DNA of 64,000 nucleotides from Sinorhizobium americanum (GTDB lineage: Bacteria; Pseudomonadota; Alphaproteobacteria; Rhizobiales; Rhizobiaceae): NCBI RefSeq assembly GCF_001651855.1, contig NZ_LNQC01000041.1, forward strand, positions 1 to 64,000. The letters are read 5' to 3'. The translations under genes were made by a program, and so were the position numbers. Shown in pieces: positions 1 through 64,000 of this stretch (positions are counted from its first letter, which is position 1; each line of letters begins with the position of its first letter). The notes beneath the pieces are model-generated. The model made no database searches. It was not told where the DNA came from and worked only from the letters and a program-made list of their open reading frames with translations.

Positions 1-185
1 ATGAAACGCTTCATCCCGACCCCCGCTCAACGGGAATCACTCTATCATATCAACACGTTTCCACACAGGCTCGGTCGAACTCTGCCGTCTACAAGGTGCC
101 CGTCAACGACTGTGTTCTGCAACCGTGCCATGCCGGTACTATGGCGCTTAGCGCTTCTTTTCGTCCTCACCCGAACCAACCTCAG

Positions 186-1538
186 TTAAGCCGCCTTGCT
201 GTGCGTGCGCCTCGACTGCTCGATATAGGCGTCGAAGGCGGCTGCGACGACACGAATGAGGAAGCGTCCCTCCTCGCGGAGCCGGATGACACCGTCGGCA
301 TTGTCGAGGATGCCGTCATCTTCAAGCATTGCGAGCTTGGTGTTGCCCTGGAGCAGGAGTTGCGGATCGAAGCCGTGTGCCGTGGCAATCGCTGGAACAT
401 CGGCGCCGAAGTCGCACATCAGCCGTTCGATGATGCTTGCCCTGAGCCGATCTTCGGCCGTCAGCCGATAGCCCTTCACCGTTGCCAGCCGACCCGACGC
501 GATGTGCTGGGCGTAGAGCCCAGGTGGCACCTCGTTCTGCACATAGCCGCCCGCCATCCGGCCGATTGCCGAGGCGCCGAGGCCGATGAGAGTCTCGCAG
601 GCATCTGTGGTGTAGCCCTGGAAATTGCGGTGCAGTTGACCTCTTGCCTGGGCGATCGCCAGGCTGTCGTCCGGCCGGGCGAAATGGTCGAGGCCGATGC
701 GGCGGTAGCCGGCGGCGACGAGGGTCGCGGCGATCGCCTCGGCCTGGGCGATGCGGCCCTCCGCATCGGCAAGCGCAGCCTCGTCGATCAGTTTCTGGTG
801 CTTCTTGAAGTTCGGGATATGGGCATAGCCGAAGACGGCGAAACGCTCGGGTCCCATGCGGACAGCGGCTTGCGCCGTCGCGATGCAGGACTCGACCGTC
901 TGGTGCGGCAGGCCGTAGATCAGATCGAAATTGATGCTGTCGACGCCGGCTGTGCGCAGCCGCGTGACCGCATCCAAGGTCTGTTCCTCGCTCTGGATGC
1001 GGTTGATCGCCTTTTGCACGACCGGATCGAAGCTCTGAACGCCGAGACTTGTGCGGCAGACGCCGGCCTCGCCGAGAGCCTTTGCCATGTCCGGTTCCAG
1101 GGTGCGCGGGTCGATTTCGACCGCAATTTCAGCCGTGTTGGCGAAATCGGAGTGCTCGCGCAGGAGTGCTGTTAGCCGCAGGAACTCCTCCGGCCGCATG
1201 ATCGTCGGCGTTCCCCCGCCGAAATGGACGTGATCGATGGTAAGCGGCGCACGCGTTCTTGCTGAGACGAGGCGGACTTCCTCGCGCAGCATGTCGAGGT
1301 AATCGAGGATCGGCCGGTCGCGCTGGGTGATCGTCGTGTGGCAGCCGCAGTACCAGCACATCGAACGACAGAAAGGGATGTGCAGGTAAAGAGATGCCGG
1401 CTTGTCCAGCGGCGCGGCGTCAAGCCAGCCGCCATAGGTGTCGGCGTCGACGGCGGGCGAGAAACGCGGCGCCGTCGGGTAGCTCGTGTAGCGCGGCAGG
1501 CGCGCCTCGCCATATTTCGCGACAAGGAACGGTTGCAT
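186..1538 (-). CDS. hemN: Oxygen-independent coproporphyrinogen III oxidase
   Basis: Radical-SAM enzyme that decarboxylates coproporphyrinogen III to protoporphyrinogen IX without O2, supplying haem under microaerobic or denitrifying conditions. The 450-aa product has the HemN-type cluster motif CRSMCWYC (C57, C61, C64) followed by GC, then HFGGGTPT and the SINFDLIYGLP segment typical of the family. I chose the ATG at 1538 because the protein from there begins MQPFLVAKYGEARLPRYTSYP, like other HemN proteins; a longer reading frame to 1664 adds a non-conserved tail. An FNR-type box at 1605-1618 lies about 73 bp upstream of this start, which suits activation by FixK/NnrR. It is transcribed away from the DUF2249 cassette. 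Very sure of the family. Confidence 0.95.
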   Translation of the reverse strand: MQPFLVAKYGEARLPRYTSYPTAPRFSPAVDADTYGGWLDAAPLDKPASLYLHIPFCRSMCWYCGCHTTITQRDRPILDYLDMLREEVRLVSARTRAPLTIDHVHFGGGTPTIMRPEEFLRLTALLREHSDFANTAEIAVEIDPRTLEPDMAKALGEAGVCRTSLGVQSFDPVVQKAINRIQSEEQTLDAVTRLRTAGVDSINFDLIYGLPHQTVESCIATAQAAVRMGPERFAVFGYAHIPNFKKHQKLIDEAALADAEGRIAQAEAIAATLVAAGYRRIGLDHFARPDDSLAIAQARGQLHRNFQGYTTDACETLIGLGASAIGRMAGGYVQNEVPPGLYAQHIASGRLATVKGYRLTAEDRLRASIIERLMCDFGADVPAIATAHGFDPQLLLQGNTKLAMLEDDGILDNADGVIRLREEGRFLIRVVAAAFDAYIEQSRRTHSKAA

Positions 1539-1604
1539 GAAGAATCCTTCCGGTGCGGGAGAGCAGGTTGAACGCCATCCTAGAGGCGCACCGGATCCGT
1601 CTCT

Positions 1605-1618
1605 TTGACCAATATCAA
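1605..1618. promoter_or_regulatory. FNR/FixK-type box between hemN and the DUF2249 cassette
   Basis: TTGACCAATATCAA, an inverted repeat with TTGA and TCAA half-sites. It is centred about 73 bp from the hemN start on the minus strand, leaving room for a class II promoter. It could also serve the plus-strand DUF2249 gene at 1770. The half-sites match the FixK/FNR consensus TTGAT-N4-ATCAA with one change. Confidence 0.75.
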
Positions 1619-1769
1619 GGAAAAGGACGAAGGAGCTTCTCGCGAATTGTTTGCTCACCGTCAAAGTGTCCGAGCGGGCCTGAAGCTACGGTCGGCCAAG
1701 TTCCGGCAGGGTGAGCCGCCGTCATGCCGGAGCAGACGAGGGGCGGCCATAAAGAGAATTGCCACGACA

Positions 1770-2045
1770 ATGACGGACACAAAGCCATCTATCGACGTTC
1801 GCACCGTTCCGCCGCGCGAGCGTCATCCGCGAATTTTCGGCATGCTCGGCGCACTGCTGCCGGGCGGTTCGATGCAGGTCACCAGCGACCACGACCCGCG
1901 CCCCCTCCATTACCAGTTGGAAACGAATTTTCCGGGCCAGTTCGGCTGGGATTATCTGGAAGAGGGACCGGAGATATGGCGCGTCGAAATCGCTCGCCTG
2001 GAAGACGGGGCGGGTTGCGAATGCTGCTGCGGGTCGGATCATTGA
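1770..2045 (+). CDS. DUF2249 domain protein (single domain)
   Basis: A 91-aa protein that is almost entirely one DUF2249 domain: IDVRTVPPRERHPRIF near the N-terminus, then DHDPRPLHYQ, FGWDYLEEGPEIWRVEI and a cysteine-rich tail ECCCGSD. The ATG at 1770 was preferred over an earlier start at 1605 because homologous sequence begins right at the DVR motif. The function of DUF2249 is not established; such proteins occur beside denitrification and anaerobic haem genes. The tail CECCCG could bind a metal, which is inference. It is the first gene of a tight plus-strand run continuing with the membrane protein about 35 bp downstream. Confidence 0.85.
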   Translation: MTDTKPSIDVRTVPPRERHPRIFGMLGALLPGGSMQVTSDHDPRPLHYQLETNFPGQFGWDYLEEGPEIWRVEIARLEDGAGCECCCGSDH

Positions 2046-2079
2046 CCCGCTTCAGCTGCACGCGGTGATCTCAAGACGG

Positions 2080-3447
2080 ATGAGGCGAATGCCGGGCGCC
2101 ACGCTTTCCCGATGGACGATGTCCTATTTCGCTGCCGCCTGCCTGTTCCTGCTGATCGGCGAGGTCATGATGGTGACGGGTTGCGGCTATCCGGTCGTGG
2201 CCATCGATGCTCCGGAAACCTTGGCGCTTGTCCACGTTCTCGCCATCGGCTGGCTGAGCCTGCTGATGGTGGGAGCGCTCCTGCAATTCGTGCCGGTGCT
2301 GGTCGCCGCGCCGTTACGCGGCCGGCGGCTTGCGCTACCGGTCCTGCTACTCCTCGTCACGGGGCTCCTCCTGCTCGCCGGCGGCTTTGGTGCCCTGGCG
2401 GGTGTTGGCGTGCTTTCGCCCGCCATGCTGCCGCTCGGCGCGTTGCTTCTGGTCACCGGCTTCGGGCTTGCCGCCGCGATGCTGGCCGCAACACTTTTTG
2501 CAGCGCGCCCGCTACCGCTGCCGGCTCGTTTCGTCGGCCTCGGCCTGCTCGCGCTGGTGGCGACGGCTCTGATCGGCGCCGCTTTTGCACTCGCCCTTTC
2601 GGGCACTGTCGCGACCGGCCCCCTCATCAGGCTGCTCGTTCATGGCGTACCGCTCCACGCCGCCTCGGGTCTCGGCGGCTGGTTGACCCTCACGGCCGTC
2701 GGGGTCAGCTATCGACTGCTGCCGATGTTCATGCTTGCGCCCGAGGAAGCGCACGGCACGTCCCATTTCGTCTGGTGGGTAGGCAGCGCCGCACTGGCGC
2801 TCGTCGCGGCCCGCACCGCCTGGCTTGTCCTCGATGCCTCGGCCGTGGAGGAACCGCTCGCGCTTGCAGCGCTTCTTGCCGCTGCCGCCGTCATTCTCTA
2901 CTGCGCCGATGTGATCCGCTTGTTTCGCGAGCGCCGGCGCAGGGCGGTGGAACTCAACATCCGCGCCAGCTATGCAGCGTTTGCCGCGCTTCTCCTGTCC
3001 GTGGTGCTGTTTATCATTCCGGGCACAAGGGCCGCGGCCGGCGAGGGGGCTGCGGCTCTCGTCTATCTTTTCGTCTTCGGCTGGCTTACCGGACTGGGGC
3101 TCGCCCAGCTTTACAAGATCGTTCCCTTCCTGACCTGGCTCGAATGCTATGGCACCGTTCTCGGCCGCGCCGCGGTTCCCCGTGTGCAGGATCTGGTCCG
3201 CGAGGGCCGCTCGAGCCTCTGGTTCTGCCTCTACTACGGCGCCGTGACGGCGGCCACGGGGTCGCTTTTTGCCGGAAGCGCCCCCTGGTTTCGCGCTGCG
3301 CTGCTGCTGCAGCTCGTCGCCACCGTCGGCCTCACGGCGGAACTCGTGCGCGCTCGGATGCTTTCATCCGTTGCCGAGCCCCTTCGTTTCCCGCTCGGGG
3401 CGCCCAGACCCAATCTCTTTCTTCCAATCTCTCGACAACAGGAGTGA
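2080..3447 (+). CDS. Polytopic membrane protein, haem-copper-subunit-I-like
   Basis: A 455-aa, very hydrophobic protein with about twelve predicted membrane segments. Histidines fall within or at the edge of helices in LVHVLAIGWLSLLMVGALLQ and LVHGVPLHAASGLGG, the kind of H-x(n)-GW-x(n)-GA pattern seen in cbb3/NO-reductase subunit I relatives and in some NnrS-like proteins. I could not see the full set of copper-centre ligands, so I do not call it an oxidase. The start is uncertain: GTG at 2065, ATG at 2080 or ATG at 2089. It lies between two DUF2249 genes and only 3 bp from the second, so the products probably work together. Role inferred as haem- or NO-related. Confidence 0.7.
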   Translation: MRRMPGATLSRWTMSYFAAACLFLLIGEVMMVTGCGYPVVAIDAPETLALVHVLAIGWLSLLMVGALLQFVPVLVAAPLRGRRLALPVLLLLVTGLLLLAGGFGALAGVGVLSPAMLPLGALLLVTGFGLAAAMLAATLFAARPLPLPARFVGLGLLALVATALIGAAFALALSGTVATGPLIRLLVHGVPLHAASGLGGWLTLTAVGVSYRLLPMFMLAPEEAHGTSHFVWWVGSAALALVAARTAWLVLDASAVEEPLALAALLAAAAVILYCADVIRLFRERRRRAVELNIRASYAAFAALLLSVVLFIIPGTRAAAGEGAAALVYLFVFGWLTGLGLAQLYKIVPFLTWLECYGTVLGRAAVPRVQDLVREGRSSLWFCLYYGAVTAATGSLFAGSAPWFRAALLLQLVATVGLTAELVRARMLSSVAEPLRFPLGAPRPNLFLPISRQQE

Positions 3448-3450
3448 TCA

Positions 3451-3972
3451 ATGAACCCTGCACCCCGAGACCTCGACGTTCGGCCTCTATTGAGGAGCGG
3501 CGGCGAGCCGTTCCAGGCCATCATGGAGGCGGTCAGCGGCCTTGCGCCCGGTCAGGCTTTGCGGCTTTTCGCGCCTTTCCGTCCGCAGCCGCTGTTCAAG
3601 GTGATGGAAAGCCGCGGCTTCGGCCATGCGGCGAAAGAGATCGAAGGCGGCGACTGGGAGGTTCTGTTCACGCCGCAGGAGACGGCCCCGGTCGAAGTGT
3701 CCGCCGATGCACAAGATCCTGAGGCCTGGCCGGATCCGAGCGAGCATCTCGATCTGACGGAGCTCGACCCGCCCGAGCCGATGGTGCGCATTCTCGCCGC
3801 GGTCGAGCGGCTGCAGCCAGGCCAAGTCCTTTTCGCCCTGCTTTCGCGCGAGCCGGTCTTCCTCTTCCCCGAGCTTGCCAGCCGCGGCCATCAGTGGGCG
3901 GGCAATTTCGACGAAAGCCGCACCACGTTCCGGATATTCGTCCGCTCTGGCGGGAAGGGGGTGACATCATGA
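3451..3972 (+). CDS. Tandem DUF2249 protein
   Basis: A 173-aa soluble protein built of two DUF2249-like repeats: residues about 8-73 (LDVRPLLRSGGEPFQ to GGDWEVLFTP) and about 100-167 (LDLTELDPPEPMVR to FRIFVRSGG), joined by an acidic linker. Each repeat has the family's GQ-x(3)-L/R-P-x-PLF core and an F/W-terminated strand. No cysteine motif is visible. It starts 3 bp after the membrane-protein stop and overlaps the DUF59 gene by ATGA, so it belongs to the same operon. Biochemical role unknown. Confidence 0.85.
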   Translation: MNPAPRDLDVRPLLRSGGEPFQAIMEAVSGLAPGQALRLFAPFRPQPLFKVMESRGFGHAAKEIEGGDWEVLFTPQETAPVEVSADAQDPEAWPDPSEHLDLTELDPPEPMVRILAAVERLQPGQVLFALLSREPVFLFPELASRGHQWAGNFDESRTTFRIFVRSGGKGVTS

Positions 3973-4262
3973 CCGAAGCGTTGAACGAGACGGTCTGCGG
4001 CGCGATCCGCGACGCGCTCCGCATGATCATCGATCCCGAACTGGGTCGCAACATCGTCGACCTCGGCCTCATCTACGACGTCTCCGTCGAGGATGGTGGC
4101 ATCGCCCATGTGACGATGACGACGACCACGAAGGGATGTCCGGCCAGTGAATATCTGAAGGAGGCGGTCCGCAACTGCGTCTGGTATGTGCCGGGCGTGG
4201 AATATGCCGAAGTCCGGTTGACCTACGAGCCAGCCTGGACAACGGAGATGATGATGAACTGA
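3969..4262 (+). CDS. DUF59 / MIP18-family iron-sulfur maturation-type protein
   Basis: A 97-aa protein with the DUF59 layout: helical start AIRDALRMIIDPELGRNIVDLGLIY, strands, then TTTTKGCPASEYLKEAVRN with the conserved cysteine, and a final VRLTYEPAW strand. The family (SufT, PaaD N-terminal part, MIP18) assists assembly or insertion of Fe-S clusters. Its ATG overlaps the preceding stop (ATGA), indicating translational coupling to the tandem DUF2249 gene. Being at the end of a denitrification cassette suggests service to a metalloprotein made there, which is inference. Confidence 0.85.
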   Translation: MTEALNETVCGAIRDALRMIIDPELGRNIVDLGLIYDVSVEDGGIAHVTMTTTTKGCPASEYLKEAVRNCVWYVPGVEYAEVRLTYEPAWTTEMMMN

Positions 4263-4291
4263 GGCTTCACGATGAGTTTCAGAGATACGGG

Positions 4292-4323
4292 AACGGCCCG
4301 GGAGTTGACATCTCGGGCCGTTT
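4292..4323. terminator. Bidirectional terminator-like hairpin
   Basis: AACGGCCCGGGA pairs with TCTCGGGCCGTT around an eight-base loop, with one G-U pair. It lies between the convergent DUF59 gene and nnrS. T tracts are short on both sides, so efficiency is uncertain. Confidence 0.55.
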
Positions 4324-4347
4324 CGCTGTGAACAGATAGCGTGGCAA

Positions 4348-5559
4348 TCAGCGGAGCGTCCTGCGCTTGCGGACGAGGATCGGGCCGTATTCGAGGCAGA
4401 ACAGCGCGAAGGCCAGGATCCAGAGGCCCCCGGACACGGCGTAGAGGGCAGTCGCCGCCTCGGGCAGCACTTCTGCAAGCGGCCGCAGCACGGCCGCGAG
4501 CAGGATGGCGGCGTAGGAGGCGATCGTCGGGCGCGACGCCGACAACGCATGTCCGGTATGGCCGCGGCTCGCCCGCGTCATCACCGCCAGCATCATCGAG
4601 GCGATCGCCCCGACCGTCAGCACATGCATGACGGAGTGCTCCTCGACGAAACCGAGCGCCGCGAAGCCGATTGCAGCGAAGCCCAGGGGAACGAAGGCAT
4701 AGGCCAGGTGCAGGATGACGAGCAGCTGTTCCGGCCAAGTGGCCCAGCCCCGCCAGCGTCCGAGACGGATGAAGTGCAGCAGGGCTGCGGCAAGGCCCGT
4801 AAGCGCCGTGGCCGGATGCTCCGGCAAGAGCGTCCACGAGCCGAGTGCGGCAATCCCTGCGAGGATCGTGAGCGTATCGAAGCGATTGTAGGGAACCGGA
4901 AAGTCGGTTCGGCCGAAGCGGTTCAGCCAATTGCGGGTGAAGCTCGGCAGGATTCGCCCGCCGACGATGGTAACGAGCGCCACATAGGCCGAGATGCCGA
5001 GGCGCATCGCAACATGCGCATGATCACCGGTGATCACCGCCACATGAAAGCAGGCATTGGCGAGAGACAGGGCCAGGAGACCGCCGAGCACCTTCAAGTC
5101 CTTCCATTTGCGGCCGGCGATCACCTCGCGGGCGCAGATCAGAAGCAGCGCTGGAAGGAACAGACTGTCGATCGCCGCCGCGGCCGGAACGCCGATCGCA
5201 TCCGGCGCAAGCAGGGCGGCGCGTCCCGCCAGCCAGAGAGCGAACAGTCCGGCGAGCGGCCAACCCGAGACCGGCAGGCGGCCGGTCCAGTTCGGCACTG
5301 CCGTCAGGAGAAAACCGGCAAGAACGGCGGAGGCGAAGCCGAACAGCATTTCATGCGCATGCCAGGCGTGAGCGCCGTAGCTGCCGCCTAGTTCGAAATG
5401 ACCGGCGAGTGCGGCGATCCACAGGCTCATGGCGGAGATCGCCCAGAGCGCCGCTCCGAGGAAAAACGGCCGGAAACCGTATGAGAAAAGCACAGGCCCC
5501 GTCCGTCCCAGGCCCCGCGGGACGTGGCCGGGCCGCTCGGCCAGCTTCGATCCATTCAT
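4348..5559 (-). CDS. nnrS: NnrS family haem-copper membrane protein
   Basis: A 403-aa membrane protein with about twelve helices and the NnrS signature HAWHAHEMLFGFASAVLAGF (residues about 64-83) followed by LLTAVPNWTG. NnrS proteins bind haem and copper and are tied to protection from, or metabolism of, nitric oxide. The start at 5559 (MNGSKLAER) has a good CAGGAG site; a longer frame to 5703 lacks NnrS similarity. An NnrR-type box (5617-5630) is centred about 64 bp upstream. It faces nirK divergently, so one intergenic region controls both NO production and NO handling. Confidence 0.92.
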   Translation of the reverse strand: MNGSKLAERPGHVPRGLGRTGPVLFSYGFRPFFLGAALWAISAMSLWIAALAGHFELGGSYGAHAWHAHEMLFGFASAVLAGFLLTAVPNWTGRLPVSGWPLAGLFALWLAGRAALLAPDAIGVPAAAAIDSLFLPALLLICAREVIAGRKWKDLKVLGGLLALSLANACFHVAVITGDHAHVAMRLGISAYVALVTIVGGRILPSFTRNWLNRFGRTDFPVPYNRFDTLTILAGIAALGSWTLLPEHPATALTGLAAALLHFIRLGRWRGWATWPEQLLVILHLAYAFVPLGFAAIGFAALGFVEEHSVMHVLTVGAIASMMLAVMTRASRGHTGHALSASRPTIASYAAILLAAVLRPLAEVLPEAATALYAVSGGLWILAFALFCLEYGPILVRKRRTLR

Positions 5560-5616
5560 GATTGAACTCCTGATGTTTGGCTGGCACCTGACTATCGGAG
5601 TTGCGAAAGCTCTTCT

Positions 5617-5630
5617 TTGACAAACGGCAA
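5617..5630 (-). promoter_or_regulatory. NnrR/FNR-type box upstream of nnrS
   Basis: TTGACAAACGGCAA, half-sites TTG and CAA separated by eight bases. It is centred about 64 bp before the nnrS ATG, allowing a box at about -41.5 and a leader of about 23 nt. Confidence 0.65.
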
Positions 5631-5720
5631 AGAGACGCTCGGGTGCAGCGCGCGCCTGCCTTGACCGGCAGCCCTGTCGCTGCTGCTCGCCAAAATGTCG
5701 CACCCGTACAATCTGACTGT

Positions 5721-5734
5721 TTGTTCCACCTCAA
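5721..5734 (+). promoter_or_regulatory. NnrR/FNR-type box upstream of nirK
   Basis: TTGTTCCACCTCAA, TTG-N8-CAA. It is centred about 82 bp upstream of the nirK ATG, a spacing that puts the transcription start about 40 nt before the gene if the box sits at -41.5. Its outer bases differ from FixK boxes, closer to NO-responsive NnrR sites. Confidence 0.65.
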
Positions 5735-5809
5735 AGAGTGCGGCCCCGACCCTCCTAGGATGAGAACGACCGGGCGATATTCGCTCCGTCCTTTTCAAGG
5801 AGAGGTTCC

Positions 5810-6940
5810 ATGTCTGATCAATTCCAGATGACCCGCCGCAGCATGCTGGCCGGCGCGGCGATTGCCGGCGCCCTGACGCCGCTCGTCGGCGCGGTCTCCG
5901 CGCAGGCGGAAGAGGCGGTCGCCAAGATCGCTCCCGTGGACATCGCTTCGTTGCCGCGTGTGAAGGTGGATCTCGTCAAGCCGCCCTTCGTCCATGCCCA
6001 CACGCAGAAAGCGGAAGGCGGCCCGAAGGTTGTCGAGTTCACGCTGACGATCGAGGAGAAGAAGATCGTCGTCGACGACCAGGGCACGGAAGTCCAGGCC
6101 ATGACCTTCAACGGCTCGGTTCCCGGACCGATGATGGTCGTCCACCAGGACGACTATGTCGAAGTGACGCTGATCAACCCCGAAACCAACCAACTGCAGC
6201 ACAATATCGACTTCCACTCGGCAACCGGTGCGCTCGGCGGCGGGGCGCTTACCGTTGTCAATCCGGGCGAGAGCGCCGTGCTGCGCTTCAAGGCCACCAA
6301 GACAGGCGTCTTCGTCTACCACTGCGCACCTCCCGGCATGGTGCCATGGCACGTCACCTCCGGCATGAACGGTGCGATCATGGTGCTGCCACGCGAAGGA
6401 CTGACGGACAGGCAAGGCAAGTCGCTGACCTATGACAAGGTCTATTATGTCGGCGAGCAGGATTTTTATGTGCCGCGTGATACGCAGGGCAACTACAAGA
6501 AGTACGAGAGCGCTGGCGACGCATATGCCGATACGCTGGAAGTGATGCGGACGCTGACCCCCACCCATATCGTCTTCAACGGTGCGGTGGGGGCGCTCAC
6601 CGGCGATAACGCATTGAAGGCCGCTGTGGGCGAAAAGGTGTTGATTGTCCACTCGCAGGCCAACCGCGACACCCGCCCGCATCTGATCGGCGGCCACGGC
6701 GATTATGTCTGGGCAACCGGCAAGTTCCGCAATCCTCCGGATCGCGACCAGGAGACCTGGTTCATTCCCGGCGGTACGGCGGGCGCTGCCTTCTACACCT
6801 TCGAGCAACCCGGCATTTACGCCTATGTGAACCACAACCTGATCGAGGCCTTCGAGCTCGGCGCCGCCGCCCATTTCACCGTCACCGGCGACTGGAACGA
6901 CGATCTCATGACGGCCGTGCGCGCACCGTCGGGCACCTGA
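5810..6940 (+). CDS. nirK: Copper-containing nitrite reductase
   Basis: Periplasmic NirK reduces nitrite to nitric oxide. The 376-aa precursor has a Tat signal ([19 protein letters not shown]). All copper ligands are present: H131, C172, H181 and M186 for the type 1 site, H136 and H171 for the type 2 site with D134 as catalytic aspartate. These positions are a constant 36-residue offset from the published Achromobacter/Alcaligenes numbering (95, 98, 100, 135, 136, 145, 150). The ATG at 5810 follows AAGGAGAGGTTCC. A pseudoazurin donor is encoded nearby, and nirV follows after a strong hairpin. Regulated by the box at 5721-5734. Confidence 0.97.
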
Positions 6941-6955
6941 GACCGTCGCGTGCCG

Positions 6956-6985
6956 CCTGCGCCGGCGGCACTCCGCCGGCGCAGG
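6956..6985 (+). other. Perfect 13-bp hairpin between nirK and nirV
   Basis: CCTGCGCCGGCGG, loop CACT, CCGCCGGCGCAGG. There is no T tract after it, so it looks more like an mRNA-processing or stability element, or a partial terminator that lowers nirV relative to nirK, than a full intrinsic terminator. Confidence 0.7.
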
Positions 6986-7012
6986 TCATGATATCGCCGC
7001 AAGGAGGCCGTC

Positions 7013-7927
7013 ATGGCCGCGCTTTCAGAAAATCGAGACGTCACATTCCTATCGCTGGCGATCCCCACCGTTCTTTTCCTGCTTCTCGCCGGCCTCCTTG
7101 CAAAGCAAACAGGCCTCTTGTTCAACGCACCGGCCGGCATCGCACTCGATGAGCCGCCCGTCGTCCTTGTCGCTCCGCGGGACTTCGGCTACCGCGTCGC
7201 TGGCGAATTCTTCAAGAATGGTTATGCCGTCGACGGGCCGGTGGTGACGGTGCGCGTGAGCGCCCCGCTGACCATCATGAAATACCAGGTCACGGCCGGG
7301 GACTATGCGCGCTGCGTTGCGGAAGGGGCCTGTCCGCCCGCCGAGCCCGAGCATGCGCCAGCCGATCCGGCGGTGACACCGGCAGCGGGCGTCAGCTTCG
7401 ATGACGCGGAGGCCTATGCCGCCTGGTTCAGCCGGAGAACCGGGGCTGTCTGGGTGCTTCCGACGGACGAGCAACTCGCCTTTGCCGCCGGCAGCCGGTT
7501 CCCGGACGATGCCCTCGGCGTCGATCCGGACAGTTCCAATCCGGCCCTGCGTTGGCTCGCCGATTACCGGCGCGAGACGGCACGCAAGGCATCACGCGAG
7601 CCGGAGCCGCAGCCGCTTGGGCACTTCGGGGAAAGCGAGACCGGACTTGCGGACTTCGCCGGCAATGTCTGGGAATGGACGACGACCTGCAGCCGCCGCG
7701 TTACTTTGGACCGGTCGGGGGCGGTCGTCAGCGATGCCTCCTCCTGCGGGATCTATATCGCGACCGGCAAGCACCGAGCCGCGCTCAGTTCCTTCGTGCG
7801 CAATCCCAAGGGCGGCGGCTGCGCCGTCGGCGCTCCACCCGACAATGTCGGTTTCCGCCTGGTGAAGGACACGCGCTGGCATGCTCCCCTGCTGCAGGTG
7901 CTGAGGGCAAAAGGCCTGCCTTTATAA
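7013..7927 (+). CDS. nirV: NirV, formylglycine-generating-enzyme-like protein
   Basis: A 304-aa protein with one N-terminal membrane segment (FLSLAIPTVLFLLLAGLLA) and a sulfatase-modifying-factor (FGE/SUMF1) fold: YQVTAGDYARCVAEGACPP, GVSFDDAEAYAAWFSRRTG, FAGNVWEWTTTC, VGFRLVKD. NirV is the usual companion of nirK in rhizobia; its biochemical role is not settled. RBS AAGGAGG lies just before the ATG. It follows nirK by about 70 bp containing a strong hairpin, so it is probably cotranscribed but at a different level. Confidence 0.92.
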   Translation: MAALSENRDVTFLSLAIPTVLFLLLAGLLAKQTGLLFNAPAGIALDEPPVVLVAPRDFGYRVAGEFFKNGYAVDGPVVTVRVSAPLTIMKYQVTAGDYARCVAEGACPPAEPEHAPADPAVTPAAGVSFDDAEAYAAWFSRRTGAVWVLPTDEQLAFAAGSRFPDDALGVDPDSSNPALRWLADYRRETARKASREPEPQPLGHFGESETGLADFAGNVWEWTTTCSRRVTLDRSGAVVSDASSCGIYIATGKHRAALSSFVRNPKGGGCAVGAPPDNVGFRLVKDTRWHAPLLQVLRAKGLPL

Positions 7928-7928
7928 T

Positions 7929-7961
7929 GCCGGCTCTCCGGCGCCGCACCCCGGCTTTTTT
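7929..7961 (+). terminator. Possible terminator after nirV
   Basis: GCCGG and CCGGC arms flank a GC-rich inner segment and are followed by six T residues (7956-7961). The stem is short and the interior can pair in other ways. Confidence 0.4.
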
Positions 7962-8030
7962 GCCCACGTCCGCCATGGTAGAACTCGCAATCGTGGAGCG
8001 AAGGTGCGTGCGCACCGATTGGGAGATGGA

Positions 8031-8726
8031 ATGAAAATTGACCGGAGCGTGGTGAGGTCGCTTTCGCTGTTCGACAGGATGAGCGACGCCGACCTGGACA
8101 GACTGCTGAGCCACGCAACGGCAAGGCGCGTGCCGCCGGGCGACGCCGTGTTCGAACAGGGCCAGGCGGCCACCAGCTTCTTCCTTCTCCTGCACGGGCG
8201 GCTCAAGGTTACGCAGGTCACCGAGGACGGCCAGCAGATCATCGTGCGCGTCGTCCATCCGGGCGACCTCTTCGGCTTCGCCAAGGCACTGCAGCGCTCC
8301 GACTATCCGGGCACCGCGACGGCGGTCACCGACAGCGTTGCCCTGTCCTGGCCGACGGACCTCTGGCCGCAATTCGTGGAGCAGAATCCGCGCCTGGCCA
8401 TCAGCACCATGCAGACGATCGGCCAGCGGTTGGAAGAGGCGCATACGCGAATTCGGGAAATGTCCACGCAGGAGGTGGAGCGGCGCGTCGCCCATGCGGT
8501 GCTGCGGCTTTCGCGCCAGGCGGGCAAGCAGGAAAAAGGCGGCATCCGCATCGATTTCCCGATTTCGCGGCAGGACATCGCCGAGATGACCGGCACCACG
8601 CTGCACACGGTCTCGCGCATCTTGAGCGCCTGGGAGCAGAAGGGCCTGGTCGAAGGCGGGCGCCAGAAGCTGATCATCTGCGATCTGCCCGGCCTGGCGC
8701 AGCTTGCCGAAGGCGGTCGGGACTGA
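8031..8726 (+). CDS. nnrR: NnrR, Crp/Fnr-family NO-responsive regulator
   Basis: A 231-aa regulator with a cyclic-nucleotide-type beta-roll (PPGDAVFEQGQAATSFFLLLHGRLKV), a long dimer helix and a winged HTH (ISRQDIAEMTGTTLHTVSRILSAWEQKGLV). It lacks the N-terminal cysteines of FNR, as expected for NnrR, which responds to NO. I chose ATG 8031, preceded by GGGAG, over an earlier ATG at 8004. Position between nirV and pseudoazurin, and NnrR-type boxes in front of nirK and nnrS, support the assignment over another Crp/Fnr member. Confidence 0.88.
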   Translation: MKIDRSVVRSLSLFDRMSDADLDRLLSHATARRVPPGDAVFEQGQAATSFFLLLHGRLKVTQVTEDGQQIIVRVVHPGDLFGFAKALQRSDYPGTATAVTDSVALSWPTDLWPQFVEQNPRLAISTMQTIGQRLEEAHTRIREMSTQEVERRVAHAVLRLSRQAGKQEKGGIRIDFPISRQDIAEMTGTTLHTVSRILSAWEQKGLVEGGRQKLIICDLPGLAQLAEGGRD

Positions 8727-8748
8727 ACCCGACCGATATCGGAGTTGT

Positions 8749-8762
8749 TTGACAGACATCAA
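8749..8762 (+). promoter_or_regulatory. FNR/FixK-type box upstream of pseudoazurin
   Basis: TTGACAGACATCAA, centred about 82 bp before the GTG start of the pseudoazurin gene, the same geometry as the nirK box. Confidence 0.75.
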
Positions 8763-8837
8763 AGACCGGACGCCGCGGCTGTCCTATCTCCTCCTGGCAG
8801 GAACCGAACAGGGTTCTGAAACCTAAGGAGAATTTCA

Positions 8838-9281
8838 GTGCGCATAATCGCAAAGGGCGCCGCAGCCGCCGCAATTCTTGTTGCCTTCACCGGCACCGCA
8901 TTCGCCGCCGATTTCGAGGTTCATATGCTGAACAAGGGCGCGGAAGGATCGATGGTGTTCGAGCCGGCATTCGTCAAGGTCAATCCGGGCGACAGCGTCA
9001 CTTTCGTGCCGACTGACAAGGGGCACAATGTCGAAACCATCAAGGACATGATCCCCGACGGAGCCGCCCCCTTCAAAAGCAAGATGAACGAGACATACAA
9101 GGTGACGTTCGATGCACCCGGCGTCTACGGCGTCAAATGTGCCCCGCATGTCGGAATGGGCATGGTCGGCGTTGTGGTCGTCGGCGATGCGCCCGCCAAT
9201 GTCGAGAAGGTCAAGGGCGTCAAACTGCCGAAGAAGGCTCAGGAGCGCCTTGACGCGGCCCTTGCAGCTGCTCTCCAATAA
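8838..9281 (+). CDS. Pseudoazurin, periplasmic blue copper electron carrier
   Basis: A 147-aa precursor with a Sec signal ending TAFA-ADF. The mature part has the pseudoazurin pattern: an upstream His in KGHNVET, and C, H and M in [11 protein letters not shown], giving the type 1 copper site. It donates electrons to NirK. The start is GTG (8838) with a strong AAGGAG 7 nt upstream, and homologous sequence begins at this point. Its own FNR-type box lies upstream, so it is an independent transcription unit between nnrR and nap. Confidence 0.93.
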
Positions 9282-9414
9282 TCGATCCACAGTATGACAA
9301 CTCTATCATGGGTGCCGGCGCAATATACCAGGTGCGCCGGCCGGTCGCGCCGGCGAAACTTGATCTTTTAGGAATACTAAATGCGCCGATAATTCGTCTC
9401 GCCGCTGTCAGTAA

Positions 9415-9428
9415 TTGACGGAAATCAA
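9415..9428 (+). promoter_or_regulatory. FNR/FixK-type box upstream of napE
   Basis: TTGACGGAAATCAA, differing from the FixK consensus TTGAT-N4-ATCAA at one base. It is centred about 120 bp before the napE ATG, implying a leader of roughly 80 nt. The stretch 9282-9541 holds no gene; it also contains GC inverted repeats at 9314-9341 that may end the pseudoazurin transcript. Confidence 0.75.
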
Positions 9429-9541
9429 TTCGGTACGCAAAGAATTAGTGTAGGTATAAATTATTTAGGCGCTCCCTTTATTTTTGTATGCACCGCGCTA
9501 GACATTCTAAATGTGCCTGAACTCCAGGAGGGAGACGCAAG

Positions 9542-9727
9542 ATGCCTGATCGCGATCGGAGCACGGCGGGCCCTTTGCGGTCGCAGAGGAAAACCGAGTT
9601 CCTTACCTTTCTCGTCTTGGCGTTCGGCATCTGGCCGATCGTGGCCGTGGGCGTGGTCGGTGCCTATGGATTTCTCGTCTGGATGTTCCAGGTCATCTTC
9701 GGGCCACCCGGCCCGCCAGCGCATTGA
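9542..9727 (+). CDS. napE: NapE, small membrane subunit of periplasmic nitrate reductase
   Basis: A 61-aa protein with a basic N-terminus (RSQRKTEFLTF) and one transmembrane helix (LVLAFGIWPIVAVGVVGAYGFLVWMF), matching NapE. The exact role is unclear; it is found in many napEFDABC operons. RBS AGGAGGGAGACG precedes the ATG. First gene of the nap operon, 9 bp from napF. Confidence 0.9.
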   Translation: MPDRDRSTAGPLRSQRKTEFLTFLVLAFGIWPIVAVGVVGAYGFLVWMFQVIFGPPGPPAH

Positions 9728-9736
9728 GAGCCGCCC

Positions 9737-10237
9737 ATGGGTGCAGGTGTCGACATATCAAGGCGCAACTTTCTGCGCTGCCGCTCCGAGGGGAGGCGCC
9801 GACGTGTCCTCCCGCCCGGAGTAACCGCCGCGGGCCTTGAGTCCTGCACGGGGTGCGGGAGATGCGTCGACGTCTGTCCGACACACATCATCCGGCTGAT
9901 CGGGGACCGCCCGGCGCTCGATTTCTCCATCGCGGAATGCACCTTCTGCGGCCAATGCGCGGAGCTCTGTCCCGAGCCGGTCTTTACCGGCCGGCCACAG
10001 CGCTTCCCCCACATCGTGATGATCGGCGAGAGGTGTCTCGCCAGGAATGGCACGGATTGCCAGGCCTGTCGCGACGCCTGTCCGACGGAGGCGATCCGCT
10101 TCCGTCCGCGGGTCGGCGGTCCGTTCCTGCCGGAGCTCGAGCAAGAGGCTTGTACGGGCTGCGGCGCCTGTCTTGCCGTCTGTCCGGTGGCGGCCATTGG
10201 CGTTCGGGAAGTGCGAGGGGAGAGCGTCTATGTCTGA
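9737..10237 (+). CDS. napF: NapF, cytoplasmic ferredoxin-type protein
   Basis: A 166-aa protein with four cysteine clusters (CTGCGRCVDVCP, CTFCGQCAELCP, CQACRDACP, CTGCGACLAVCP) for [4Fe-4S] centres. NapF interacts with NapA before export and is thought to help load its Fe-S cluster. The N-terminal ISRRNFLRCR is basic, as in other NapF proteins. The stop overlaps the napD start by 8 bp. Confidence 0.93.
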   Translation: MGAGVDISRRNFLRCRSEGRRRRVLPPGVTAAGLESCTGCGRCVDVCPTHIIRLIGDRPALDFSIAECTFCGQCAELCPEPVFTGRPQRFPHIVMIGERCLARNGTDCQACRDACPTEAIRFRPRVGGPFLPELEQEACTGCGACLAVCPVAAIGVREVRGESVYV

Positions 10238-10478
10238 TCCGCACGCGCCCTATCACATCTCCAGCGCCGTCGTCGTGACGATGCCGAATATGCAGGAGCG
10301 CGTCGTGGCTCTCCTTGCCGAAATGCCGAATGTCGAGGTCCACGCGCATCAGCACGGAAAGATTGTCGTCGTGATCGAGGGAACGAGCACAGGAATGCTC
10401 GGCGAAATCCTGTCGCGCATCTCGCTGCTCGAGGGCGTGGTGGCAGCCAATATGGTGTTTGAGCATGTCGAAGCTTAG
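10230..10478 (+). CDS. napD: NapD, NapA maturation chaperone
   Basis: An 82-aa protein of the NapD family: [42 protein letters not shown], then [16 protein letters not shown]. NapD binds the Tat signal of NapA and delays export until cofactors are inserted. The ATG at 10230 overlaps napF; a longer upstream frame carries no NapD sequence. The gene ends 13 bp before napA. Confidence 0.92.
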
Positions 10479-10491
10479 GGAGACGACCGCC

Positions 10492-12996
10492 ATGACCGGC
10501 GAACTGACGCGGCGTGAAATCTTGAAGGCGCATGCCGCCGGCATCGCCGCAGCCACTGCGGGCATAGCGCTTCCAGCCGCGGCGCAGCCCGTGCCGGGCG
10601 GTGTGGAAGCGTTGCAGATCAAATGGGCGAAGGCACCTTGCCGCTTCTGCGGCACCGGCTGCGGCGTCATGGTCGGCGTCAAGGAGGGGCAGGTCGTCGC
10701 CACCCATGGCGACATGCAGGCCGAGGTCAATCGTGGCCTCAACTGCATCAAGGGCTATTTCCTTTCGAAGATCATGTACGGTGCCGACCGCCTGAAAACG
10801 CCGTTGCTGCGTAAGCGCAACGGCACCTTTGCCAAGGACGGCGAGTTCGAGCCGGTCAGTTGGGACGAAGCCTTCGACGTCATGGCAGAGCAGGCGAAGA
10901 GGGTGCTGAGGGAGAAGGGACCGACCTCCGTCGGTATGTTCGGCTCCGGCCAATGGACGATCTTCGAAGGCTATGTGGCCACGAAGCTGATGCGCGCCGG
11001 TTTCCGCTCCAACAATCTCGATCCCAATGCCCGCCACTGCATGGCATCGGCCGCCTATGCCTTCATGCGCACCTTCGGCATGGACGAGCCGATGGGCTGC
11101 TATGACGATTTCGAACATGCCGATGCCTTCGTGCTCTGGGGCTCGAACATGGCGGAGATGCACCCGATCCTGTGGACGCGGCTTGCCGATCGCAGGCTTG
11201 GACATGAACATGTCAAGGTGGCGGTGCTGTCGACCTTCACGCATCGGAGCATGGACCTCGCCGATATCCCGGTCGTCTTCAAGCCGGGCACCGATCTCGC
11301 GATCCTCAATTACGTCGCCAACCACATCATTGAGACGGGCCGGGTGAACGAGGATTTCGTCAGGAAGCACGCAACCTTCATGGTTGGCGCCACCGACATC
11401 GGCTACGGCCTGCGGCCCGACAATCCGCTCGAGGTGAAGGCGACGAACGCCAAGGACGCGGCGAAGATGACGCCGAGCGACTTCGAGAGTTTCAAGACGT
11501 TCGTGTCGGAGTACACGCTCGAGAAGACCGTCGAACTGACCGGGGTCGAGGCGGGGTTCCTCGAGCAGTTGGCCGACCTCTACGCCGATCCCAGCCGCAA
11601 GGTAATGTCGCTCTGGACCATGGGGTTCAATCAGCATGTGCGCGGCGTCTGGGTCAACCACATGGTCTACAACCTCCATCTGCTGACCGGCAAGATCTCC
11701 GAGCCCGGCAACAGCCCGTTCTCGCTGACCGGCCAGCCGTCGGCCTGCGGCACGGCACGCGAGGTCGGTACCTTCGCCCACCGGCTGCCGGCCGACATGA
11801 CGGTGACCAATCCGGAGCATCGCAAGCACGCGGAGGAAATCTGGCGCATTCCCCAAGGCTTAATCCCGGAGAAGCCCGGCTACCATGCCGTCGAGCAGGA
11901 CCGCATGCTGAAGGACGGCAAGCTCAATTTCTATTGGGTGCAGGTCAACAACAACGTCCAGGCGGCTCCCAACACCGAGAACGAGACCTATCAGGGCTAC
12001 CGCAACCCGGACAATTTCGTCGTCGTCTCGGACGTCTATCCGACGATCACCGCGATGAGCGCCGATCTGATCCTGCCGGCCGCCATGTGGGTGGAGAAGG
12101 AGGGCGCCTATGGCAATGCCGAGCGCCGAACCCATGTCTGGCATCAACTCGTCAATGCGCCCGGCGAGGCGCGTTCGGATCTCTGGCAAATGGTGGAGTT
12201 CTCGAAGCGCTTCACCACCGACGAGGTCTGGCCGGCCGATATCCTCGACGCCAATCCCGGCTATCGCGGCAAAACCCTCTATGACGTGCTCTTCAAGAAC
12301 GGCAATGTCGATCGCTTCCCGGCAAGCGAAATCAATAAGGAATATGCCAACCGGGAGGCAGAGGCCTTCGGCTTCTACATCCAGAAAGGCCTGTTCGAGG
12401 AATACGCCTCCTTCGGGCGCGGACACGGACATGACCTAGCGCCCTATGACCGTTACCACGAGGAGCGGGGACTCCGCTGGCCCGTCGTCAATGGCAAGGA
12501 GACGCTCTGGCGCTACCGGGAAGGCTATGATCCCTACGTGAAGCCGGGGGAGGGCGTGAAATTCTATGGTCGCCCGGACGGCAAGGCGGTAATCCTTGCC
12601 GTTCCCTACGAACCGCCGGCGGAATCACCCGATGACGAATACAATGTCTGGCTGGTGACGGGCCGCGTGCTCGAGCATTGGCATTCGGGCTCGATGACGA
12701 TGCGGGTGCCGGAGCTCTACAAGGCATTCCCCGGTGCAGTTTGTTTCATGAATGCCGGTGACGCCCGCGATCGCGGCATCAACCAGGGCGCCGAGGTGCG
12801 AATCGTTTCCCGTCGCGGCGAAATTCGCGCCCGCGTCGAGACGCGCGGCCGCAACCGCATGCCTCCCGGCGTCATCTTCGTTCCCTGGTTCGACGCCAGC
12901 AGGCTGATCAACAAGGTGACGCTTGACGCAACCGATCCCATCTCCAAACAGACGGATTTCAAAAAATGCGCGGTCAAAATCGTCTCTGTCGCATAA
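10492..12996 (+). CDS. napA: NapA, periplasmic nitrate reductase catalytic subunit
   Basis: An 834-aa molybdoenzyme that reduces nitrate to nitrite in the periplasm. The Tat signal is [19 protein letters not shown]. The [4Fe-4S] motif CRFCGTGCG and a later C in GLNCIKGY follow at residues about 44-85, and the Mo-ligand cysteine lies in [13 protein letters not shown]. The C-terminal cofactor domain ([23 protein letters not shown]) is intact and the length is normal. ATG 10492 gives the conserved Nap N-terminus; an in-frame ATG at 10459 lies within napD. Stop and napB ATG overlap (TAATG). Confidence 0.97.
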
Positions 12997-13469
12997 TGAG
13001 AAGCCCCGGATCGATGCTCGGGGCGCTGTTGGCGATCCTGTTCGTCGCAACGGGGGCGATCGCGCAAATGGCCGGCGAAAGGGTGCCGGAGCTTTCCGGG
13101 CCACCGCAGGAGATGGGGGAGGTGGAGGCGCATCCGATCCCCAAATGGGTCGTGGACGACGCTCGCAAGGAGCGCGCCTATCCCGACCAGCCGCCGGTCA
13201 TCCCACATTCGATCGAGGGCTATCAGCTTTCCGTCAACACGAACCGCTGCCTCTCCTGCCACAAGCGCGAACTCACGCAGGAGTCCGGCGCGCCGATGAT
13301 CAGCGTCACGCATTACATGACGCGCGAAGGCCAGATGCTCGCAGACGTTTCGCCGCGGCGCTACTTCTGCACGGCCTGCCACGTGCCGCAGGCGGATGTG
13401 CGGCCGCTTGTCGAAAACACCTTCCGGGACATGAGCGAGATGGGCGTCAAGCAGGCGGGGAGCGAGTAG
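12996..13469 (+). CDS. napB: NapB, dihaem cytochrome c subunit
   Basis: A 157-aa precursor with a signal peptide (LGALLAILFVATGAIAQ) and two CxxCH haem sites (CLSCH, CTACH), plus the HSIEGYQLSVNTNRC and SPRRYFC segments conserved in NapB. It passes electrons from NapC to NapA. The ATG at 12996 overlaps the napA stop (TAATG); an alternative ATG at 12966 lies inside napA. Confidence 0.95.
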   Translation: MRSPGSMLGALLAILFVATGAIAQMAGERVPELSGPPQEMGEVEAHPIPKWVVDDARKERAYPDQPPVIPHSIEGYQLSVNTNRCLSCHKRELTQESGAPMISVTHYMTREGQMLADVSPRRYFCTACHVPQADVRPLVENTFRDMSEMGVKQAGSE

Positions 13470-13472
13470 GCC

Positions 13473-14174
13473 ATGGCTCGGATCAAGCGTGTCTTGCTCT
13501 GGGTGTGGAAGGTTCTCACCACCCCGGCCGCAAACCTCAGCCTCGCTTTCCTGACGCTCGGCGGCTTTGTCGGCGGCGTGATCTTCTGGGGCGCCTTCAA
13601 CACCGCTTTGGAGCTCACCAATACGGAAACCTTCTGCGTCTCCTGTCACGAGATGCGGACAAATGTCTATGAGGAGCTGACGCGCACCATCCATTTCTCC
13701 AACCGCTCGGGGGTCAGGGCGTCCTGCCCCGACTGCCACGTGCCGCATGAATGGACGGACAAGATTGCTCGCAAGATGCAGGCCTCTAAGGAAGTCTGGG
13801 GCAAGATCTTCGGGACCATCAACACGCGCGAGAAATTCCTCAACCACCGCCTCGAACTTGCCAAGCATGAATGGGCGCGGCTCAAGGCCAATGACAGCCT
13901 CGAGTGCCGCAACTGCCACTCCTCGGCGGCGATGGACCTTTCCAAGCAGACGCAGCGCGCCGCCGAGATCCATACCCGATACCTGCTGCCTGGAAAGGCG
14001 ACCTGCATCGATTGCCACAAGGGCATCGCCCACGAACTGCCGAACATGCAGGGCGTCGAGCCCGGTTGGAAGCTGCCGCCCGAACTCGAGGGGGAGACGC
14101 TGCCCTCCACATCCGCCATAGACGAGCTAAAGCGGGCGATGAACGACATCCATAGGACAGCCTTGGAAAACTAG
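13473..14174 (+). CDS. napC: NapC, tetrahaem membrane quinol dehydrogenase
   Basis: A 233-aa NapC/NirT-family protein anchored by one N-terminal helix ([21 protein letters not shown]), with four CxxCH sites (CVSCH, CPDCH, CRNCH, CIDCH). It oxidises quinol and feeds NapB-NapA. It starts 3 bp after napB. With no napG or napH in the operon, electrons must enter through NapC. Confidence 0.95.
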
Positions 14175-14337
14175 TCCGTAGCCTCGGCCGGCCCACAATC
14201 CTGGGACGATTTGTTCCAGATGGGGCGGATGGCTGACAGGGCCAATATGGTCTATGGAAGGGCAAGACGCCGCGGCTGGGGCCGGCGCGTCGCGATGTTC
14301 GGAAGCAGCTAACGCGCACTCCGCGGTGGACAATGGA

Positions 14338-15852
14338 ATGCATTCAAGAGGTTTCGTGGAGAGCACACGGCTAGGGCGGTCGCTCATCGGATGGCGGGTG
14401 GATCGCGTTTCTGCCTTCATTATCGCGATCGCGGCCGTGGGGAGCGTTCTCGCACTGCAATTGGGTTTGCTGGAATTCATCGGCGACAGCATTGTCTTTC
14501 TTTCCTTCATCCCCGCCATAGTGATCACGGCGATGGTCGGCGACCTAAGACACGTCGCCTTGGCAACCGGCCTGTCGGTTATCGGAGCGCTGGTCGTTCA
14601 ACAGATCGGCAATGCCCCCGGGCCGAATGCCGGCGAACTGGCCATCTTCGTCTCGACAGTGTTTCTGATCGCGATTCTGGGAGAACTGCTTCGGGCGGCG
14701 AGACGGGCTGCGGATCAGGCGGAGGCCGCCGTCAGGACACGCGATGCCCATTTGCGATCGATACTGGACACGGTTCCGGACGCGACGGTGGTCAGTTCGG
14801 CAAATGGCACGATCGTCTCCTTCAATGCCGCCGCGGTCCGGCAGTTCGGCTATGCGGAACAGGAGGTCATCGGCGAGAACCTGCGCATCCTTATGCCGGA
14901 ACCCTATCGGCACGAGCATGACGGATATATGCAGCGGTACCTGAAAACCGGCGAAAAGCGCATCATCGGTATCGACCGGGTCGTCGTCGGACGGCGCAAG
15001 GATGGATCGACATTTCCGATGAAGCTCGCCGTCGGAGAGATGAAATCGGGCGGCGAACGGTTTTTCACCGGCTTCATCAGGGACCTGACGGAGCGGGAAG
15101 AGTCGGCGGCGCGGCTCGAACAGATCCAGGCTGAACTGGCGAGGCTCGCGCGGCTCAATGAAATGGGCGAAATGGCGTCGACGCTTGCGCATGAGTTGAA
15201 CCAGCCCCTATCGGCCATCGCAAACTATGCCCACGGCTGTACCAGGTTGCTGCGCGACATGGACGACAGCCTGGCTACGAGAATGCACGGAGCCCTGGAG
15301 GAGATTGCAAGCCAATCCCTGCGGGCCGGCCAGATCATCAAGCACCTGCGCGAATTCGTCATGAAGGGCGAAACGGAAAAGGCGCCCGAAGACATTCGCA
15401 AGCTGGTAGAGGAGGCCGGCGCGCTGGCTCTCGTCGGCTCCCGCGAGGGGGGCGTCAGGACCGTCTTCGAATACCTGCCCGGTGCCGAAATGGTGATGGT
15501 CGATCGCGTCCAGGTCCAGCAGGTCCTCATCAATCTGATGCGCAATGCTGTGGAGGCGATGCGACATGTCGACCATCGGGAGCTGACAATCCGCACGATG
15601 CCCGCCGGGCGGGGCGAGATCGCCGTCGTTGTGGAAGACACGGGCGGGGGCATCCCGAAGGAAATCGCCGGGCAGCTCTTCAAGCCGTTCGTCACGACCA
15701 AGGCGAGCGGGATGGGCATCGGCCTTTCGATCTCGAAGCGTATCGTCGAAGCGCATGGCGGTGAGATGACGGTCTCGAAAAATGCGGCCGGTGGCGCTAC
15801 CTTCCGGTTCACGCTTCCCGCCTATGCGGATGAAACGGATCGAGGCAAATGA
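14338..15852 (+). CDS. fixL: FixL, oxygen-sensing haem histidine kinase
   Basis: Membrane sensor kinase of the FixLJ system. The 504-aa protein has hydrophobic N-terminal helices (about residues 25-120), a PAS domain with the haem-pocket segment [11 protein letters not shown], an H-box ([15 protein letters not shown]), N-box ([12 protein letters not shown]) and glycine-rich ATP motifs ([15 protein letters not shown]). The ATG at 14338 gives almost exactly the 505-aa length of S. meliloti FixL; the frame is open to 14254, but that adds a non-conserved tail. It overlaps fixJ (ATGA). Low oxygen releases kinase activity and phosphorylates FixJ. Confidence 0.95.
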
Positions 15853-16463
15853 CTGACTACACTGTGCATATTGTTGATGACGAAGAGCCGGTCCGGAAAT
15901 CGCTTGCCTTCATGCTGACGATGAACGGCTTCGCGGTGAAAATGCACCAGTCGGCCGATGCTTTCCTCGCTTTCGCGCCGAGCGTCCGCAAGGGTATTCT
16001 CGTGACCGACCTCAGAATGCCGGAGATGTCCGGTGTCGATCTCATCCGCTGGCTCGGCGATCAAAAGATCCGGATACCGTCCATCGTGATCACCGGACAC
16101 GGCGATGTGCCGATGGCGGTGGAGGCGATGAAAGCGGGCGCCTTGGACTTTATCGAGAAGCCTTTCGAAGACTCGGTGATCATCGAAGCGATCGAAAGGG
16201 CATCCCAGCAACTGAGCGTTCTCGATGCCGAAGCTGACGAAATCAACGAAGTCCTGGAGCGCCTGCAGACGCTCAGCGAGCGAGAGCGGCAGGTGCTCTC
16301 GGCCGTGGTGGCCGGTTTGCCGAACAAATCGATCGCCTATGACCTGGACATCAGCCCCCGCACGGTTGAGGTGCACCGCGCCAACGTCATGGCCAAGATG
16401 AAGGCGAAGAATCTCCCGCATCTCGTTCGCATGGCTCTGGCGGCGGGTTTTGGCCCTTCGTAG
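15849..16463 (+). CDS. fixJ: FixJ, two-component response regulator
   Basis: A 204-aa regulator, the same length as S. meliloti FixJ. Receiver: acidic pair DDEEP, phospho-acceptor D in [12 protein letters not shown] in [10 protein letters not shown] in FIEKPF. Output: LuxR-type [39 protein letters not shown]. Phosphorylated FixJ activates fixK and nifA promoters in rhizobia. Its ATG overlaps the fixL stop, so both are made from one message. Confidence 0.96.
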
Positions 16464-16520
16464 TTCTATGGCGCCGCGCTGCCCGTCAGCGGCGCACGTA
16501 GGGGGTCCTCAACTAAAGTA

Positions 16521-16534
16521 TTGATCTCGCGCAA
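16521..16534 (+). promoter_or_regulatory. Degenerate FixK-type box upstream of the FixT-like gene
   Basis: TTGATCTCGCGCAA: the left half-site TTGAT is perfect, the right CGCAA is weak. It is centred about 84 bp before the FixT-like start, consistent with the FixK control of fixT known in S. meliloti. Confidence 0.4.
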
Positions 16535-16611
16535 TGCGGCCCCCGCGCGCAAGCGTTTAGATGGTCGCTCGTCGGCGGGCATCGGCACGCCAGTTTGCGC
16601 AGGACCCTACG

Positions 16612-16953
16612 TTGTTGACAGACAAAAGCATTGTCATCGTCGCCCCGGATCAAGGCCTCCGGCGATCGCTGGCCTTCGCGCTCGAGGTCGAAGGATATTC
16701 GACCAAAGCCTATGACTCCTTGTGGAAGGCCGAGGCTGCCCCGACCGCCTTCTGCACCATCGTGGACGACGAGATACTGAAATCTGAGGCGCAAGCCGTG
16801 CAAAGCCTTCGGGACATGCGAAGCCGCATCATCCTGCTCACCGACGGAATGTCGGCGCTCCAAGAGCATGCCGGGACGATCATTCTGACGAAGCCGATCA
16901 ACGGTTCCGATCTGCTGGAGATCGTGAACAGCATGGCTGCGGTCGCGGGTTAG
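16612..16953 (+). CDS. FixT-like stand-alone receiver protein
   Basis: A 113-aa receiver-type domain with no output domain: SIVIVAPDQGLRRSLAFALEVEGY, acidic VDDEIL, IILLTDG and a conserved lysine in ILTKPINGSDLLE. In S. meliloti fixT encodes a receiver-like anti-kinase that inhibits FixL autophosphorylation, with similar size and position near fixLJ-fixK; I infer the same here. I chose TTG at 16612, which has AGGA 7 nt upstream; ATG 16561 would add an unconserved basic 17-aa tail. A single-domain CheY-like regulator is the alternative. Confidence 0.7.
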   Translation: MLTDKSIVIVAPDQGLRRSLAFALEVEGYSTKAYDSLWKAEAAPTAFCTIVDDEILKSEAQAVQSLRDMRSRIILLTDGMSALQEHAGTIILTKPINGSDLLEIVNSMAAVAG

Positions 16954-16995
16954 CTTGCCCGGCGAAACGCGGGCAGAACCTGCAGGCGGTCTCTC

Positions 16996-17011
16996 TACGT
17001 AATGTCCCTTA
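16996..17011 (+). promoter_or_regulatory. Possible FixJ-binding site upstream of fixK
   Basis: TACGTAATGTCCCTTA resembles the FixJ-binding site of the S. meliloti fixK promoter as I remember it (GTAAGTA-N-TTTCCC type). It lies about 80 bp before the fixK start. Assigned from memory of the consensus, so tentative. Confidence 0.4.
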
Positions 17012-17084
17012 GTGAGCTAACCGAATTTATCGGCGACCCGTGAAGCGGCAATCTTCCCTCGAAACGATCATTTGGGGATAAGAG

Positions 17085-17723
17085 ATGTACGCCGCTTCCC
17101 AACCAGCAGTGCAAAGCTTCCAGCCGTCTGACAGCGCCACCGGCGCCTCGATCCCGGGGCCGCATCTTGTGGCAGCCTATAAGCCGGGCCGTGAGATCTA
17201 CGCAGAAGGCGATGCCGTTGAAAGATGCTACCAGGTCGCCACCGGAGCGGTGCGGATCTACCGCCTGCTCTCGGACGGTCGACGACAGGTGGTGTCCTTT
17301 CACCTGGCAGGAGAAATGTTCGGCTTCGAGGCCGGCGCCAGGCACCGCTTCTTCGCCGAAGCGATCACCGAAACAAGATTGGCCGTTTTCGGCCGGCGTC
17401 CGATGCAGGAATATTCCCGCGAACTTCTCGCTTTGGCGCTGGCCGGTCTGGCGCGCGCCCAGGAGCATCTCCTGGTTATCGGAAGGCAATGTGCGGTCGA
17501 ACGCATCGCTGCATTCCTGTTGGATATTTCGTACCGCCAGGGAGACGTGCGGCAGTTGAAGCTACCGATGTCGCGGCAAGACATTGCCGACTATCTCGGC
17601 CTGACGATCGAAACGGTGTCGCGCGTCATGACCAGACTGAAAGAGCGCGGCCTCATAGGGCTGAGGGACGCGAGGACGGTCGATATCACCAAGCCGGATG
17701 CACTCCGCTCGCTCTGCAGCTGA
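17085..17723 (+). CDS. fixK: FixK, Crp/Fnr-family transcriptional activator
   Basis: A 212-aa Crp/Fnr protein without the FNR N-terminal cysteine cluster, as expected for FixK. Sensor roll KPGREIYAEGDAVERCYQVATGAVRIYR, long dimer helix, and HTH SRQDIADYLGLTIETVSRVMTRLKERGLI. FixK activates fixNOQP and other anaerobic genes through TTGAT-N4-ATCAA boxes; several boxes of this kind occur upstream in this window. Placement immediately after fixLJ and the FixT-like gene reproduces the S. meliloti fixL-J-T-K arrangement. RBS GGGGATAAGAG before ATG. Confidence 0.92.
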   Translation: MYAASQPAVQSFQPSDSATGASIPGPHLVAAYKPGREIYAEGDAVERCYQVATGAVRIYRLLSDGRRQVVSFHLAGEMFGFEAGARHRFFAEAITETRLAVFGRRPMQEYSRELLALALAGLARAQEHLLVIGRQCAVERIAAFLLDISYRQGDVRQLKLPMSRQDIADYLGLTIETVSRVMTRLKERGLIGLRDARTVDITKPDALRSLCS

Positions 17724-17886
17724 GACTCCACGGAATAGGCTCACGGGCTCGGGCGCCGATCCAGGCGGCCGAAAAGGAAAACCGCTGATTGCGCCAGCCG
17801 TTGACAGCTTCGCTGCGACACCACAGGATGCCGAGCAAATCTCCCGCAGGTTGATGCCCTGACAAGGAGAAGCGAGTAACTTTTCC

Positions 17887-18249
17887 ATGCGCCCTGTTCT
17901 TCTCGGCCTCGGTTGGGTCATGGTCGGCATAGGCATCGTCGGCATATTCCTGCCGCTTCTGCCGACGACACCCTTCCTGCTCCTCGCCGCCTGGCTTTTT
18001 GCGCGATCCTCTCCGCGTCTCGAACAATGGCTGGTCGATCATCCCCTGTTCGGGCAGCCTTTGCGCGATTGGCGAGACGATGGTGCCATATCGCGGGGCG
18101 CGAAGATATGTGCCGTGTCGCTGATGGGGCTCGGTTTCGCATTCTTCTGGCTCCGCGTCCAACCCTCCATGCTCATGGCATCCATCGTTGCGACGATCAT
18201 GCTCGCACTGGCCGCTTTCATTGCGTCCCGGCCCGAGGCGCGGAAGTGA
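17887..18249 (+). CDS. DUF454 (YbaN family) inner-membrane protein
   Basis: A 120-aa membrane protein of the YbaN/DUF454 family: GWVMVGIGIVGIFLPLLPTTPFLLLAAWLFARSSPR, then HPLFGQPLRDWRDDGAISRGAK, then a second hydrophobic stretch. The function is unknown; in rhizobia such genes often sit near fix or haem genes. A leader of about 160 bp separates it from fixK, and no FNR-type box is clear there. Confidence 0.88.
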   Translation: MRPVLLGLGWVMVGIGIVGIFLPLLPTTPFLLLAAWLFARSSPRLEQWLVDHPLFGQPLRDWRDDGAISRGAKICAVSLMGLGFAFFWLRVQPSMLMASIVATIMLALAAFIASRPEARK

Positions 18250-18392
18250 CGACTACTGATAGGATCCGCCGGCCCGGAAGCAGGTTCCAAAGGTAACCCA
18301 CAAAGCGCGCACTCCATGGCAAAATACACTGGGCCGATCCGACCCTCTCGCGGGTCGGGCGGCGCCGGTATTCGCAACCATGGGAGGAAGCC

Positions 18393-19475
18393 ATGCAAAT
18401 AGCTGACCACATTGAACGCACGCGAGCGGATCGGTCGGCGCCCGAAGTCCTGGATCGGCTTCAGGCGATCTACCAACGTCGGCAGAAGGACGAGTGGCGC
18501 GCGACGGTGGACAGGTTGGATGCGCTGCGCCAGTCGTTCAGCGAAGAGCGACGGCAGGTCTTTCCGGCCGCATTGCGCGACAGGCTGACAAGCGCTGCAC
18601 GGGGCGGTAGGCGGGATGATCCCCGCGGGCCCGGATTAAGATACAAGTCGCTGATCGAAGCCAGAAACGCCGAGGTCGATCTGAAGGCGGTCAAGGCGCT
18701 GCACGACCGGGCCTATGACAAGTTCGGTCAACTGGTGAAGGGCTACAGTGCCTTTCATTTCCATGAATCGGTGGTCGGGAGCCTTGCCGATGCCTTGGCC
18801 CAGCCGCCGATTGTTTACGTCGCTCCCGATCCCGACAAGGAAAAGCTGTTCTACCCGCATTTCGGCGGCTGTTGGGACCGGCTCGATCAGAACCAGGCAA
18901 CCGGCGACGGTGCGATTGTCGAGAACAGGTCCTATCTCGATTGCGCTGCCCGCATGGGATCCAAGCTCGTCGCCCGCAACGACGACGCGTCCGATGTCGA
19001 CCTCCTCTGTGCCTATCGGGAGAACGGGTATCTCGTTCCGTTCAAGACGCTTCGTACAGGGATTCTGCAGGTCAAGGCCGACCTGACGGCCCTCGTTTGC
19101 CGCCATCATATCTCGACCTATGACGAGTTCGGGTGGTCCGACTTTCATGCAACGACGCGCGGCAGGCTCGTAATGGCGGTGTTCTGGAACTGGGACGACG
19201 TCGATCCGGCCAACGAGGTCAGCGACCAATGGTTCATTTCCGGTCTCGATTGCCGCGGCGATGGCGAGAGCTTCCCCGGCACCCGCGTCCAGGCAGTCCC
19301 GGGCGAAAGACGGATCATCAACCTGTTCACGGACGTGGCCTTCCCAGCCGGCCGCGAGCTCTGGGTCTATGTCGGCGTTGCCGATCGCATCTGGGCGCTG
19401 CTCAATGACGTCAGCATCGATATCTCGATCGACTCGGCCTGGCTGCTGAATTCGCTGGCAATCCGTTCGATTTGA
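18393..19475 (+). CDS. Unrecognised 360-aa protein
   Basis: I do not recognise this family. The RBS GGGAGGAAGCC before the ATG and codon use like its neighbours argue that it is real. The first ~125 residues are charged and helical (repeated K/R/E/D, possible coiled coil). The rest looks beta-rich, with many aromatic residues and short motifs (HFGGCWDRLDQNQ, FWNWDDVDP, WFISGLDCRGDGESFPGTRV, GRELWVYVGVADRIWALL). There is no signal peptide, membrane helix or recognised catalytic motif. It stands alone between the fix block and tRNA-Pro. Two hairpin-forming repeats (CCGACCC / GGGTCGG near 18340) lie just upstream. Confidence 0.75.
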   Translation: MQIADHIERTRADRSAPEVLDRLQAIYQRRQKDEWRATVDRLDALRQSFSEERRQVFPAALRDRLTSAARGGRRDDPRGPGLRYKSLIEARNAEVDLKAVKALHDRAYDKFGQLVKGYSAFHFHESVVGSLADALAQPPIVYVAPDPDKEKLFYPHFGGCWDRLDQNQATGDGAIVENRSYLDCAARMGSKLVARNDDASDVDLLCAYRENGYLVPFKTLRTGILQVKADLTALVCRHHISTYDEFGWSDFHATTRGRLVMAVFWNWDDVDPANEVSDQWFISGLDCRGDGESFPGTRVQAVPGERRIINLFTDVAFPAGRELWVYVGVADRIWALLNDVSIDISIDSAWLLNSLAIRSI

Positions 19476-19552
19476 GTGCCGCAACGGCAACTGTCCTTCC
19501 AGCAGGCTACTGCGGCAGGGACAGGTTAAGCCCTTTATTTTTAGGAATTAAA

Positions 19553-19629
<77 letters not shown>

Positions 19630-19823
19630 ACCCGCTTTGTTACAAGCCCGCTCTCATTAGAGGGAACACAAGGGCGGCGCAAGGGGAAAATGGAATTTCG
19701 CCGGTCCTTCCGCAGCTGTGGAGAAACCGGAGATACGCCGAAAGCAGTGGGCGAACGGTTTTGTGATTTGGTCGGCGCAAGAGGCGCAGATACACTACGG
19801 CCTGCAACAACAGGAGAAGCCCT

Positions 19824-20039
19824 ATGAAGCGCATCCTCGTATTTGCAGTTGCCCTCGCGTTTTCCGCGACCGCAGCGTCAGCCGCGTGCCTCGGCCATAA
19901 CACCACGGCCTCGGCGGATCCAATAGACAAAGAGATCACGACGGCCAGCGTGACAGAGACCGAGCAGTCCAAGCCGGCCGACGAGCTTCTCCTGCAGCAG
20001 CAGAAGCTGCAGCAACAGGATTCGACTGCCGAAGAATAA
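19824..20039 (+). CDS. Small exported protein
   Basis: A 71-aa protein with a clear signal peptide (MKRILVFAVALAFSATAASA) and a short acidic, glutamine-rich mature part (LLLQQQKLQQQDS). RBS CAGGAG precedes the ATG. No family recognised beyond the kind of small secreted protein common in rhizobia. It is convergent with the polysaccharide polymerase gene. Confidence 0.7.
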   Translation: MKRILVFAVALAFSATAASAACLGHNTTASADPIDKEITTASVTETEQSKPADELLLQQQKLQQQDSTAEE

Positions 20040-20127
20040 GCCAGGAGAGCGGCGAATGCGGGTCTCGCCGGGCGCTTCATGCCGTCGAGGCCCGCTTTCA
20101 GGGTTCAGATGATTCTCGACGCTTTCC

Positions 20128-21375
20128 TCATCGCGAAGCGAATCTCTTTGACGCCACCTGCCGACGATTGCGGTATTCGAGCGCGGCGCACCCCCAGATA
20201 ATGCCGAGAAGCAAATAGAAGTGCCGCCAGTGATCGGTATCGATGACATTGCCGATCCCGACATGGCCGATGAGCGCTACCCAGGCGATCATCAGATAGG
20301 GTTGCCATGGCCGGTCGAGCAGAAGAAATCGAAACCCGAGCGAGAGCGTCCACGCAATCAGCGTCACATAGGAGACGAAGCCCAGCCAGCCATAGGAGGT
20401 CAGGCTTTTCAGCCAGACATTGTGCTCGTCCTCCAAGAAGATCGTGCCGAATATCAGCGGGCCGATGCCGAGCGGCCTTTCCATCGACATCATAAAGCCG
20501 ATCCGGTGCCGGTCGAAACGCCCGAGGTGGCCGTCGTCGTAGTCCTGCACGAGTTGGGAGCGGCTTGAAAAGAGCGTTGCCACCTGCTCCGATTGCAGGG
20601 CGACGGCAAGTGCCGCCATGACGAAGAGGGCGCCGCAGAGGGCGAGCACGAGAATTCTCAGCCGAAACAGCCCGCTGCGCTCCTTTAGGAGCATGACGAA
20701 GACTAGCGCCGCGACGCAAAAGAGATTGAGCGCCCAGGCCGCGCGGGAGAAGGAGAGGAAGACGCCGAGGGTCAAGACAATCAGACCGGCGATTTTCAAC
20801 GGAGCACGCCGGATTGGCTGCGTCAGCAGGCCATGCACCAGATAGAGCGCCGGTGCGGCGAGAAACGGCCCGAAGACGTTCGGGTCCTGGAAGGCACCTT
20901 TGGCGCGGTCGTAGAGGGTGAAGTTTGCGGCCCCCGGGATTGCGCCGAAATAGCCGAGAATACCGAGAAGGGCGGTGATCACGGCAGCCGAGACCCAGGC
21001 GTTGAAGATCAACCGCAGGCGCTGGTGACGATCCTCGACAATCGCCGCGAAGAAGACGGCCGTGAGTGCCAGGAAGCCGGACACTGCCATGTACATCGGC
21101 GCGGCAGCGAGTTCGGTCATCACCGTCAGCGATAGCATGCCGCCGACCATGAAGAGCGCGAGCAGGGTGAGAAGGGGAGCGACGGAGCGCGAAATCTTAA
21201 GCCCGAACAGGAACCAGAGAGCGATGAGGCCCGCCATGAAGACTTCATAGGGTGCGGGCTCTGCGATGACGAAGCCCGAGAGAAAGACGCCGATCGTCAC
21301 TAGGCCGGAGCCGATGATCGAAATCGCGGCGAGCTGCGGCCGGATGATGGCCGGCTGAGAGGTGCTGGCGATCAA
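20128..21375 (-). CDS. O-antigen ligase / Wzy-type polysaccharide polymerase
   Basis: A 415-aa polytopic membrane protein with about eleven helices and the Wzy_C/ExoQ-like segment (FVMLLKERSGLFRLR, EDEHNVWLKSLTSYGWLG). It probably polymerises or transfers exopolysaccharide repeat units at the periplasmic face. The frame is open far upstream through the neighbouring gene, but the likely start is TTG at 21375, whose bases overlap the preceding TGA (TTGA). That gives a normal length and keeps the first helix; the next in-frame ATG would cut that helix off. Confidence 0.82.
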   Translation of the reverse strand: MIASTSQPAIIRPQLAAISIIGSGLVTIGVFLSGFVIAEPAPYEVFMAGLIALWFLFGLKISRSVAPLLTLLALFMVGGMLSLTVMTELAAAPMYMAVSGFLALTAVFFAAIVEDRHQRLRLIFNAWVSAAVITALLGILGYFGAIPGAANFTLYDRAKGAFQDPNVFGPFLAAPALYLVHGLLTQPIRRAPLKIAGLIVLTLGVFLSFSRAAWALNLFCVAALVFVMLLKERSGLFRLRILVLALCGALFVMAALAVALQSEQVATLFSSRSQLVQDYDDGHLGRFDRHRIGFMMSMERPLGIGPLIFGTIFLEDEHNVWLKSLTSYGWLGFVSYVTLIAWTLSLGFRFLLLDRPWQPYLMIAWVALIGHVGIGNVIDTDHWRHFYLLLGIIWGCAALEYRNRRQVASKRFASR

Positions 21376-22931
21376 TACGCGTTTTCCGTATTGAGCAGCC
21401 GGAATGGCGTCAGGAACAAGATCTTCAGATCGAGAAGCAGCGACCAGTTCTCGATGTAGTAGAGGTCGAAGGCAGTGCGGAAACGGATCTTCTCGTCGTT
21501 GTCGATTTCGCCCCGCCAGCCGTTGATCTGCGCCCAGCCGGTGACGCCCGGCTTGACGCGGTGGCGGGCGAAATAGCCCTCGACCACATCCGAATAGGTG
21601 CGGTTGTGGGTTTGCGCGAGAACGGCATGCGGGCGCGGTCCGACGAGCGAGAGCTCGCCTTTCAGCACGTTGAAGATCTGCGGCAGCTCGTCGATCGAGG
21701 ATTTGCGCAGGAAGCGGCCGACGGGGGTGACGCGGGGGTCGCCCTTGGAGACCGCGTTGCGGGCGCTCGGATCGCTCAGATGGGTGTACATCGAGCGGAA
21801 CTTGTAGACCTCGATGATCTCGTTGTTGAAGCCGTGGCGGTGCTGCTTGAAGATGATCGGCCCGGGAGAGGTGAGTTTGACCGCGATCGCCGCGACCAGC
21901 ATGACCGGCCAGAGCAGTATGAGCGCCACGATGCTGAAGAAGACATCGAAGCATCGTTTGGCGACGGAATCCCAGTCGGCGATCGGCTTGTCGAAAATGT
22001 CGAGCATCGGCACTTGGCCGACATGGGAGTAGCTGCGCGGCCGGAAGCGCAGATTGTTGGCATGCGCGGCGAGGCGGATGTCGACCGGCAGCACCCAGAG
22101 TTTCCTCAGAAGTTCGAGGATGCGCTTCTCCGCCGTCAGGGGCAGCGAGAAGATCAGCATATCGATGCGGGCGAGCCGGGCGAATTCGACGAGCTCGTCG
22201 ACGGTCCCGAGTTTCGGGTAGCCGGCGATCACATGCGGCGAGCGCCGCTCGTCGCGGTCGTCGAAGATGCCGCAGATGCGGATGTCGTTGTCCGGCTGGT
22301 GCTCGATCGTGCGGATCAGGTCCCTTGCCGGAGTGCCACCGCCGACGATTACGGCGCGGCGCTCCATCGTGCCGTTGCGCGACCAATGCCGGATCGAATA
22401 GGCGATGAAGGCGCGTTCGGCGACCAGGAAGAGCGCGCCGGCGGCGAACCAGCCGCCGACCCAGACGCGCGAATAGAGATGGCCCGATTTCAGAAAGAAC
22501 AGCACGAGCGCGATGGTGCCGAAGGTTGCCGTCCAGGCGGCCAGGATGCGCGGCGTCATCCTGAGCCAGGCCCTGAGCGCCGGTACCTGATAGGTATCGG
22601 CAATCTGCATGGCGATCACCGCGAGTGCTGAACCGAAGGCGAGAATGGCGAGATAGACCGGCAGGTCCTGAAGCGCAGGCCGGACATATTGCGTATTGAT
22701 GGCATAGCCGATCGCGAACAGCGCGCAGAGATCGAGCAGCCGGATGAGACCGGTGATCATCGACGGGGAATAGGTATCGACCCTGAACTGGAGCGCGATC
22801 TGTCGGGCCAGCGGATTGAGCGGCGTTGGGCTCTTGCCCGCCTTCTTTCCATCGGCGGTCGTTCGGATCTCGGAGACCTTCTTGCGAAGCGCCTCGGTAT
22901 CGAAGGTCTCGGGCCTGTCAATCTGGTTCAT
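21372..22931 (-). CDS. Undecaprenyl-phosphate sugar-phosphate transferase (WcaJ/ExoY type)
   Basis: A 519-aa polyprenyl phosphate glycosylphosphotransferase that loads the first sugar on undecaprenyl phosphate. Residues 60-180 hold four or five membrane helices; a CoA-binding-like Rossmann segment (RRAVIVGGGTPARDLIRTI) follows. The C-terminal catalytic domain has FKQHRHGFNNEIIEVYKFRSM, SKGDPRVTPVGRFLRKSSIDELPQ and LVGPRP. The large-format architecture is that of WcaJ/PssY proteins rather than short ExoY. It starts the operon with the polymerase. Confidence 0.9.
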   Translation of the reverse strand: MNQIDRPETFDTEALRKKVSEIRTTADGKKAGKSPTPLNPLARQIALQFRVDTYSPSMITGLIRLLDLCALFAIGYAINTQYVRPALQDLPVYLAILAFGSALAVIAMQIADTYQVPALRAWLRMTPRILAAWTATFGTIALVLFFLKSGHLYSRVWVGGWFAAGALFLVAERAFIAYSIRHWSRNGTMERRAVIVGGGTPARDLIRTIEHQPDNDIRICGIFDDRDERRSPHVIAGYPKLGTVDELVEFARLARIDMLIFSLPLTAEKRILELLRKLWVLPVDIRLAAHANNLRFRPRSYSHVGQVPMLDIFDKPIADWDSVAKRCFDVFFSIVALILLWPVMLVAAIAVKLTSPGPIIFKQHRHGFNNEIIEVYKFRSMYTHLSDPSARNAVSKGDPRVTPVGRFLRKSSIDELPQIFNVLKGELSLVGPRPHAVLAQTHNRTYSDVVEGYFARHRVKPGVTGWAQINGWRGEIDNDEKIRFRTAFDLYYIENWSLLLDLKILFLTPFRLLNTENAY

Positions 22932-22988
22932 GATGGCTTTCCGGCGCTGTCCCCGACGCCCGGATAGCAGAAAGCCACTAAGAAACGC

Positions 22989-24161
22989 TTACGTTGTACG
23001 CAGCCGCGCCTCGGCGAAGATCGATTCCTCGGTAAGTTCACCGTAGAGCTGCATGAGGCGCCTGGTCATCACCGCGGCCGAGAAGCGAGACTTGAAGCGC
23101 TCTGCATCGGGCATCGTGCGGGCTGCCCAGTGCTGGTCTATGCCCGCCGCCGCCATGACCTCGGCAAGCGCCCTCGCATCTGCCGGCTCGACGAGCGCTC
23201 CGCTGTCGGCGCCCAGCACCTCTGGCATTCCGCCCACCCTGGACGCGATGACCGGTTTTCCGGCGGCAAGCGCTTCAAGGAGGATGTAGGGCATCGACTC
23301 CGCGCGAGAGGGAATGACGACGGTACGGGCAAGCGCAAAGGCCTCGCGGGCCTTCATCGCCGGGCGCATCCTGACGCGATCGCCAAGCCCCATGCGCGCT
23401 ATCATTTCTTCATACTGGAATTGCTGCGGGCCATCGCCGATCATCAGGCCGGAGAGCGTCCGTCCGGCAAGTTCTTCCGCCTTGGCGAAGCTCTCGATAA
23501 AGAGATCCGGCCCCTTCAGGTCCCGCATCATGCCGATGTAGAGAAAATCGACCGCGCCGGGACTTGCAACGACGGGCGCGAACTCCGTGTCACCGATGCC
23601 GTTATAGATCACCTCGTTGCGCCCCGCGGGCCGGCCGACCTTGGTGAAATAGGTCTGTCGCTCGAAGTCGCAGACGAAGACGAGCGCGTCGGTGAGACGC
23701 TCCTGGAAGCGCTCCATCCGGAAGATGGCGCCGCCGGCGAGCGACTTCCGTTTGTAATGGAGGCTGCCCCCGTGGGGCGAATAGAGGCGGGCTACGCGAC
23801 ACTTGTTGACCCGCAGCGCTGAACCGATGATGCGTGCGAGCACGCCGCCCTTGGCGCCATGCCCGTGCAACACATCCGGTTGCAAGCTTCTGATCTGCTT
23901 GTAGCTGCGCCAGAGCGCGGCAAAATCCGAGGGCCCGATCGTCCGATGGATCGGCGTACGGACGACACCGAGCGCCAGGAAGGGGCGGATCTCGTCGAAG
24001 AGGGCGTCCTCGTAAGCGCCGCCCGTGGTGCTGTCGCAGAGAATTCCCACCTGATGGCCCGCTGCCGCATGCGCCTCGGCAAGATCGCGAACGTGGCGGA
24101 AGATGCCGCCGATCGGCGATCTGAAGCAATGGAGAATGCGCAGGGGCCGCGGGCTCGACAT
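22989..24161 (-). CDS. GT4-family glycosyltransferase
   Basis: A 390-aa protein with the GT-B fold of glycosyltransferase family 4: LRILHCFRSPIGGIFRHVRDLAEA at the N-terminus, VLHGHGAKGG, and the C-terminal donor site VIPSRAESMPYILLEALAAGKPVIASRVGGMPEV containing the EX7E motif. The sugar is unknown. ATG 24161 lies 4 bp after the export lipoprotein stop, so the pair is cotranscribed; an alternative ATG at 24206 lies inside that gene. Confidence 0.9.
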   Translation of the reverse strand: MSSPRPLRILHCFRSPIGGIFRHVRDLAEAHAAAGHQVGILCDSTTGGAYEDALFDEIRPFLALGVVRTPIHRTIGPSDFAALWRSYKQIRSLQPDVLHGHGAKGGVLARIIGSALRVNKCRVARLYSPHGGSLHYKRKSLAGGAIFRMERFQERLTDALVFVCDFERQTYFTKVGRPAGRNEVIYNGIGDTEFAPVVASPGAVDFLYIGMMRDLKGPDLFIESFAKAEELAGRTLSGLMIGDGPQQFQYEEMIARMGLGDRVRMRPAMKAREAFALARTVVIPSRAESMPYILLEALAAGKPVIASRVGGMPEVLGADSGALVEPADARALAEVMAAAGIDQHWAARTMPDAERFKSRFSAAVMTRRLMQLYGELTEESIFAEARLRTT

Positions 24162-24165
24162 GGTG

Positions 24166-24741
24166 TCAGAACAGCCGTTCGCGAACATAGATCGTGTCGC
24201 CCGCAAGCACCGGATCGGTGATCGGCACGCGACCCGTTATAATGCGGCCGTTGACCTTGCGGGTGATGTCGGCATTCGTCTGGTTTGCGCGGGGAGTGAA
24301 GCCGCCGGCAACCGCGATCGCGTTCTGCACCGTCATGCCCGGAACGTAGCTGTATTGGCCGGATTGGCCCACTTCACCCATGATGAAGACCGAACGGTAG
24401 CGGTCGACCTCGATGGTCACGTCGGGGTCGCGCAGAAAGCCCTCGCGCAGCTTGGCCGCGATCATCCCTTCGAGTTCCGGAAGCGTATGGCCGCGTGACG
24501 GCACCGCGCCGATCAGCGGGAAGGCAACATAGCCCGCCTGGTCGACCGTGTAATTTCCGCTGAGGCCCGGCTGCTCGAATACGGTGACGCGGAGGCGGTC
24601 GCCGCTATCCAACCGATAGGGCTGGATCGTCGCCTCGCTGAAGGCCTTGGGAGCCGGCTGATAGCTCGTGCAGCCGCTGGCGAGCGCCGACAATATTGCC
24701 ACGGCGAAAGCGCGTGCTGCCTTTGTGCCTGCGATCGACAT
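24166..24741 (-). CDS. Wza/ExoF-like polysaccharide export lipoprotein
   Basis: A 191-aa outer-membrane-type lipoprotein: signal with lipobox LASGC, then a Poly_export domain (YRLDSGDRLRVTVFEQPGLSGNYTVDQAGYVAFPLIGAVP) and a SLBB-type segment (VFIMGEVGQSGQYSYVPGMTVQNAIAVAGGFT). It should form part of the exit pore for a surface polysaccharide. Short for Wza and closer to ExoF-type proteins. It diverges from the ExoP-like gene across about 210 bp. Confidence 0.9.
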   Translation of the reverse strand: MSIAGTKAARAFAVAILSALASGCTSYQPAPKAFSEATIQPYRLDSGDRLRVTVFEQPGLSGNYTVDQAGYVAFPLIGAVPSRGHTLPELEGMIAAKLREGFLRDPDVTIEVDRYRSVFIMGEVGQSGQYSYVPGMTVQNAIAVAGGFTPRANQTNADITRKVNGRIITGRVPITDPVLAGDTIYVRERLF

Positions 24742-24951
24742 GCGGGTTCTCGTTGGCTCCGGAATATACCTCTCAGCGATGTTATCGATCCGTTAGGGTT
24801 AATAGCCCGTAAACTCCCGGTAGAATTCCGATCCGGCCGCGATCGCAACGATTCTACCGCGCCAACATCCGGCAGTTGCGCCTGCAATTAACACTTGCGT
24901 TACCATGTTCCTTTACCTTCCGGCTGAATGCGGAAGCTTTGGGGTGGCGGC

Positions 24952-27078
24952 ATGTCGGACGTCGGCAGTCAGCAGGATGTGGATATCGATCTGGGCGGGC
25001 TCTTTCGCGCCATCTGGCAGCGTCGCGCCCGCGTCTTGCTGGCGACGGTCGGTGCTGCGGCACTTGCCTTTGGCGCGGCGAAAATGGTCGCGCCCGCCTA
25101 TGAAAGCGAAACGCGCGTCCTGATCGAATCGCGCGAGCCGGAGTATAGCGGTCCGAACGAGGCGTCGCAGACGAGTTCGGACCGCATTTTCGACGAGTTC
25201 GGCATCGCCAGCCAGGTGCAGGTGCTGCGCTCCGCCGACCTCATCAAGCAGGTCGCCCGCAACATGAAGCTGCACGAGCTGGAGGAGTTCGACCCGTCGG
25301 CGCATCCCTCTGCGGTTTCGGATCTCCTGGTCATGCTGGGGCTCAAGAAGAACCCGCTCGAGCTGCCGCCGGAAGAGCGGATCCTGAAGGAGTTCAATAC
25401 CAAGCTGCAAGTCTACCAGATCGAGAAGTCGCGCGTGATCGCCATTGCCTTCACGTCGAAGGATCCGAAACTCGCCGCTGCCATTCCGAACGAGATGGCC
25501 AAGGTCTATCTATCGCTGCAGAGCGGTGCGAAGCTCGACTCCAACTCGGAAGCCAGCCGCTGGCTGGAGCCGGAGATCGGCAATCTAAGGGAAAAGGTTC
25601 GGGAGGCGGAAGCCAAGGTCGCCGCCTATCGTGCTGAATCCGGTTTGCTCCCGACCGGCGAGACCGAGAATTTCGCGACCCGGCAGCTCACCGATATTTC
25701 CACCGAGCTGGCGCGGGTCCGCGGCGAACGGGCGAACGCGGCAGCGCGCGCCGAAGGCGTGCGTGCGGCACTTGCCGACGGCCGCCCCGTCGAGACGCTG
25801 ACCGATATCGTTGGCTCGCCGATGATCCAGCGGCTGAAGGAGAATCAGGCCACCCTGCAGGCGCAGATCGCCGATCTATCGACCGCGCTGCTCGATGGGC
25901 ATCCTCGACTGAAGGGGCTGAAATCACAGCTTGAAGGCATTCGCGAGCAGATACGTGCGGAGACGCGAAAGATACTCTCCAGTCTCGAGAACGAAGCAAA
26001 GGTGGGGCAACTCCGTGAACAGCAGTTGCTGCAGCAGTTGAACGCGCTGAAAGCCCAATCGGCGCAGGCGGGCGAGGAAGAGGTGGGGCTCCGTGCGTTG
26101 CAGCGCGAGGCGACTGCCCAGCGCCAGCTGCTGGAGACCTATCTCGCCCGCTACCGCGAAGCGACATCGCGAACCGTCGCGAATGCGACGCCGGCCGACG
26201 CGCGGGTGATTTCCAATGCGGTGGTCCCGACGCTGGCGAGTTTTCCCAAGGTGGTGCCGATCACGATCGTCGCCGCGCTTGCGAGCTTCCTGATCACCTG
26301 CGTCGTCATCATGCTCGGCGAACTCTTCAGCGGCAGGGCGCTGCGGCCGGTCTCCGGTTCCGGAAGGATGCCGGAGACTGCTGGTCCTGCAGCGCCGCTT
26401 ATCTCGCAGGAGGTGCCGGCACCCGTTGCCGTGCCCGAAGACGAGCATGCACGGGAGGAGCCGGAGCCGCGCATTGCGGCAGAGCACGATTTTTCGATCG
26501 AGTCGGTGGCAGGACATCTGCTCGACAACGACATCCGCGTCGCCGTTTCGGTCTCGCCGGGAGGGAACGAGGGATCGACGGCAACGGTGATGCTGGCGCG
26601 TCTGCTTGCCGAAGAGGAACACAAGGTCGTGCTCATCGACCTTTCCGGATCGGCCTGCCCGACGCGGCTGATGGCCCAGTCGCTGCATCTGCCCGGCATT
26701 ACGAACCTCCTATCGGGCGAGGTCGCCTTCACTGAGACGATCCATGCGGACAGGTTTTCCGAGGCGCACATCATCCCGCAGGGCGGCGCCGACCCCCATG
26801 CGGCGATGCGCGGCATCGAGCGTCTGCAGATGATTATCGACGCGCTGACGAGCGCTTATGATCTGGTGCTGGTCGAGTGCGGTGCGGCGGACGCCGCTTC
26901 CGTCGCCAAGGTGGCGCGGCGTGAGGAGATCGAGATTATCATTTCGGCACCTTCGGTCAGCGAGGAAAGGATCATCGAAGAACTGACAAGCTTCGGGGAG
27001 GCCGGCTACCGCGACATTGTGCTGATGACCGGTGGCGGCGAAGGCAGTCCCGACCTGCGCGACTGCCGCGCGGCCTGA
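24952..27078 (+). CDS. ExoP/Wzc-like chain-length protein with degenerate kinase domain
   Basis: A 708-aa polysaccharide co-polymerase. An N-terminal Wzz domain (first helix about residues 25-45) is followed by long coiled coil (EKVREAEAKVAAYRAES, EAKVGQLREQQLLQQLNALKAQ), the second helix (VVPITIVAALASFLITCVVIMLG) and a cytoplasmic BY-kinase-like domain. The nucleotide-binding motif reads SPGGNEGSTATV, without the Walker A lysine, while VVLIDLSGS (A') remains. There is no C-terminal tyrosine cluster. Probably controls chain length but not as an active tyrosine kinase. ATG 24952 chosen; ATG 24928 is possible. Confidence 0.88.
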   Translation: MSDVGSQQDVDIDLGGLFRAIWQRRARVLLATVGAAALAFGAAKMVAPAYESETRVLIESREPEYSGPNEASQTSSDRIFDEFGIASQVQVLRSADLIKQVARNMKLHELEEFDPSAHPSAVSDLLVMLGLKKNPLELPPEERILKEFNTKLQVYQIEKSRVIAIAFTSKDPKLAAAIPNEMAKVYLSLQSGAKLDSNSEASRWLEPEIGNLREKVREAEAKVAAYRAESGLLPTGETENFATRQLTDISTELARVRGERANAAARAEGVRAALADGRPVETLTDIVGSPMIQRLKENQATLQAQIADLSTALLDGHPRLKGLKSQLEGIREQIRAETRKILSSLENEAKVGQLREQQLLQQLNALKAQSAQAGEEEVGLRALQREATAQRQLLETYLARYREATSRTVANATPADARVISNAVVPTLASFPKVVPITIVAALASFLITCVVIMLGELFSGRALRPVSGSGRMPETAGPAAPLISQEVPAPVAVPEDEHAREEPEPRIAAEHDFSIESVAGHLLDNDIRVAVSVSPGGNEGSTATVMLARLLAEEEHKVVLIDLSGSACPTRLMAQSLHLPGITNLLSGEVAFTETIHADRFSEAHIIPQGGADPHAAMRGIERLQMIIDALTSAYDLVLVECGAADAASVAKVARREEIEIIISAPSVSEERIIEELTSFGEAGYRDIVLMTGGGEGSPDLRDCRAA

Positions 27079-27086
27079 GGCGTGCT

Positions 27087-28331
27087 TCAATCTGCCGCGA
27101 TTTCTGCGCTGGCGCGCCACCGGCGCCGCTGCCGCTGGACGAGAGCATAAAGGGCTTTGTTCGCCTTGATGACGCGCTTGGCGCGGACGACGGCGCGATG
27201 CAGGCCGGCCGCCGCATAGCCGCGCAGGGTCAGCGGCAGCGCGATGTCCCGCAAGGCGGTCTCCACCGTGGACCACGACCGCTTGTAGGGCTGGTCGCCG
27301 ATGCCGAAATCGAAGAGCGCAACGCCTTCGCCACAGAGACGTTCGATCACCCGGTAGAACAGCAACTCGCCTGGGCTGCTGTCGGCGGCGATCGTGTCGT
27401 CGATCGAGCCGAACTGGCAGATGACATGGTCGCCCTTTCGCGACAGGCCGGTCACGGCGATGATCCGCCCCTGGTGCTCGCCCTTGAGGCGGATCGCGTT
27501 GAGCTCGAGAAGGCTGTCGCCCTCGCGATGCCGATTGATCAACAGGCGAAAGAAGGCGCGCGTTTCCGGCTCGCCGAAGACATCGGGCAGGCCCTGGGCT
27601 TCCAGCCGTGCGGCTTTCTGCCGGAAGAACGTCTCCAGCAGCGCATGCGCCTCCGCCGGCTCACGGGCAACCACATAGTCATAGCCACCGAGTTCGGCGA
27701 GCCGCCTTTCGGAGAGGCGCATCTTCTTGCGCCGACGCTTTGCGTTGAGTTGCGCGATTGTCCGTTCCATATCGCCGGCAAGCGAGAGTTGGAAAGAGGC
27801 GTTCGGATTGGCAATGCCGGGCAGGACGGCGAGGGGGTGGGGCAGGCCGCGCCAAACCGCCGGCGTCCTTTCGAGGGCAACGACATCGGCATGCGCGCGC
27901 AGCGCCCGGCGGACGCCTTCGCTCAGCAAGCGGGCGAGATGGTCCCGCGGCACACGCTCGATTTCGGCAGCAAACAATCCGGTGTTGAGATTGCTGTGCT
28001 CGGTCGCGATCAGCCGCGCCGTCCGGAAGAAGTGGCCCCGTTCGACCTCGAACGGCAGGAAGAAGAGCAGTTGATCGGCAATGGCGCCGCGTACGACCAG
28101 CAATTGACCGTCATGCGCTCTCGTCCAGGCGGCGCACCAGTCGAAGCTCTGATGTAGGGAGTTCAGTGTGCTGGCGTCGAGCGCTCGCCAGTCCGCTTCC
28201 AGTTCCGCCATATCGCGATGCACGGACAACGTGACCCGGTCGGCGTAAGGACTATGGGCAGCTGGGCGCCTCGAAAGGTCGCGCCACGATTGCCCATGTG
28301 GCGCGGCAAGGGTGAAATTGAAATTGGCCAT
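27087..28331 (-). CDS. CelD/BioF2-type GNAT acetyltransferase
   Basis: A 414-aa protein of the BioF2-like/CelD group: the first half has SLHQSFDWCAAWTRAHDGQLLVV, the second the GNAT-like acetyltransferase segment (GRIIAVTGLSRKGDHVICQFGSIDDTIAADSSPGELLFYRVIERL, LFDFGIGDQPYKRSW). Such proteins are frequent in polysaccharide clusters and probably modify sugars. ATG 28331 gives MANFNF; longer starts to 28451 lack support. Convergent with the ExoP-like gene and divergent from the LbH acetyltransferase. Confidence 0.8.
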   Translation of the reverse strand: MANFNFTLAAPHGQSWRDLSRRPAAHSPYADRVTLSVHRDMAELEADWRALDASTLNSLHQSFDWCAAWTRAHDGQLLVVRGAIADQLLFFLPFEVERGHFFRTARLIATEHSNLNTGLFAAEIERVPRDHLARLLSEGVRRALRAHADVVALERTPAVWRGLPHPLAVLPGIANPNASFQLSLAGDMERTIAQLNAKRRRKKMRLSERRLAELGGYDYVVAREPAEAHALLETFFRQKAARLEAQGLPDVFGEPETRAFFRLLINRHREGDSLLELNAIRLKGEHQGRIIAVTGLSRKGDHVICQFGSIDDTIAADSSPGELLFYRVIERLCGEGVALFDFGIGDQPYKRSWSTVETALRDIALPLTLRGYAAAGLHRAVVRAKRVIKANKALYALVQRQRRRWRASAEIAAD

Positions 28332-28534
28332 CTCTCGGATCATCCGGCATGCGTCGTGCTTCGATAGGAGGGCAAGAACTGCTACATCCTCTTTAATTCC
28401 GCCGTTGCTTCCTCCGCGATCGGCAAATGCGGTTACCAAAGCGTGAAGCAAGCGGTTCGTCTGTGGCTTGGAAATCGTCGCCGAGGCGTTACATCACGCA
28501 GCCGATACGTCACGAACCAACGGTGGAGCTGCTG

Positions 28535-29185
28535 ATGATGCCGCGCGATGCGCTGCCGGACCCCGGCGCCAAGTTTCCGGTCGCGCAATTTCCGCGGATC
28601 GGATTTCTCAAGAATCTCGTGCGTTCGCCGCTGATCGAGGCGGGCGAATACAGCTACTACGACGATCCGGAGGGCCCTGAATGTTTCGAGGAAAAGTGCG
28701 TCCTCTATCACTATGACTTCGTCGGGGATCGGCTGGTGATCGGGCGGTTTTGCGCACTGGCGACGGGCGTTCACTTCATCATGAACGGCGCCAACCACGC
28801 GCTATCCGGCTTTTCGACCTTTCCGTTCGGCGTTTTTCCTGGCGCCTGGCGCGAGGGCTTCGATCCGGCCGCCTATGCAACGGGCCATCGCGGCGACACG
28901 ATTGTCGGCAACGATGTCTGGCTCGGCATCGAGGCGACGGTCTTGCCGGGCGTCACGATCGGCGACGGCGCCATCGTGGCCGCGAAATCCGTGGTGACCA
29001 AGGATGTTCCTCCCTATGCGATCGTTGCGGGCAATCCGGCAAGGGTCGTCAGAATGCGGTTCCCGCCTTCAACCGTTGAGCGCTTGCAGGCAGTGGCCTG
29101 GTGGAACTGGCCGATCGACAAGGTGACGCGCAACATCGCGGCGATAACCGGCGCGGACATCGAGGCGCTTGAAACCGCGCAGTAG
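28535..29185 (+). CDS. Left-handed beta-helix acetyltransferase (CatB/Vat type)
   Basis: A 216-aa hexapeptide-repeat transferase: [38 protein letters not shown] (active-site His region), [55 protein letters not shown]. This is the xenobiotic/chloramphenicol acetyltransferase group; in a polysaccharide cluster it may instead O-acetylate sugars. ATG 28535 has GGTGGAG 7 nt upstream; an upstream frame to 28427 is not conserved. The short spacing to the divergent CelD-like gene suggests a shared promoter region. Confidence 0.88.
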
Positions 29186-29187
29186 CC

Positions 29188-29928
29188 TCAGTCCAGAAAT
29201 CCGGTCGCGAGCGCGGTTGCCCAGTCGGGCCGGCCGCGTTCGGCGGCGAGGCGCGACATTGCCATATGGTCGTAGGGCAGGCAGCGGAAGCTGACGGTCC
29301 AGCCGCCAGCAGTGTATTCGACGATAGCATAGCGCGCGTCCGGCGCGCCCGTTTCGACCTTGTGCGGCACGGGCCGATCGTCATCATAGCCTGGGCAGCC
29401 GACGCTGCCGGGATTGATGAGAAGGCGCCCGCCAGCCAGCCGCAGCGCGCGCGGGATATGCGTGTGGCCGCAGAGGATCACCGGATAGTCAATGCCTGCG
29501 GCGAAGCTTTCGATCGCCTTGCGCGCTGCTATGTGGACGACGCCATCGGTTGTCAGTGCTTCCATCCAGTAGGTCTCGTCATTGGCGGGCGTGCCGTGGC
29601 AGAGGAAGAACGTATCGCGGTAGACCAGCGTTTCAGGCAACGAAGCCAGCCATGCCTTGTGGCGTGGCTCGAGTTCGTCATGGGCGGCCCGGTCGGAAAG
29701 CCCCATTCTGGCCGGCTCCAGCGTCAGGAGGTAGCGATCGTGATTGCCGCGGATCGCCGGCATCGCGCGGCCGATCAGGAGGTCCGCCGTGCGGGCGGCA
29801 TTGAGCGGGCCACTCAGGTGGTCGCCCAGATTGACGATCTCGTCGATCCCCTGGGCGTCGATGTCCGCCAGCACCGCCTCGAGTGCCAGATCGTTGCCAT
29901 GAATATCGGAGATGACGGCGACCTTCAT
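29188..29928 (-). CDS. Calcineurin-like metallophosphoesterase (YfcE/MJ0936 type)
   Basis: A 246-aa phosphodiesterase with metal-binding motifs DIHGN, GDHLSGP, GNHD, and GHTHIPR followed by [11 protein letters not shown]. This is the YfcE/DUF2436-like subgroup; the substrate is unknown. It is convergent with the LbH acetyltransferase only 2 bp away. No terminator is seen between them. Confidence 0.88.
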
Positions 29929-29945
29929 GGGTGCACCTCAGCCGG

Positions 29946-30158
29946 TCAGCGATTGTTTGCGGGCTTTTCCATCCACTTGATGATCAGCATCGCCGGAAGG
30001 ATCCACAGGAGCCCGGTGAAGAAGAAATAGAGAAGATGCACCCACCAGGGCGAGGTGCCGAGGAGGAGGGAAGCAAAGGTGACCGCCGCCAGCGCATAGA
30101 CGATGACAAGAATGATGATGAGGACGGTGCCGATGAGTTTTCTGAGGCGTACGGGCAT
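29946..30158 (-). CDS. DUF2842 small membrane protein
   Basis: A 70-aa protein with two transmembrane helices ([27 protein letters not shown] and [27 protein letters not shown]), matching the DUF2842 family of alphaproteobacteria. Found inside a much longer open frame; start taken at 30158, [10 protein letters not shown]. Function unknown. It lies divergently upstream of cox15, which may point to an aid in oxidase biogenesis, though this is inference. Confidence 0.8.
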
Positions 30159-30317
30159 CGGACTTCTTTCGGATGGCAGAATCGAGCTGGCCGCGACGGC
30201 ATGCCGCAAAGGCTTCGGCCTTGTTTTGCACGCCGCTCTGGTGCAAATCAACGGCTTTCGAACGCTTGGCGGCAACCCGTCCCGACGAGGTTGTCGCCGA
30301 CAAACGAGGAAGACCTC

Positions 30318-31421
30318 ATGGCGCATGCCGAACTGGCAAGGGAACAGACGCTGCGGAGCGAGATCGACAGAGCCGAGCGCAATCGCCGGCAGATCCGCGG
30401 CTGGCTCGCGGTCGTCCTGTTCGCCCTGTTTGCCCTGGTGATTGTCGGCGGCGCGACGCGCCTGACGGAGTCCGGTCTGTCGATCACCGAATGGAAGCCG
30501 GTCCATGGCGTGGTTCCGCCCCTGTCCGCGGAGGAATGGGAGGAGGAGTTCCGCCTTTACCAGCGCATTCCCCAGTATGAGCAGATGAACAAGGGAATGA
30601 CGGTCGAGGAGTTCAAGACGATCTTCTGGTGGGAATGGGCGCACCGGCTGCTCGCGCGCGGAATTGGCGTGGTCTTCGCCCTGCCGCTGCTGTTCTTCTG
30701 GCTGACCGGGCGGATCGAGCCGCGATTGCGGCTGCCGCTTCTTGGCATTCTGGCGCTCGGGGGCTTCCAAGGCTTTATCGGCTGGTGGATGGTCTCCTCC
30801 GGTCTCGTCGAGCGCACGGAAGTCAGCCAATACCGCCTTGCCACGCATCTGGTGATCGCCTGTCTGATCTTCGCCGCCTGCATGTGGATCTATCGCGGGC
30901 TTTCGCCGCATTCCGGCGATGCGGCGCCGACGCAAAGGTCGCAAACGATCGCCGGCATTATCGCAGCGATCAGCCTCTTCCAGATCTATCTGGGCGCCCT
31001 GGTCGCCGGTCTCGACGCCGGCTTGAGCTACAATACCTGGCCGCTGATGGATGGCGCCCTCGTGCCGGGGGATCTCTTCGTTCAGCAGCCCGGCTGGATC
31101 AACCTCTTCGAGAATCCGAAGACCGTGCAATTCCTGCACCGCAGCGGCGCCTACCTGTTGTTCGCGCTGGTGCTCATGCATATGGTCGTGTCGCTGAGGG
31201 CTGCGCCGGGCACCACTCATGCACGCCGTTCCGCGCTTCTCTTCGCGCTCGTCACCGCTCAGGCGGCGATCGGGATCACGACACTCCTTCTACAGGTGCC
31301 GATCGGCTGGGGCGTGCTTCACCAGGCGGGCGCGCTTGTCGTACTCGGCTTCGCGATCGCCCATTGGCGCGGCTTCATCGGCGAATTTCCGAGGCCGACG
31401 GCGATCGAAGTTCGCAACTAA
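30318..31421 (+). CDS. ctaA: Haem A synthase
   Basis: Membrane enzyme of the COX15/CtaA family that hydroxylates haem O to haem A for aa3 oxidases. The 367-aa protein has eight helices and the family motifs [44 protein letters not shown] and [31 protein letters not shown] and VLHQAGA with the conserved histidines. The ATG at 30318 follows GAGGAAGACCTC. The proteobacterial type without the disulfide cysteines. Confidence 0.95.
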
Positions 31422-31444
31422 TCCGCGGCTCGCATGGCGCAAAG

Positions 31445-31482
31445 AAAAACCCCGGCAGCGGTGACTGCCGGGGTTTTGTTTT
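31445..31482. terminator. Strong bidirectional intrinsic terminator
   Basis: AAAACCCCGGCAG pairs with CTGCCGGGGTTTT around a six-base loop, with A tract before and T tract after. It sits between the convergent ctaA and argC genes and can end both. Confidence 0.92.
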
Positions 31483-31493
31483 CTGAGCCTTTG

Positions 31494-32426
31494 TCAGGCA
31501 GACAGCATCAGGTCCATATTCTGGACCGCCGCGCCCGAGGCGCCCTTGCCGAGATTGTCGAGCAGGGCGACGAGGTTCACATGAGCACCACCAGGGGTGC
31601 CGAAAACGAAGAGCTTCATCGTGTCCATGCCGGCAAGCTCGGTTGCGTCGATCCGGGCAAGCCTTGCGCTTTCGGCAAGCGGAACCACGTCGACGATCGA
31701 CTGGCCGGCGTAGTGCACGGCGAGCGCGGCATGGATGCTTTCAAGCGTCGTCCCGGCGGCGAGGTCGTCGAGGTAAAGCGGCACCTGGACGATCATGCCC
31801 TGCGCGAACTTGCCGACGGACGGTGAGAAGACCGGCGCGCGCTCGAGCAGGCCGTGCATCTTCATTTCCGGCACATGCTTGTGCTTGAGCGGGAGGCCGT
31901 AGAGGAAATGCGGCGCGCTGATGCGGTCGGCGTGATTCTCGTCTTCGATCTGCGCGATCATCTGCTTGCCGCCACCGGTATAACCGGAGACGGCGTTGAC
32001 GGTTACCGGATAGCCGTCCGGCAGGATGCCCGCCTGGCGCAGCGGCCGGATCAGGCCGATTGCGCCGGTCGGGTAGCAGCCGGGATTGGAGACATGCCGC
32101 GCGTCACGGATTTTGGCGGGCTGCGTCTTGTCCATCTCGGCAAAGCCATAGGCCCAGTCGGGCGCGACGCGATGCGCTGTCGATGTGTCGATGATCCTGA
32201 CCCGGTTGTTGCCGGCGACCATGGCGACCGCTTCGCGCGAGGCGTCGTCCGGCAGGCAGAGGATGGCGATGTCGGCGCTGTTCAGAAGGTCTTCACGCAT
32301 CGCCGCGTTACGGCGTTCCGCTTCCGGGATCGACAGGAGCTCGAGATCGGAACGGCCGGCCATGCGCGTCCGGATCTGCAGGCCCGTCGTGCCGTGTTCG
32401 CCATCGATGAAGATCTTCGGTTTCAT
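31494..32426 (-). CDS. argC: N-acetyl-gamma-glutamyl-phosphate reductase (type 2)
   Basis: NADPH-dependent enzyme of arginine biosynthesis. The 310-aa length and the start [17 protein letters not shown] mark the short ArgC2 class. Catalytic cysteine in [13 protein letters not shown], and the HKHVPEM and [22 protein letters not shown] segments are conserved. ATG at 32426. The gene next to it is speB-like, joining arginine synthesis and breakdown functions. Confidence 0.95.
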
Positions 32427-32510
32427 GATTTTCCTGCTCCTGCAGATGGTTACCGGGGTTTCCGGAATCAATCTGGCATAGACTTGAATCAGTTTCTTGA
32501 ACGCCAGCGA

Positions 32511-33467
32511 TCAGCCGCGTCGTTCCGCCAGCCATTCGGCCCTGAGGCCCAGCATATACATGGCGATGGTCGAGCCAGCAATGGCGGTCAGGTCGGCATG
32601 GTCATAGGCGGGCGCCACCTCGACGACGTCGCTGCCGGCAATATGCAGCGCTCCCAGCTTGCGCAGCACCGAGAGGACCTTGGCGCTGGACGGACCGCCC
32701 GCGACCGGCGTGCCGGTGCCCGGAGCATAGGCCGGGTCGAGGCAATCGATATCGAAGGTCAGGTAGGCCGAATGGCTGCCGACATGCCGGACGATAGTGT
32801 CGGCGATCTCTTCGGCGCGCATCTCCTCGACCTCGTAGCCATGAACGATGCGGATGCCGCAGTCGTCCGGCGCATGCGTGCGGATGCCGATCTGGATCGA
32901 ACGCTCGACGTCGATCAGCCCCTCCCGCGCGGCCCGGCCGACGAAGGAGCCGTGGTCGATACGTCCCTTTTCATCCGGCCAGGTATCCTGATGCGCGTCG
33001 AATTGCACCAGCGCGAGGGGGCCGTGGAGCGCCGCGTGCGCCTTAAGGATCGGATAGGTGACGAAATGGTCGCCGCCAAGCGTCAAGAGGTAGGCTCCCG
33101 ACTTCAGGATCTTCGTCGCCTCGCGCTCGATCGTGGCTGGAGTCTTGGCATGGTTGCCATAATCGAGCAGGCAGTCGCCGTAGTCGATTGTCGCCATGTC
33201 GGCGAAGAGATTGCGCTGAAACGGGTACTGGGGATCATTGTCGAAGATCGCCGACGCCCGGCGGATCGCCTGCGGACCGAAACGCGCGCCGGGACGATTG
33301 GAGGTGGCGGCGTCGAAGGGAATGCCCCAGACGACGGCGTCCACGCCATTGAGCCGCTTCGAATATTTGCGCCGCATGAAGGAAAGCACGCCGGCATGAG
33401 TAGGGTCCGTGGCGGCACTGCGCAGCGAACCGGCGGTAATCGCATGATCGATCGTTTTCGGGGCCAT
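32511..33467 (-). CDS. speB: Agmatinase/ureohydrolase family protein
   Basis: A 318-aa Mn-dependent ureohydrolase with metal ligands in TLGGDHFVTYPI, VQFDAHQDTW and TFDIDCLDPAYAPGTGTP. This is the agmatinase branch, which hydrolyses agmatine to putrescine and urea; a guanidinobutyrase or other substrate cannot be excluded. The ATG at 33467 lies 2 bp after the ABM-domain gene stop, so the two are coupled. Confidence 0.85.
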   Translation of the reverse strand: MAPKTIDHAITAGSLRSAATDPTHAGVLSFMRRKYSKRLNGVDAVVWGIPFDAATSNRPGARFGPQAIRRASAIFDNDPQYPFQRNLFADMATIDYGDCLLDYGNHAKTPATIEREATKILKSGAYLLTLGGDHFVTYPILKAHAALHGPLALVQFDAHQDTWPDEKGRIDHGSFVGRAAREGLIDVERSIQIGIRTHAPDDCGIRIVHGYEVEEMRAEEIADTIVRHVGSHSAYLTFDIDCLDPAYAPGTGTPVAGGPSSAKVLSVLRKLGALHIAGSDVVEVAPAYDHADLTAIAGSTIAMYMLGLRAEWLAERRG

Positions 33468-33469
33468 CT

Positions 33470-33805
33470 TCAAACCTCTGCCTTGCTGAAGCCATAGGCG
33501 CGTTCGACCCGCGCCACCCGCACTTCATAATGGCTGTACCATTCGGCGCGGCCCCACTTTTGCGCGGCGAGATGATCCACGTTTCTTTTCCAGGCCGCGA
33601 TGGAATCTTCATCGACCCAGAAGGCATTGGTGATCCCGAAGCCGTCACTGCCGCGAGCGCCCTCTAGCCCAAGAAAGCCGGGCTGCTTGCGCGCCAGTTC
33701 CTCCATGGCCTCGGCCATTTCTCCATAGCCGTTGTCGCCGTCGGTCCGGGCGGAAGAGAAGCAGACGACATAGTAGGGCGGGGCAGGCAATTTGGCGAAG
33801 GGCAT
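33470..33805 (-). CDS. ABM-superfamily (antibiotic biosynthesis monooxygenase-like) protein
   Basis: A 111-aa dimeric alpha+beta barrel-type protein: YYVVCFSSARTDGDNGYGEMAEAMEELARKQPGFLGLEGARG, then ITNAFWVDEDSIAAWKRNVDHLAAQKWGR. This pattern fits the antibiotic biosynthesis monooxygenase superfamily often placed beside speB in rhizobia. Substrate unknown. It is directly upstream of and coupled to speB. Confidence 0.8.
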   Translation of the reverse strand: MPFAKLPAPPYYVVCFSSARTDGDNGYGEMAEAMEELARKQPGFLGLEGARGSDGFGITNAFWVDEDSIAAWKRNVDHLAAQKWGRAEWYSHYEVRVARVERAYGFSKAEV

Positions 33806-33831
33806 CCGATGCTCCCATCATCGATCCGCAA

Positions 33832-33863
33832 AAGAAAAAGGCGGAGCTGAAAGCCCCGCCTTT
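33832..33863 (-). terminator. Intrinsic terminator after rpsI
   Basis: On the minus strand AAAGGCGGGGCT, loop TTC, AGCTCCGCCTTT, then a T-rich run. It ends the rplM-rpsI transcript 25-55 bp after the rpsI stop. Confidence 0.88.
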
Positions 33864-33887
33864 CGATTTCGTAATCCGTGGGCGCGA

Positions 33888-34355
33888 TTAGCGCTTGGAG
33901 AACTGGAACGAACGGCGTGCCTTCGCACGGCCGTACTTCTTGCGCTCGACGACGCGGCTGTCGCGGGTGAGGAAGCCGCCACGCTTCAGAACGGAGCGCA
34001 GGCCCGGTTCGAAGTAGGTCAGCGCCTTGGCAATGCCGTGACGAACGGCACCGGCCTGGCCGGAGAGGCCGCCGCCGGCAACGGTCGCGTCGACGTCGAA
34101 CTGGCCGTCACGGGCAGCGGCGACGATTGGCTGCTGCAGGATCATCTGCAGAACCGGGCGGGCGAAGTAAGCCGAGAAGGGCTTGCCGTTGACGGTGATC
34201 TTGCCGGAGCCGGCCTTCACCCAAACGCGGGCGACGGCGTCCTTGCGCTTGCCGGTCGCGTAGGAGCGGCCCTGCGCGTCGACCTTCTTGACGTGAACCG
34301 GAGCGGCCGGTTCCGCGGTCGTGGCAATGTCCTTGAGGGCGGAAAGGTCAGCCAT
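33888..34355 (-). CDS. rpsI: 30S ribosomal protein S9
   Basis: A 155-aa S9: [35 protein letters not shown], the [22 protein letters not shown] core and the C-terminal [14 protein letters not shown] tail that reaches the P-site. The N-terminal ~27-residue extension ([20 protein letters not shown]) is usual for Rhizobiales. It follows rplM by 2 bp. Confidence 0.98.
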
Positions 34356-34357
34356 TA

Positions 34358-34822
34358 TCAGGCGCTCCTTGTGTTCTTGCTGTTCAGCTTAGCGACGTCG
34401 AGGACGGTCGGCTGCTGTGCTTCATGCGGGTGGTTCGTGCCGGCGTAGACACGCAGGTTCTTCATCTGGCGGCGGCCGAGCGGGCCGCGCGGAACCATGC
34501 GCTCAACGGCCTTCTCGATGACACGCTCCGGGAAGCGGCCTTCGATGATCTGGCGAGCGGTGCGCTCCTTGATGCCGCCGGGATAGCCGGTGTGCCAGTA
34601 GTACTTCTTGTCGGTGTACTTCTTGCCGGTGAGAACGGCCTTCTCGGCGTTGATGACGATGACATTGTCGCCGTCGTCGACGTGGGGCGTGAAGGTGGCC
34701 TTATGCTTGCCGCGCAGGCGGTTTGCGATGATGGAAGCGAGGCGACCGACAACGAGGCCTTCGGCGTCGATGAGGATCCACTTCTTCTCCACCTCTGCAG
34801 GCTTCTGAACGAAGGTTGCCAT
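34358..34822 (-). CDS. rplM: 50S ribosomal protein L13
   Basis: A 154-aa L13: [94 protein letters not shown]. First gene of the rplM-rpsI operon, with a sigma-70 promoter at 34935-34963. Confidence 0.98.
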
Positions 34823-34934
34823 ATCTAAACTCTTTCGTTGGACCCGGAAGCGAGCCGGGCGTTTCTTGTTGCTTGCTTTGGCTTTGATGAGGCCAAAAAA
34901 GAAGGCGGCCCCAGAGGACCGCGATCTGCGGGCA

Positions 34935-34963
34935 GCTTATACGCAAGCGCGAAAATCAGGTCA
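34935..34963 (-). promoter_or_regulatory. Sigma-70 promoter of rplM-rpsI
   Basis: TTGACC, 17-bp spacer, TATAAG on the minus strand, giving a leader of about 105 nt. This is among the best promoter matches in the window, fitting a highly expressed operon. Confidence 0.75.
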
Positions 34964-35026
34964 AGTACAGAGTTCTCGGAGCTCTAAAAGATTACCCTAT
35001 AAAATCAACCTGTTACGAATGTGGTT

Positions 35027-35473
35027 TTATGATACCACATGTCGGCGGGGCGGAATCGAATAGGTCGCGGTGGCATGCGCCACCAGATCGTTGCCGCCAA
35101 CGGGTGTAATTGAGGCATCGAGGACCGCAAGCCGCTTGCCTAGCCTCAGAATCCGGCAGGTGCATTCGAGCGGCTCCGGCTCAGGCTTGCGCAGGAAGTT
35201 GATGTTTAGATTCGTGGTCACCGCGAGCGCGACCGGACCGATATGCGCCATCAGCGCGATATAGGCCGAGACGTCGGCAAGCGCGAACAGCGTCGGTCCG
35301 GAAACGGTGCCGCCCGGGCGGATGTGGCGCTCGCTCGGGTCGAGCCGCATCGTCGCAAAACCAGGACCGGTAGCCGTCACGGCGAAAATCTTGCCGTCCG
35401 TATGGACCTGCGGGAAATCCGTGTCGAGGAAGCGATTGAGCTCCTCGACGGTCATGATCGGCTGCAAGGTCAT
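35027..35473 (-). CDS. PaaI-type hotdog-fold thioesterase
   Basis: A 148-aa hotdog protein: PSERHIRPGGTVSGPTLFALADVSAYIALMAHIGPVALAVTTNLNINFLRKPEPEPLECTCRILRLGKRLAVLDASI. This fits the PaaI/YbgC-like thioesterase group that hydrolyses acyl-CoA. ATG 35473 chosen because the upstream extension is arginine-rich and not conserved. Divergent from the enoyl-CoA hydratase gene, which may be functionally linked in acyl-CoA metabolism. Confidence 0.85.
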   Translation of the reverse strand: MTLQPIMTVEELNRFLDTDFPQVHTDGKIFAVTATGPGFATMRLDPSERHIRPGGTVSGPTLFALADVSAYIALMAHIGPVALAVTTNLNINFLRKPEPEPLECTCRILRLGKRLAVLDASITPVGGNDLVAHATATYSIPPRRHVVS

Positions 35474-35622
35474 GCATATCCCTCCATTATTGACGGCCGT
35501 TACAGGACGTCCGAGCCTGTCGCGCAAGCCGGAAAATGGTCTTAGACGGAAACGCCGCCGGGGTTGAAAGACCGCTAGCGGCGGCGTACCACGGGCCGAC
35601 CTACGGCGAACGGGAGAAGACC

Positions 35623-36444
35623 ATGGCGGATGTCGTTGCATTCAAGAAGGAAGAGCCGAACGGGCTGTTGCTGAGAGAAACGAACGGTCCGGTCTTGCGG
35701 TTGACCCTCAACAACCCTCCGGCCAACGCGCTGTCGATCGCACTGATGCAGGCGCTTGCGGCCGAACTCGACGCCGTTGCCGGCGCTGAGGAGATCAAGG
35801 TCGTCGTCATCGCGGCCACGGGCAAGGTCTTCTCCGCCGGCCACGACCTGAAGGAGATGACATCGCATCGCGCCGATGAGGATGCGGGCAGAGCCTTTTT
35901 TGAGAGTGCCATCCGCCTGGCAGCCGACATCATGCTGAAGATCGCGAAGCTACCGCAGGCGGTCATCGCCGAGATCGACGGTCTCGCGACGGCGGCCGGC
36001 TGTCAGTTGGTTGCGAGCTGCGATCTCGCCATCTGCACCGACAGCTCGACCTTCTGCACACCGGGCGTGAATATCGGCCTCTTCTGTTCGACGCCGATGG
36101 TAGCCCTGTCGCGCGCGGCCCATCGCAAGCAGGCGATGGAAATGCTGCTGACGGGCGAGACGATCGACGCCTCGACCGCCAAGGATTTCGGGCTTGTCAA
36201 CCGGATCGTGCCGCAGCAATATCTGCGTCAGGTTGTCGACAAATATGCCTCCGTCATCGCCTCGAAGTCGCCGCAGGCACTGAGGATCGGCAAGGAGGCC
36301 TTCTACCGTCAGGCCGAGATGCCGCTCGCCGACGCCTATGACTATGCGGTCGGCGTGATGGTCGAGAACATGCTGGCACGCGATGCGCAGGAAGGGATCG
36401 GCGCGTTTATCGGCAAACGCATGCCGGAGTGGAAGGAAGACTAA
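35623..36444 (+). CDS. Enoyl-CoA hydratase/isomerase family protein
   Basis: A 273-aa crotonase-fold protein: NPPANALSIALMQALAAELD, oxyanion-hole segments KVFSAGHDLKEMTSHR and AEIDGLATAAGCQLVASCDLAIC, and FCTPGVNIGLFCSTPMVALSR. The glutamates expected of true hydratases are partly replaced, so the exact reaction is open (hydratase-like, ECHDC3 type). ATG 35623 follows GGGAGAAGACC. Convergent with the EamA transporter, overlapping it by 4 bp. Confidence 0.88.
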   Translation: MADVVAFKKEEPNGLLLRETNGPVLRLTLNNPPANALSIALMQALAAELDAVAGAEEIKVVVIAATGKVFSAGHDLKEMTSHRADEDAGRAFFESAIRLAADIMLKIAKLPQAVIAEIDGLATAAGCQLVASCDLAICTDSSTFCTPGVNIGLFCSTPMVALSRAAHRKQAMEMLLTGETIDASTAKDFGLVNRIVPQQYLRQVVDKYASVIASKSPQALRIGKEAFYRQAEMPLADAYDYAVGVMVENMLARDAQEGIGAFIGKRMPEWKED

Positions 36445-37277
36445 GCCAGTCTTAGCAGCAGCGCTCCGAGCGCGATGACGCAGGCAGCCGCAATGCGCCA
36501 GACGCTGACGCGTTCCTTTAGAAAGACGACGGAGATTACCACGGCAAACAGGATCGCCGTCTCTCGCAGGGCGGCGACGGTCGCGACAGGTGCCTTGGTC
36601 ATAGCCCAGAGCGCCAGCCCGTAGGCGCCGATCGAACCCGCTCCGCCGATGAGGCCGCGCCACCAATGGTGCCGTACGTGCCGCAGCACGGGCTTGACGC
36701 CGCGGCTGGCAAAGGCCCAGGCGAAGAGCAGGACGGGCGGCAGCAGGGCCATCCACAGCGTGTAGGAGATTGCATTGCCGGATACCCGCGCGCCGATACC
36801 GTCGACGAAAGTGTAACTGGCGATTACGCAGGCATTTGAGAGCGCCAGCCCGATGGCCTGTTTTCCACCCTTGCGCGATTCGAGGGCGAGCGTCAGCACG
36901 CCGGCCGAGATCGTCAGGATGCCGGCGAGCGCGCCGCCGGTCAGATGCTCGCCGACGACGATGCTGCTGGTCGCGGCGACGATAAGCGGTGCCACGCCGC
37001 GCATCAGCGGATAGACGAGACCGATGTCGCCGGCGCGGTAGGAGGCGGCCACGAGCTGGAAATAGGCGAACTGGAGGACTGCCGAAGCGAGGATATACGA
37101 CCACGCTGCGGGATTGGGCAGCGGCAGGAAGGGCAAGAAAGGCAGCGCCACGACCGCGGCGCCAAGCGCAATCATGGCGGCATCAAGCGACTTTTCCGAG
37201 CCCGCCTTGACCAGCGCGTTCCAGATCGCGTGCAGCAGCGCCCCGAAGAGCACGAGCGCGATGACATCAAGCGGCAA
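36441..37277 (-). CDS. EamA/DMT-superfamily transporter
   Basis: A 278-aa membrane protein with ten helices in two EamA repeats (ALLHAIWNALVKAG to ... GILTISAGVLTLALESRKGG, then ALSNACVIASYTFVDGIGARVSG to VVISVVFLKERVSVWRIAAACVIALGALLLRL). Substrate unknown; members move metabolites or amino acids out of the cell. Confidence 0.88.
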   Translation of the reverse strand: MPLDVIALVLFGALLHAIWNALVKAGSEKSLDAAMIALGAAVVALPFLPFLPLPNPAAWSYILASAVLQFAYFQLVAASYRAGDIGLVYPLMRGVAPLIVAATSSIVVGEHLTGGALAGILTISAGVLTLALESRKGGKQAIGLALSNACVIASYTFVDGIGARVSGNAISYTLWMALLPPVLLFAWAFASRGVKPVLRHVRHHWWRGLIGGAGSIGAYGLALWAMTKAPVATVAALRETAILFAVVISVVFLKERVSVWRIAAACVIALGALLLRLA

Positions 37278-37432
37278 GGTGAACCTCTGCGGGCGTTTCG
37301 GAGGGAATTCTCCGCGTTTGTCGCTTTGCTTCGCTCGAAATGCAACCGGATTCGCAGGATCGGCGTTGAGAGAGCGCTAACCGGCAAACGAAACCGTGCA
37401 TATGGCCGGGTACGAACACAGGCTTGGTTGAC

Positions 37433-37469
37433 TCGTTGCCGCGGCGCCCCAACTATCGCGCGGCAACGA
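37433..37469 (+). other. 11-bp inverted repeat in the leader of the CoA-binding gene
   Basis: TCGTTGCCGCG and CGCGGCAACGA around a 15-base loop, ending about 21 bp before the ATG at 37491, with no T tract. It could be an operator or a leader hairpin affecting translation. It does not match the SAM-II riboswitch core as I know it. Confidence 0.6.
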
Positions 37470-37490
37470 CAACACTACTTGGACGACAGC

Positions 37491-37919
37491 ATGAACCACG
37501 ATGTCTACCCGGATCACTACCTCGCCGACATCCTGCGCGAGACGAGAACTATTGCTATCGTCGGCGCGTCGCCGAAGCCGGAGCGACCGAGCCATCGTGT
37601 GATGGCCTTCCTCTTGCGCAAGGGTTACCGCGTCATCCCGGTCAATCCGGGTCATGCGGGCCGGACGATCCTCGACCAGACCGTGGTGGCACGGCTCGCG
37701 GATATCGACGAGCCTGTAGATATGGTCGACGTCTTCCGCGCCGCCCACGCCTTGCCCGCACTGGTAGACGAAATTCTCGCGCTGCCGAATCCGCCCAAGG
37801 CGATATGGGGCCAGTTGTCGGTCCGCGACGACAAGGCAGCCGCGACGGCAGAGGCGGCCGGCATCAACGTGGTCATGGACCGGTGTCCGGCGATCGAATA
37901 TCCGCGCCTGATCGGCTGA
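37491..37919 (+). CDS. CoA-binding domain protein (YccU family)
   Basis: A 142-aa Rossmann-fold protein: TRTIAIVGASPKPERPSHRVMAFLLRKGYRVIPVNPG, VDMVDVFRAAHALPALVDEIL, KAIWGQLSVRDDKAAATAEAAGINVVMDRCPAIEYPRL. This is the stand-alone CoA_binding_2 family; role unknown. It lies 19 bp upstream of the O-acetylhomoserine sulfhydrylase gene, so the two are probably in one operon. Confidence 0.9.
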   Translation: MNHDVYPDHYLADILRETRTIAIVGASPKPERPSHRVMAFLLRKGYRVIPVNPGHAGRTILDQTVVARLADIDEPVDMVDVFRAAHALPALVDEILALPNPPKAIWGQLSVRDDKAAATAEAAGINVVMDRCPAIEYPRLIG

Positions 37920-37938
37920 CCGAACCATGGAGATAGGA

Positions 37939-39222
37939 ATGACGAAGACCGGCCCCGGCTTCAGCACCCTCGCCATCCATGCGGGGGCGCAGCCCGACCC
38001 GACGACCGGCGCGCGGGCGACGCCGATCTACCAGACGACGAGCTTCGTCTTCAACGACGCGGATCACGCGGCGGCGCTCTTCGGCCTGCAGCAGTTCGGC
38101 AACATCTACTCCCGCATCATGAATCCGACGCAGGCGGTGCTGGAGGAGCGCATTGCAGCGCTCGAGGGCGGTACGGCGGCGCTGGCCACCGCTTCCGGGC
38201 ACGCGGCCCAGCTTCTCGTCTTCCATTCCATCATGGGCGCGGGCGACAATTTCGTCGCCGCAAGGCAGCTTTACGGTGGCTCCGTCAACCAGTTCGGCCA
38301 GGCCTTCAAGTCCTTCGACTGGCAGGTGCGCTGGGCCGATTGCGACGACCCCGATAGCTTCGAGACGCAGATCGATGAGAAAACCAAGGCGATCTTCATT
38401 GAAAGCCTTGCCAACCCCGGCGGCATCTTCGTCGATATCGCCGCTATCGCCGAAGTCGCGCGCCAGCACGGACTGCCGCTGATCGTCGACAATACGATGG
38501 CGACGCCCTATCTGGTGCGGCCGCTGGAGCATGGCGCCGATATCGTCGTCCACTCGCTGACCAAGTTCATCGGCGGCCACGGCAACTCGATGGGCGGGAT
38601 CATCGTCGATGGCGGCACGTTCGACTGGTCGAAATCCGGGAAATATCCGCTTCTCTCCGAATCGCGCCCGGAATATGGCGGCATCGTGCTGCACCAGGCC
38701 TTCGGCAATTTCGCCTTTGCGATCGCCGCGCGCGTTCTGGGACTTCGGGATTTCGGACCGGCGATCTCGCCTTTCAACGCCTTCCTGATCCAGACCGGCG
38801 TCGAGACCCTGCCGCTGAGGATGCAGTGCCATTGCGACAACGCGCTCGCCGTTGCGACGTGGCTTCAGGGGCAGGAAAAGGTCTCGTGGGTCCGTTACGC
38901 TGGGCTCGAGGACGACCCGAACCATGCCCTTCAGAAGCGCTATTCGCCGAAAGGCGCGGGCGCGGTCTTCACCTTCGGTCTTTCGGGCGGCTACGAGGCG
39001 GGAAAGCGCCTCGTCGAGAGCCTCGAAATGTTTTCGCACCTCGCCAATATCGGCGACACCCGTTCTCTGGTCATTCACCCCGCCTCGACCACTCACCGAC
39101 AGCTTACGTCCGAGCAGCAGGTCGCGGCGGGGGCGGGGCCCGATGTCGTCCGCCTGTCGATCGGTATCGAGGATATCGACGATATCATCGCCGACCTGGA
39201 GCAGGCGCTCGCAAGAATTTGA
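37939..39222 (+). CDS. metY: O-acetylhomoserine aminocarboxypropyltransferase
   Basis: A 427-aa PLP enzyme of the Cys/Met metabolism family that makes homocysteine (or methionine) from O-acetylhomoserine and sulfide. Motifs: ATPIYQTTSFVF, YSRIMNPTQAVLEERIAALEGG, PLEHGADIVVHSLTKFIGGHG with the PLP lysine, and SLVIHPASTTHRQL. The longer-type sequence with the GGSVNQF insertion fits the MetY subgroup. ATG 37939 has GGAGATAGG upstream; ATG 37927 is the alternative. Confidence 0.93.
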   Translation: MTKTGPGFSTLAIHAGAQPDPTTGARATPIYQTTSFVFNDADHAAALFGLQQFGNIYSRIMNPTQAVLEERIAALEGGTAALATASGHAAQLLVFHSIMGAGDNFVAARQLYGGSVNQFGQAFKSFDWQVRWADCDDPDSFETQIDEKTKAIFIESLANPGGIFVDIAAIAEVARQHGLPLIVDNTMATPYLVRPLEHGADIVVHSLTKFIGGHGNSMGGIIVDGGTFDWSKSGKYPLLSESRPEYGGIVLHQAFGNFAFAIAARVLGLRDFGPAISPFNAFLIQTGVETLPLRMQCHCDNALAVATWLQGQEKVSWVRYAGLEDDPNHALQKRYSPKGAGAVFTFGLSGGYEAGKRLVESLEMFSHLANIGDTRSLVIHPASTTHRQLTSEQQVAAGAGPDVVRLSIGIEDIDDIIADLEQALARI

Positions 39223-39251
39223 TGAGATACACCGCCGACTAAGGGGACGAC

Positions 39252-39416
39252 ATGAGCGACGACAATATCGTTAAGTTCGAACGACGGAAACCAAAGCCGG
39301 AGCAGAGGACTGCCAACCCACTGCAGCGGAAAGCTCTTATCTGGATCGCGGTTACAGCCGCGTTGGTGCTGGTGTGGGCCTATTATCAGTTCATCTCGCC
39401 GCCGAGCCTGCCATGA
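39252..39416 (+). CDS. Small single-helix membrane protein
   Basis: A 54-aa protein, N-in: MSDDNIVKFERRKPKPEQRT, one helix (ALIWIAVTAALVLVWAYYQFI) and a short SPPSLP tail. RBS AAGGGGACGAC lies before the ATG. It follows metY by 29 bp and could be in the same message. Similar short proteins beginning with a NIVKFERR-type segment occur in Rhizobiales. Function unknown. Confidence 0.65.
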   Translation: MSDDNIVKFERRKPKPEQRTANPLQRKALIWIAVTAALVLVWAYYQFISPPSLP

Positions 39417-39498
39417 AGTCGTAGGATCGCGCCGCACGTATGCGACGAGCCTGCAATTTGAACCGGCGACGGATGCGCCGCTCCGACAGAGGTGCCCC

Positions 39499-39843
39499 AT
39501 GAGTCACGTGCTGAAATTCGACCTTGCTTCGGTTGAGCCGGAGATCGGTGTCCCGGCCCCCGACCGAGTGATTTCCGGGAACCCGGAGTTCCGCACTTGG
39601 AATCTCGAAGAAGCGCCGGACGGGCTATATGCGGGCATCTGGGAAGCAACACCCGGAAAGTGGCGGATCGCCTATGATGAGTGGGAGTATTTCCACGTTC
39701 TATCCGGCCATTCGGTCCTCACCGAGGACGGCGGACAGCCGGTCCACCTCAGGACCGGCGACAGCCTGGTCCTGCGGCCGGGTTTTACGGGGACTTGGGA
39801 GGTCGTCGAGACGACCCGCAAGGACTACGTGATTCGGCTTTGA
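39499..39843 (+). CDS. Cupin-domain protein (DUF861 type)
   Basis: A 114-aa cupin: LYAGIWEATPGKWRIAYDEWEYFHVLSGHSVLTEDGG, then HLRTGDSLVLRPGFTGTWEVVETTRKDYVIRL. This belongs to the EutQ/(S)-ureidoglycine aminohydrolase-like cupin_3 group. The single-histidine first motif (EYFHV) means metal binding is not assured. Role unknown. Confidence 0.85.
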   Translation: MSHVLKFDLASVEPEIGVPAPDRVISGNPEFRTWNLEEAPDGLYAGIWEATPGKWRIAYDEWEYFHVLSGHSVLTEDGGQPVHLRTGDSLVLRPGFTGTWEVVETTRKDYVIRL

Positions 39844-39865
39844 CGCGCGGCGGTTTTCGGCGCGC

Positions 39866-41062
39866 CTATCCGCCGGTCGCCGTATTGCCGCCGATGTCGT
39901 TGGTCGGATCGTCGTTGCGGATGAGGCTGTCCGATCCGCCTTCGAGCTTGTTGTTGCGCACCACGTTGTTCTGCGCGAAATCGCGATTGCTGGCGCTGCT
40001 GCCGAAGGGGTAGGCCGGGTCCGTGAAGCAATAGCTGCTGCTGCCGTTGCGGGAATTCAGCCAGACCGCCGGCCGGGCGAGGAAGGAGGACCGGTAGCGG
40101 AAGGTGTTGCCGACGATCTGATTGTGCTGCGGTTTCTGGTGCCGGATGACGCCGCCTTCGCCGCAGTTGCGATAAGCGAATATGCCGCCATTGTCGGAGC
40201 GCTCGAAGATGTTGTTGGTGATCCGGTTGTTCGCCGAGCCGTCGATGGCGATCAATTCCCGCTTCTCAGTGGATATTCCGAAGACGTTGTTGCTGATCGT
40301 ATTGTTGGCGGACTCCGCATCGAGATAGACGGCGACGGCCGTCGACCGGCCGTTGACTTTCGAATTGACGAGAGCCGCGTTGGTGACGCCGGGCCCCACA
40401 TAGAAGGGGATGCCATCCGGAGCGTCGAAGGTGATATTTTCGAGGCGCACATTCTTCGGAGCCGATGCCTGGGCGAAGGCGGTGTGGTTGGGGTTTCGTG
40501 ATGATGCCTTCATGATTCCGCCATTGGCGTTCTCGCCGAGCCCGTAGACGCGGACGAATCCTTTGATCCTGCAATTGCGGATCGTCACGTTCGAGGGCGC
40601 ATCCCAGGCGTCGGAGCCGGCTTCCCTGGAACGAACCGCGATGGCGGTCTTCTCCTTGCGCGATTGACCTGCGCTGACATCGAGCGTTCCGCCGCCGCAG
40701 TCGAGCACCGATCCGGAAGCGGCACTTCCCTCGAAGACCAGCGGATGGGTGATGACATCGGCGGAGGCCAGGCGAAGGCTGCAAGTGAGCGCAACCGGAT
40801 TGGTTCCGGGCGCCTTCAGCTTGGACAGAACCTCCGCGTCGCAGCCTGGCTTGGCGTCGACGTTCTCGACTGGCGGCGTGGAGGGAAGCGTCGGCGGATC
40901 GGCTGGCGTTGCGGGGGGCATCGGCCGACCCGGATCACGTTGGGTGACCGGGAGCCCGGGCGGCTTCCTGAAGGCTGCGTCGGCGACCGTTGCCAGCTCG
41001 CTCTGGCAGCCGCTCAAGGCAAGGCTGAAGAAAACCAGGCTCGTGAACTTGACCAGTGACAT
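39866..41062 (-). CDS. Right-handed beta-helix lipoprotein
   Basis: A 398-aa protein with a lipobox (FSLALSGC) and a proline-rich linker (PPATPADPPTLPSTPP). The mature domain is made of parallel beta-helix repeats with N-ladder motifs (NVTIRNCRIKG, NVRLENITF, NNTISNNVFG, NNRITNNIFERS, HNQIVGNTFRY, NNVVRNNKLEGG). This is the NosD/PbH1-type fold, often polysaccharide lyase or epimerase-like, but no catalytic residues can be assigned. Anchored on the cell envelope and possibly binds or modifies a polysaccharide. Confidence 0.8.
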   Translation of the reverse strand: MSLVKFTSLVFFSLALSGCQSELATVADAAFRKPPGLPVTQRDPGRPMPPATPADPPTLPSTPPVENVDAKPGCDAEVLSKLKAPGTNPVALTCSLRLASADVITHPLVFEGSAASGSVLDCGGGTLDVSAGQSRKEKTAIAVRSREAGSDAWDAPSNVTIRNCRIKGFVRVYGLGENANGGIMKASSRNPNHTAFAQASAPKNVRLENITFDAPDGIPFYVGPGVTNAALVNSKVNGRSTAVAVYLDAESANNTISNNVFGISTEKRELIAIDGSANNRITNNIFERSDNGGIFAYRNCGEGGVIRHQKPQHNQIVGNTFRYRSSFLARPAVWLNSRNGSSSYCFTDPAYPFGSSASNRDFAQNNVVRNNKLEGGSDSLIRNDDPTNDIGGNTATGG

Positions 41063-41084
41063 CGGCAGGCTCCTGTGACGGTTC

Positions 41085-41128
41085 CGTTCAGAGCCGAATA
41101 AGGCGTTATGCTTAATCGACTCTGAACG
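41085..41128 (-). other. Inverted repeat between the P450 and lipoprotein genes
   Basis: CGTTCAGAG and CTCTGAACG flank a 26-bp AT-richer spacer. Both neighbours run on the minus strand, so it lies downstream of P450 and upstream of the lipoprotein; it could be an operator or a weak terminator. Tentative. Confidence 0.35.
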
Positions 41129-41149
41129 AAGGAGGTCTGGCCTTCCCGG

Positions 41150-42397
41150 CTACCAGACGAGATCCAGCCGCTCCAGCCCATGGAAGTGGAAGCTGTCCTT
41201 GACCGGCGGCTCGTCCTTGAGCCGTAGCCCGGACAGACGGCGGAAGAGGATAGGCAGGGAAAGATTGAGTTCAAGCCGCGCAAGCGGCGCGCCGATGCAG
41301 AAGTGCAAGCCGGCGCCGAAGGAGACATTGGCGCCCTCATCGCGGTCCGGCCTGAACGTGTCAGGGGCGGTGAACTTGCGCGGATCGACATTGGCCGCAC
41401 CGAGCATCAGGCCGATCTTGTCGCCCTTCCTGAGAGAGATGCCGTCCTCCAGTTCGATATCCGAAAGGGCATAGCGCTGGAAGATGTGCAGCGGCGCGGC
41501 GAATCGCAGGCATTCTTCCACGGTTCGCGCCGTCGCTTCCTCGCTCGCAAACAGCTGGTCAGGAGAAAAGCCGGATTTCAGGATGGTGCTGACCGCGTTG
41601 CCGATCTGGTGAACGGTCGCCTCGTGACCGGCATTCAGAAGCAGCACCGTCGTCGAGATCAATTCGGCCTCCGACAAGCGCTCGCCGTCCTTCTCCGAAC
41701 GGATCATATGGGTCAGCAGGTCGTCTGCCGGGCTGACGCGCTTTTCCGCGATGATGTCCTTCAGATATGCGGCAAATTCGGTGGAAGCCTGGTTGGCGTC
41801 GAGTTCGGTCTCGACGCTCGGATTGAAGACATACATCTTCACCATGCGATGTGACCAGTCGAGAAGGCGAGGAGCGGCCTCGACCGGAATGCCGAGCATG
41901 CGGGCGATGATGGTGACCGGGATCGTCTCGGCATAGGCCTTCAAGAGTTCGACCTCGCCGTCCTTTTTGAAACCGTCGATGATCGCATGCGAGAGCGTTT
42001 CGATATCCGGCCGAAGCTGCTCGATCTGCCGCGAAACGAAGGCCCGGTTGACGAGCGTGCGTAACCGCGTATGGGCCGGCGGTTCGAGCTCCAGCAGCGA
42101 ATACTCTTCGAGCGCGTCGAAATCCTTGAGATGCGGTTTCGGCTCTGAAAGGCCGAGGTCCTCACGCGTCGCCACATGCAGAATCTGACGGCCGAATCGG
42201 CGGTCGCGCAGAAGGGCGTTTACTTGGTCGTAGCCTGCGAAATACCACTGTTGCGGCTCTTCCCAGAAGAAGGCCGGACATTGCGCATGGAGTGCGCCAT
42301 AGGCTGGCAGTGGATTGCGGAAAAAGTCGGGGTTGCGAACGTCGAGAGAAACGCGCCGCGCGGGGCCGTCGATGGTAATGCCGGGGGCTGGAGACAT
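41150..42397 (-). CDS. Cytochrome P450
   Basis: A 415-aa soluble bacterial P450. I-helix LLLNAGHEATVHQIGN (an AGHEAT variant of the usual AGxxT), EXXR in VEECLRFAAP, PERF-like DTFRPDRDEG and the haem loop FGAGLHFCIGAPLARLEL with the cysteine ligand. Substrate unknown, no ferredoxin or reductase gene beside it. ATG 42397 chosen; the upstream extension to 42490 is not conserved. Divergent from the EEP gene. Confidence 0.93.
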   Translation of the reverse strand: MSPAPGITIDGPARRVSLDVRNPDFFRNPLPAYGALHAQCPAFFWEEPQQWYFAGYDQVNALLRDRRFGRQILHVATREDLGLSEPKPHLKDFDALEEYSLLELEPPAHTRLRTLVNRAFVSRQIEQLRPDIETLSHAIIDGFKKDGEVELLKAYAETIPVTIIARMLGIPVEAAPRLLDWSHRMVKMYVFNPSVETELDANQASTEFAAYLKDIIAEKRVSPADDLLTHMIRSEKDGERLSEAELISTTVLLLNAGHEATVHQIGNAVSTILKSGFSPDQLFASEEATARTVEECLRFAAPLHIFQRYALSDIELEDGISLRKGDKIGLMLGAANVDPRKFTAPDTFRPDRDEGANVSFGAGLHFCIGAPLARLELNLSLPILFRRLSGLRLKDEPPVKDSFHFHGLERLDLVW

Positions 42398-42580
42398 GAT
42401 ATCGGGCTCTCGATAAATAGGCAGGCTGATACTTCCACCCCCATCTCTATTGCGCCGGGCGGGATTGCGGCAAGAGCAATCGATCGGCATCGGCCTCGAG
42501 GAACAACATCCGCAATATCGACTTTTTCAGTGGCAATGATCGATCTCATTGAGCATGATGCGGCAGCAGCAGGGAGCGGC

Positions 42581-43438
42581 ATGGCAAGAACGCAAGGCAG
42601 TTTTTCCGCGGGCATCATGGCCGCGATCCGGAAACGGCGGCCGACCGTGGTCAATCGCGACGCGGCCGTGAGCCGTGGCGATATCGTGATCGCCTCCTAC
42701 AATATTCACAAATGCGTAGGCACCGACGGGCGTTTCGATCCGGGCCGCATCGCTCAGGTCATCACCGAGATCGGCGCGGATATCGTCGCGCTCCAGGAGG
42801 CCGACCAGCGGTTTGGCGAACGCGCCGGGCTTCTGGATCTCGAGCACCTGCGACGCGAGGCCCATCTTGTTTCGGTGCCGATCTCCCCTTTTTCGGAAAA
42901 GGGCCATGGATGGCATGGCAATGTCCTCCTGCTCAGGGAAGGCGCGGTATCGGACGTTCGGCAGCTCAATCTTCCGGGCGTCGAGCCGCGCGGCGCGCTG
43001 GTCGTCGATCTCGATCTCAAGGTCGGACCGCTGCGGGTGATCGCCGCCCATCTCGGCCTGTTGCGCCACTCCCGGGCGCGGCAGGCGGAGAGTATCCTGC
43101 GGGTTGCGGCCGACGGCGTCGGCCGGCCGACGCTGCTCATCGGCGATCTCAACGAGTGGCGCATGGGTAGGCGTTCTTCGCTGAGCTTCCTCAGTCCCAT
43201 TTTCGACCCGACCCATGCGACAGTTGCGAGCTTTCCATCGCGTTTCCCGCTGTTGCCGCTCGACCGCGTGCTTGGCAATCCGCATCATCTCGTGACGTCG
43301 GTGTCGGTGCACGACACGCCGCTGGCGCGGGTGGCTTCGGATCACCTTCCGGTGAAGGCGTCGATTGATCTCAAGGCCGCTCTCAAGGAAGCCGGCACCG
43401 ATGGCCGCGCTGGGTTGATCGATCTGGAGTCGGCGTGA
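42581..43438 (+). CDS. Endonuclease/exonuclease/phosphatase family protein
   Basis: A 285-aa EEP-fold hydrolase: IVIASYNIHKCVGTDGRFDPGRIAQVITEIGADIVALQEAD, VIAAHLGLLRHSRARQAESIL, TLLIGDLNEWRMG, ASDHLPVKASI. The NIHKCVG, QE, GDxNEW and SDH motifs are the catalytic set. ATG 42581 has AGGGAG just upstream; ATG 42536 is possible. Pairs with the phospholipase D-like gene 120 bp downstream, an arrangement that hints at lipid or phosphodiester metabolism. Confidence 0.87.
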   Translation: MARTQGSFSAGIMAAIRKRRPTVVNRDAAVSRGDIVIASYNIHKCVGTDGRFDPGRIAQVITEIGADIVALQEADQRFGERAGLLDLEHLRREAHLVSVPISPFSEKGHGWHGNVLLLREGAVSDVRQLNLPGVEPRGALVVDLDLKVGPLRVIAAHLGLLRHSRARQAESILRVAADGVGRPTLLIGDLNEWRMGRRSSLSFLSPIFDPTHATVASFPSRFPLLPLDRVLGNPHHLVTSVSVHDTPLARVASDHLPVKASIDLKAALKEAGTDGRAGLIDLESA

Positions 43439-43558
43439 AGGCGTCCGAGGAGCGTCTTAAATCGGGTTCGAATTTCAAGTAGAATTGGTCGAGAATTCAA
43501 GATGTTAAAGGAGCCGCGGCGAGTCTGAGGACGCAGCCGATGCTGTGGACGGCGTGGG

Positions 43559-45118
43559 ATGTTCTTCTGGATTGCGTTCTTTCTTGCCGTTCTCCTGGTT
43601 CTTGTCGCCGCCGCGACATTATATGTCTACGGCGTGTTCGGGCGCGGTCCACAGGCGCCCAAGTCCTTCGCCCTGCCTCTCGGCGGCAACCCGACTCGGA
43701 TCGACGCAAGCGTTGCGTCGCTTCTTTCCGCAAATGCCGGCGAGTGCGCGGTTGCGCTGATCTCGGACAACATCGAGGCCTTCGTCGCGCGTGCCCATTC
43801 CGCCCGCTCCGCCGGCCGCAGCCTCGATCTGCAATATTACTACTGGAAGGACGAGCTGACGGGTTTTCTCCTGACCCGCGAGATCATCAGGGCGGCCGAC
43901 CGGGGCGTGAGGGTGCGGCTGCTGCTCGACGACATCAATGCCGGTCTCCACGACCGGCTCTGCATCGCGCTCGACGCGCATCCGAATATCGACGTGCGGC
44001 TCTTCAATCCCAGCCGGGCGCGCACCGACCGCTTCCGCCGCGGCTTTGAAATGGCGGTGCGCGCCCTGAGCGCGACGCGACGCATGCACAATAAGCTGTG
44101 GATTGCCGACGGCCGGGTGGCGATTGCCGGCGGGCGCAACATCGGCGACGCCTATTTCGATGCGGCGGAACTGTCGAACTTCCGCGACCTGGACGTCTGG
44201 CTGACCGGACCGGTCGCCGATCAGGCCACGGCCATGTTCGACCAGTACTGGAACAGCGCATCCGTGCTGCCGATTGCGGCGCTTCGAACGCCGCGCAAGC
44301 ACTACCTGCCGGCGCTCTGCGAAACGCTCGATACGCTGGCGCGCACGGCGGCGGCGCGGTTCTATCTGGAAAGAGTGAGTGACGCCGAGGCCGGAGCGGA
44401 TCTCTATTGGGGCGGCCGCCGGCTTCACCGAAGCGATGGCGTCCGCCTCGCCTTCGATCCACCCGAAAAGGCGCTGCTGCAGAAGCGGCAGAACTGGCTG
44501 CTGCGCGAGCTTTTTCCGCTGATCACCGGCGCCGAGCGCGACCTGCGCATCATCTCCCCCTATTTCATTCCGGGGGCTGAGGGAACGCGCCAGCTGACGG
44601 CGCTTGCGAACAAGGGCGTGCGGGTGGCGGTGCTGACGAACTCGCTTGCCGCAACGGATGTCGCGGCCGTGCACGGCGGCTATATGAAGTATCGCAGGGG
44701 TCTGCTTGAGGGCGGCATCGATCTTTATGAACTCAAGGAGTACGGCGAGGTGATCGACCGCCATCGCATGTCGCTGTTCGGCGCCCGCAATGCCAGCCTG
44801 CACACGAAAGCCTTCGTCGTCGATGGCAGGTTCGGCTACGTGGGATCGATGAACTTCGATCCGCGTTCCGCTTCCCTCAATACGGAGATGGGCGTGATTT
44901 TCTCCGACGCGGCGCTCGCCGCCGAACTCCAGTCCATCTTCGACGAGGAGACGCTGCCGGAGAGGAGTTATCGGCTGGCGCTCGAAGACGGAAGGCTCAT
45001 CTGGCGCGACCGGGCGAACGGAGCGACCCGGCTGCTCGCACGCGAGCCCGACGCCGGTGCCCACCGTCGCCTGATCGCCGGAGCGATCCGTTTCCTGCCG
45101 CTCGAATCCCAACTCTGA
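43559..45118 (+). CDS. Phospholipase D / cardiolipin-synthase-like protein
   Basis: A 519-aa protein with an N-terminal membrane anchor (WIAFFLAVLLVLVAAATLYVYG) and two PLD domains: HNKLWIADGRVAIAGGRNIGDAYFD and HTKAFVVDGRFGYVGSMNFDPRSASLNTEMGVIF, each HxK(x)4D. The YYYWKDELTGFLLTREIIRAADRGVRVRLLLDDINAG block places it with YmdC/ClsC-type phospholipid synthases or hydrolases. Genuine substrate unknown. The EEP gene precedes it on the same strand. Confidence 0.88.
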   Translation: MFFWIAFFLAVLLVLVAAATLYVYGVFGRGPQAPKSFALPLGGNPTRIDASVASLLSANAGECAVALISDNIEAFVARAHSARSAGRSLDLQYYYWKDELTGFLLTREIIRAADRGVRVRLLLDDINAGLHDRLCIALDAHPNIDVRLFNPSRARTDRFRRGFEMAVRALSATRRMHNKLWIADGRVAIAGGRNIGDAYFDAAELSNFRDLDVWLTGPVADQATAMFDQYWNSASVLPIAALRTPRKHYLPALCETLDTLARTAAARFYLERVSDAEAGADLYWGGRRLHRSDGVRLAFDPPEKALLQKRQNWLLRELFPLITGAERDLRIISPYFIPGAEGTRQLTALANKGVRVAVLTNSLAATDVAAVHGGYMKYRRGLLEGGIDLYELKEYGEVIDRHRMSLFGARNASLHTKAFVVDGRFGYVGSMNFDPRSASLNTEMGVIFSDAALAAELQSIFDEETLPERSYRLALEDGRLIWRDRANGATRLLAREPDAGAHRRLIAGAIRFLPLESQL

Positions 45119-45299
45119 CAGCAGGGGCTTTAGCTTTACGGATCGTTTACCCCGACGTCGCGAATGCCTGTGAGCAGGCTGAAATGGCGACGCGATCGGG
45201 CCGCAGACCTGAAAAAATGTTCTATCCGGAGGACGACGGGGTCAATGAAAAACGTTGGTTCGAAGCGCTGCGACCATTAAGCTTATCGAATGTTCGCGA

Positions 45300-45330
45300 C
45301 TTGAAGTGAAGGGCATTGACACTCTATGTA
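45300..45330 (+). promoter_or_regulatory. RpoH-like promoter of clpP
   Basis: CTTGAA, an 18-bp spacer, CTATGT, close to the rhizobial heat-shock (RpoH) pattern CTTGAA-N17-CCTAT. It is about 70 bp upstream of the clpP ATG. A sigma-70-like TTGACA at 45317-45322 overlaps it, so dual use is possible. The 280-bp stretch from 45119 contains no gene. Confidence 0.5.
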
Positions 45331-45398
45331 AGGACTGAGGCTTATCCGATGATTCCCGGTCCGCGAAGGGATTGCGGGCCCGACTATGAAGGTTCGAT

Positions 45399-46031
45399 AT
45401 GAGAAATCCAGTTGATACGGCCATGGCGCTTGTGCCGATGGTTGTTGAGCAGACCAACCGCGGCGAACGGTCCTACGACATCTATTCGCGGCTGCTCAAG
45501 GAGCGCATCATCTTCCTTACGGGCCCGGTCGAAGACCACATGGCGACGCTCGTCTGCGCGCAATTGCTTTTCCTGGAAGCGGAAAATCCGAAGAAGGAAA
45601 TCGCCCTCTACATCAACTCGCCGGGCGGCGTCGTGACGGCCGGCATGGCGATCTACGACACCATGCAGTTCATCAAGCCGGCAGTCTCGACGCTCTGCAT
45701 CGGCCAGGCAGCTTCGATGGGCTCGCTGCTGCTGGCGGCCGGCCACAAGGACATGCGCTTTGCGACCCCTAATGCGCGCATCATGGTGCACCAGCCCTCC
45801 GGCGGGTTCCAGGGCCAGGCCTCCGACATCGAACGGCATGCCAGAGACATACTCAAGATGAAGCGCCGCTTGAACGAGGTCTATGTCAAGCATTGCGGCC
45901 GCACCTATGAGGAAGTCGAGCAGACGCTCGATCGCGACCATTTCATGAGTGCCGACGAGGCGCTCGATTGGGGCTTGATCGATAAGGTGATCACCTCGCG
46001 CGAAGCCGCGGAGGGCGGCGAACAGGGTTGA
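45399..46031 (+). CDS. clpP: ATP-dependent Clp protease proteolytic subunit
   Basis: A 210-aa ClpP: the catalytic triad is in [16 protein letters not shown] (Ser), [19 protein letters not shown] (His) and [21 protein letters not shown] (Asp). The N-terminal [32 protein letters not shown] is typical of this main ClpP. Forms tetradecamers with ClpX from the next gene. A 9-bp hairpin (46037-46062) follows, without a T tract. Confidence 0.97.
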
Positions 46032-46317
46032 AGCCGATCGCGTCTGCCGCCGTAGACGCGATTGTGACACAATTGTAACGGCTGAGGGCTTTATCGGAAG
46101 GGCAAAGCCGTTAATATGAACCGTTAATGCTGTGCTGGTGTTTAGGGTATAGCATTCGGATTTCGACGGGAGAGTCGTTGCAACCGAAATCAGGCATTGC
46201 CCTGAGGCGGTGAGTACTCCCAGGAACCCTGCGCGGCGCTGCTCGCTGTGCGCAAGGCGAATTGACTGGTCCGTGATATCTTTCCGAAGGTGTCCGGCGT
46301 GCTGGAAGGAAGTGAAA

Positions 46318-47595
46318 ATGAGCAAGGTCAGCGGCAGCAACGGCGGTGACTCGAAGAATACCCTCTATTGTTCGTTTTGCGGCAAGAGCCAGCACGAAGT
46401 GCGCAAGCTGATTGCCGGGCCCACCGTGTTCATCTGCGATGAATGCGTGGAACTTTGCATGGACATCATCCGGGAAGAGAACAAGACCTCGATGGTCAAA
46501 TCCCGCGATGGCGTTCCCACGCCGCAGGAAATCATCAAAGTCCTCGACGAATACGTCATTGGTCAGCAACAGGCCAAGCGCATACTGTCGGTTGCCGTGC
46601 ACAACCACTACAAGCGCCTTGCCCATGCGGCAAAGAGCAGCGACGTGGAACTGGCCAAGTCGAACATCATGCTCGTCGGCCCGACCGGTTGCGGCAAGAC
46701 CTATCTGGCGCAGACGCTCGCCCGCATCATCGACGTTCCCTTCACCATGGCCGATGCGACGACGCTGACGGAAGCGGGCTATGTCGGCGAAGACGTCGAA
46801 AACATCATTCTGAAACTGCTTCAGGCGGCCGACTACAATGTCGAGCGCGCCCAGCGCGGCATCGTCTATATCGACGAGGTCGACAAGATTTCGCGCAAGT
46901 CCGACAACCCGTCGATCACCCGCGACGTTTCCGGTGAGGGTGTCCAGCAGGCGCTTCTGAAGATCATGGAAGGCACCGTCGCCTCCGTGCCGCCGCAGGG
47001 CGGCCGCAAGCATCCGCAGCAGGAATTCCTGCAGGTGGATACGACGAACATCCTGTTCATCTGTGGCGGCGCTTTCGCCGGCCTCGACAAGATCATCTCC
47101 GCCCGCGGCGAGAAGACCTCGATCGGCTTCGGCGCCACGGTTCGTGCGCCGGAAGATCGCCGGGTCGGCGAAGTGCTGCGCGATCTCGAGCCGGAAGACC
47201 TGGTCAAGTTCGGCCTCATTCCGGAATTCATCGGCCGTCTTCCGGTTCTCGCCACGCTCGAGGATTTGGACGAGGATGCCCTGATCCAGATCCTCTCGGA
47301 GCCGAAGAACGCGCTTGTCAAGCAGTACCAGAGGCTGTTCGAGATGGAAGACGTCGAATTGACCTTCCACGAGGACGCGCTGCGCGAAATCGCCCGCAGG
47401 GCCATCGTCCGCAAGACGGGCGCACGCGGGCTGCGCTCCATCATGGAGAAGATCCTGCTCGACACCATGTTTGAACTGCCGACGCTCGAGGGCGTTCGCG
47501 AAGTGGTGATCTCGGACGAAGTGGTCAAGGGAACGGCACGGCCGCTCTATATCTACTCGGATCGCTCCGAGGAGAAGACCAACGTCTCGGCTTGA
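46318..47595 (+). CDS. clpX: ATP-dependent Clp protease ATPase subunit ClpX
   Basis: A 425-aa AAA+ unfoldase: N-terminal zinc-binding C4 motif ([19 protein letters not shown] and [10 protein letters not shown]), Walker [19 protein letters not shown], Walker [14 protein letters not shown], and the [17 protein letters not shown] sensor region. The pore loop GYVGEDVEN is intact. ATG 46318 chosen over 46210, whose extension is not conserved. The 286-bp gap after clpP suggests its own promoter. Confidence 0.97.
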
Positions 47596-47622
47596 TCACC
47601 GAGCACTCCATAATGCAGAGAG

Positions 47623-47646
47623 AGCCCGCCTGAGTGCGGGCTTTTT
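47623..47646 (+). terminator. Intrinsic terminator after clpX
   Basis: AGCCCGC, loop CTGAGT, GCGGGCT followed by TTTTT, 28 bp after the clpX stop. The rest of the 443-bp gap to lon holds no gene; near 47755 CCCCAA / TTGGGG forms a small inverted repeat, and a likely lon promoter is at 47930-47958. Confidence 0.9.
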
Positions 47647-47929
47647 CGTGCGTGCCGGCAGGCTTTGCTGCTCGCGAAGATGTGAAGCCGCCGTCCCGAC
47701 CATTTCTCATCCGCGGCGTTCATGAGCACTCGTCAAGCCTTGCGCAATTTCGCCCCAAAATGATTGGGGTCAATCGAATAGAATATTGCGAAACGTCCGC
47801 AACAACGCGATGATACGACGATTCAATGAACGCGTTCGAGCGTCGGCGTCGGGGAGCCAGGTAAGGCCGGCATCAGCATCTCAGCGTAGAAAACAAGAAT
47901 TGTCCGCGGAGGCGGAGATTGCGCCCGGC

Positions 47930-47958
47930 CTTGAAATGGCCCCTGTTGCACTCCACTT
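47930..47958 (+). promoter_or_regulatory. RpoH-like promoter of lon
   Basis: CTTGAA, exactly 17 bp, CCACTT, very like sigma-32 type promoters (CTTGAA-N17-CCA/T). It lies about 80 bp before the lon ATG. Heat-shock control of lon is known in E. coli. Confidence 0.6.
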
Positions 47959-48038
47959 TCGTGAAGGAAATTTGACAGCCGGGAGTGCCGTTGAGGCTCC
48001 CGGGAACGGGCCCGAAATCGGGACGGAAAGGAAAAGAC

Positions 48039-50456
48039 ATGACGAACAAAACGTCTCCGGCCGAAAGCGCGACCTATCCGGTTCTGCCGTTGCGCGACAT
48101 TGTGGTCTTCCCGCACATGATCGTGCCGCTTTTCGTCGGCCGCGAGAAATCCATCCGGGCGCTCGAAGAGGTCATGGGTACCGACAAGCAGATCATGCTG
48201 GCGACCCAGATCAATGCGACGGATGACGATCCGGAGGCTTCCGCGATCTACCGCGTCGGAACGATCGCCAACGTGCTTCAGCTCCTGAAGCTCCCCGATG
48301 GCACCGTCAAGGTTCTTGTCGAGGGGCGTGCACGGGCGGAGATCGATCGCTACACCACCCGCGACGACTTCTATGAGGCGGTCGCCCATGTGCTGCACGA
48401 GCCGGAAGAGGACCCGGTCGAGATCGAGGCGCTGAGCCGCTCGGTGGTGTCCGAATTCGAAAGCTACGTGAAGCTCAACAAGAAGATTTCGCCGGAAGTC
48501 GTCGGCGTTGCCAGCCAGATCGACGACTATTCCAAGCTCGCCGACACGGTCGCCTCGCACCTGTCGATCAAGATCGTCGAGAAGCAGGAAATGCTCGAGA
48601 CGACCAGCGTGAAGATGCGCCTGGAAAAGGCGCTCGGCTTCATGGAAGGCGAGATCTCGGTTCTGCAGGTCGAAAAGCGCATCCGTTCGCGCGTCAAGCG
48701 CCAGATGGAGAAGACCCAGCGCGAGTACTACCTCAACGAACAGATGAAGGCGATCCAGAAGGAGCTCGGCGACAGCGAGGATGGCCGCGACGAGATGGCC
48801 GAAATCGAGGAGCGCATCGCCAAGACGAAGCTCTCCAAGGAAGCGCGTGAGAAGGCCGATGCGGAGCTGAAGAAGCTGCGCCAGATGAGCCCGATGTCGG
48901 CCGAAGCGACCGTCGTGCGCAACTATCTCGATTGGCTCTTGGGCCTGCCCTGGGGCAAGAAGTCGAAGATCAAGACTGACCTCAACCACGCCGAGAAGGT
49001 GCTCGACGCCGATCACTTCGGTCTCGACAAGGTCAAGGAGCGTATCGTCGAATATCTCGCCGTTCAGGCTCGTTCGGCAAAGATCAAGGGCCCGATCCTG
49101 TGCCTCGTCGGCCCTCCGGGCGTCGGCAAGACCTCGCTCGCCAAGTCGATCGCCAAGGCGACCGGCCGCGAATATATCCGCATGGCGCTCGGCGGCGTGC
49201 GTGACGAGGCCGAGATCCGTGGCCACCGCCGCACCTATATCGGCTCCATGCCCGGCAAGGTCGTGCAGTCGATGAAGAAGGCGAAGCGGTCCAACCCGCT
49301 CTTCCTGCTCGACGAGATCGACAAGATGGGCCAGGACTTCCGCGGCGATCCGTCCTCGGCGCTTCTCGAAGTGCTCGATCCGGAACAGAACTCGACCTTC
49401 ATGGATCACTATCTCGAGGTCGAGTACGACCTCTCGAACGTGATGTTCATCACCACGGCTAACACGCTGAACATTCCGGCGCCGCTGATGGACCGCATGG
49501 AAGTGATCCGCATTGCCGGCTACACGGAAGAGGAAAAGCTGGAGATCGCCAAGCGGCACCTGCTGCCGAAGGCGATTCGCGATCATGCGCTGCAGCCGAA
49601 CGAGTTCTCCGTGACCGACGGCGCGCTGATGGCGGTGATCCAGACCTACACGCGCGAGGCGGGCGTTCGCAACTTCGAGCGTGAGCTGATGAAGCTTGCG
49701 CGGAAGGCCGTGACCGAGATCCTCAAGGGCAAGACCAAGAAGGTCGAAGTGACGGCTGAGAACGTTCCCGACTATCTCGGCGTGCCGCGCTTCCGCCATG
49801 GCGAAGCCGAGCGCGACGACCAGGTGGGCGTCGTCACGGGTCTCGCCTGGACCGAGGTCGGCGGCGAATTGCTGACGATCGAAGGCGTGATGATGCCGGG
49901 CAAAGGCCGTATGACGGTCACCGGCAACCTGCGCGACGTCATGAAGGAATCGATTTCCGCGGCGGCCTCCTATGTCCGCTCGCGTGCGATCGATTTCGGC
50001 ATCGAACCGCCGCTCTTCGACAAGCGCGACATCCACGTGCACGTGCCGGAAGGTGCGACGCCCAAGGATGGCCCGTCGGCCGGCGTCGCCATGGCGACGG
50101 CGATCGTTTCGGTGATGACCGGCATTCCGATCTCCAAGGATGTGGCGATGACCGGCGAAATCACCCTGCGCGGCCGTGTCCTGCCGATCGGCGGCTTGAA
50201 GGAGAAGCTGTTGGCGGCGCTGCGTGGCGGCATCAAGAAGGTGCTGATCCCCGAAGAGAACGCCAAGGATCTTGCGGAGATCCCGGACAATGTGAAGAAC
50301 AGCCTCGAGATCATCCCGGTTTCGCGGATGGGCGAGGTGCTCGAGCACGCATTGACGCGGCGTCCTGAGCCGATCGAATGGGACCCGGCAAGCCATGCCG
50401 GCACCATTTCGCCGGTCGATTCGCAGGACGAGGCGGGCGCCTCGATCGCCCACTGA
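48039..50456 (+). CDS. lon: ATP-dependent protease La
   Basis: An 805-aa Lon: N-terminal substrate-binding domain ([27 protein letters not shown]), Walker [19 protein letters not shown], Walker [12 protein letters not shown], and the protease domain with catalytic Ser in [14 protein letters not shown] and Lys in [16 protein letters not shown]. Length and order are normal. ATG 48039 has GGACGGAAAGGAAAAG upstream. A hairpin terminator ends the gene at 50515. Confidence 0.98.
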
Positions 50457-50514
50457 GGACGCGCAAATAGGGCAGGGACTGTGTCCCCGTTGCGCCCTTT
50501 GCCCAGAAAAACGG

Positions 50515-50545
50515 AAAAGACCGGCCATTTGCCGGTCTTTTCTGT
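50515..50545 (+). terminator. Intrinsic terminator after lon
   Basis: AAAAGACCGGC, loop CATTT, GCCGGTCTTTT, then a T-rich stretch. Separates lon from hupB. Confidence 0.9.
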
Positions 50546-50676
50546 TGTAAAAGCACCCTCCAAGCCTTGCTTTTCAAGGGATTCGGCGCAATTGGGAATG
50601 GCAAGACGTGGCTGTGCGCAAGCGGCCGCGGCTTAAGAAGACAGTCGTTTCGAACCAATATGAAAGGGGTGGAAAC

Positions 50677-50949
50677 ATGAACAAAAATGAGCTCGTGTCT
50701 GCCGTTGCCGAGAAGGCCGGTCTTTCCAAGGCCGATGCGTCTTCCGCTGTTGATGCAGTGTTTGAGACCATACAGGGTGAACTGAAGAACGGCGGCGACA
50801 TTCGTCTCGTCGGCTTCGGCAACTTCTCCGTGACCCGCCGCGAAGCGAGCAAGGGCCGCAACCCGTCGACGGGTGCGGAAGTTGACATCCCGGCACGCAA
50901 CGTGCCGAAGTTCACGGCCGGCAAGGGCCTGAAGGACGCCGTCAACTAA
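50677..50949 (+). CDS. hupB: DNA-binding protein HU
   Basis: A 90-aa HU: MNKNELVSAVAEKAGLSKADASSAVDAVFETIQGELKNGGDIRLVGFGNFSVTRREASKGRNPSTGAEVDIPARNVPKFTAGKGLKDAVN is summarised by its GFGNFSV and RNPSTGAEV signatures. Nucleoid-associated, single copy here. AAAGGGGTGG precedes the ATG at 50677; longer frames from 50608 are not supported. Followed by a hairpin at 51081. Confidence 0.96.
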   Translation: MNKNELVSAVAEKAGLSKADASSAVDAVFETIQGELKNGGDIRLVGFGNFSVTRREASKGRNPSTGAEVDIPARNVPKFTAGKGLKDAVN

Positions 50950-51080
50950 TCGGACGTGTCGAGGTCCAAAAGGGCCTCGAGATGGCCGCGGTTCCGGATC
51001 GGCGGTAACGCCATGGAGGCCGCAAGCAAGTTCATGTTCCATCTGCCGCCTTCCTCGAGGATCGCCGGCAGGTTGATTGG

Positions 51081-51105
51081 GGCCCGGTCGATCCGGGCCT
51101 CTTTT
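51081..51105 (+). terminator. Intrinsic terminator after hupB
   Basis: GGCCCGG, loop TCGAT, CCGGGCC followed by TCTTTTC. It ends hupB before the phytase-like gene. Confidence 0.8.
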
Positions 51106-51119
51106 CATTTCAACTTCCG

Positions 51120-51137
51120 CTGTCATCGGGCTGTTAC
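51120..51137 (+). promoter_or_regulatory. Pho box (PhoB-binding site)
   Basis: CTGTCAT, 4 bp, CTGTTAC: two direct repeats at 11-bp spacing, matching the CTGTCAT-N4-CTGTCAT Pho box in 12 of 14 fixed bases. It lies about 110 bp before the ATG of the phytase-like gene. Confidence 0.75.
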
Positions 51138-51247
51138 AGGACGGTTGCACAAGCCTCAAATCCGGAGGCGGACGAACTGCGATTCCGGATGCGAACGCGG
51201 TGTCGGAAGGCCTGATCCCCGGGCGCGCGCCGCGACAGGAGGGATAA

Positions 51248-53443
51248 ATGAGGGCTTTTTCCATCACCGCCGCCTTGGCCGCGGCACTCGCAGCATCGAC
51301 GGCGCCGGCCGCTCAGGCCGAACAGGTCTTTAACCGCATTGCATCCTTTGCCGTCGCCGGCAACGTGCCCGAAGGCGTCGACCAAAAGGCACCAACATCG
51401 GCGGAAATCATTGCCGCCAGCGAGGACGGCAACACGCTCATCTATACGGACAGCCCCGGCAAGCGGATCGGCTTCATCGACATCACCGACGCGCGCGCGC
51501 CGAAGGCCGGCGGCATCGTACCCTTCGAGGGCGAGCCGACGTCGGTCGCTGTCGCCGGCGCAAAGGCGCTGGTCGCCGTCAACACCCGCGAAAGCTTCAC
51601 CAAGCCCTCCGGCCTGCTTGCCGTTGTTGATGTCGCGACGAAAAAGGTCGACGCCACTTGCGATCTCGGCGGCCAGCCGGATTCCGTCACCGTCAACAAG
51701 GACCGGACGCTTGCGGCGATCGCCATCGAGAACGAGCGCGACGAGGACGTCAACGACGGACAGATCCCGCAGCTGCCGGCCGGCGATCTCGTGATCCTGT
51801 CGCTGAAGGACGGCGTCGCCGATTGCGCGACGATCAAGCATGTGACGCTCACCGGCCTTGCCGAAGTCGCCGGCGACGATCCGGAACCGGAATTTGTCGC
51901 CTTCAACGGCAAGGACGAGATTGCGCTGACGCTGCAGGAAAACAATCACATCGTCATCATCGACGGCAAATCCGCGGCCGTGAAGGCGCATTTCTCCGCC
52001 GGTACGGTGGATCTCAAGAATGTCGACGCAAAGCGCGACGGCGCCATTTCGTTTGCGGGCGATCTGGCCGGGGTCAAGCGCGAGCCGGATGCCGTGAAGT
52101 GGCTCGACGACAACCGTCTGGTCGTCGCCAATGAGGGCGACTACGAAGGCGGCTCACGCGGCTTCACGATCTTCGACGCGGCCGGCAAGCTTCTGTTCGA
52201 GTCCGGTGCAAGCCTGGAGCACGCCATCGCCGAAATTGGCCACTACCCGGAAAAGCGCTCTTCGGCGAAGGGCATCGAGCCGGAAGGCATGGAAACGGCG
52301 CAGTACGGCGACGACAAGCTGTTCTTTGTGCTTTCCGAGCGCGCCTCGATTGTCGGCGTCTACAAGGACACCGGCGCCGAGCCGCAACTGCTGCAGCTTC
52401 TGCCGTCCGGGATCTCGCCCGAGGGCGCGGTCGCCATTCCCGGCCGCAATCTGTTCGCCACCGCCAACGAGGTCGATCTCGTCGAGGACGGCGGCGCGCG
52501 GGCGCATGTGATGATCTATAAGCGCGGCGAAGGGGAGGCCACCTACCCGCAGATTCGCTCCGCCGAAAAGGACGGTCTGCCAATCGGGTTCGGCGCGCTT
52601 TCCGGCCTTGCGGCCGTCGGCGACAAGCCGGGTTTCCTGCGGGCGGTGAACGACTCCGTTCTTTCGTCGCAACCGACGATCTTCATGATCGACGCGACGC
52701 AGAAGCCGGCGCTGATCACCGAGGCGCTGCCGATCACCCGCGATGGCGCAGCTGCGCAAAAGCTCGATATCGAAGGCATTGCCAATGATGGCGAAGGCGG
52801 CTTCTGGCTGGCGTCGGAAGGCGACTCGGACAAGCTTTACAGCCACGCACTCCTCCACGTGAACAAGAAGGGCGAGATCAAACAGGAGATCGCTCTTCCG
52901 GCGGAACTGCGCGCCAATGAAATCCGCTCCGGCTTCGAAGGGATCTCGGCAATCGGCGAGGGCGACGGCCTCACGCTCTGGATGGCAGTCCAGCGTGAGT
53001 GGAAGGACGACGAGAAGGGCTTCGTGAAGCTCGTCTCCTACAAGCCGGCGACAAAGGAGTGGGGCGCGGTGCGCTATCCGCTCGACAAGTCCGAAGCCGG
53101 CTGGGTCGGTCTTTCGGAGATCTCGGTCCATGGCGACTACGCCTATCTGATCGAACGCGACAATCTGATCGGCGAGGCCGCGAAGCTCAAGAAGCTCTAT
53201 CGCGTGGCGCTCACCGAGTTGAAGCCCGCTGAGCTCGGCGGCGAACTGCCGGCGGTCAAGAAGGAAGAGGTGCGCGACCTCATTCCCGACCTGAAGTCGC
53301 TGAATGGCTATGTTGTCGACAAGGTGGAGGGCTTCACAGTCGATGCCGCTGGAAACGGCTACGTCGTCACCGATAATGACGGCGTCGACGACTCGTCCGG
53401 CGAGACCCTGTTCTTCTCCATTGGCGCAATCAACGCGATGTAA
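51248..53443 (+). CDS. Secreted phytase-like / esterase-like phosphatase
   Basis: A 731-aa secreted protein: signal peptide (FSITAALAAALAASTAPAAQA), beta-propeller-like repeats (VPFEGEPTSVAVAGAKALVAVNTRES; VTVNKDRTLAAIAIENERDEDVND) and a C-terminal esterase-like phytase domain (DIEGIANDGEGGFWLASEGDSDKLYSHALLHVNKKGEIKQ). The last part (VDKVEGFTVDAAGNGYVVTDNDGVDDSSGETLFF) is typical of this family, thought to release phosphate from organic phosphates. A Pho box upstream supports a role in phosphate scavenging. RBS GACAGGAGGGATAA before ATG. Substrate unproven. Confidence 0.85.
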   Translation: MRAFSITAALAAALAASTAPAAQAEQVFNRIASFAVAGNVPEGVDQKAPTSAEIIAASEDGNTLIYTDSPGKRIGFIDITDARAPKAGGIVPFEGEPTSVAVAGAKALVAVNTRESFTKPSGLLAVVDVATKKVDATCDLGGQPDSVTVNKDRTLAAIAIENERDEDVNDGQIPQLPAGDLVILSLKDGVADCATIKHVTLTGLAEVAGDDPEPEFVAFNGKDEIALTLQENNHIVIIDGKSAAVKAHFSAGTVDLKNVDAKRDGAISFAGDLAGVKREPDAVKWLDDNRLVVANEGDYEGGSRGFTIFDAAGKLLFESGASLEHAIAEIGHYPEKRSSAKGIEPEGMETAQYGDDKLFFVLSERASIVGVYKDTGAEPQLLQLLPSGISPEGAVAIPGRNLFATANEVDLVEDGGARAHVMIYKRGEGEATYPQIRSAEKDGLPIGFGALSGLAAVGDKPGFLRAVNDSVLSSQPTIFMIDATQKPALITEALPITRDGAAAQKLDIEGIANDGEGGFWLASEGDSDKLYSHALLHVNKKGEIKQEIALPAELRANEIRSGFEGISAIGEGDGLTLWMAVQREWKDDEKGFVKLVSYKPATKEWGAVRYPLDKSEAGWVGLSEISVHGDYAYLIERDNLIGEAAKLKKLYRVALTELKPAELGGELPAVKKEEVRDLIPDLKSLNGYVVDKVEGFTVDAAGNGYVVTDNDGVDDSSGETLFFSIGAINAM

Positions 53444-53463
53444 GCGTCGGGCCAGGAGAAAAC

Positions 53464-53503
53464 GGAAGAGGCCGGGACATGACGTCCCGGCCTCTTCCTT
53501 TTG
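53464..53503. terminator. Bidirectional terminator between phytase-like and marR genes
   Basis: GGAAGAGGCCGGGAC, loop ATGAC, GTCCCGGCCTCTTCC with T tracts on both ends. It can end both convergent transcripts. Confidence 0.93.
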
Positions 53504-53529
53504 TAACGATTCGATCGAGCCTGAACGGA

Positions 53530-54003
53530 TTACCGCGCGGCAGCGATGTCCGCCTCTTCCTCCGCGTCCTTGCGCTTGCGGATCTCGTCGGTCTTGTCGA
53601 CGAGCCTGCTGACGATGTCGTAGAGCTGATCGAGCTGCTGGTCGTCGAGCGCCGAGAAGATTTCCTCGATAAGCTGCTTGCGCGGATGTTCCGCCGCCTG
53701 GAGGACGGCACGGCCCGTCTCGGTAATCGAGACGATCTTGGCGCGGCGGTCGTCCGGATCGGGCTTGCGCATCACCAGTCGATCGCGTTCCAGGCCGTCG
53801 ATCGCCTCCGTCACGGTTCTGGGGGCGAAGTTCAAGGCGCAGGCGATGTCGGTCGAGCGGCAGGGGCCGAGCTTGCTCAGGAAGAACAGGAACTTGCTTC
53901 GGGCAAGCGACACACCTTCCTCCGTCATCGACTCGTTCACCAAGCGATGGACGCGATGGTAGAGTTCGAACAGTTTGTCGGAGACTTCGAATGTGTTCTT
54001 CAT
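53530..54003 (-). CDS. MarR-family transcriptional regulator
   Basis: A 157-aa winged-helix regulator: LFELYHRVHRLVNESMTEEGVSLARSKFLFFLSKLGPCRSTDIACALNFAPRTVTEAIDGLERDRLVMRKPDPDDRRAKIVSITETGRAVL. The DPDDRR wing is classical MarR. ATG 54003 begins MKNTFEV; ATG 54033 would add ten residues. Its target is not obvious; the palindrome TTTGTCGACAAA (54075-54086) upstream may be its operator. Confidence 0.9.
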   Translation of the reverse strand: MKNTFEVSDKLFELYHRVHRLVNESMTEEGVSLARSKFLFFLSKLGPCRSTDIACALNFAPRTVTEAIDGLERDRLVMRKPDPDDRRAKIVSITETGRAVLQAAEHPRKQLIEEIFSALDDQQLDQLYDIVSRLVDKTDEIRKRKDAEEEADIAAAR

Positions 54004-54371
54004 GAATGCCGTTGCGATATGGTGAGGTGCCATGTCAAATGGCAGTTGGACTATATTTAGTGACGATCGCGGTATTTGTCGACAAAAACCTCCTGATTCT
54101 TATGGTCGCAGCCCTCGCGAAAGGAAACGGCCCTCGAATCCGGGCGGCGAAGCGAAGAATTGCTGTCGGCGGAATCACTGCCGACGCTGAAAATGCCCAA
54201 GGCGCTCCCAGCAGGAAAAGGACCGAGCAAGACCTTACAAAACCGTCAATCGCCGAGCTTGGCGGGTGCTGCAGGGCGGTTCTGGATAAGCGCGTGGCGT
54301 TGCCCACAGCTGAGTTGGGGCTCGGCCGCCCGCGTCGTTGACGGCAGGGGCGGGGCCGGCCATGGTCAGCC
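54004..54371. other. Intergenic region upstream of the MarR and YhaO-like genes
   Basis: This 368-bp stretch holds no recognisable gene. It contains the perfect 12-bp palindrome TTTGTCGACAAA at 54075-54086, 72-83 bp upstream of the MarR start, and otherwise ordinary GC-rich sequence. Promoters for the two divergent genes should lie here, but I cannot place them. Confidence 0.6.
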
Positions 54372-55652
54372 ATGCCGTTCCGATTTGTCCATACCGCAGA
54401 TCTCCATCTCGATTCGCCCTTGCGCAGCCTTGCGCTTCGCAACGAGGAGCTCGCCGGCATCGTGCGGGGCGCCACCCGCAACGCCCTCGTGCGTATCGTC
54501 GATCTCTGCATCGCCGAAAGCGTCGACGCGCTGCTGATCGCCGGCGATCTCTATGACGGCAATCAGACCTCGATGAACACGGCGCTTTTCCTCGCCGGAG
54601 AGCTGCGCCGTCTCGACGAGGCGGGCATCCGCACCTTCATCATCCGCGGCAACCATGACGCCCAGTCACAGGTGACGCGCGAGTTGACGTTGCCGCCGTC
54701 GGTCCATGTTTTCATGGGCCGCGGCAAGCCGGTGCTCGCCAAGACGCTGGAGAACGGTAGAGCCGTTCACATTCACGGCATGAGCTTTGCCGATCCGCAC
54801 GCGCCGGAAAGCCTGCTGCCGCATTTCCAGCCTCCCATCGCGGATGCCATCAACATCGGCATGCTGCACACGAGCCTCGCCGGCTCGGCGGGGCACGACC
54901 CCTATGCGCCCTGCAGCGTCGCCGATCTGGAGCGGCATGGCTATGATTATTGGGCCCTCGGCCACGTGCATCAGCGGCAGGTCCACGGCGTCAGGCCCTG
55001 CATCGTCATGTCCGGCATGCCGCAGGGCCGGGATATCAACGAATCGGGGGTGAAGGGCGTCACGCTCGTCACGATTGACAACGATGGCGAGGTGACGCTG
55101 GAAGAGCGGGCGGTGGGCGCGGCCGTGTTCGAGCGGGTGTCGATCGACCTGACCGGGACGGCCGAATGGCGCGACATGCTGGAGGTTGCCGGCCGGCAGC
55201 TCGGTCTGATTCGAAAGGGTCTGCCGGAAGCCGATCTCATCTTGCGGATCACGCTGAGCGGTACGACGCCGCTTTCCTGGCGGCTGCGGCGGGATTTCGA
55301 CCTGCTGCAGGGAGAGCTGGCGAATATCGCCGCCGGGCTCGGCCGATGCTGGGTCGAGAAGATCGAGACGCTGTTTGCAAATTGCGGCAAACATAGAGGG
55401 CCAATCGCTGCCGATCCGATCGGCGAACTGACGGCGCTCGTCGAGACCGAAGTGTTGTCGGCCTTTGCCTACCGCGCCGACATGCGCGCCGTCGCCGAGG
55501 AGCTGCTGCCGCATCTGCCTGTCGAACTGCGGCATCTGCTTGCCGGGGACGAGGGCATGCTCGACGAACTGGTGGAGAATGCCGCGCTCTCGGGAAGCGC
55601 CGATGTCCTGTCGCATCTCCATGGCCGGAGCTTCGTCGAGGGCATCGACTGA
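54372..55652 (+). CDS. YhaO/SbcD-like DNA repair exonuclease
   Basis: A 426-aa metallophosphoesterase of the SbcD/Mre11 type: FVHTADLHLDSPLRSL, IAGDLYDGNQ, IIRGNHDAQSQ, INIGMLHTSLAG, and YWALGHVHQRQ with the metal ligands. Matches the YhaO subgroup. The TGATG overlap with the next gene (stop and ATG share bases at 55652) indicates a complex with the YhaN-like ATPase, parallel to SbcCD/Mre11-Rad50. Substrate and role in repair inferred from the family. Confidence 0.9.
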   Translation: MPFRFVHTADLHLDSPLRSLALRNEELAGIVRGATRNALVRIVDLCIAESVDALLIAGDLYDGNQTSMNTALFLAGELRRLDEAGIRTFIIRGNHDAQSQVTRELTLPPSVHVFMGRGKPVLAKTLENGRAVHIHGMSFADPHAPESLLPHFQPPIADAINIGMLHTSLAGSAGHDPYAPCSVADLERHGYDYWALGHVHQRQVHGVRPCIVMSGMPQGRDINESGVKGVTLVTIDNDGEVTLEERAVGAAVFERVSIDLTGTAEWRDMLEVAGRQLGLIRKGLPEADLILRITLSGTTPLSWRLRRDFDLLQGELANIAAGLGRCWVEKIETLFANCGKHRGPIAADPIGELTALVETEVLSAFAYRADMRAVAEELLPHLPVELRHLLAGDEGMLDELVENAALSGSADVLSHLHGRSFVEGID

Positions 55653-58600
55653 TGCGGCTGCAACAGCTGGATCTCCTCCGCTACGGCAAATTCACCGGCC
55701 GAAGCCTCGATTTCGGCACGCCGCAGCCGGGAGAGCCTGATTTTCACCTGATCTACGGACCGAACGAGGCGGGCAAGTCGACCCTGTTCTCGGGCTTCCT
55801 CGATCTGCTCTTCGGTATCGAACGCATGAGCTCCTACGGCTTCCTGCATCCCTACCAGACGATGCGGATCGGCGGCGTTGTCGAGGCCGGCGGCAGAAGA
55901 CATCACGCCTACCGGATCAAACGCAACGCCAACAGCCTCGTCGGTCCCGACGAGCAGCCGCTGCCGGACAACCTCTTCTCCTCGGCGCTCGGGTCGATCG
56001 ACCGGGATACCTACCGCATGATGTTCTCGCTCGACGACGACAGCATCGAGGAGGGCGGCGAAGCCATCCTGAAGAGCGAAGGGGAACTCGGGTCGCTGCT
56101 CTTCTCGGCAAGCTCCGGCCTGCCGGACAGCAGTGCGGTGCTTGCCAATCTGCGCACCGAAGCGGACGCCTTCTTTCGCCCCCAGGCGCGCAAGCATCAG
56201 CTTGCGGAGCTGAAGGCGGAGCTGGATGCACTGAAATCCCAGCGCAAGGCAGTGGACGTCAACGCGCGCGAATATGCCGAACTTCGCAAGACGCTGACGA
56301 AAGCCCGCGAGCGCCACGATGCGGCATCGCGCCAGCGGGCCGAACTGCGCGTTCGCAGGGATCGGCTGCGCGCAGAGCTCGAATCCCTGCCGCTCGTGGC
56401 AAGGCTCAACCTTGCACGGGAAGAGCTTGCCGGGACGCAGGCCTTGCCGGTGCCGCCGCCGGACTGGGGGAACGATCTGCCGGCGCTACGCCGCCGGGAG
56501 GTCGAAATCGCCACCCGGCTCCGGCAACTGGACGAGGAGTTGGCGCAGCGCAGGGCGGAGCTCGAAGACCTGCCGCGGGACGAAGAGGCGCTTGCGCTCG
56601 CGGGACGCTTCGAGGCGTTGCGCGAATCGGCACTCGACGCCCGCTATCAGACCGCCGCTCGCGATATGCCGTCGCGCCTCGATGAACTGGCAAGGGTCTC
56701 CGCCGAGATTCGTGCCTGCCTCATCCGTCTCGGCGAGACGGACAATCCCCATCCCCTTTCGCTGGTGCTGCCGACCGCCCGCGCCGCCCGGCTCCAGGAC
56801 CTCGTTCGCCAGCATGCGGGCCTTTCGGAAAAGCTGGCTTCGGCGCGCGGGGAGCTAGAGAGCGCCAGACGCGATCGCGCTCAGGCCGAACGCGAAGCGG
56901 AGGGGCTCGGGAGCGACGTCGCCGATCCGGGCATTCTGGCCGAGCGGCTGCATGTGCTGCGTCAGAGCGATTGCCTGTTGCGCCAGCAGGCCGCGACGAA
57001 GGAGATCGACCGGCTGGCGGCGGCGCTTGCCGATGCCATGGACGGCTTGCGGCCCTTCGCCGGCGATGCGGATGAGTTGACGACGCTTCCCGTTCCCGCA
57101 CCTGGCTTGGTCGCCATGTGGAAAGCGGACGAAGCCGCGCTTTCGGAGCGGCGGCTGCGGCTCGACGATCGGATCGGTGACGAGCGCGCGCGCCAGGCGG
57201 GAGACGAGGCGCGGCTCGGCGCATGCGCTGCGGACGGCGCTGCCGTGGACGACGCGACGGCAGGCGAGCTGCGCCGGCGCCGGGAGCTCGCCTGGCAACT
57301 GCATCGCTCCAGCCTCGACGAGCGGACGGCAAGCGCCTTCGAGGCGGCATTGCGGGAGGACGATGCCGCCTCGGCGCTGCGCCTCGCCCATGCCGAGCGG
57401 CTGGCCGAGATGCGCGGCCTCACTTTGGCAATTTCCGAAAGGCGCGCGCGCCTGCAGGCGCTAGAAGCACAGCGGGCGGCGCTCTCCGAAGAGGGCCAGC
57501 GGCTGGACGACACGGTCGCTGCTGCCGCAAGCGCAAGCGGCTTACCCAACGTCAGGCAAATATCGCAGCTGGAGGCTTGGCTTGCCGCGCGAGCCGCAGC
57601 GCTGGCGATACGCGCCGAGCTGAGCGCCTCATACCTGGCGAAAGACAGGGCTAGATCGGAAGAACAGGCGGCGGCACGCGCATTGCGCGGCGAATTGGAG
57701 CGCCTCGGCGCGACGGACCATCTGCCGGACGGCCTTGACGAGCTCCTCGTGGTTGCGGAACGAACCGTCTCCCGCGCGCAAGCGGCATCGGCGGCCCACA
57801 GCGCGGCAGTGGCGCAGCTTCACCGCGCCTCCGAAGCCATGGAAAACCGGGAGACTGTTCTCGCCGCCGCCGAGGCCGCCATGGCCCGCTGGGAAGAGGC
57901 GTGGGCGGAGGCGCTCGCCGCGACCTGGCTTGCCGGCCGCGCCGACCGGCCGGCTCCGCACGAAATCGGCCCGGTGCTCGCCGTGCTGCAGGACTTCGAC
58001 AAGCTCATGCAGAAGAAGGGCGAGCTCGACCATCGCATTGCCGGCATGCGGAAGGACCAGGCGAGCTTTGCCGAGGCGATCGTGGGTCTCGCCCGCGACG
58101 CCGGAGAGCAGGGCGATCCGCTCGCGCTTTATGCGTCGCTGCGCGACCGCATCGCCGCCGCACAGCGCCAGGAAGAACGCCGCCGCGACGCCTTGGGCAG
58201 CATCGAACGCCTGGAGGAGGCCCTTCGGCTGCTGCGCAGCGAAGAGCGGCAGCACGTGGCGATGAAGCAGGTGATGTTCGACTTCTTCGGATGCGGGACG
58301 CTTGAGGAGGCCGGGTTTTGCCTAGAGGCGGTTCGCGAGCAGGAGCGGCAACGGCTGAGATGCGCCGAGCTTGAACAGGATCTGTTGACCCGGCTCGGCA
58401 CCGCCACGACCGGAGAAGCCGAATCCCTCCTCGCCGGTGTGGACGAGGCCGAACTCCGGCTTGAGCTCACCCGGCTGGAGGAAGCGATCGACGTCATCGA
58501 TCGCGACGTCAGCGAGCTGCACGCGGACGTCAGAAACAAGGAAAGGTCGCTTGCCGAGATCGAGGGCGGCGACCGGGTGGCCGAACTCGAGCAGAAGCAG

Positions 58601-59107
58601 CGAACCATCCTGCTCGAGATCGAGCACAAGGCGGTCGGCTATCTCAGGCTCAAGGCCGGTGTCGTTGCCGCCGAACACGCGCTGAGGCTGTTTCGTGAGC
58701 GCCATCGCAGCGCCATGATGCAACGCGCCTCGCGCACGTTTTCACATATCAGCGGCGGCGAATATGCCGGTCTGTCCACCCAGTCCGACAAGGGACAGGA
58801 ATTCCTGATCGCCAACACCGCCGCAGGCGGCTCGAAGCTCGCCGGCGACCTGTCGAAAGGCACCCGCTTCCAGCTCTACCTGGCCTTGAGAATGGCCGGC
58901 TACCACGAGGTCGCAGCGGCCCGTGAGACGCTGCCCTTTATCGCCGACGACATCATGGAAACGTTCGACGACAACCGCGCCGGCCGCGCCTTCGATCTGA
59001 TGGCGGAGATGGCCCGCGTCGGCCAGGTGATCTATCTGACACACCACGAGCACCTTTGCGATATCGCCCGCAGCGCCTGCCCCGGGGTAAAGCTTCACAG
59101 GCTGTAG
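55652..59107 (+). CDS. YhaN-like AAA/SMC-type ATPase
   Basis: An 1151-aa Rad50-like protein. N-terminal Walker A YGPNEAGKSTLFSGF (residues about 34-48), a long coiled-coil middle rich in E, R, A and L (about 200-1000), and a C-terminal ABC-type head with LSKGTRFQLYLALRMA (signature) and LPFIADDIMETFDD (Walker B). The middle is longer than in typical SbcC hinges; there is no clear CxxC hook. Coupled to the YhaO-like nuclease upstream. Confidence 0.9.
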   Translation: MRLQQLDLLRYGKFTGRSLDFGTPQPGEPDFHLIYGPNEAGKSTLFSGFLDLLFGIERMSSYGFLHPYQTMRIGGVVEAGGRRHHAYRIKRNANSLVGPDEQPLPDNLFSSALGSIDRDTYRMMFSLDDDSIEEGGEAILKSEGELGSLLFSASSGLPDSSAVLANLRTEADAFFRPQARKHQLAELKAELDALKSQRKAVDVNAREYAELRKTLTKARERHDAASRQRAELRVRRDRLRAELESLPLVARLNLAREELAGTQALPVPPPDWGNDLPALRRREVEIATRLRQLDEELAQRRAELEDLPRDEEALALAGRFEALRESALDARYQTAARDMPSRLDELARVSAEIRACLIRLGETDNPHPLSLVLPTARAARLQDLVRQHAGLSEKLASARGELESARRDRAQAEREAEGLGSDVADPGILAERLHVLRQSDCLLRQQAATKEIDRLAAALADAMDGLRPFAGDADELTTLPVPAPGLVAMWKADEAALSERRLRLDDRIGDERARQAGDEARLGACAADGAAVDDATAGELRRRRELAWQLHRSSLDERTASAFEAALREDDAASALRLAHAERLAEMRGLTLAISERRARLQALEAQRAALSEEGQRLDDTVAAAASASGLPNVRQISQLEAWLAARAAALAIRAELSASYLAKDRARSEEQAAARALRGELERLGATDHLPDGLDELLVVAERTVSRAQAASAAHSAAVAQLHRASEAMENRETVLAAAEAAMARWEEAWAEALAATWLAGRADRPAPHEIGPVLAVLQDFDKLMQKKGELDHRIAGMRKDQASFAEAIVGLARDAGEQGDPLALYASLRDRIAAAQRQEERRRDALGSIERLEEALRLLRSEERQHVAMKQVMFDFFGCGTLEEAGFCLEAVREQERQRLRCAELEQDLLTRLGTATTGEAESLLAGVDEAELRLELTRLEEAIDVIDRDVSELHADVRNKERSLAEIEGGDRVAELEQKQRTILLEIEHKAVGYLRLKAGVVAAEHALRLFRERHRSAMMQRASRTFSHISGGEYAGLSTQSDKGQEFLIANTAAGGSKLAGDLSKGTRFQLYLALRMAGYHEVAAARETLPFIADDIMETFDDNRAGRAFDLMAEMARVGQVIYLTHHEHLCDIARSACPGVKLHRL

Positions 59108-59194
59108 CGACTGGGCGGAAAAGGCTAAGGTGCTTCCGATTGCGCCCGCATGGTGCGCGCTGTGGTTTCATGCGTTTGCCAAGAGGAGGTTCGG

Positions 59195-59593
59195 ATGGAA
59201 ATCTTTGAGTGTGGATCGAGACCCTCGTCGCGCGGGCCGGCCGACTATTTTCAGGGCGCCGTGCGCATCGACCCAGCCTTCGAGGCACCCGCGCCGGCGC
59301 GGGTGCGCGGAGCAACGGTCACCTTCGAACCCGGCGCACGCACGGCCTGGCACACCCACCCCCTCGGCCAGACGCTGATCGTCACCGCCGGCCGCGGCCG
59401 CGCGCAAAGCTGGGGCGGCGAACTCCGCGAAATCCGTGCTGGCGACGTCGTCTGGTTCCCGCCGGGCGAAAAGCACTGGCATGGCGCCGCCGCCGATATC
59501 GGAATGACCCATATCGCCATCCAGGAGGCGCTCGACGGCAAGGTGGTCGATTGGCTGGAACATGTGACGGACGAGCAGTATCGCGGCGGGTAA
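59195..59593 (+). CDS. Cupin-fold carboxymuconolactone/quercetinase-like protein
   Basis: A 132-aa cupin of the AF_1618-like group: [98 protein letters not shown]. Both metal-binding histidine motifs ([15 protein letters not shown]) are complete. Function unknown. AAGAGGAGG precedes the ATG at 59195. An acyl-independent, stress-related decarboxylase-like role is guesswork. Confidence 0.88.
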
Positions 59594-59650
59594 TGGGCCA
59601 CATGGCAACGTTCGTAGCCACTTGCGGTCAATTGCTAAAGCTTTGGATAA

Positions 59651-59726
59651 TGGTGGGCGATGAGAGACTCGAACTCCCGACATCCTCGGTGTAAACGAGG
59701 CGCTCTACCAACTGAGCTAATCGCCC
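59651..59726 (-). tRNA. tRNA-Val (anticodon TAC)
   Basis: A 76-nt cloverleaf on the minus strand: acceptor GGGCGAT / ATCGCCC, anticodon loop TTTACAC, T-arm GGGAGTTCGAGTCTC and encoded CCA. A possible promoter (TTGCGG, 17 bp, TAGATC; minus strand, 59767-59795) lies about 40 bp upstream. Confidence 0.97.
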
Positions 59727-60133
59727 TTTCGCGTGTCGAACCGCTGTCCGCCGCGTCGGTGGGCGTGATCTATGCGCTGCCGGCAAAAACCGCAAGAGCA
59801 TTCGATCGATTTTTTTGATTTTTTTGCGGACGACTCGCCAAGACACCCCGGGCAATGGCGCAGGTCCGACCTTGTGGACAAACATCCGGAGGGCGGGGCC
59901 TGCCGCCGATGCTGCTTCGACGGTGTCGGGCGGCCGGAGAGGGCCACCGCGATCGTCCCGCCATCTTTAGATTTTTCACTTAAGAGTAGCCTGTGGATCA
60001 AAATTCTCTCTGTCACGGATTTGTCTTCAAACACGCTTGACACCCCAGGGCGAACCGCTTAGTTAGCCGCTCATCGAAACGGCAGGGCCGCTTTGATAAA
60101 GGGGTGCGCGAGCGCCCCGGCCAGTCAAGAGAT
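59727..60133. other. Intergenic region between tRNA-Val and tRNA-Asp
   Basis: A 407-bp gap with no convincing gene. It contains T-rich tracts around 59809-59825 and promoters for the two flanking tRNA genes (59767-59795 minus; 60037-60065 plus). Short frames on either strand look like chance. Confidence 0.6.
60037..60065 (+). promoter_or_regulatory. Sigma-70 promoter of the tRNA-Asp pair
   Basis: TTGACA, 17 bp, TAGTTA, about 70 bp before the first tRNA-Asp. A good match for a stable RNA promoter. Confidence 0.7.
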
Positions 60134-60210
60134 GCGGGTGTAGCTCAGTCGGTTAGAGTGCCGGCCTGTCACGCCGGAGGTCGCGGGTTCGAGCCCCGTC
60201 ACTCGCGCCA
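60134..60210 (+). tRNA. tRNA-Asp (anticodon GTC), copy 1
   Basis: A 77-nt cloverleaf: acceptor GCGGGTG with pairing 3' arm, anticodon stem CCGGC / GCCGG around CTGTCAC, GGGTTCGAGCCCC T-arm, encoded CCA. Identical to the copy at 60283. Confidence 0.97.
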
Positions 60211-60282
60211 CTCTTCTTCTGGTGCATCGGCATTCTCAAGGAGTGCCGATGGTGAGATAATGGCCGTTCATGGCCAAGATGC

Positions 60283-60359
60283 GCGGGTGTAGCTCAGTCG
60301 GTTAGAGTGCCGGCCTGTCACGCCGGAGGTCGCGGGTTCGAGCCCCGTCACTCGCGCCA
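60283..60359 (+). tRNA. tRNA-Asp (anticodon GTC), copy 2
   Basis: The same 77-nt sequence as the copy at 60134, separated by 72 bp of unrelated spacer. Both are likely read from the single upstream promoter. Confidence 0.97.
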
Positions 60360-60540
60360 CTTCTCCTCACTCCATGCTCCAGCGCCAGTTATCGGTTTTT
60401 GCATTGCGGCAATGCGGTCTCGGCATGGCTCTTCCGGCTAGCGGCGACCGGTTCCCGGGATTCCGTGCTCCATTGTGTCAAACGTGCGAAAGTGCCGTTC
60501 AAACCTGTGCCGCGAACCGGTCTAAATGCCGCGTCGAGGC

Positions 60541-60569
60541 TTGCACATGGGCGCGGGCTGCGCTAACCA
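60541..60569 (+). promoter_or_regulatory. Possible sigma-70 promoter of nuo
   Basis: TTGCAC, 17 bp, TAACCA, about 90 bp upstream of nuoA. The 298 bp between tRNA-Asp and nuoA hold no gene. Confidence 0.45.
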
Positions 60570-60657
60570 CTCTGGCGTTGCAACATGATTTTCGGCCTGC
60601 GGCATTCGTTGTTCAAGCGCTTCTCCCAAGGCGCTTCGCAGGCAGGGACGGATAACA

Positions 60658-61023
60658 ATGACAGAACTTCTCGGTTCCTATGTTCCGATCGCGATTTTCA
60701 TTGGAATCGCTCTTGTGATCGGTCTCGCACTCCTGATCGCTCCCTTCGCAGTTGCCTTCAAGGCGCCCGACTCGGAAAAGCTCTCGGCCTATGAGTGCGG
60801 CTTCAATGCGTTCGACGACGCCCGCATGAAGTTCGACATCCGCTTCTATCTTGTGTCGATCCTCTTCATCATCTTCGACCTGGAAGTCGCCTTCCTCTTC
60901 CCCTGGGCGGTTTCGTTCAAGGCGATGGGCTGGTTCGGCTTCTGGTCGATGATGGTCTTCCTCCTGGTCCTGACGGTCGGCTTTATCTATGAATGGAAAA
61001 AGGGAGCGCTGGAATGGAACTAG
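60658..61023 (+). CDS. nuoA: NADH-quinone oxidoreductase subunit A
   Basis: A 121-aa membrane subunit of complex I: three helices with [23 protein letters not shown], the conserved loop [46 protein letters not shown] and a C-terminal helix. The [14 protein letters not shown] motifs are diagnostic. Overlaps nuoB by 10 bp. Confidence 0.97.
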
Positions 61024-61592
61024 CATCCGGCACCACGCTCGTTGCGCCGCAGCCGAAGGGCATTATCGATCCCGCGACCGGCAAGCCGATCGGCAGCAAT
61101 GACGCATTCTTCGGCGAGATCAACAACGAGCTCGCCGACAAGGGCTTCCTCGTCACCTCGACCGACGAGCTGATCAACTGGGCGCGCACCGGCTCGCTGA
61201 TGTGGATGACCTTCGGTCTCGCCTGCTGCGCCGTCGAGATGATGCAGATGTCGATGCCGCGGTACGATGCCGAACGCTTCGGTTTTGCGCCGCGCGCCTC
61301 GCCGCGCCAGTCCGACGTCATGATCGTCGCGGGCACGCTGACCAACAAGATGGCGCCGGCGCTGCGCAAGGTCTACGACCAGATGCCGGAGCCGCGCTAC
61401 GTCATCTCGATGGGTTCCTGCGCCAATGGCGGCGGCTATTATCATTATTCCTATTCGGTGGTGCGCGGCTGCGACCGCGTCGTGCCCGTCGATATCTACG
61501 TGCCAGGCTGTCCTCCCACGGCAGAAGCGCTGCTTTACGGCGTGCTTCTGCTGCAGAAGAAGATCCGCCGCACCGGCACCATCGAGCGCTAA
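61014..61592 (+). CDS. nuoB: NADH-quinone oxidoreductase subunit B
   Basis: A 192-aa subunit that holds the N2 [4Fe-4S] cluster near the quinone site: [47 protein letters not shown] and [16 protein letters not shown] give the cluster cysteines. ATG 61014 has AGGGAG 7 nt upstream and gives [10 protein letters not shown]; an ATG at 60993 lies deeper in nuoA. Confidence 0.97.
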
Positions 61593-61610
61593 GGCAGGGG
61601 GTTCTTTTCA

Positions 61611-62216
61611 ATGAGTGAAGCCCTGAACGAGCTTGCGACCTATCTTCGCGAAGCGCGCGGAGCGCTGATTGCCGAGTCGGAGTTCAAATACGGCGAGCTG
61701 ACGCTGACGACGACGGCGGAGAAGGTCATCGAACTCCTGACCTTCCTGCGCGACGATCCGCGCTGCGGCTTCGTGAGCTTTATCGATGTCTGCGGTGTCG
61801 ACTATCTGCAGCGGCCGGAACGCTTCGATGTCGTCTACCACCTGCTGTCGCCGCGCCAGAACCTGCGCGTCCGCGTCAAGGTCGCGACCGGTGACGGCGA
61901 GCCCGTGCCCTCGGCAACCTCCGTCTATCCGGGCGCCGACTGGTTCGAGCGGGAAGCCTACGACATGTACGGCATCCTCTTCACTGGCCACCCGGATCTG
62001 CGTCGCATCCTCACCGACTACGGCTTCGAAGGCTATCCGCTGCGCAAGGACTTCCCGCTGACCGGCTTCGTCGAGGTTCGCTACGACGATGAAGTCAAGC
62101 GGGTGGTCTATGAGCCCGTCGAACTGAGGCAGGAATTCCGCAACTTCGATTTCCTTTCGCCCTGGGAAGGCACGGAATACGTGCTGCCCGGCGACGAAAA
62201 GGCGAAGGCACGGTGA
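61611..62216 (+). CDS. nuoC: NADH-quinone oxidoreductase subunit C
   Basis: A 201-aa 30-kDa subunit: [93 protein letters not shown]. Separate from nuoD, as in alphaproteobacteria, not fused. Confidence 0.97.
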
Positions 62217-62272
62217 GATAAGTCGGCCCGCGGCGATCCCGAGGGGATCCCGTCCGGCCTGGAGCAATCGGT

Positions 62273-63463
62273 ATGACCGAACACAACGTCCGCAACTTCA
62301 ACATCAATTTCGGTCCGCAGCATCCGGCCGCGCACGGCGTTCTGCGGCTCGTGCTGGAGCTTGACGGCGAGATCGTCGAGCGCGTGGATCCGCATATCGG
62401 CCTCTTGCATCGCGGCACCGAGAAGCTGATCGAGGCCAAGACCTACCTGCAGGCGATCCCCTATTTCGACCGGCTCGACTACGTTGCGCCGATGAACCAG
62501 GAGCACGCCTTCGCGCTTGCCGTTGAAAGGCTGACGGGCACGGAAGTGCCGATCCGCGGCCAGCTCATTCGCGTCCTCTATTCGGAAATCGGCCGTATCC
62601 TCTCGCATCTCCTCAACGTCACCACCCAGGCGATGGACGTCGGCGCGTTGACGCCGCCGCTCTGGGGCTTCGAGGAGCGCGAGAAGCTGATGGTGTTCTA
62701 CGAGCGGGCCTGCGGCGCGCGCATGCACTCGGCCTATTTCCGTCCGGGCGGCGTGCACCAGGACTTGCCGCATGAACTGGTCGAGGATATCGGCAAGTGG
62801 ATCGATCCGTTCCTGAAGACCGTCGACGACATCGACGAGCTTCTGACCGGCAACCGCATCTTCAAGCAGCGCAACGTCGATATCGGCGTCGTCAAGCTGG
62901 AAGACGCCTGGGCCTGGGGTTTCTCGGGCGTCATGGTGCGCGGGTCGGGTGCCGCCTGGGATCTCCGCCGTGCGCAGCCCTATGAGTGCTACTCCGACAT
63001 GGAGTTCGACATCCCGATCGGCAAGAACGGCGACTGCTACGACCGCTACCTCATCCGCATGATCGAAATGCGCCAGTCGGCACGGATCATGCGGCAATGC
63101 GTCGATCGCCTGCTCGGCGACGCCAAGATCGGGCCGGTTTCCTCGCTCGACGGCAAGATCGTGCCGCCAAAGCGCGGCGAGATGAAGCGCTCGATGGAAG
63201 CGCTGATCCACCACTTCAAGCTCTATACCGAGGGCTACCACGTGCCGGCCGGCGAGGTCTATGCAGCGGTCGAGGCGCCGAAGGGCGAGTTCGGCGTCTA
63301 TCTGGTCTCCGACGGCACCAACAAGCCCTACCGCTGCAAGATCCGTGCGCCGGGCTATGCGCATCTGCAGGCGATGGATTTCCTCTGTCGCGGACACCAA
63401 CTCGCCGACGTTTCGGCCGTGCTGGGCTCCCTCGATATCGTGTTCGGCGAGGTGGATCGCTGA
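62273..63463 (+). CDS. nuoD: NADH-quinone oxidoreductase subunit D
   Basis: A 396-aa 49-kDa subunit lining the quinone cavity: [53 protein letters not shown], and the C-terminal [28 protein letters not shown]. The stop TGA shares a base with the ATG of the next gene (TGATG). Confidence 0.97.
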
Positions 63464-63717
63464 TGCGTCTGGCGCCGCTTGCCGTTCTCGGGTTTCTCGC
63501 GCTGAGCCCCGCCGCCGTCGCTCAGGAGGATGTCGCCAGCACGTCCTCCTCGGGCCTGCACGGCGGCTCCATGGCCGCGCTCCTGTCGAAGGGATACGAG
63601 ATCAAGGCAGCCGTCGCCAACGGCACGCGCTACATTGTGTTCATGCAGAAAGACCAGTCCGCCTATGCCTGCGAATTCGTCACTCTGACGAAATCGCGGT
63701 GCGGTTCGATTAATTGA
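63463..63717 (+). CDS. Small exported protein between nuoD and nuoE
   Basis: An 84-aa protein: signal peptide [21 protein letters not shown], then a short domain with two cysteines ([17 protein letters not shown]) near the C-terminus that could form a disulfide in the periplasm. Translationally coupled to nuoD (TGATG) and 16 bp from nuoE. Such proteins are seen in rhizobial nuo operons; the function is unknown and it is not a conserved subunit of complex I. Confidence 0.75.
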
Positions 63718-63733
63718 TAAGGTGTCCACTAGA

Positions 63734-64000
63734 ATGTCCGTTCGTCGACTAGCCGAAGACACTGTCCAGCCAGCGAGCTTTGCATTCAGCAAGGAGAACG
63801 CGGCCTGGGCCGAGGCAACGATCAACAAGTACCCGAAGGGCCGCGAGCAGTCGGCGATCATTCCGCTGCTGATGCGCGCCCAGGAACAGGACGGCTGGGT
63901 GACGAGGGCGGCCATCGAGTCGATCGCCGACATGCTCGGCATGGCCTATATCCGCGCCCTCGAAGTGGCGACCTTCTACACGCAGTTCCAGTTGAAGCCG
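63734..64000 (+). CDS. nuoE: NADH-quinone oxidoreductase subunit E (partial)
   Basis: The first 89 codons of the 24-kDa subunit: [74 protein letters not shown]. The [2Fe-2S] cysteines lie beyond the window edge. The gene is cut by the end of the window. Confidence 0.95.

Follow-up and report, generated by a model that had tools for sequence, protein, structure and literature searches.

What do four closely packed genes between hemN and nnrS, in a denitrification block of Sinorhizobium americanum, do together, and do they form a unit at all? In the window (the whole 64,000-nucleotide stretch that was analysed, from contig NZ_LNQC01000041.1), the genes run on the + strand: a single-domain DUF2249 protein of 91 aa with a C-terminal CxCCC tail (1770..2045; PF10006, E 8e-29); a 12-helix membrane protein of 455 aa (2080..3447), which by model and alignments has a haem-copper-oxidase fold and lacks the catalytic ligands; a tandem DUF2249 protein of 173 aa (3451..3972; PF10006 in two stretches, E 6e-36); and a MIP18/SufT-like DUF59 protein of 97 aa, of the Fe-S assembly type (3969..4262; PF01883, E 1e-18). 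The last two genes overlap by four bases (ATGA, 3969-3972). On the - strand, hemN (186..1532; TIGR00538, 421.6 bits, cut-off 325) is the divergent flank and nnrS (4348..5559; PF05940, E 4e-114) the convergent one; beyond nnrS follow nirK, an FGE-sulfatase-domain gene in the nirV position, a CRP/FNR regulator in the nnrR position and pseudoazurin. The packing, coordinates and strand given for the four genes in the first-pass annotation, and the overlap, are confirmed; only the start of the membrane gene has moved, since the aligned family consensus begins MxGAxLSRW and the ATG at 2089 (452 aa) is therefore the likelier one.

That the four genes belong together follows from their neighbourhoods in other genomes. 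Loci were collected by the membrane protein alone, and the closest 80 of 146 relatives were analysed; the tandem DUF2249 gene nevertheless adjoins in all 80 (directly downstream, same strand, within 200 bp), so the linkage is not due to chance. A DUF59 gene lies within 1.2 kb downstream of the membrane gene in 75 of the 80 loci, and a small DUF2249 gene within 450 bp upstream in 60; the former is missing in five and the latter in 20. In four of the five loci without DUF59, a gene of a DUF1858 cluster (one of whose ten members was checked by Pfam) follows the tandem gene. The conserved linkage proposed from the window alone is well supported, and the cassette is a real and conserved gene set.

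Its setting is one of NO and denitrification, as the first-pass annotation had also proposed. Counted by ORF cluster, NirK is found near the cassette in 33, NorB in 32 and NnrS in 35 of the 80 closest loci, alongside CRP/FNR regulators (48), Rrf2 (20) and hemN (24). In a sample of genomes from the order, NirK is encoded in 8 of 10 strong carriers versus 46 of 239 other genomes, NnrS in 10 of 10 versus 115 of 239, and cNOR NorB (E <=1e-60; qNOR is outside this count) in 5 of 10 versus 37 of 239; one genome with a partial match (G167, E 1e-8) is counted among the 239. The association of the cassette is thus stronger with nirK and nnrS than with cNOR. A literature search on S. meliloti pSymA locus tags returned no paper.

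The membrane protein matches no Pfam or NCBIfam family at E 1, and its family profile found no match among PDB sequences. Its AF2 model (pLDDT 91.2, pTM 0.92) has 12 long helices, and the top Foldseek matches are the cbb3 oxidase subunit CcoN (3mk7, E 1.4e-6) and the NO reductase subunit NorB (3o0r, E 2.4e-5), with query-normalised TM-scores of 0.59-0.67 over the shared 12-helix core. An ordinary transporter fold without haem-type histidines, an outcome that would have counted against the earlier proposal, was looked for; the fold is oxidase-like with two invariant histidines, and no transporter occurs among the 50 matches listed of 138, so that the fold search leaves an ordinary transporter unsupported. 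Profile comparison by hhalign adds a homology argument, which rests on a far subfamily because the match between the window's own subfamily and CcoN is weak (probability 27.5). This far subfamily is clearly homologous to that of the window (probability 100), and its helices I-IV (unit 1) match CcoN helices IX-XII (unit 3) with a probability of 96.8 (E 2e-10); sub-threshold matches to Pfam COX1 appear in two of seven far members scanned, at profile positions 305-397 and 310-397. Full-length NorB and NnrS profiles reach probabilities of at most 1.3 against either subfamily, and NorB gave no signal by unit either; NorB is the second structural match, yet it is without profile signal. The main comparisons used alignments of 7 CcoN, 32 NorB and 38 NnrS rows without a length filter; a length-filtered rerun of the hhalign tables (35, 27 and 33 rows, NnrS at full length only) gave probabilities of 28.3, 96.8 and 77.5 versus 27.5, 96.8 and 88.5 before, altering nothing material. 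On model and profiles, distant membership of the haem-copper oxidase superfamily is well supported for the membrane protein, as is its predicted fold. It shares the 12-helix fold with both CcoN and NorB, and appears to be homologous in sequence to CcoN only; it differs from both in having DUF2249 and DUF59 gene partners, in lacking the ligands of the catalytic haem and of CuB/FeB, and in an apparent X-II-VI order of its units. NnrS is likewise polytopic, belongs to NO regulons and is often close to the cassette (35 of the 80 loci); a paralogous origin from NnrS was nevertheless rejected, as the membrane protein has no PF05940 match at E 1, PF05940 is absent from the 23 families found across 81 members, and the profiles lend no support.

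The first-pass annotation had pointed to helix-embedded histidines, rightly so for two residues: H52 and H193 are the only invariant histidines among 81 rows, are also kept in the far relatives, and sit close to an end of helix II and of helix VI, on the side predicted to be periplasmic (K+R number 21 on the side of the N-terminus and 2 on the opposite one). Catalytic haem-copper oxidases and NO reductases have six conserved metal/haem histidines, and the two found here fall short of that set. Given an oxidase-like fold from which the catalytic ligands are missing, the protein is probably neither an ordinary oxidase nor an NO reductase nor, by fold, a transporter. Helix II shares the CcoN helix X motif H(x4)GW(x6)G(x6)P with its second histidine; in the far family, the residue equivalent to H52 falls on a haem-ligating position in helix X of CcoN, and no histidine is found where the first histidine of that helix aligns. 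A single bis-histidine haem is plausible on indirect evidence from sequence. In gapless helix-window scans, which used the alignments without length filter, the helix X window of CcoN falls on H52, a result equalled in none of 1000 column shuffles for either subfamily. Unit order X-II-VI gave sums of 52 and 94, whereas the normal order gave 23 and 18 and the third order 30 and 44; in the window's subfamily neither helix II nor helix VI matches significantly (scores as high arise in 364 and 152 of 1000 shuffles), and the helix II score of 2.7 lies below six of ten controls (NorD, 12.9) and is almost tied with another site. A cyclically shifted order of the four-helix units is thus suggestive only; if true, it would bear on the origin of haem-copper oxidases from repeated four-helix units.

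Of the soluble partners, the DUF59 protein exceeds the Pfam cut-off for PF01883 (67.7 versus 23.5 bits) and belongs to FeS_assembly_P; its Cys57 is conserved in 76 of 76 rows, a cysteine in common with the MIP18, SufT and PaaD families. It stays below the NCBIfam equivalog cut-offs of SUF_assoc (TIGR02945, 85.9/143.4 bits), SufT (TIGR03406, 69.9/202.6) and PaaD (TIGR02159, 54.6/108.15). An Fe-S-type partner in the cassette, as first proposed, therefore stands. The single and tandem DUF2249 proteins score 99.7 and 122.5 bits (cut-off 29.5) and clearly belong to PF10006. In 64 rows (the window and the best match of 63 loci), the single-domain protein retains H19 (59), D40 (64), H41 (61), W60 (64) and W70 (64); its cysteines lie in the tail only and are variable (22-38 of 64 rows). 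The second stretch of the tandem protein also matches PF01206 (TusA). In its AF2 model (pLDDT 89, pTM 0.59) the protein resembles TusA/SirA domains, which are its best PDB structure matches (best E 4e-3, none at 0.001; the best four reach a target TM of 0.72-0.81); by PDB sequence search it finds TusA only (E 0.17-0.19), and the single-domain protein finds nothing. TusA sulphur carriers have an N-terminal CPxP cysteine; the two DUF2249 proteins here share the fold and not this residue, and the tandem protein of the window contains no cysteine at all (its alignment left out 12 of 80 loci).

That DUF2249 is uncharacterised, as the annotation had it, is too strong a statement. COG4309 presumably corresponds to DUF2249. 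In the accessible part of a 2005 study, COG4309 is proposed to be possibly relevant to NO reductase on account of its probable co-transcription with nor genes (PMC1274295); DUF2249-type proteins have been noted in NO and denitrification regulons since then, without a mechanism. According to the portions available of a Thermus study, DrpA and DrpB were examined as putative nitrate sensors, dnr and nar expression is independent of nitrate when both are missing, and DrpA is periplasmic (PMC6282519). These proteins (one single, one tandem) and the haloarchaeal DUF2249 proteins also belong to denitrification loci; DrpB differs from the cassette's tandem protein by an N-terminal DUF1858, and the accessible parts of the accounts mention no DUF59 and no linked oxidase-like membrane gene.

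As an oxidase relative without a reaction site, the membrane protein probably helps to keep metal-containing proteins working during NO production. Tentatively, and with somewhat less confidence than would make it probable, the cassette is read as a module induced by NO and anoxia that keeps up or repairs iron-sulphur centres (di-iron centres in the far relatives). DUF59, the DUF1858-cluster gene in four of the five DUF59-less loci and a hemerythrin gene in all 12 far loci make up an Fe-S/di-iron theme that counts for it. Several of these hemerythrins carry DUF2249, and the window's cassette has no hemerythrin domain by Pfam. Against the module count the lack of any DUF59 match in the 11-13 kb of each far locus, the five DUF59-less loci and the 20 loci without the upstream DUF2249 gene among the closest 80, and a periplasmic DrpA, which would not fit cytoplasmic partners. 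As for mechanism, we infer the haem as well as the function: H52 and H193 would hold one low-spin haem, as helices X and II of oxidases do, in a protein whose three four-helix units may be cyclically shifted; the haem might connect the quinol/cytochrome pool to the soluble partners by electron transfer, or it might sense NO; the DUF2249 and DUF59 proteins would then insert, reduce or repair metal centres hurt by NO from NirK. The full version, a naturally occurring, cyclically permuted haem-copper oxidase that shed its catalytic site and serves, with a single bis-His haem, as membrane electron relay for DUF2249/DUF59 (or DUF2249/hemerythrin) repair under NO stress, is doubtful in all its particulars together. 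No account of a respiratory-chain-linked repair system of this kind turned up among the papers listed by the literature searches; an oxidase-fold partner without catalytic site gives the DUF2249 family a testable biochemical partner.

Alternatively, the membrane protein may be a haem or metal scaffold during NorCB maturation, the cassette being an assembly factor for NO reductase (or NirK). The norB cluster in the flanks of 32 of the 80 closest loci and the nor co-transcription considered probable in the available text of PMC1274295 are in its favour; however, cNOR NorB is present in only 5 of 10 strong carriers, though above the 37 of 239 others, which weakens a strict NO-reductase accessory, and no match to NorB, NorC, NirK or NnrS lies in the 11-13 kb of any of the 12 far loci, which leaves this role unlikely. 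Slightly less credible is signalling, in which the membrane protein would sense NO, redox state or nitrate and tune NnrR/FixK-type regulation through DUF2249 in the manner of DrpA/DrpB: the CRP/FNR gene near 48 of the 80 cassettes and the nitrate-independent expression in Thermus, as given in the accessible part of PMC6282519, agree with it, but the tandem protein has no DUF1858 match in Pfam and so is not built like DrpB (DUF1858 plus two DUF2249), DUF59 is a component of Fe-S rather than signalling type, and Pfam reveals no output domain. Lower still stands a transporter of a small molecule (a sulphur species, iron or an NO product) passed by TusA-like DUF2249, as in YeeE (TsuA) with YeeD (TsuB); the YeeE-YeeD thiosulphate uptake complex provides ranks 2-4 of the structure matches of the TusA-fold tandem protein, but the oxidase-like membrane fold, with no transporter among the 50 matches listed of 138, and the missing TusA cysteine make it improbable. 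A new type of catalytic reductase, acting on NO or oxygen, would have fold and NO context in its favour; it is rejected as highly improbable, since two invariant histidines in 81 rows, and none aligned to the first histidine of CcoN helix X, do not suffice for a site made of haem b3 and CuB/FeB.

Two CRP/FNR-type boxes lie between hemN and the cassette, TTGACCAATATCAA (1605..1618) and TTGCTCACCGTCAA (1651..1664), the latter 119 bp ahead of the cassette's first gene. Across the whole window the number of such boxes is not above chance; before the cassette they occur in 20 of 79 loci versus 2.3 expected (one of the 80, with <250 bp upstream, was omitted), and in the eight Sinorhizobium/Ensifer loci that have one the box is positioned at -113 to -128.

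The cassette lies on the plus strand where the first-pass annotation had placed it, between the divergent hemN and the convergent nnrS, and comprises a single DUF2249 gene (1770-2045), the membrane-protein gene (2080-3447), a tandem DUF2249 gene (3451-3972) and a DUF59 gene (3969-4262), the last two sharing the previously described ATGA overlap at 3969-3972. Past nnrS follow nirK, a gene with an FGE-sulfatase domain (nirV position), a CRP/FNR regulator gene (nnrR position) and pseudoazurin. The notion that the four genes form a linked unit was borne out in other genomes. The membrane protein alone, run as query against GTDB representative genomes in a single scan, returned 146 relatives; among the best 80 of these loci, which come from related species and are hence not independent, a tandem DUF2249 gene follows the membrane gene within 200 bp on the same strand in all 80, a DUF59 gene lies within 1.2 kb downstream in 75, and 60 have a single DUF2249 gene no more than 450 bp upstream. 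Of the five loci devoid of DUF59, four (L027, L032, L035 and L046, not L040) carry, after the tandem gene, a member of a ten-member cluster; Pfam identified the single member examined as DUF1858. The nearest loci among the best 80 of 146 are those of S. fredii USDA 205 and S. shofinae (membrane-protein identity 85 and 87%), and 114 of 72,556 plasmid records, nearly all from rhizobia and their relatives, contain the membrane protein (tblastn).

The flanks of the best 80 of 146 loci, assigned by ORF clusters, encode NirK, NorB and NnrS in at least 33, at least 32 and at least 35 loci, respectively (any of the three in at least 52), and a CRP/FNR regulator, Rrf2 and HemN in at least 48, at least 20 and at least 24; these counts are lower bounds, since not every flank reaches 8 kb and ORF picking loses some genes. 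Two CRP/FNR-type boxes are located in the gap between hemN and the cassette (1605-1618 and 1651-1664). Such a box occurs in the 350 bp before the cassette in 20 of 79 loci, eight of them from Sinorhizobium/Ensifer, as compared to 2.3 expected from first-order random sequences; over the whole window, the number of boxes is not clearly above chance (11 vs 9.4 expected; in a second count 7 vs 3.5, with 6 of 100 shuffles as high).

The family also occurs outside this setting. In a phylum sample of 397 genomes, 47 have a match: 14 of the matches are strong, another 29 lie at E 1e-16 to 1e-37 and four are weaker. Two histidines, H52 and H193 of the window protein, are invariant in 20 of 20 rows (the window protein, five further proteins from cassette loci and 14 members of the distant, “far” subfamily), and the catalytic ligands are missing. 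Each of twelve far loci, examined over 11-13 kb, encodes a hemerythrin-domain protein close to the membrane gene, with the two genes adjoining in 11 by our own gene picking and 2.6 kb apart in L124. DUF2249 is above the Pfam cut-off in three of these hemerythrin proteins (L113, L115, L118), below it in five (L114, L117, L119, L120, L124) and not seen by Pfam in four (L116, L121, L122, L123); in L122 and L123, a separate short ORF adjoining the membrane gene matches the tandem-DUF2249 profile (E 5e-13 and 6e-7). DUF59, NorB, NorC, NirK and NnrS were not found in the 12 stretches, and thus the hemerythrin link, mostly together with DUF2249, extends beyond the denitrification cassette.

The window membrane protein has no match in Pfam or NCBIfam at E 1, and a Pfam scan of 81 members gave COX1 for two (best E 0.25). 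The AlphaFold model built from 81 sequences (mean pLDDT 91.2, pTM 0.92) consists of 12 long helices. Its best Foldseek matches in the PDB are the cbb3 oxidase subunit CcoN (3mk7, E 1.4e-6; 9g83) and the cNOR subunit NorB (3o0r, 4xyd), with query TM scores of 0.59-0.67; each of the 50 matches listed, out of 138, is a haem-copper oxidase or a complex that includes one. Lysines and arginines in the loops number 21 on the N-terminal side vs 2 opposite, and 11-16 vs 2-3 in six far members; by the positive-inside rule, the N-terminus is predicted to be inside, which would place H52 in helix II and H193 in helix VI, each close to the periplasmic end. Oxidases hold their haems on the periplasmic side.

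Profile comparison matches far helices I-IV to CcoN helices IX-XII (probability 96.8, E 2e-10); this pairing also ranks first for the window subfamily, yet its score is weak (27.5, E 6.5e-4). The full far profile scores 67.9, 94.4 and 94.8 against CcoN profiles of 7 sequences, 37 sequences and a length-filtered set, respectively, whereas none of 15 control comparisons with reversed profiles reaches 1; NorB, compared by unit, has no profile signal in any (3.0 at most). Because far helices IX-XII are a second match to the same CcoN helices (88.5; 77.5 filtered), this CcoN unit may be generic in its matching. The far equivalent of H52 aligns with the second His of GHVH in CcoN, the low-spin haem b ligand in helix X.

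In gapless scans, the CcoN helix X window falls on H52 with scores of 45 (window subfamily) and 63 (far), reached by none of 1000 column shuffles; the maximum is 1.8 for eight control families and 3.0 for reversed profiles. The true CcoN-NorB match scores 38. The top match of the helix II window is exactly H193 in both subfamilies, at 15.7 in the far one (12 of 1000 shuffles) and at 2.7 in the window subfamily, where it nearly ties with another site (2.3), is equalled in 364 of 1000 shuffles and is exceeded by six of ten controls (NorD 12.9, reversed far profile 8.7, NarI 7.3, NarK 5.0, reversed membrane-protein profile 4.6 and NirK 3.2). With the helix VI window, the best site is in unit 3 for the far family (15.6, reached in 9 of 1000 shuffles; controls at most 8.7) and at H52 for the window family (5.8, reached in 152 of 1000 shuffles). 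Summed by unit order, X-II-VI reaches 52 (window) and 94 (far), the normal order 23 and 18 and a third order 30 and 44, with helix X contributing most of the excess. In the NorB control, the helix II and X windows follow the normal order; the helix VI window scores 25.7 on unit 1 vs 10.0 on unit 2, a warning of cross-matching between these repeats. We therefore consider membership of the haem-copper oxidase superfamily well supported, H52 and H193 as haem ligands plausible and a cyclic shift of the units suggestive. The first His-bearing helix (HAH) of NnrS (4348-5559) matches CcoN helix X (13.4), CcoN helix VI (15.1) and NorB helix X (15.5); NnrS may thus also begin with an oxidase-type unit.

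The neighbours of the membrane protein are TusA-like and DUF59 proteins. The tandem DUF2249 model (pLDDT 89, pTM 0.59) matches TusA/SirA domains singly (best E 4e-3); the protein has no cysteine, which rules out a TusA-type sulphur carrier. All 76 rows of the DUF59 alignment share one Cys; the DUF59 protein remains below the NCBIfam cut-offs of SUF_assoc, SufT and PaaD. By eye, a signal-peptide-like start was not seen in the three small cassette proteins.

An even sample of 249 genomes from the order contains 10 with a strong membrane-protein match and an eleventh (G167) with a partial one (E 1e-8). NirK occurs in 8 of the 10 carriers vs 46 of 239 others (Fisher p 1e-4, relatedness ignored) and NnrS in 10 of 10 vs 115 of 239 (p 8e-4, relatedness likewise ignored), which speaks for a role in NO metabolism. 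We propose that the membrane protein carries one bis-His haem, which may relay electrons or sense NO, and that the soluble proteins, as its putative physical partners, would use this relay or sensing in the upkeep of Fe-S or di-iron centres during NO stress. Rival explanations are that the cassette is a signalling device, a transport system or a factor for the assembly of NO reductase. The NorB of cNOR, the one NO reductase type counted, is present in only 5 of 10 carriers vs 37 of 239 others (p 0.014, relatedness ignored), which speaks against a strict cNOR accessory.

COG4309 presumably corresponds to DUF2249. PMC1274295 describes COG4309 as a probable part of nor transcripts in three rhizobia and as possibly relevant for NO reductase; PMC6282519 treats the Thermus DUF2249 proteins DrpA and DrpB. 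In Haloferax mediterranei, denitrification induces four DUF2249 genes (PMC11218638); the same paper credits Pei et al. 2014 with linking DUF2249 to the haem-copper oxidase superfamily, so the present finding may be partly in print already. On a permuted haem-copper oxidase, nothing relevant appeared among the literature matches listed. An nnrR mutant of Bradyrhizobium shows decreased hemN2 and a decreased DUF1858 gene (PMC6710368).

Downstream of the cassette, five loci (L050, L056, L064, L066, L068) carry ferredoxin-cluster and lipoyl-synthase-cluster genes, and L064 and L066 additionally a DUF1971-cluster gene (one member of each cluster Pfam-checked), a further hint at Fe-S biology. A 177-aa protein (cluster c16; 15 of 80 loci, e.g. 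L073:10174-10704) often follows the cassette and resembles a truncated haemoglobin by eye, the member checked having no Pfam match at 1e-3; a conserved 90-aa protein (cluster c17; 13 of 80, e.g. L076:5648-5917) lies near it, the member checked likewise lacking a Pfam family at 1e-3. The genome that contains the window has a single copy of the membrane gene, and the window is the start of its contig C41. In this genome, norECBQD lies on a separate contig (L155, G000:C42, about 9261-14878), not at the contig end, whereas it adjoins hemN in S. fredii (L002); the final ~39 codons of the own-genome norB seem to be in another frame. CcoN of this genome matches in two pieces with a break near residue 220 in both copies (G000:C55, about 117153-118473; G000:C75, about 76019-77331), either an assembly error or a real change.
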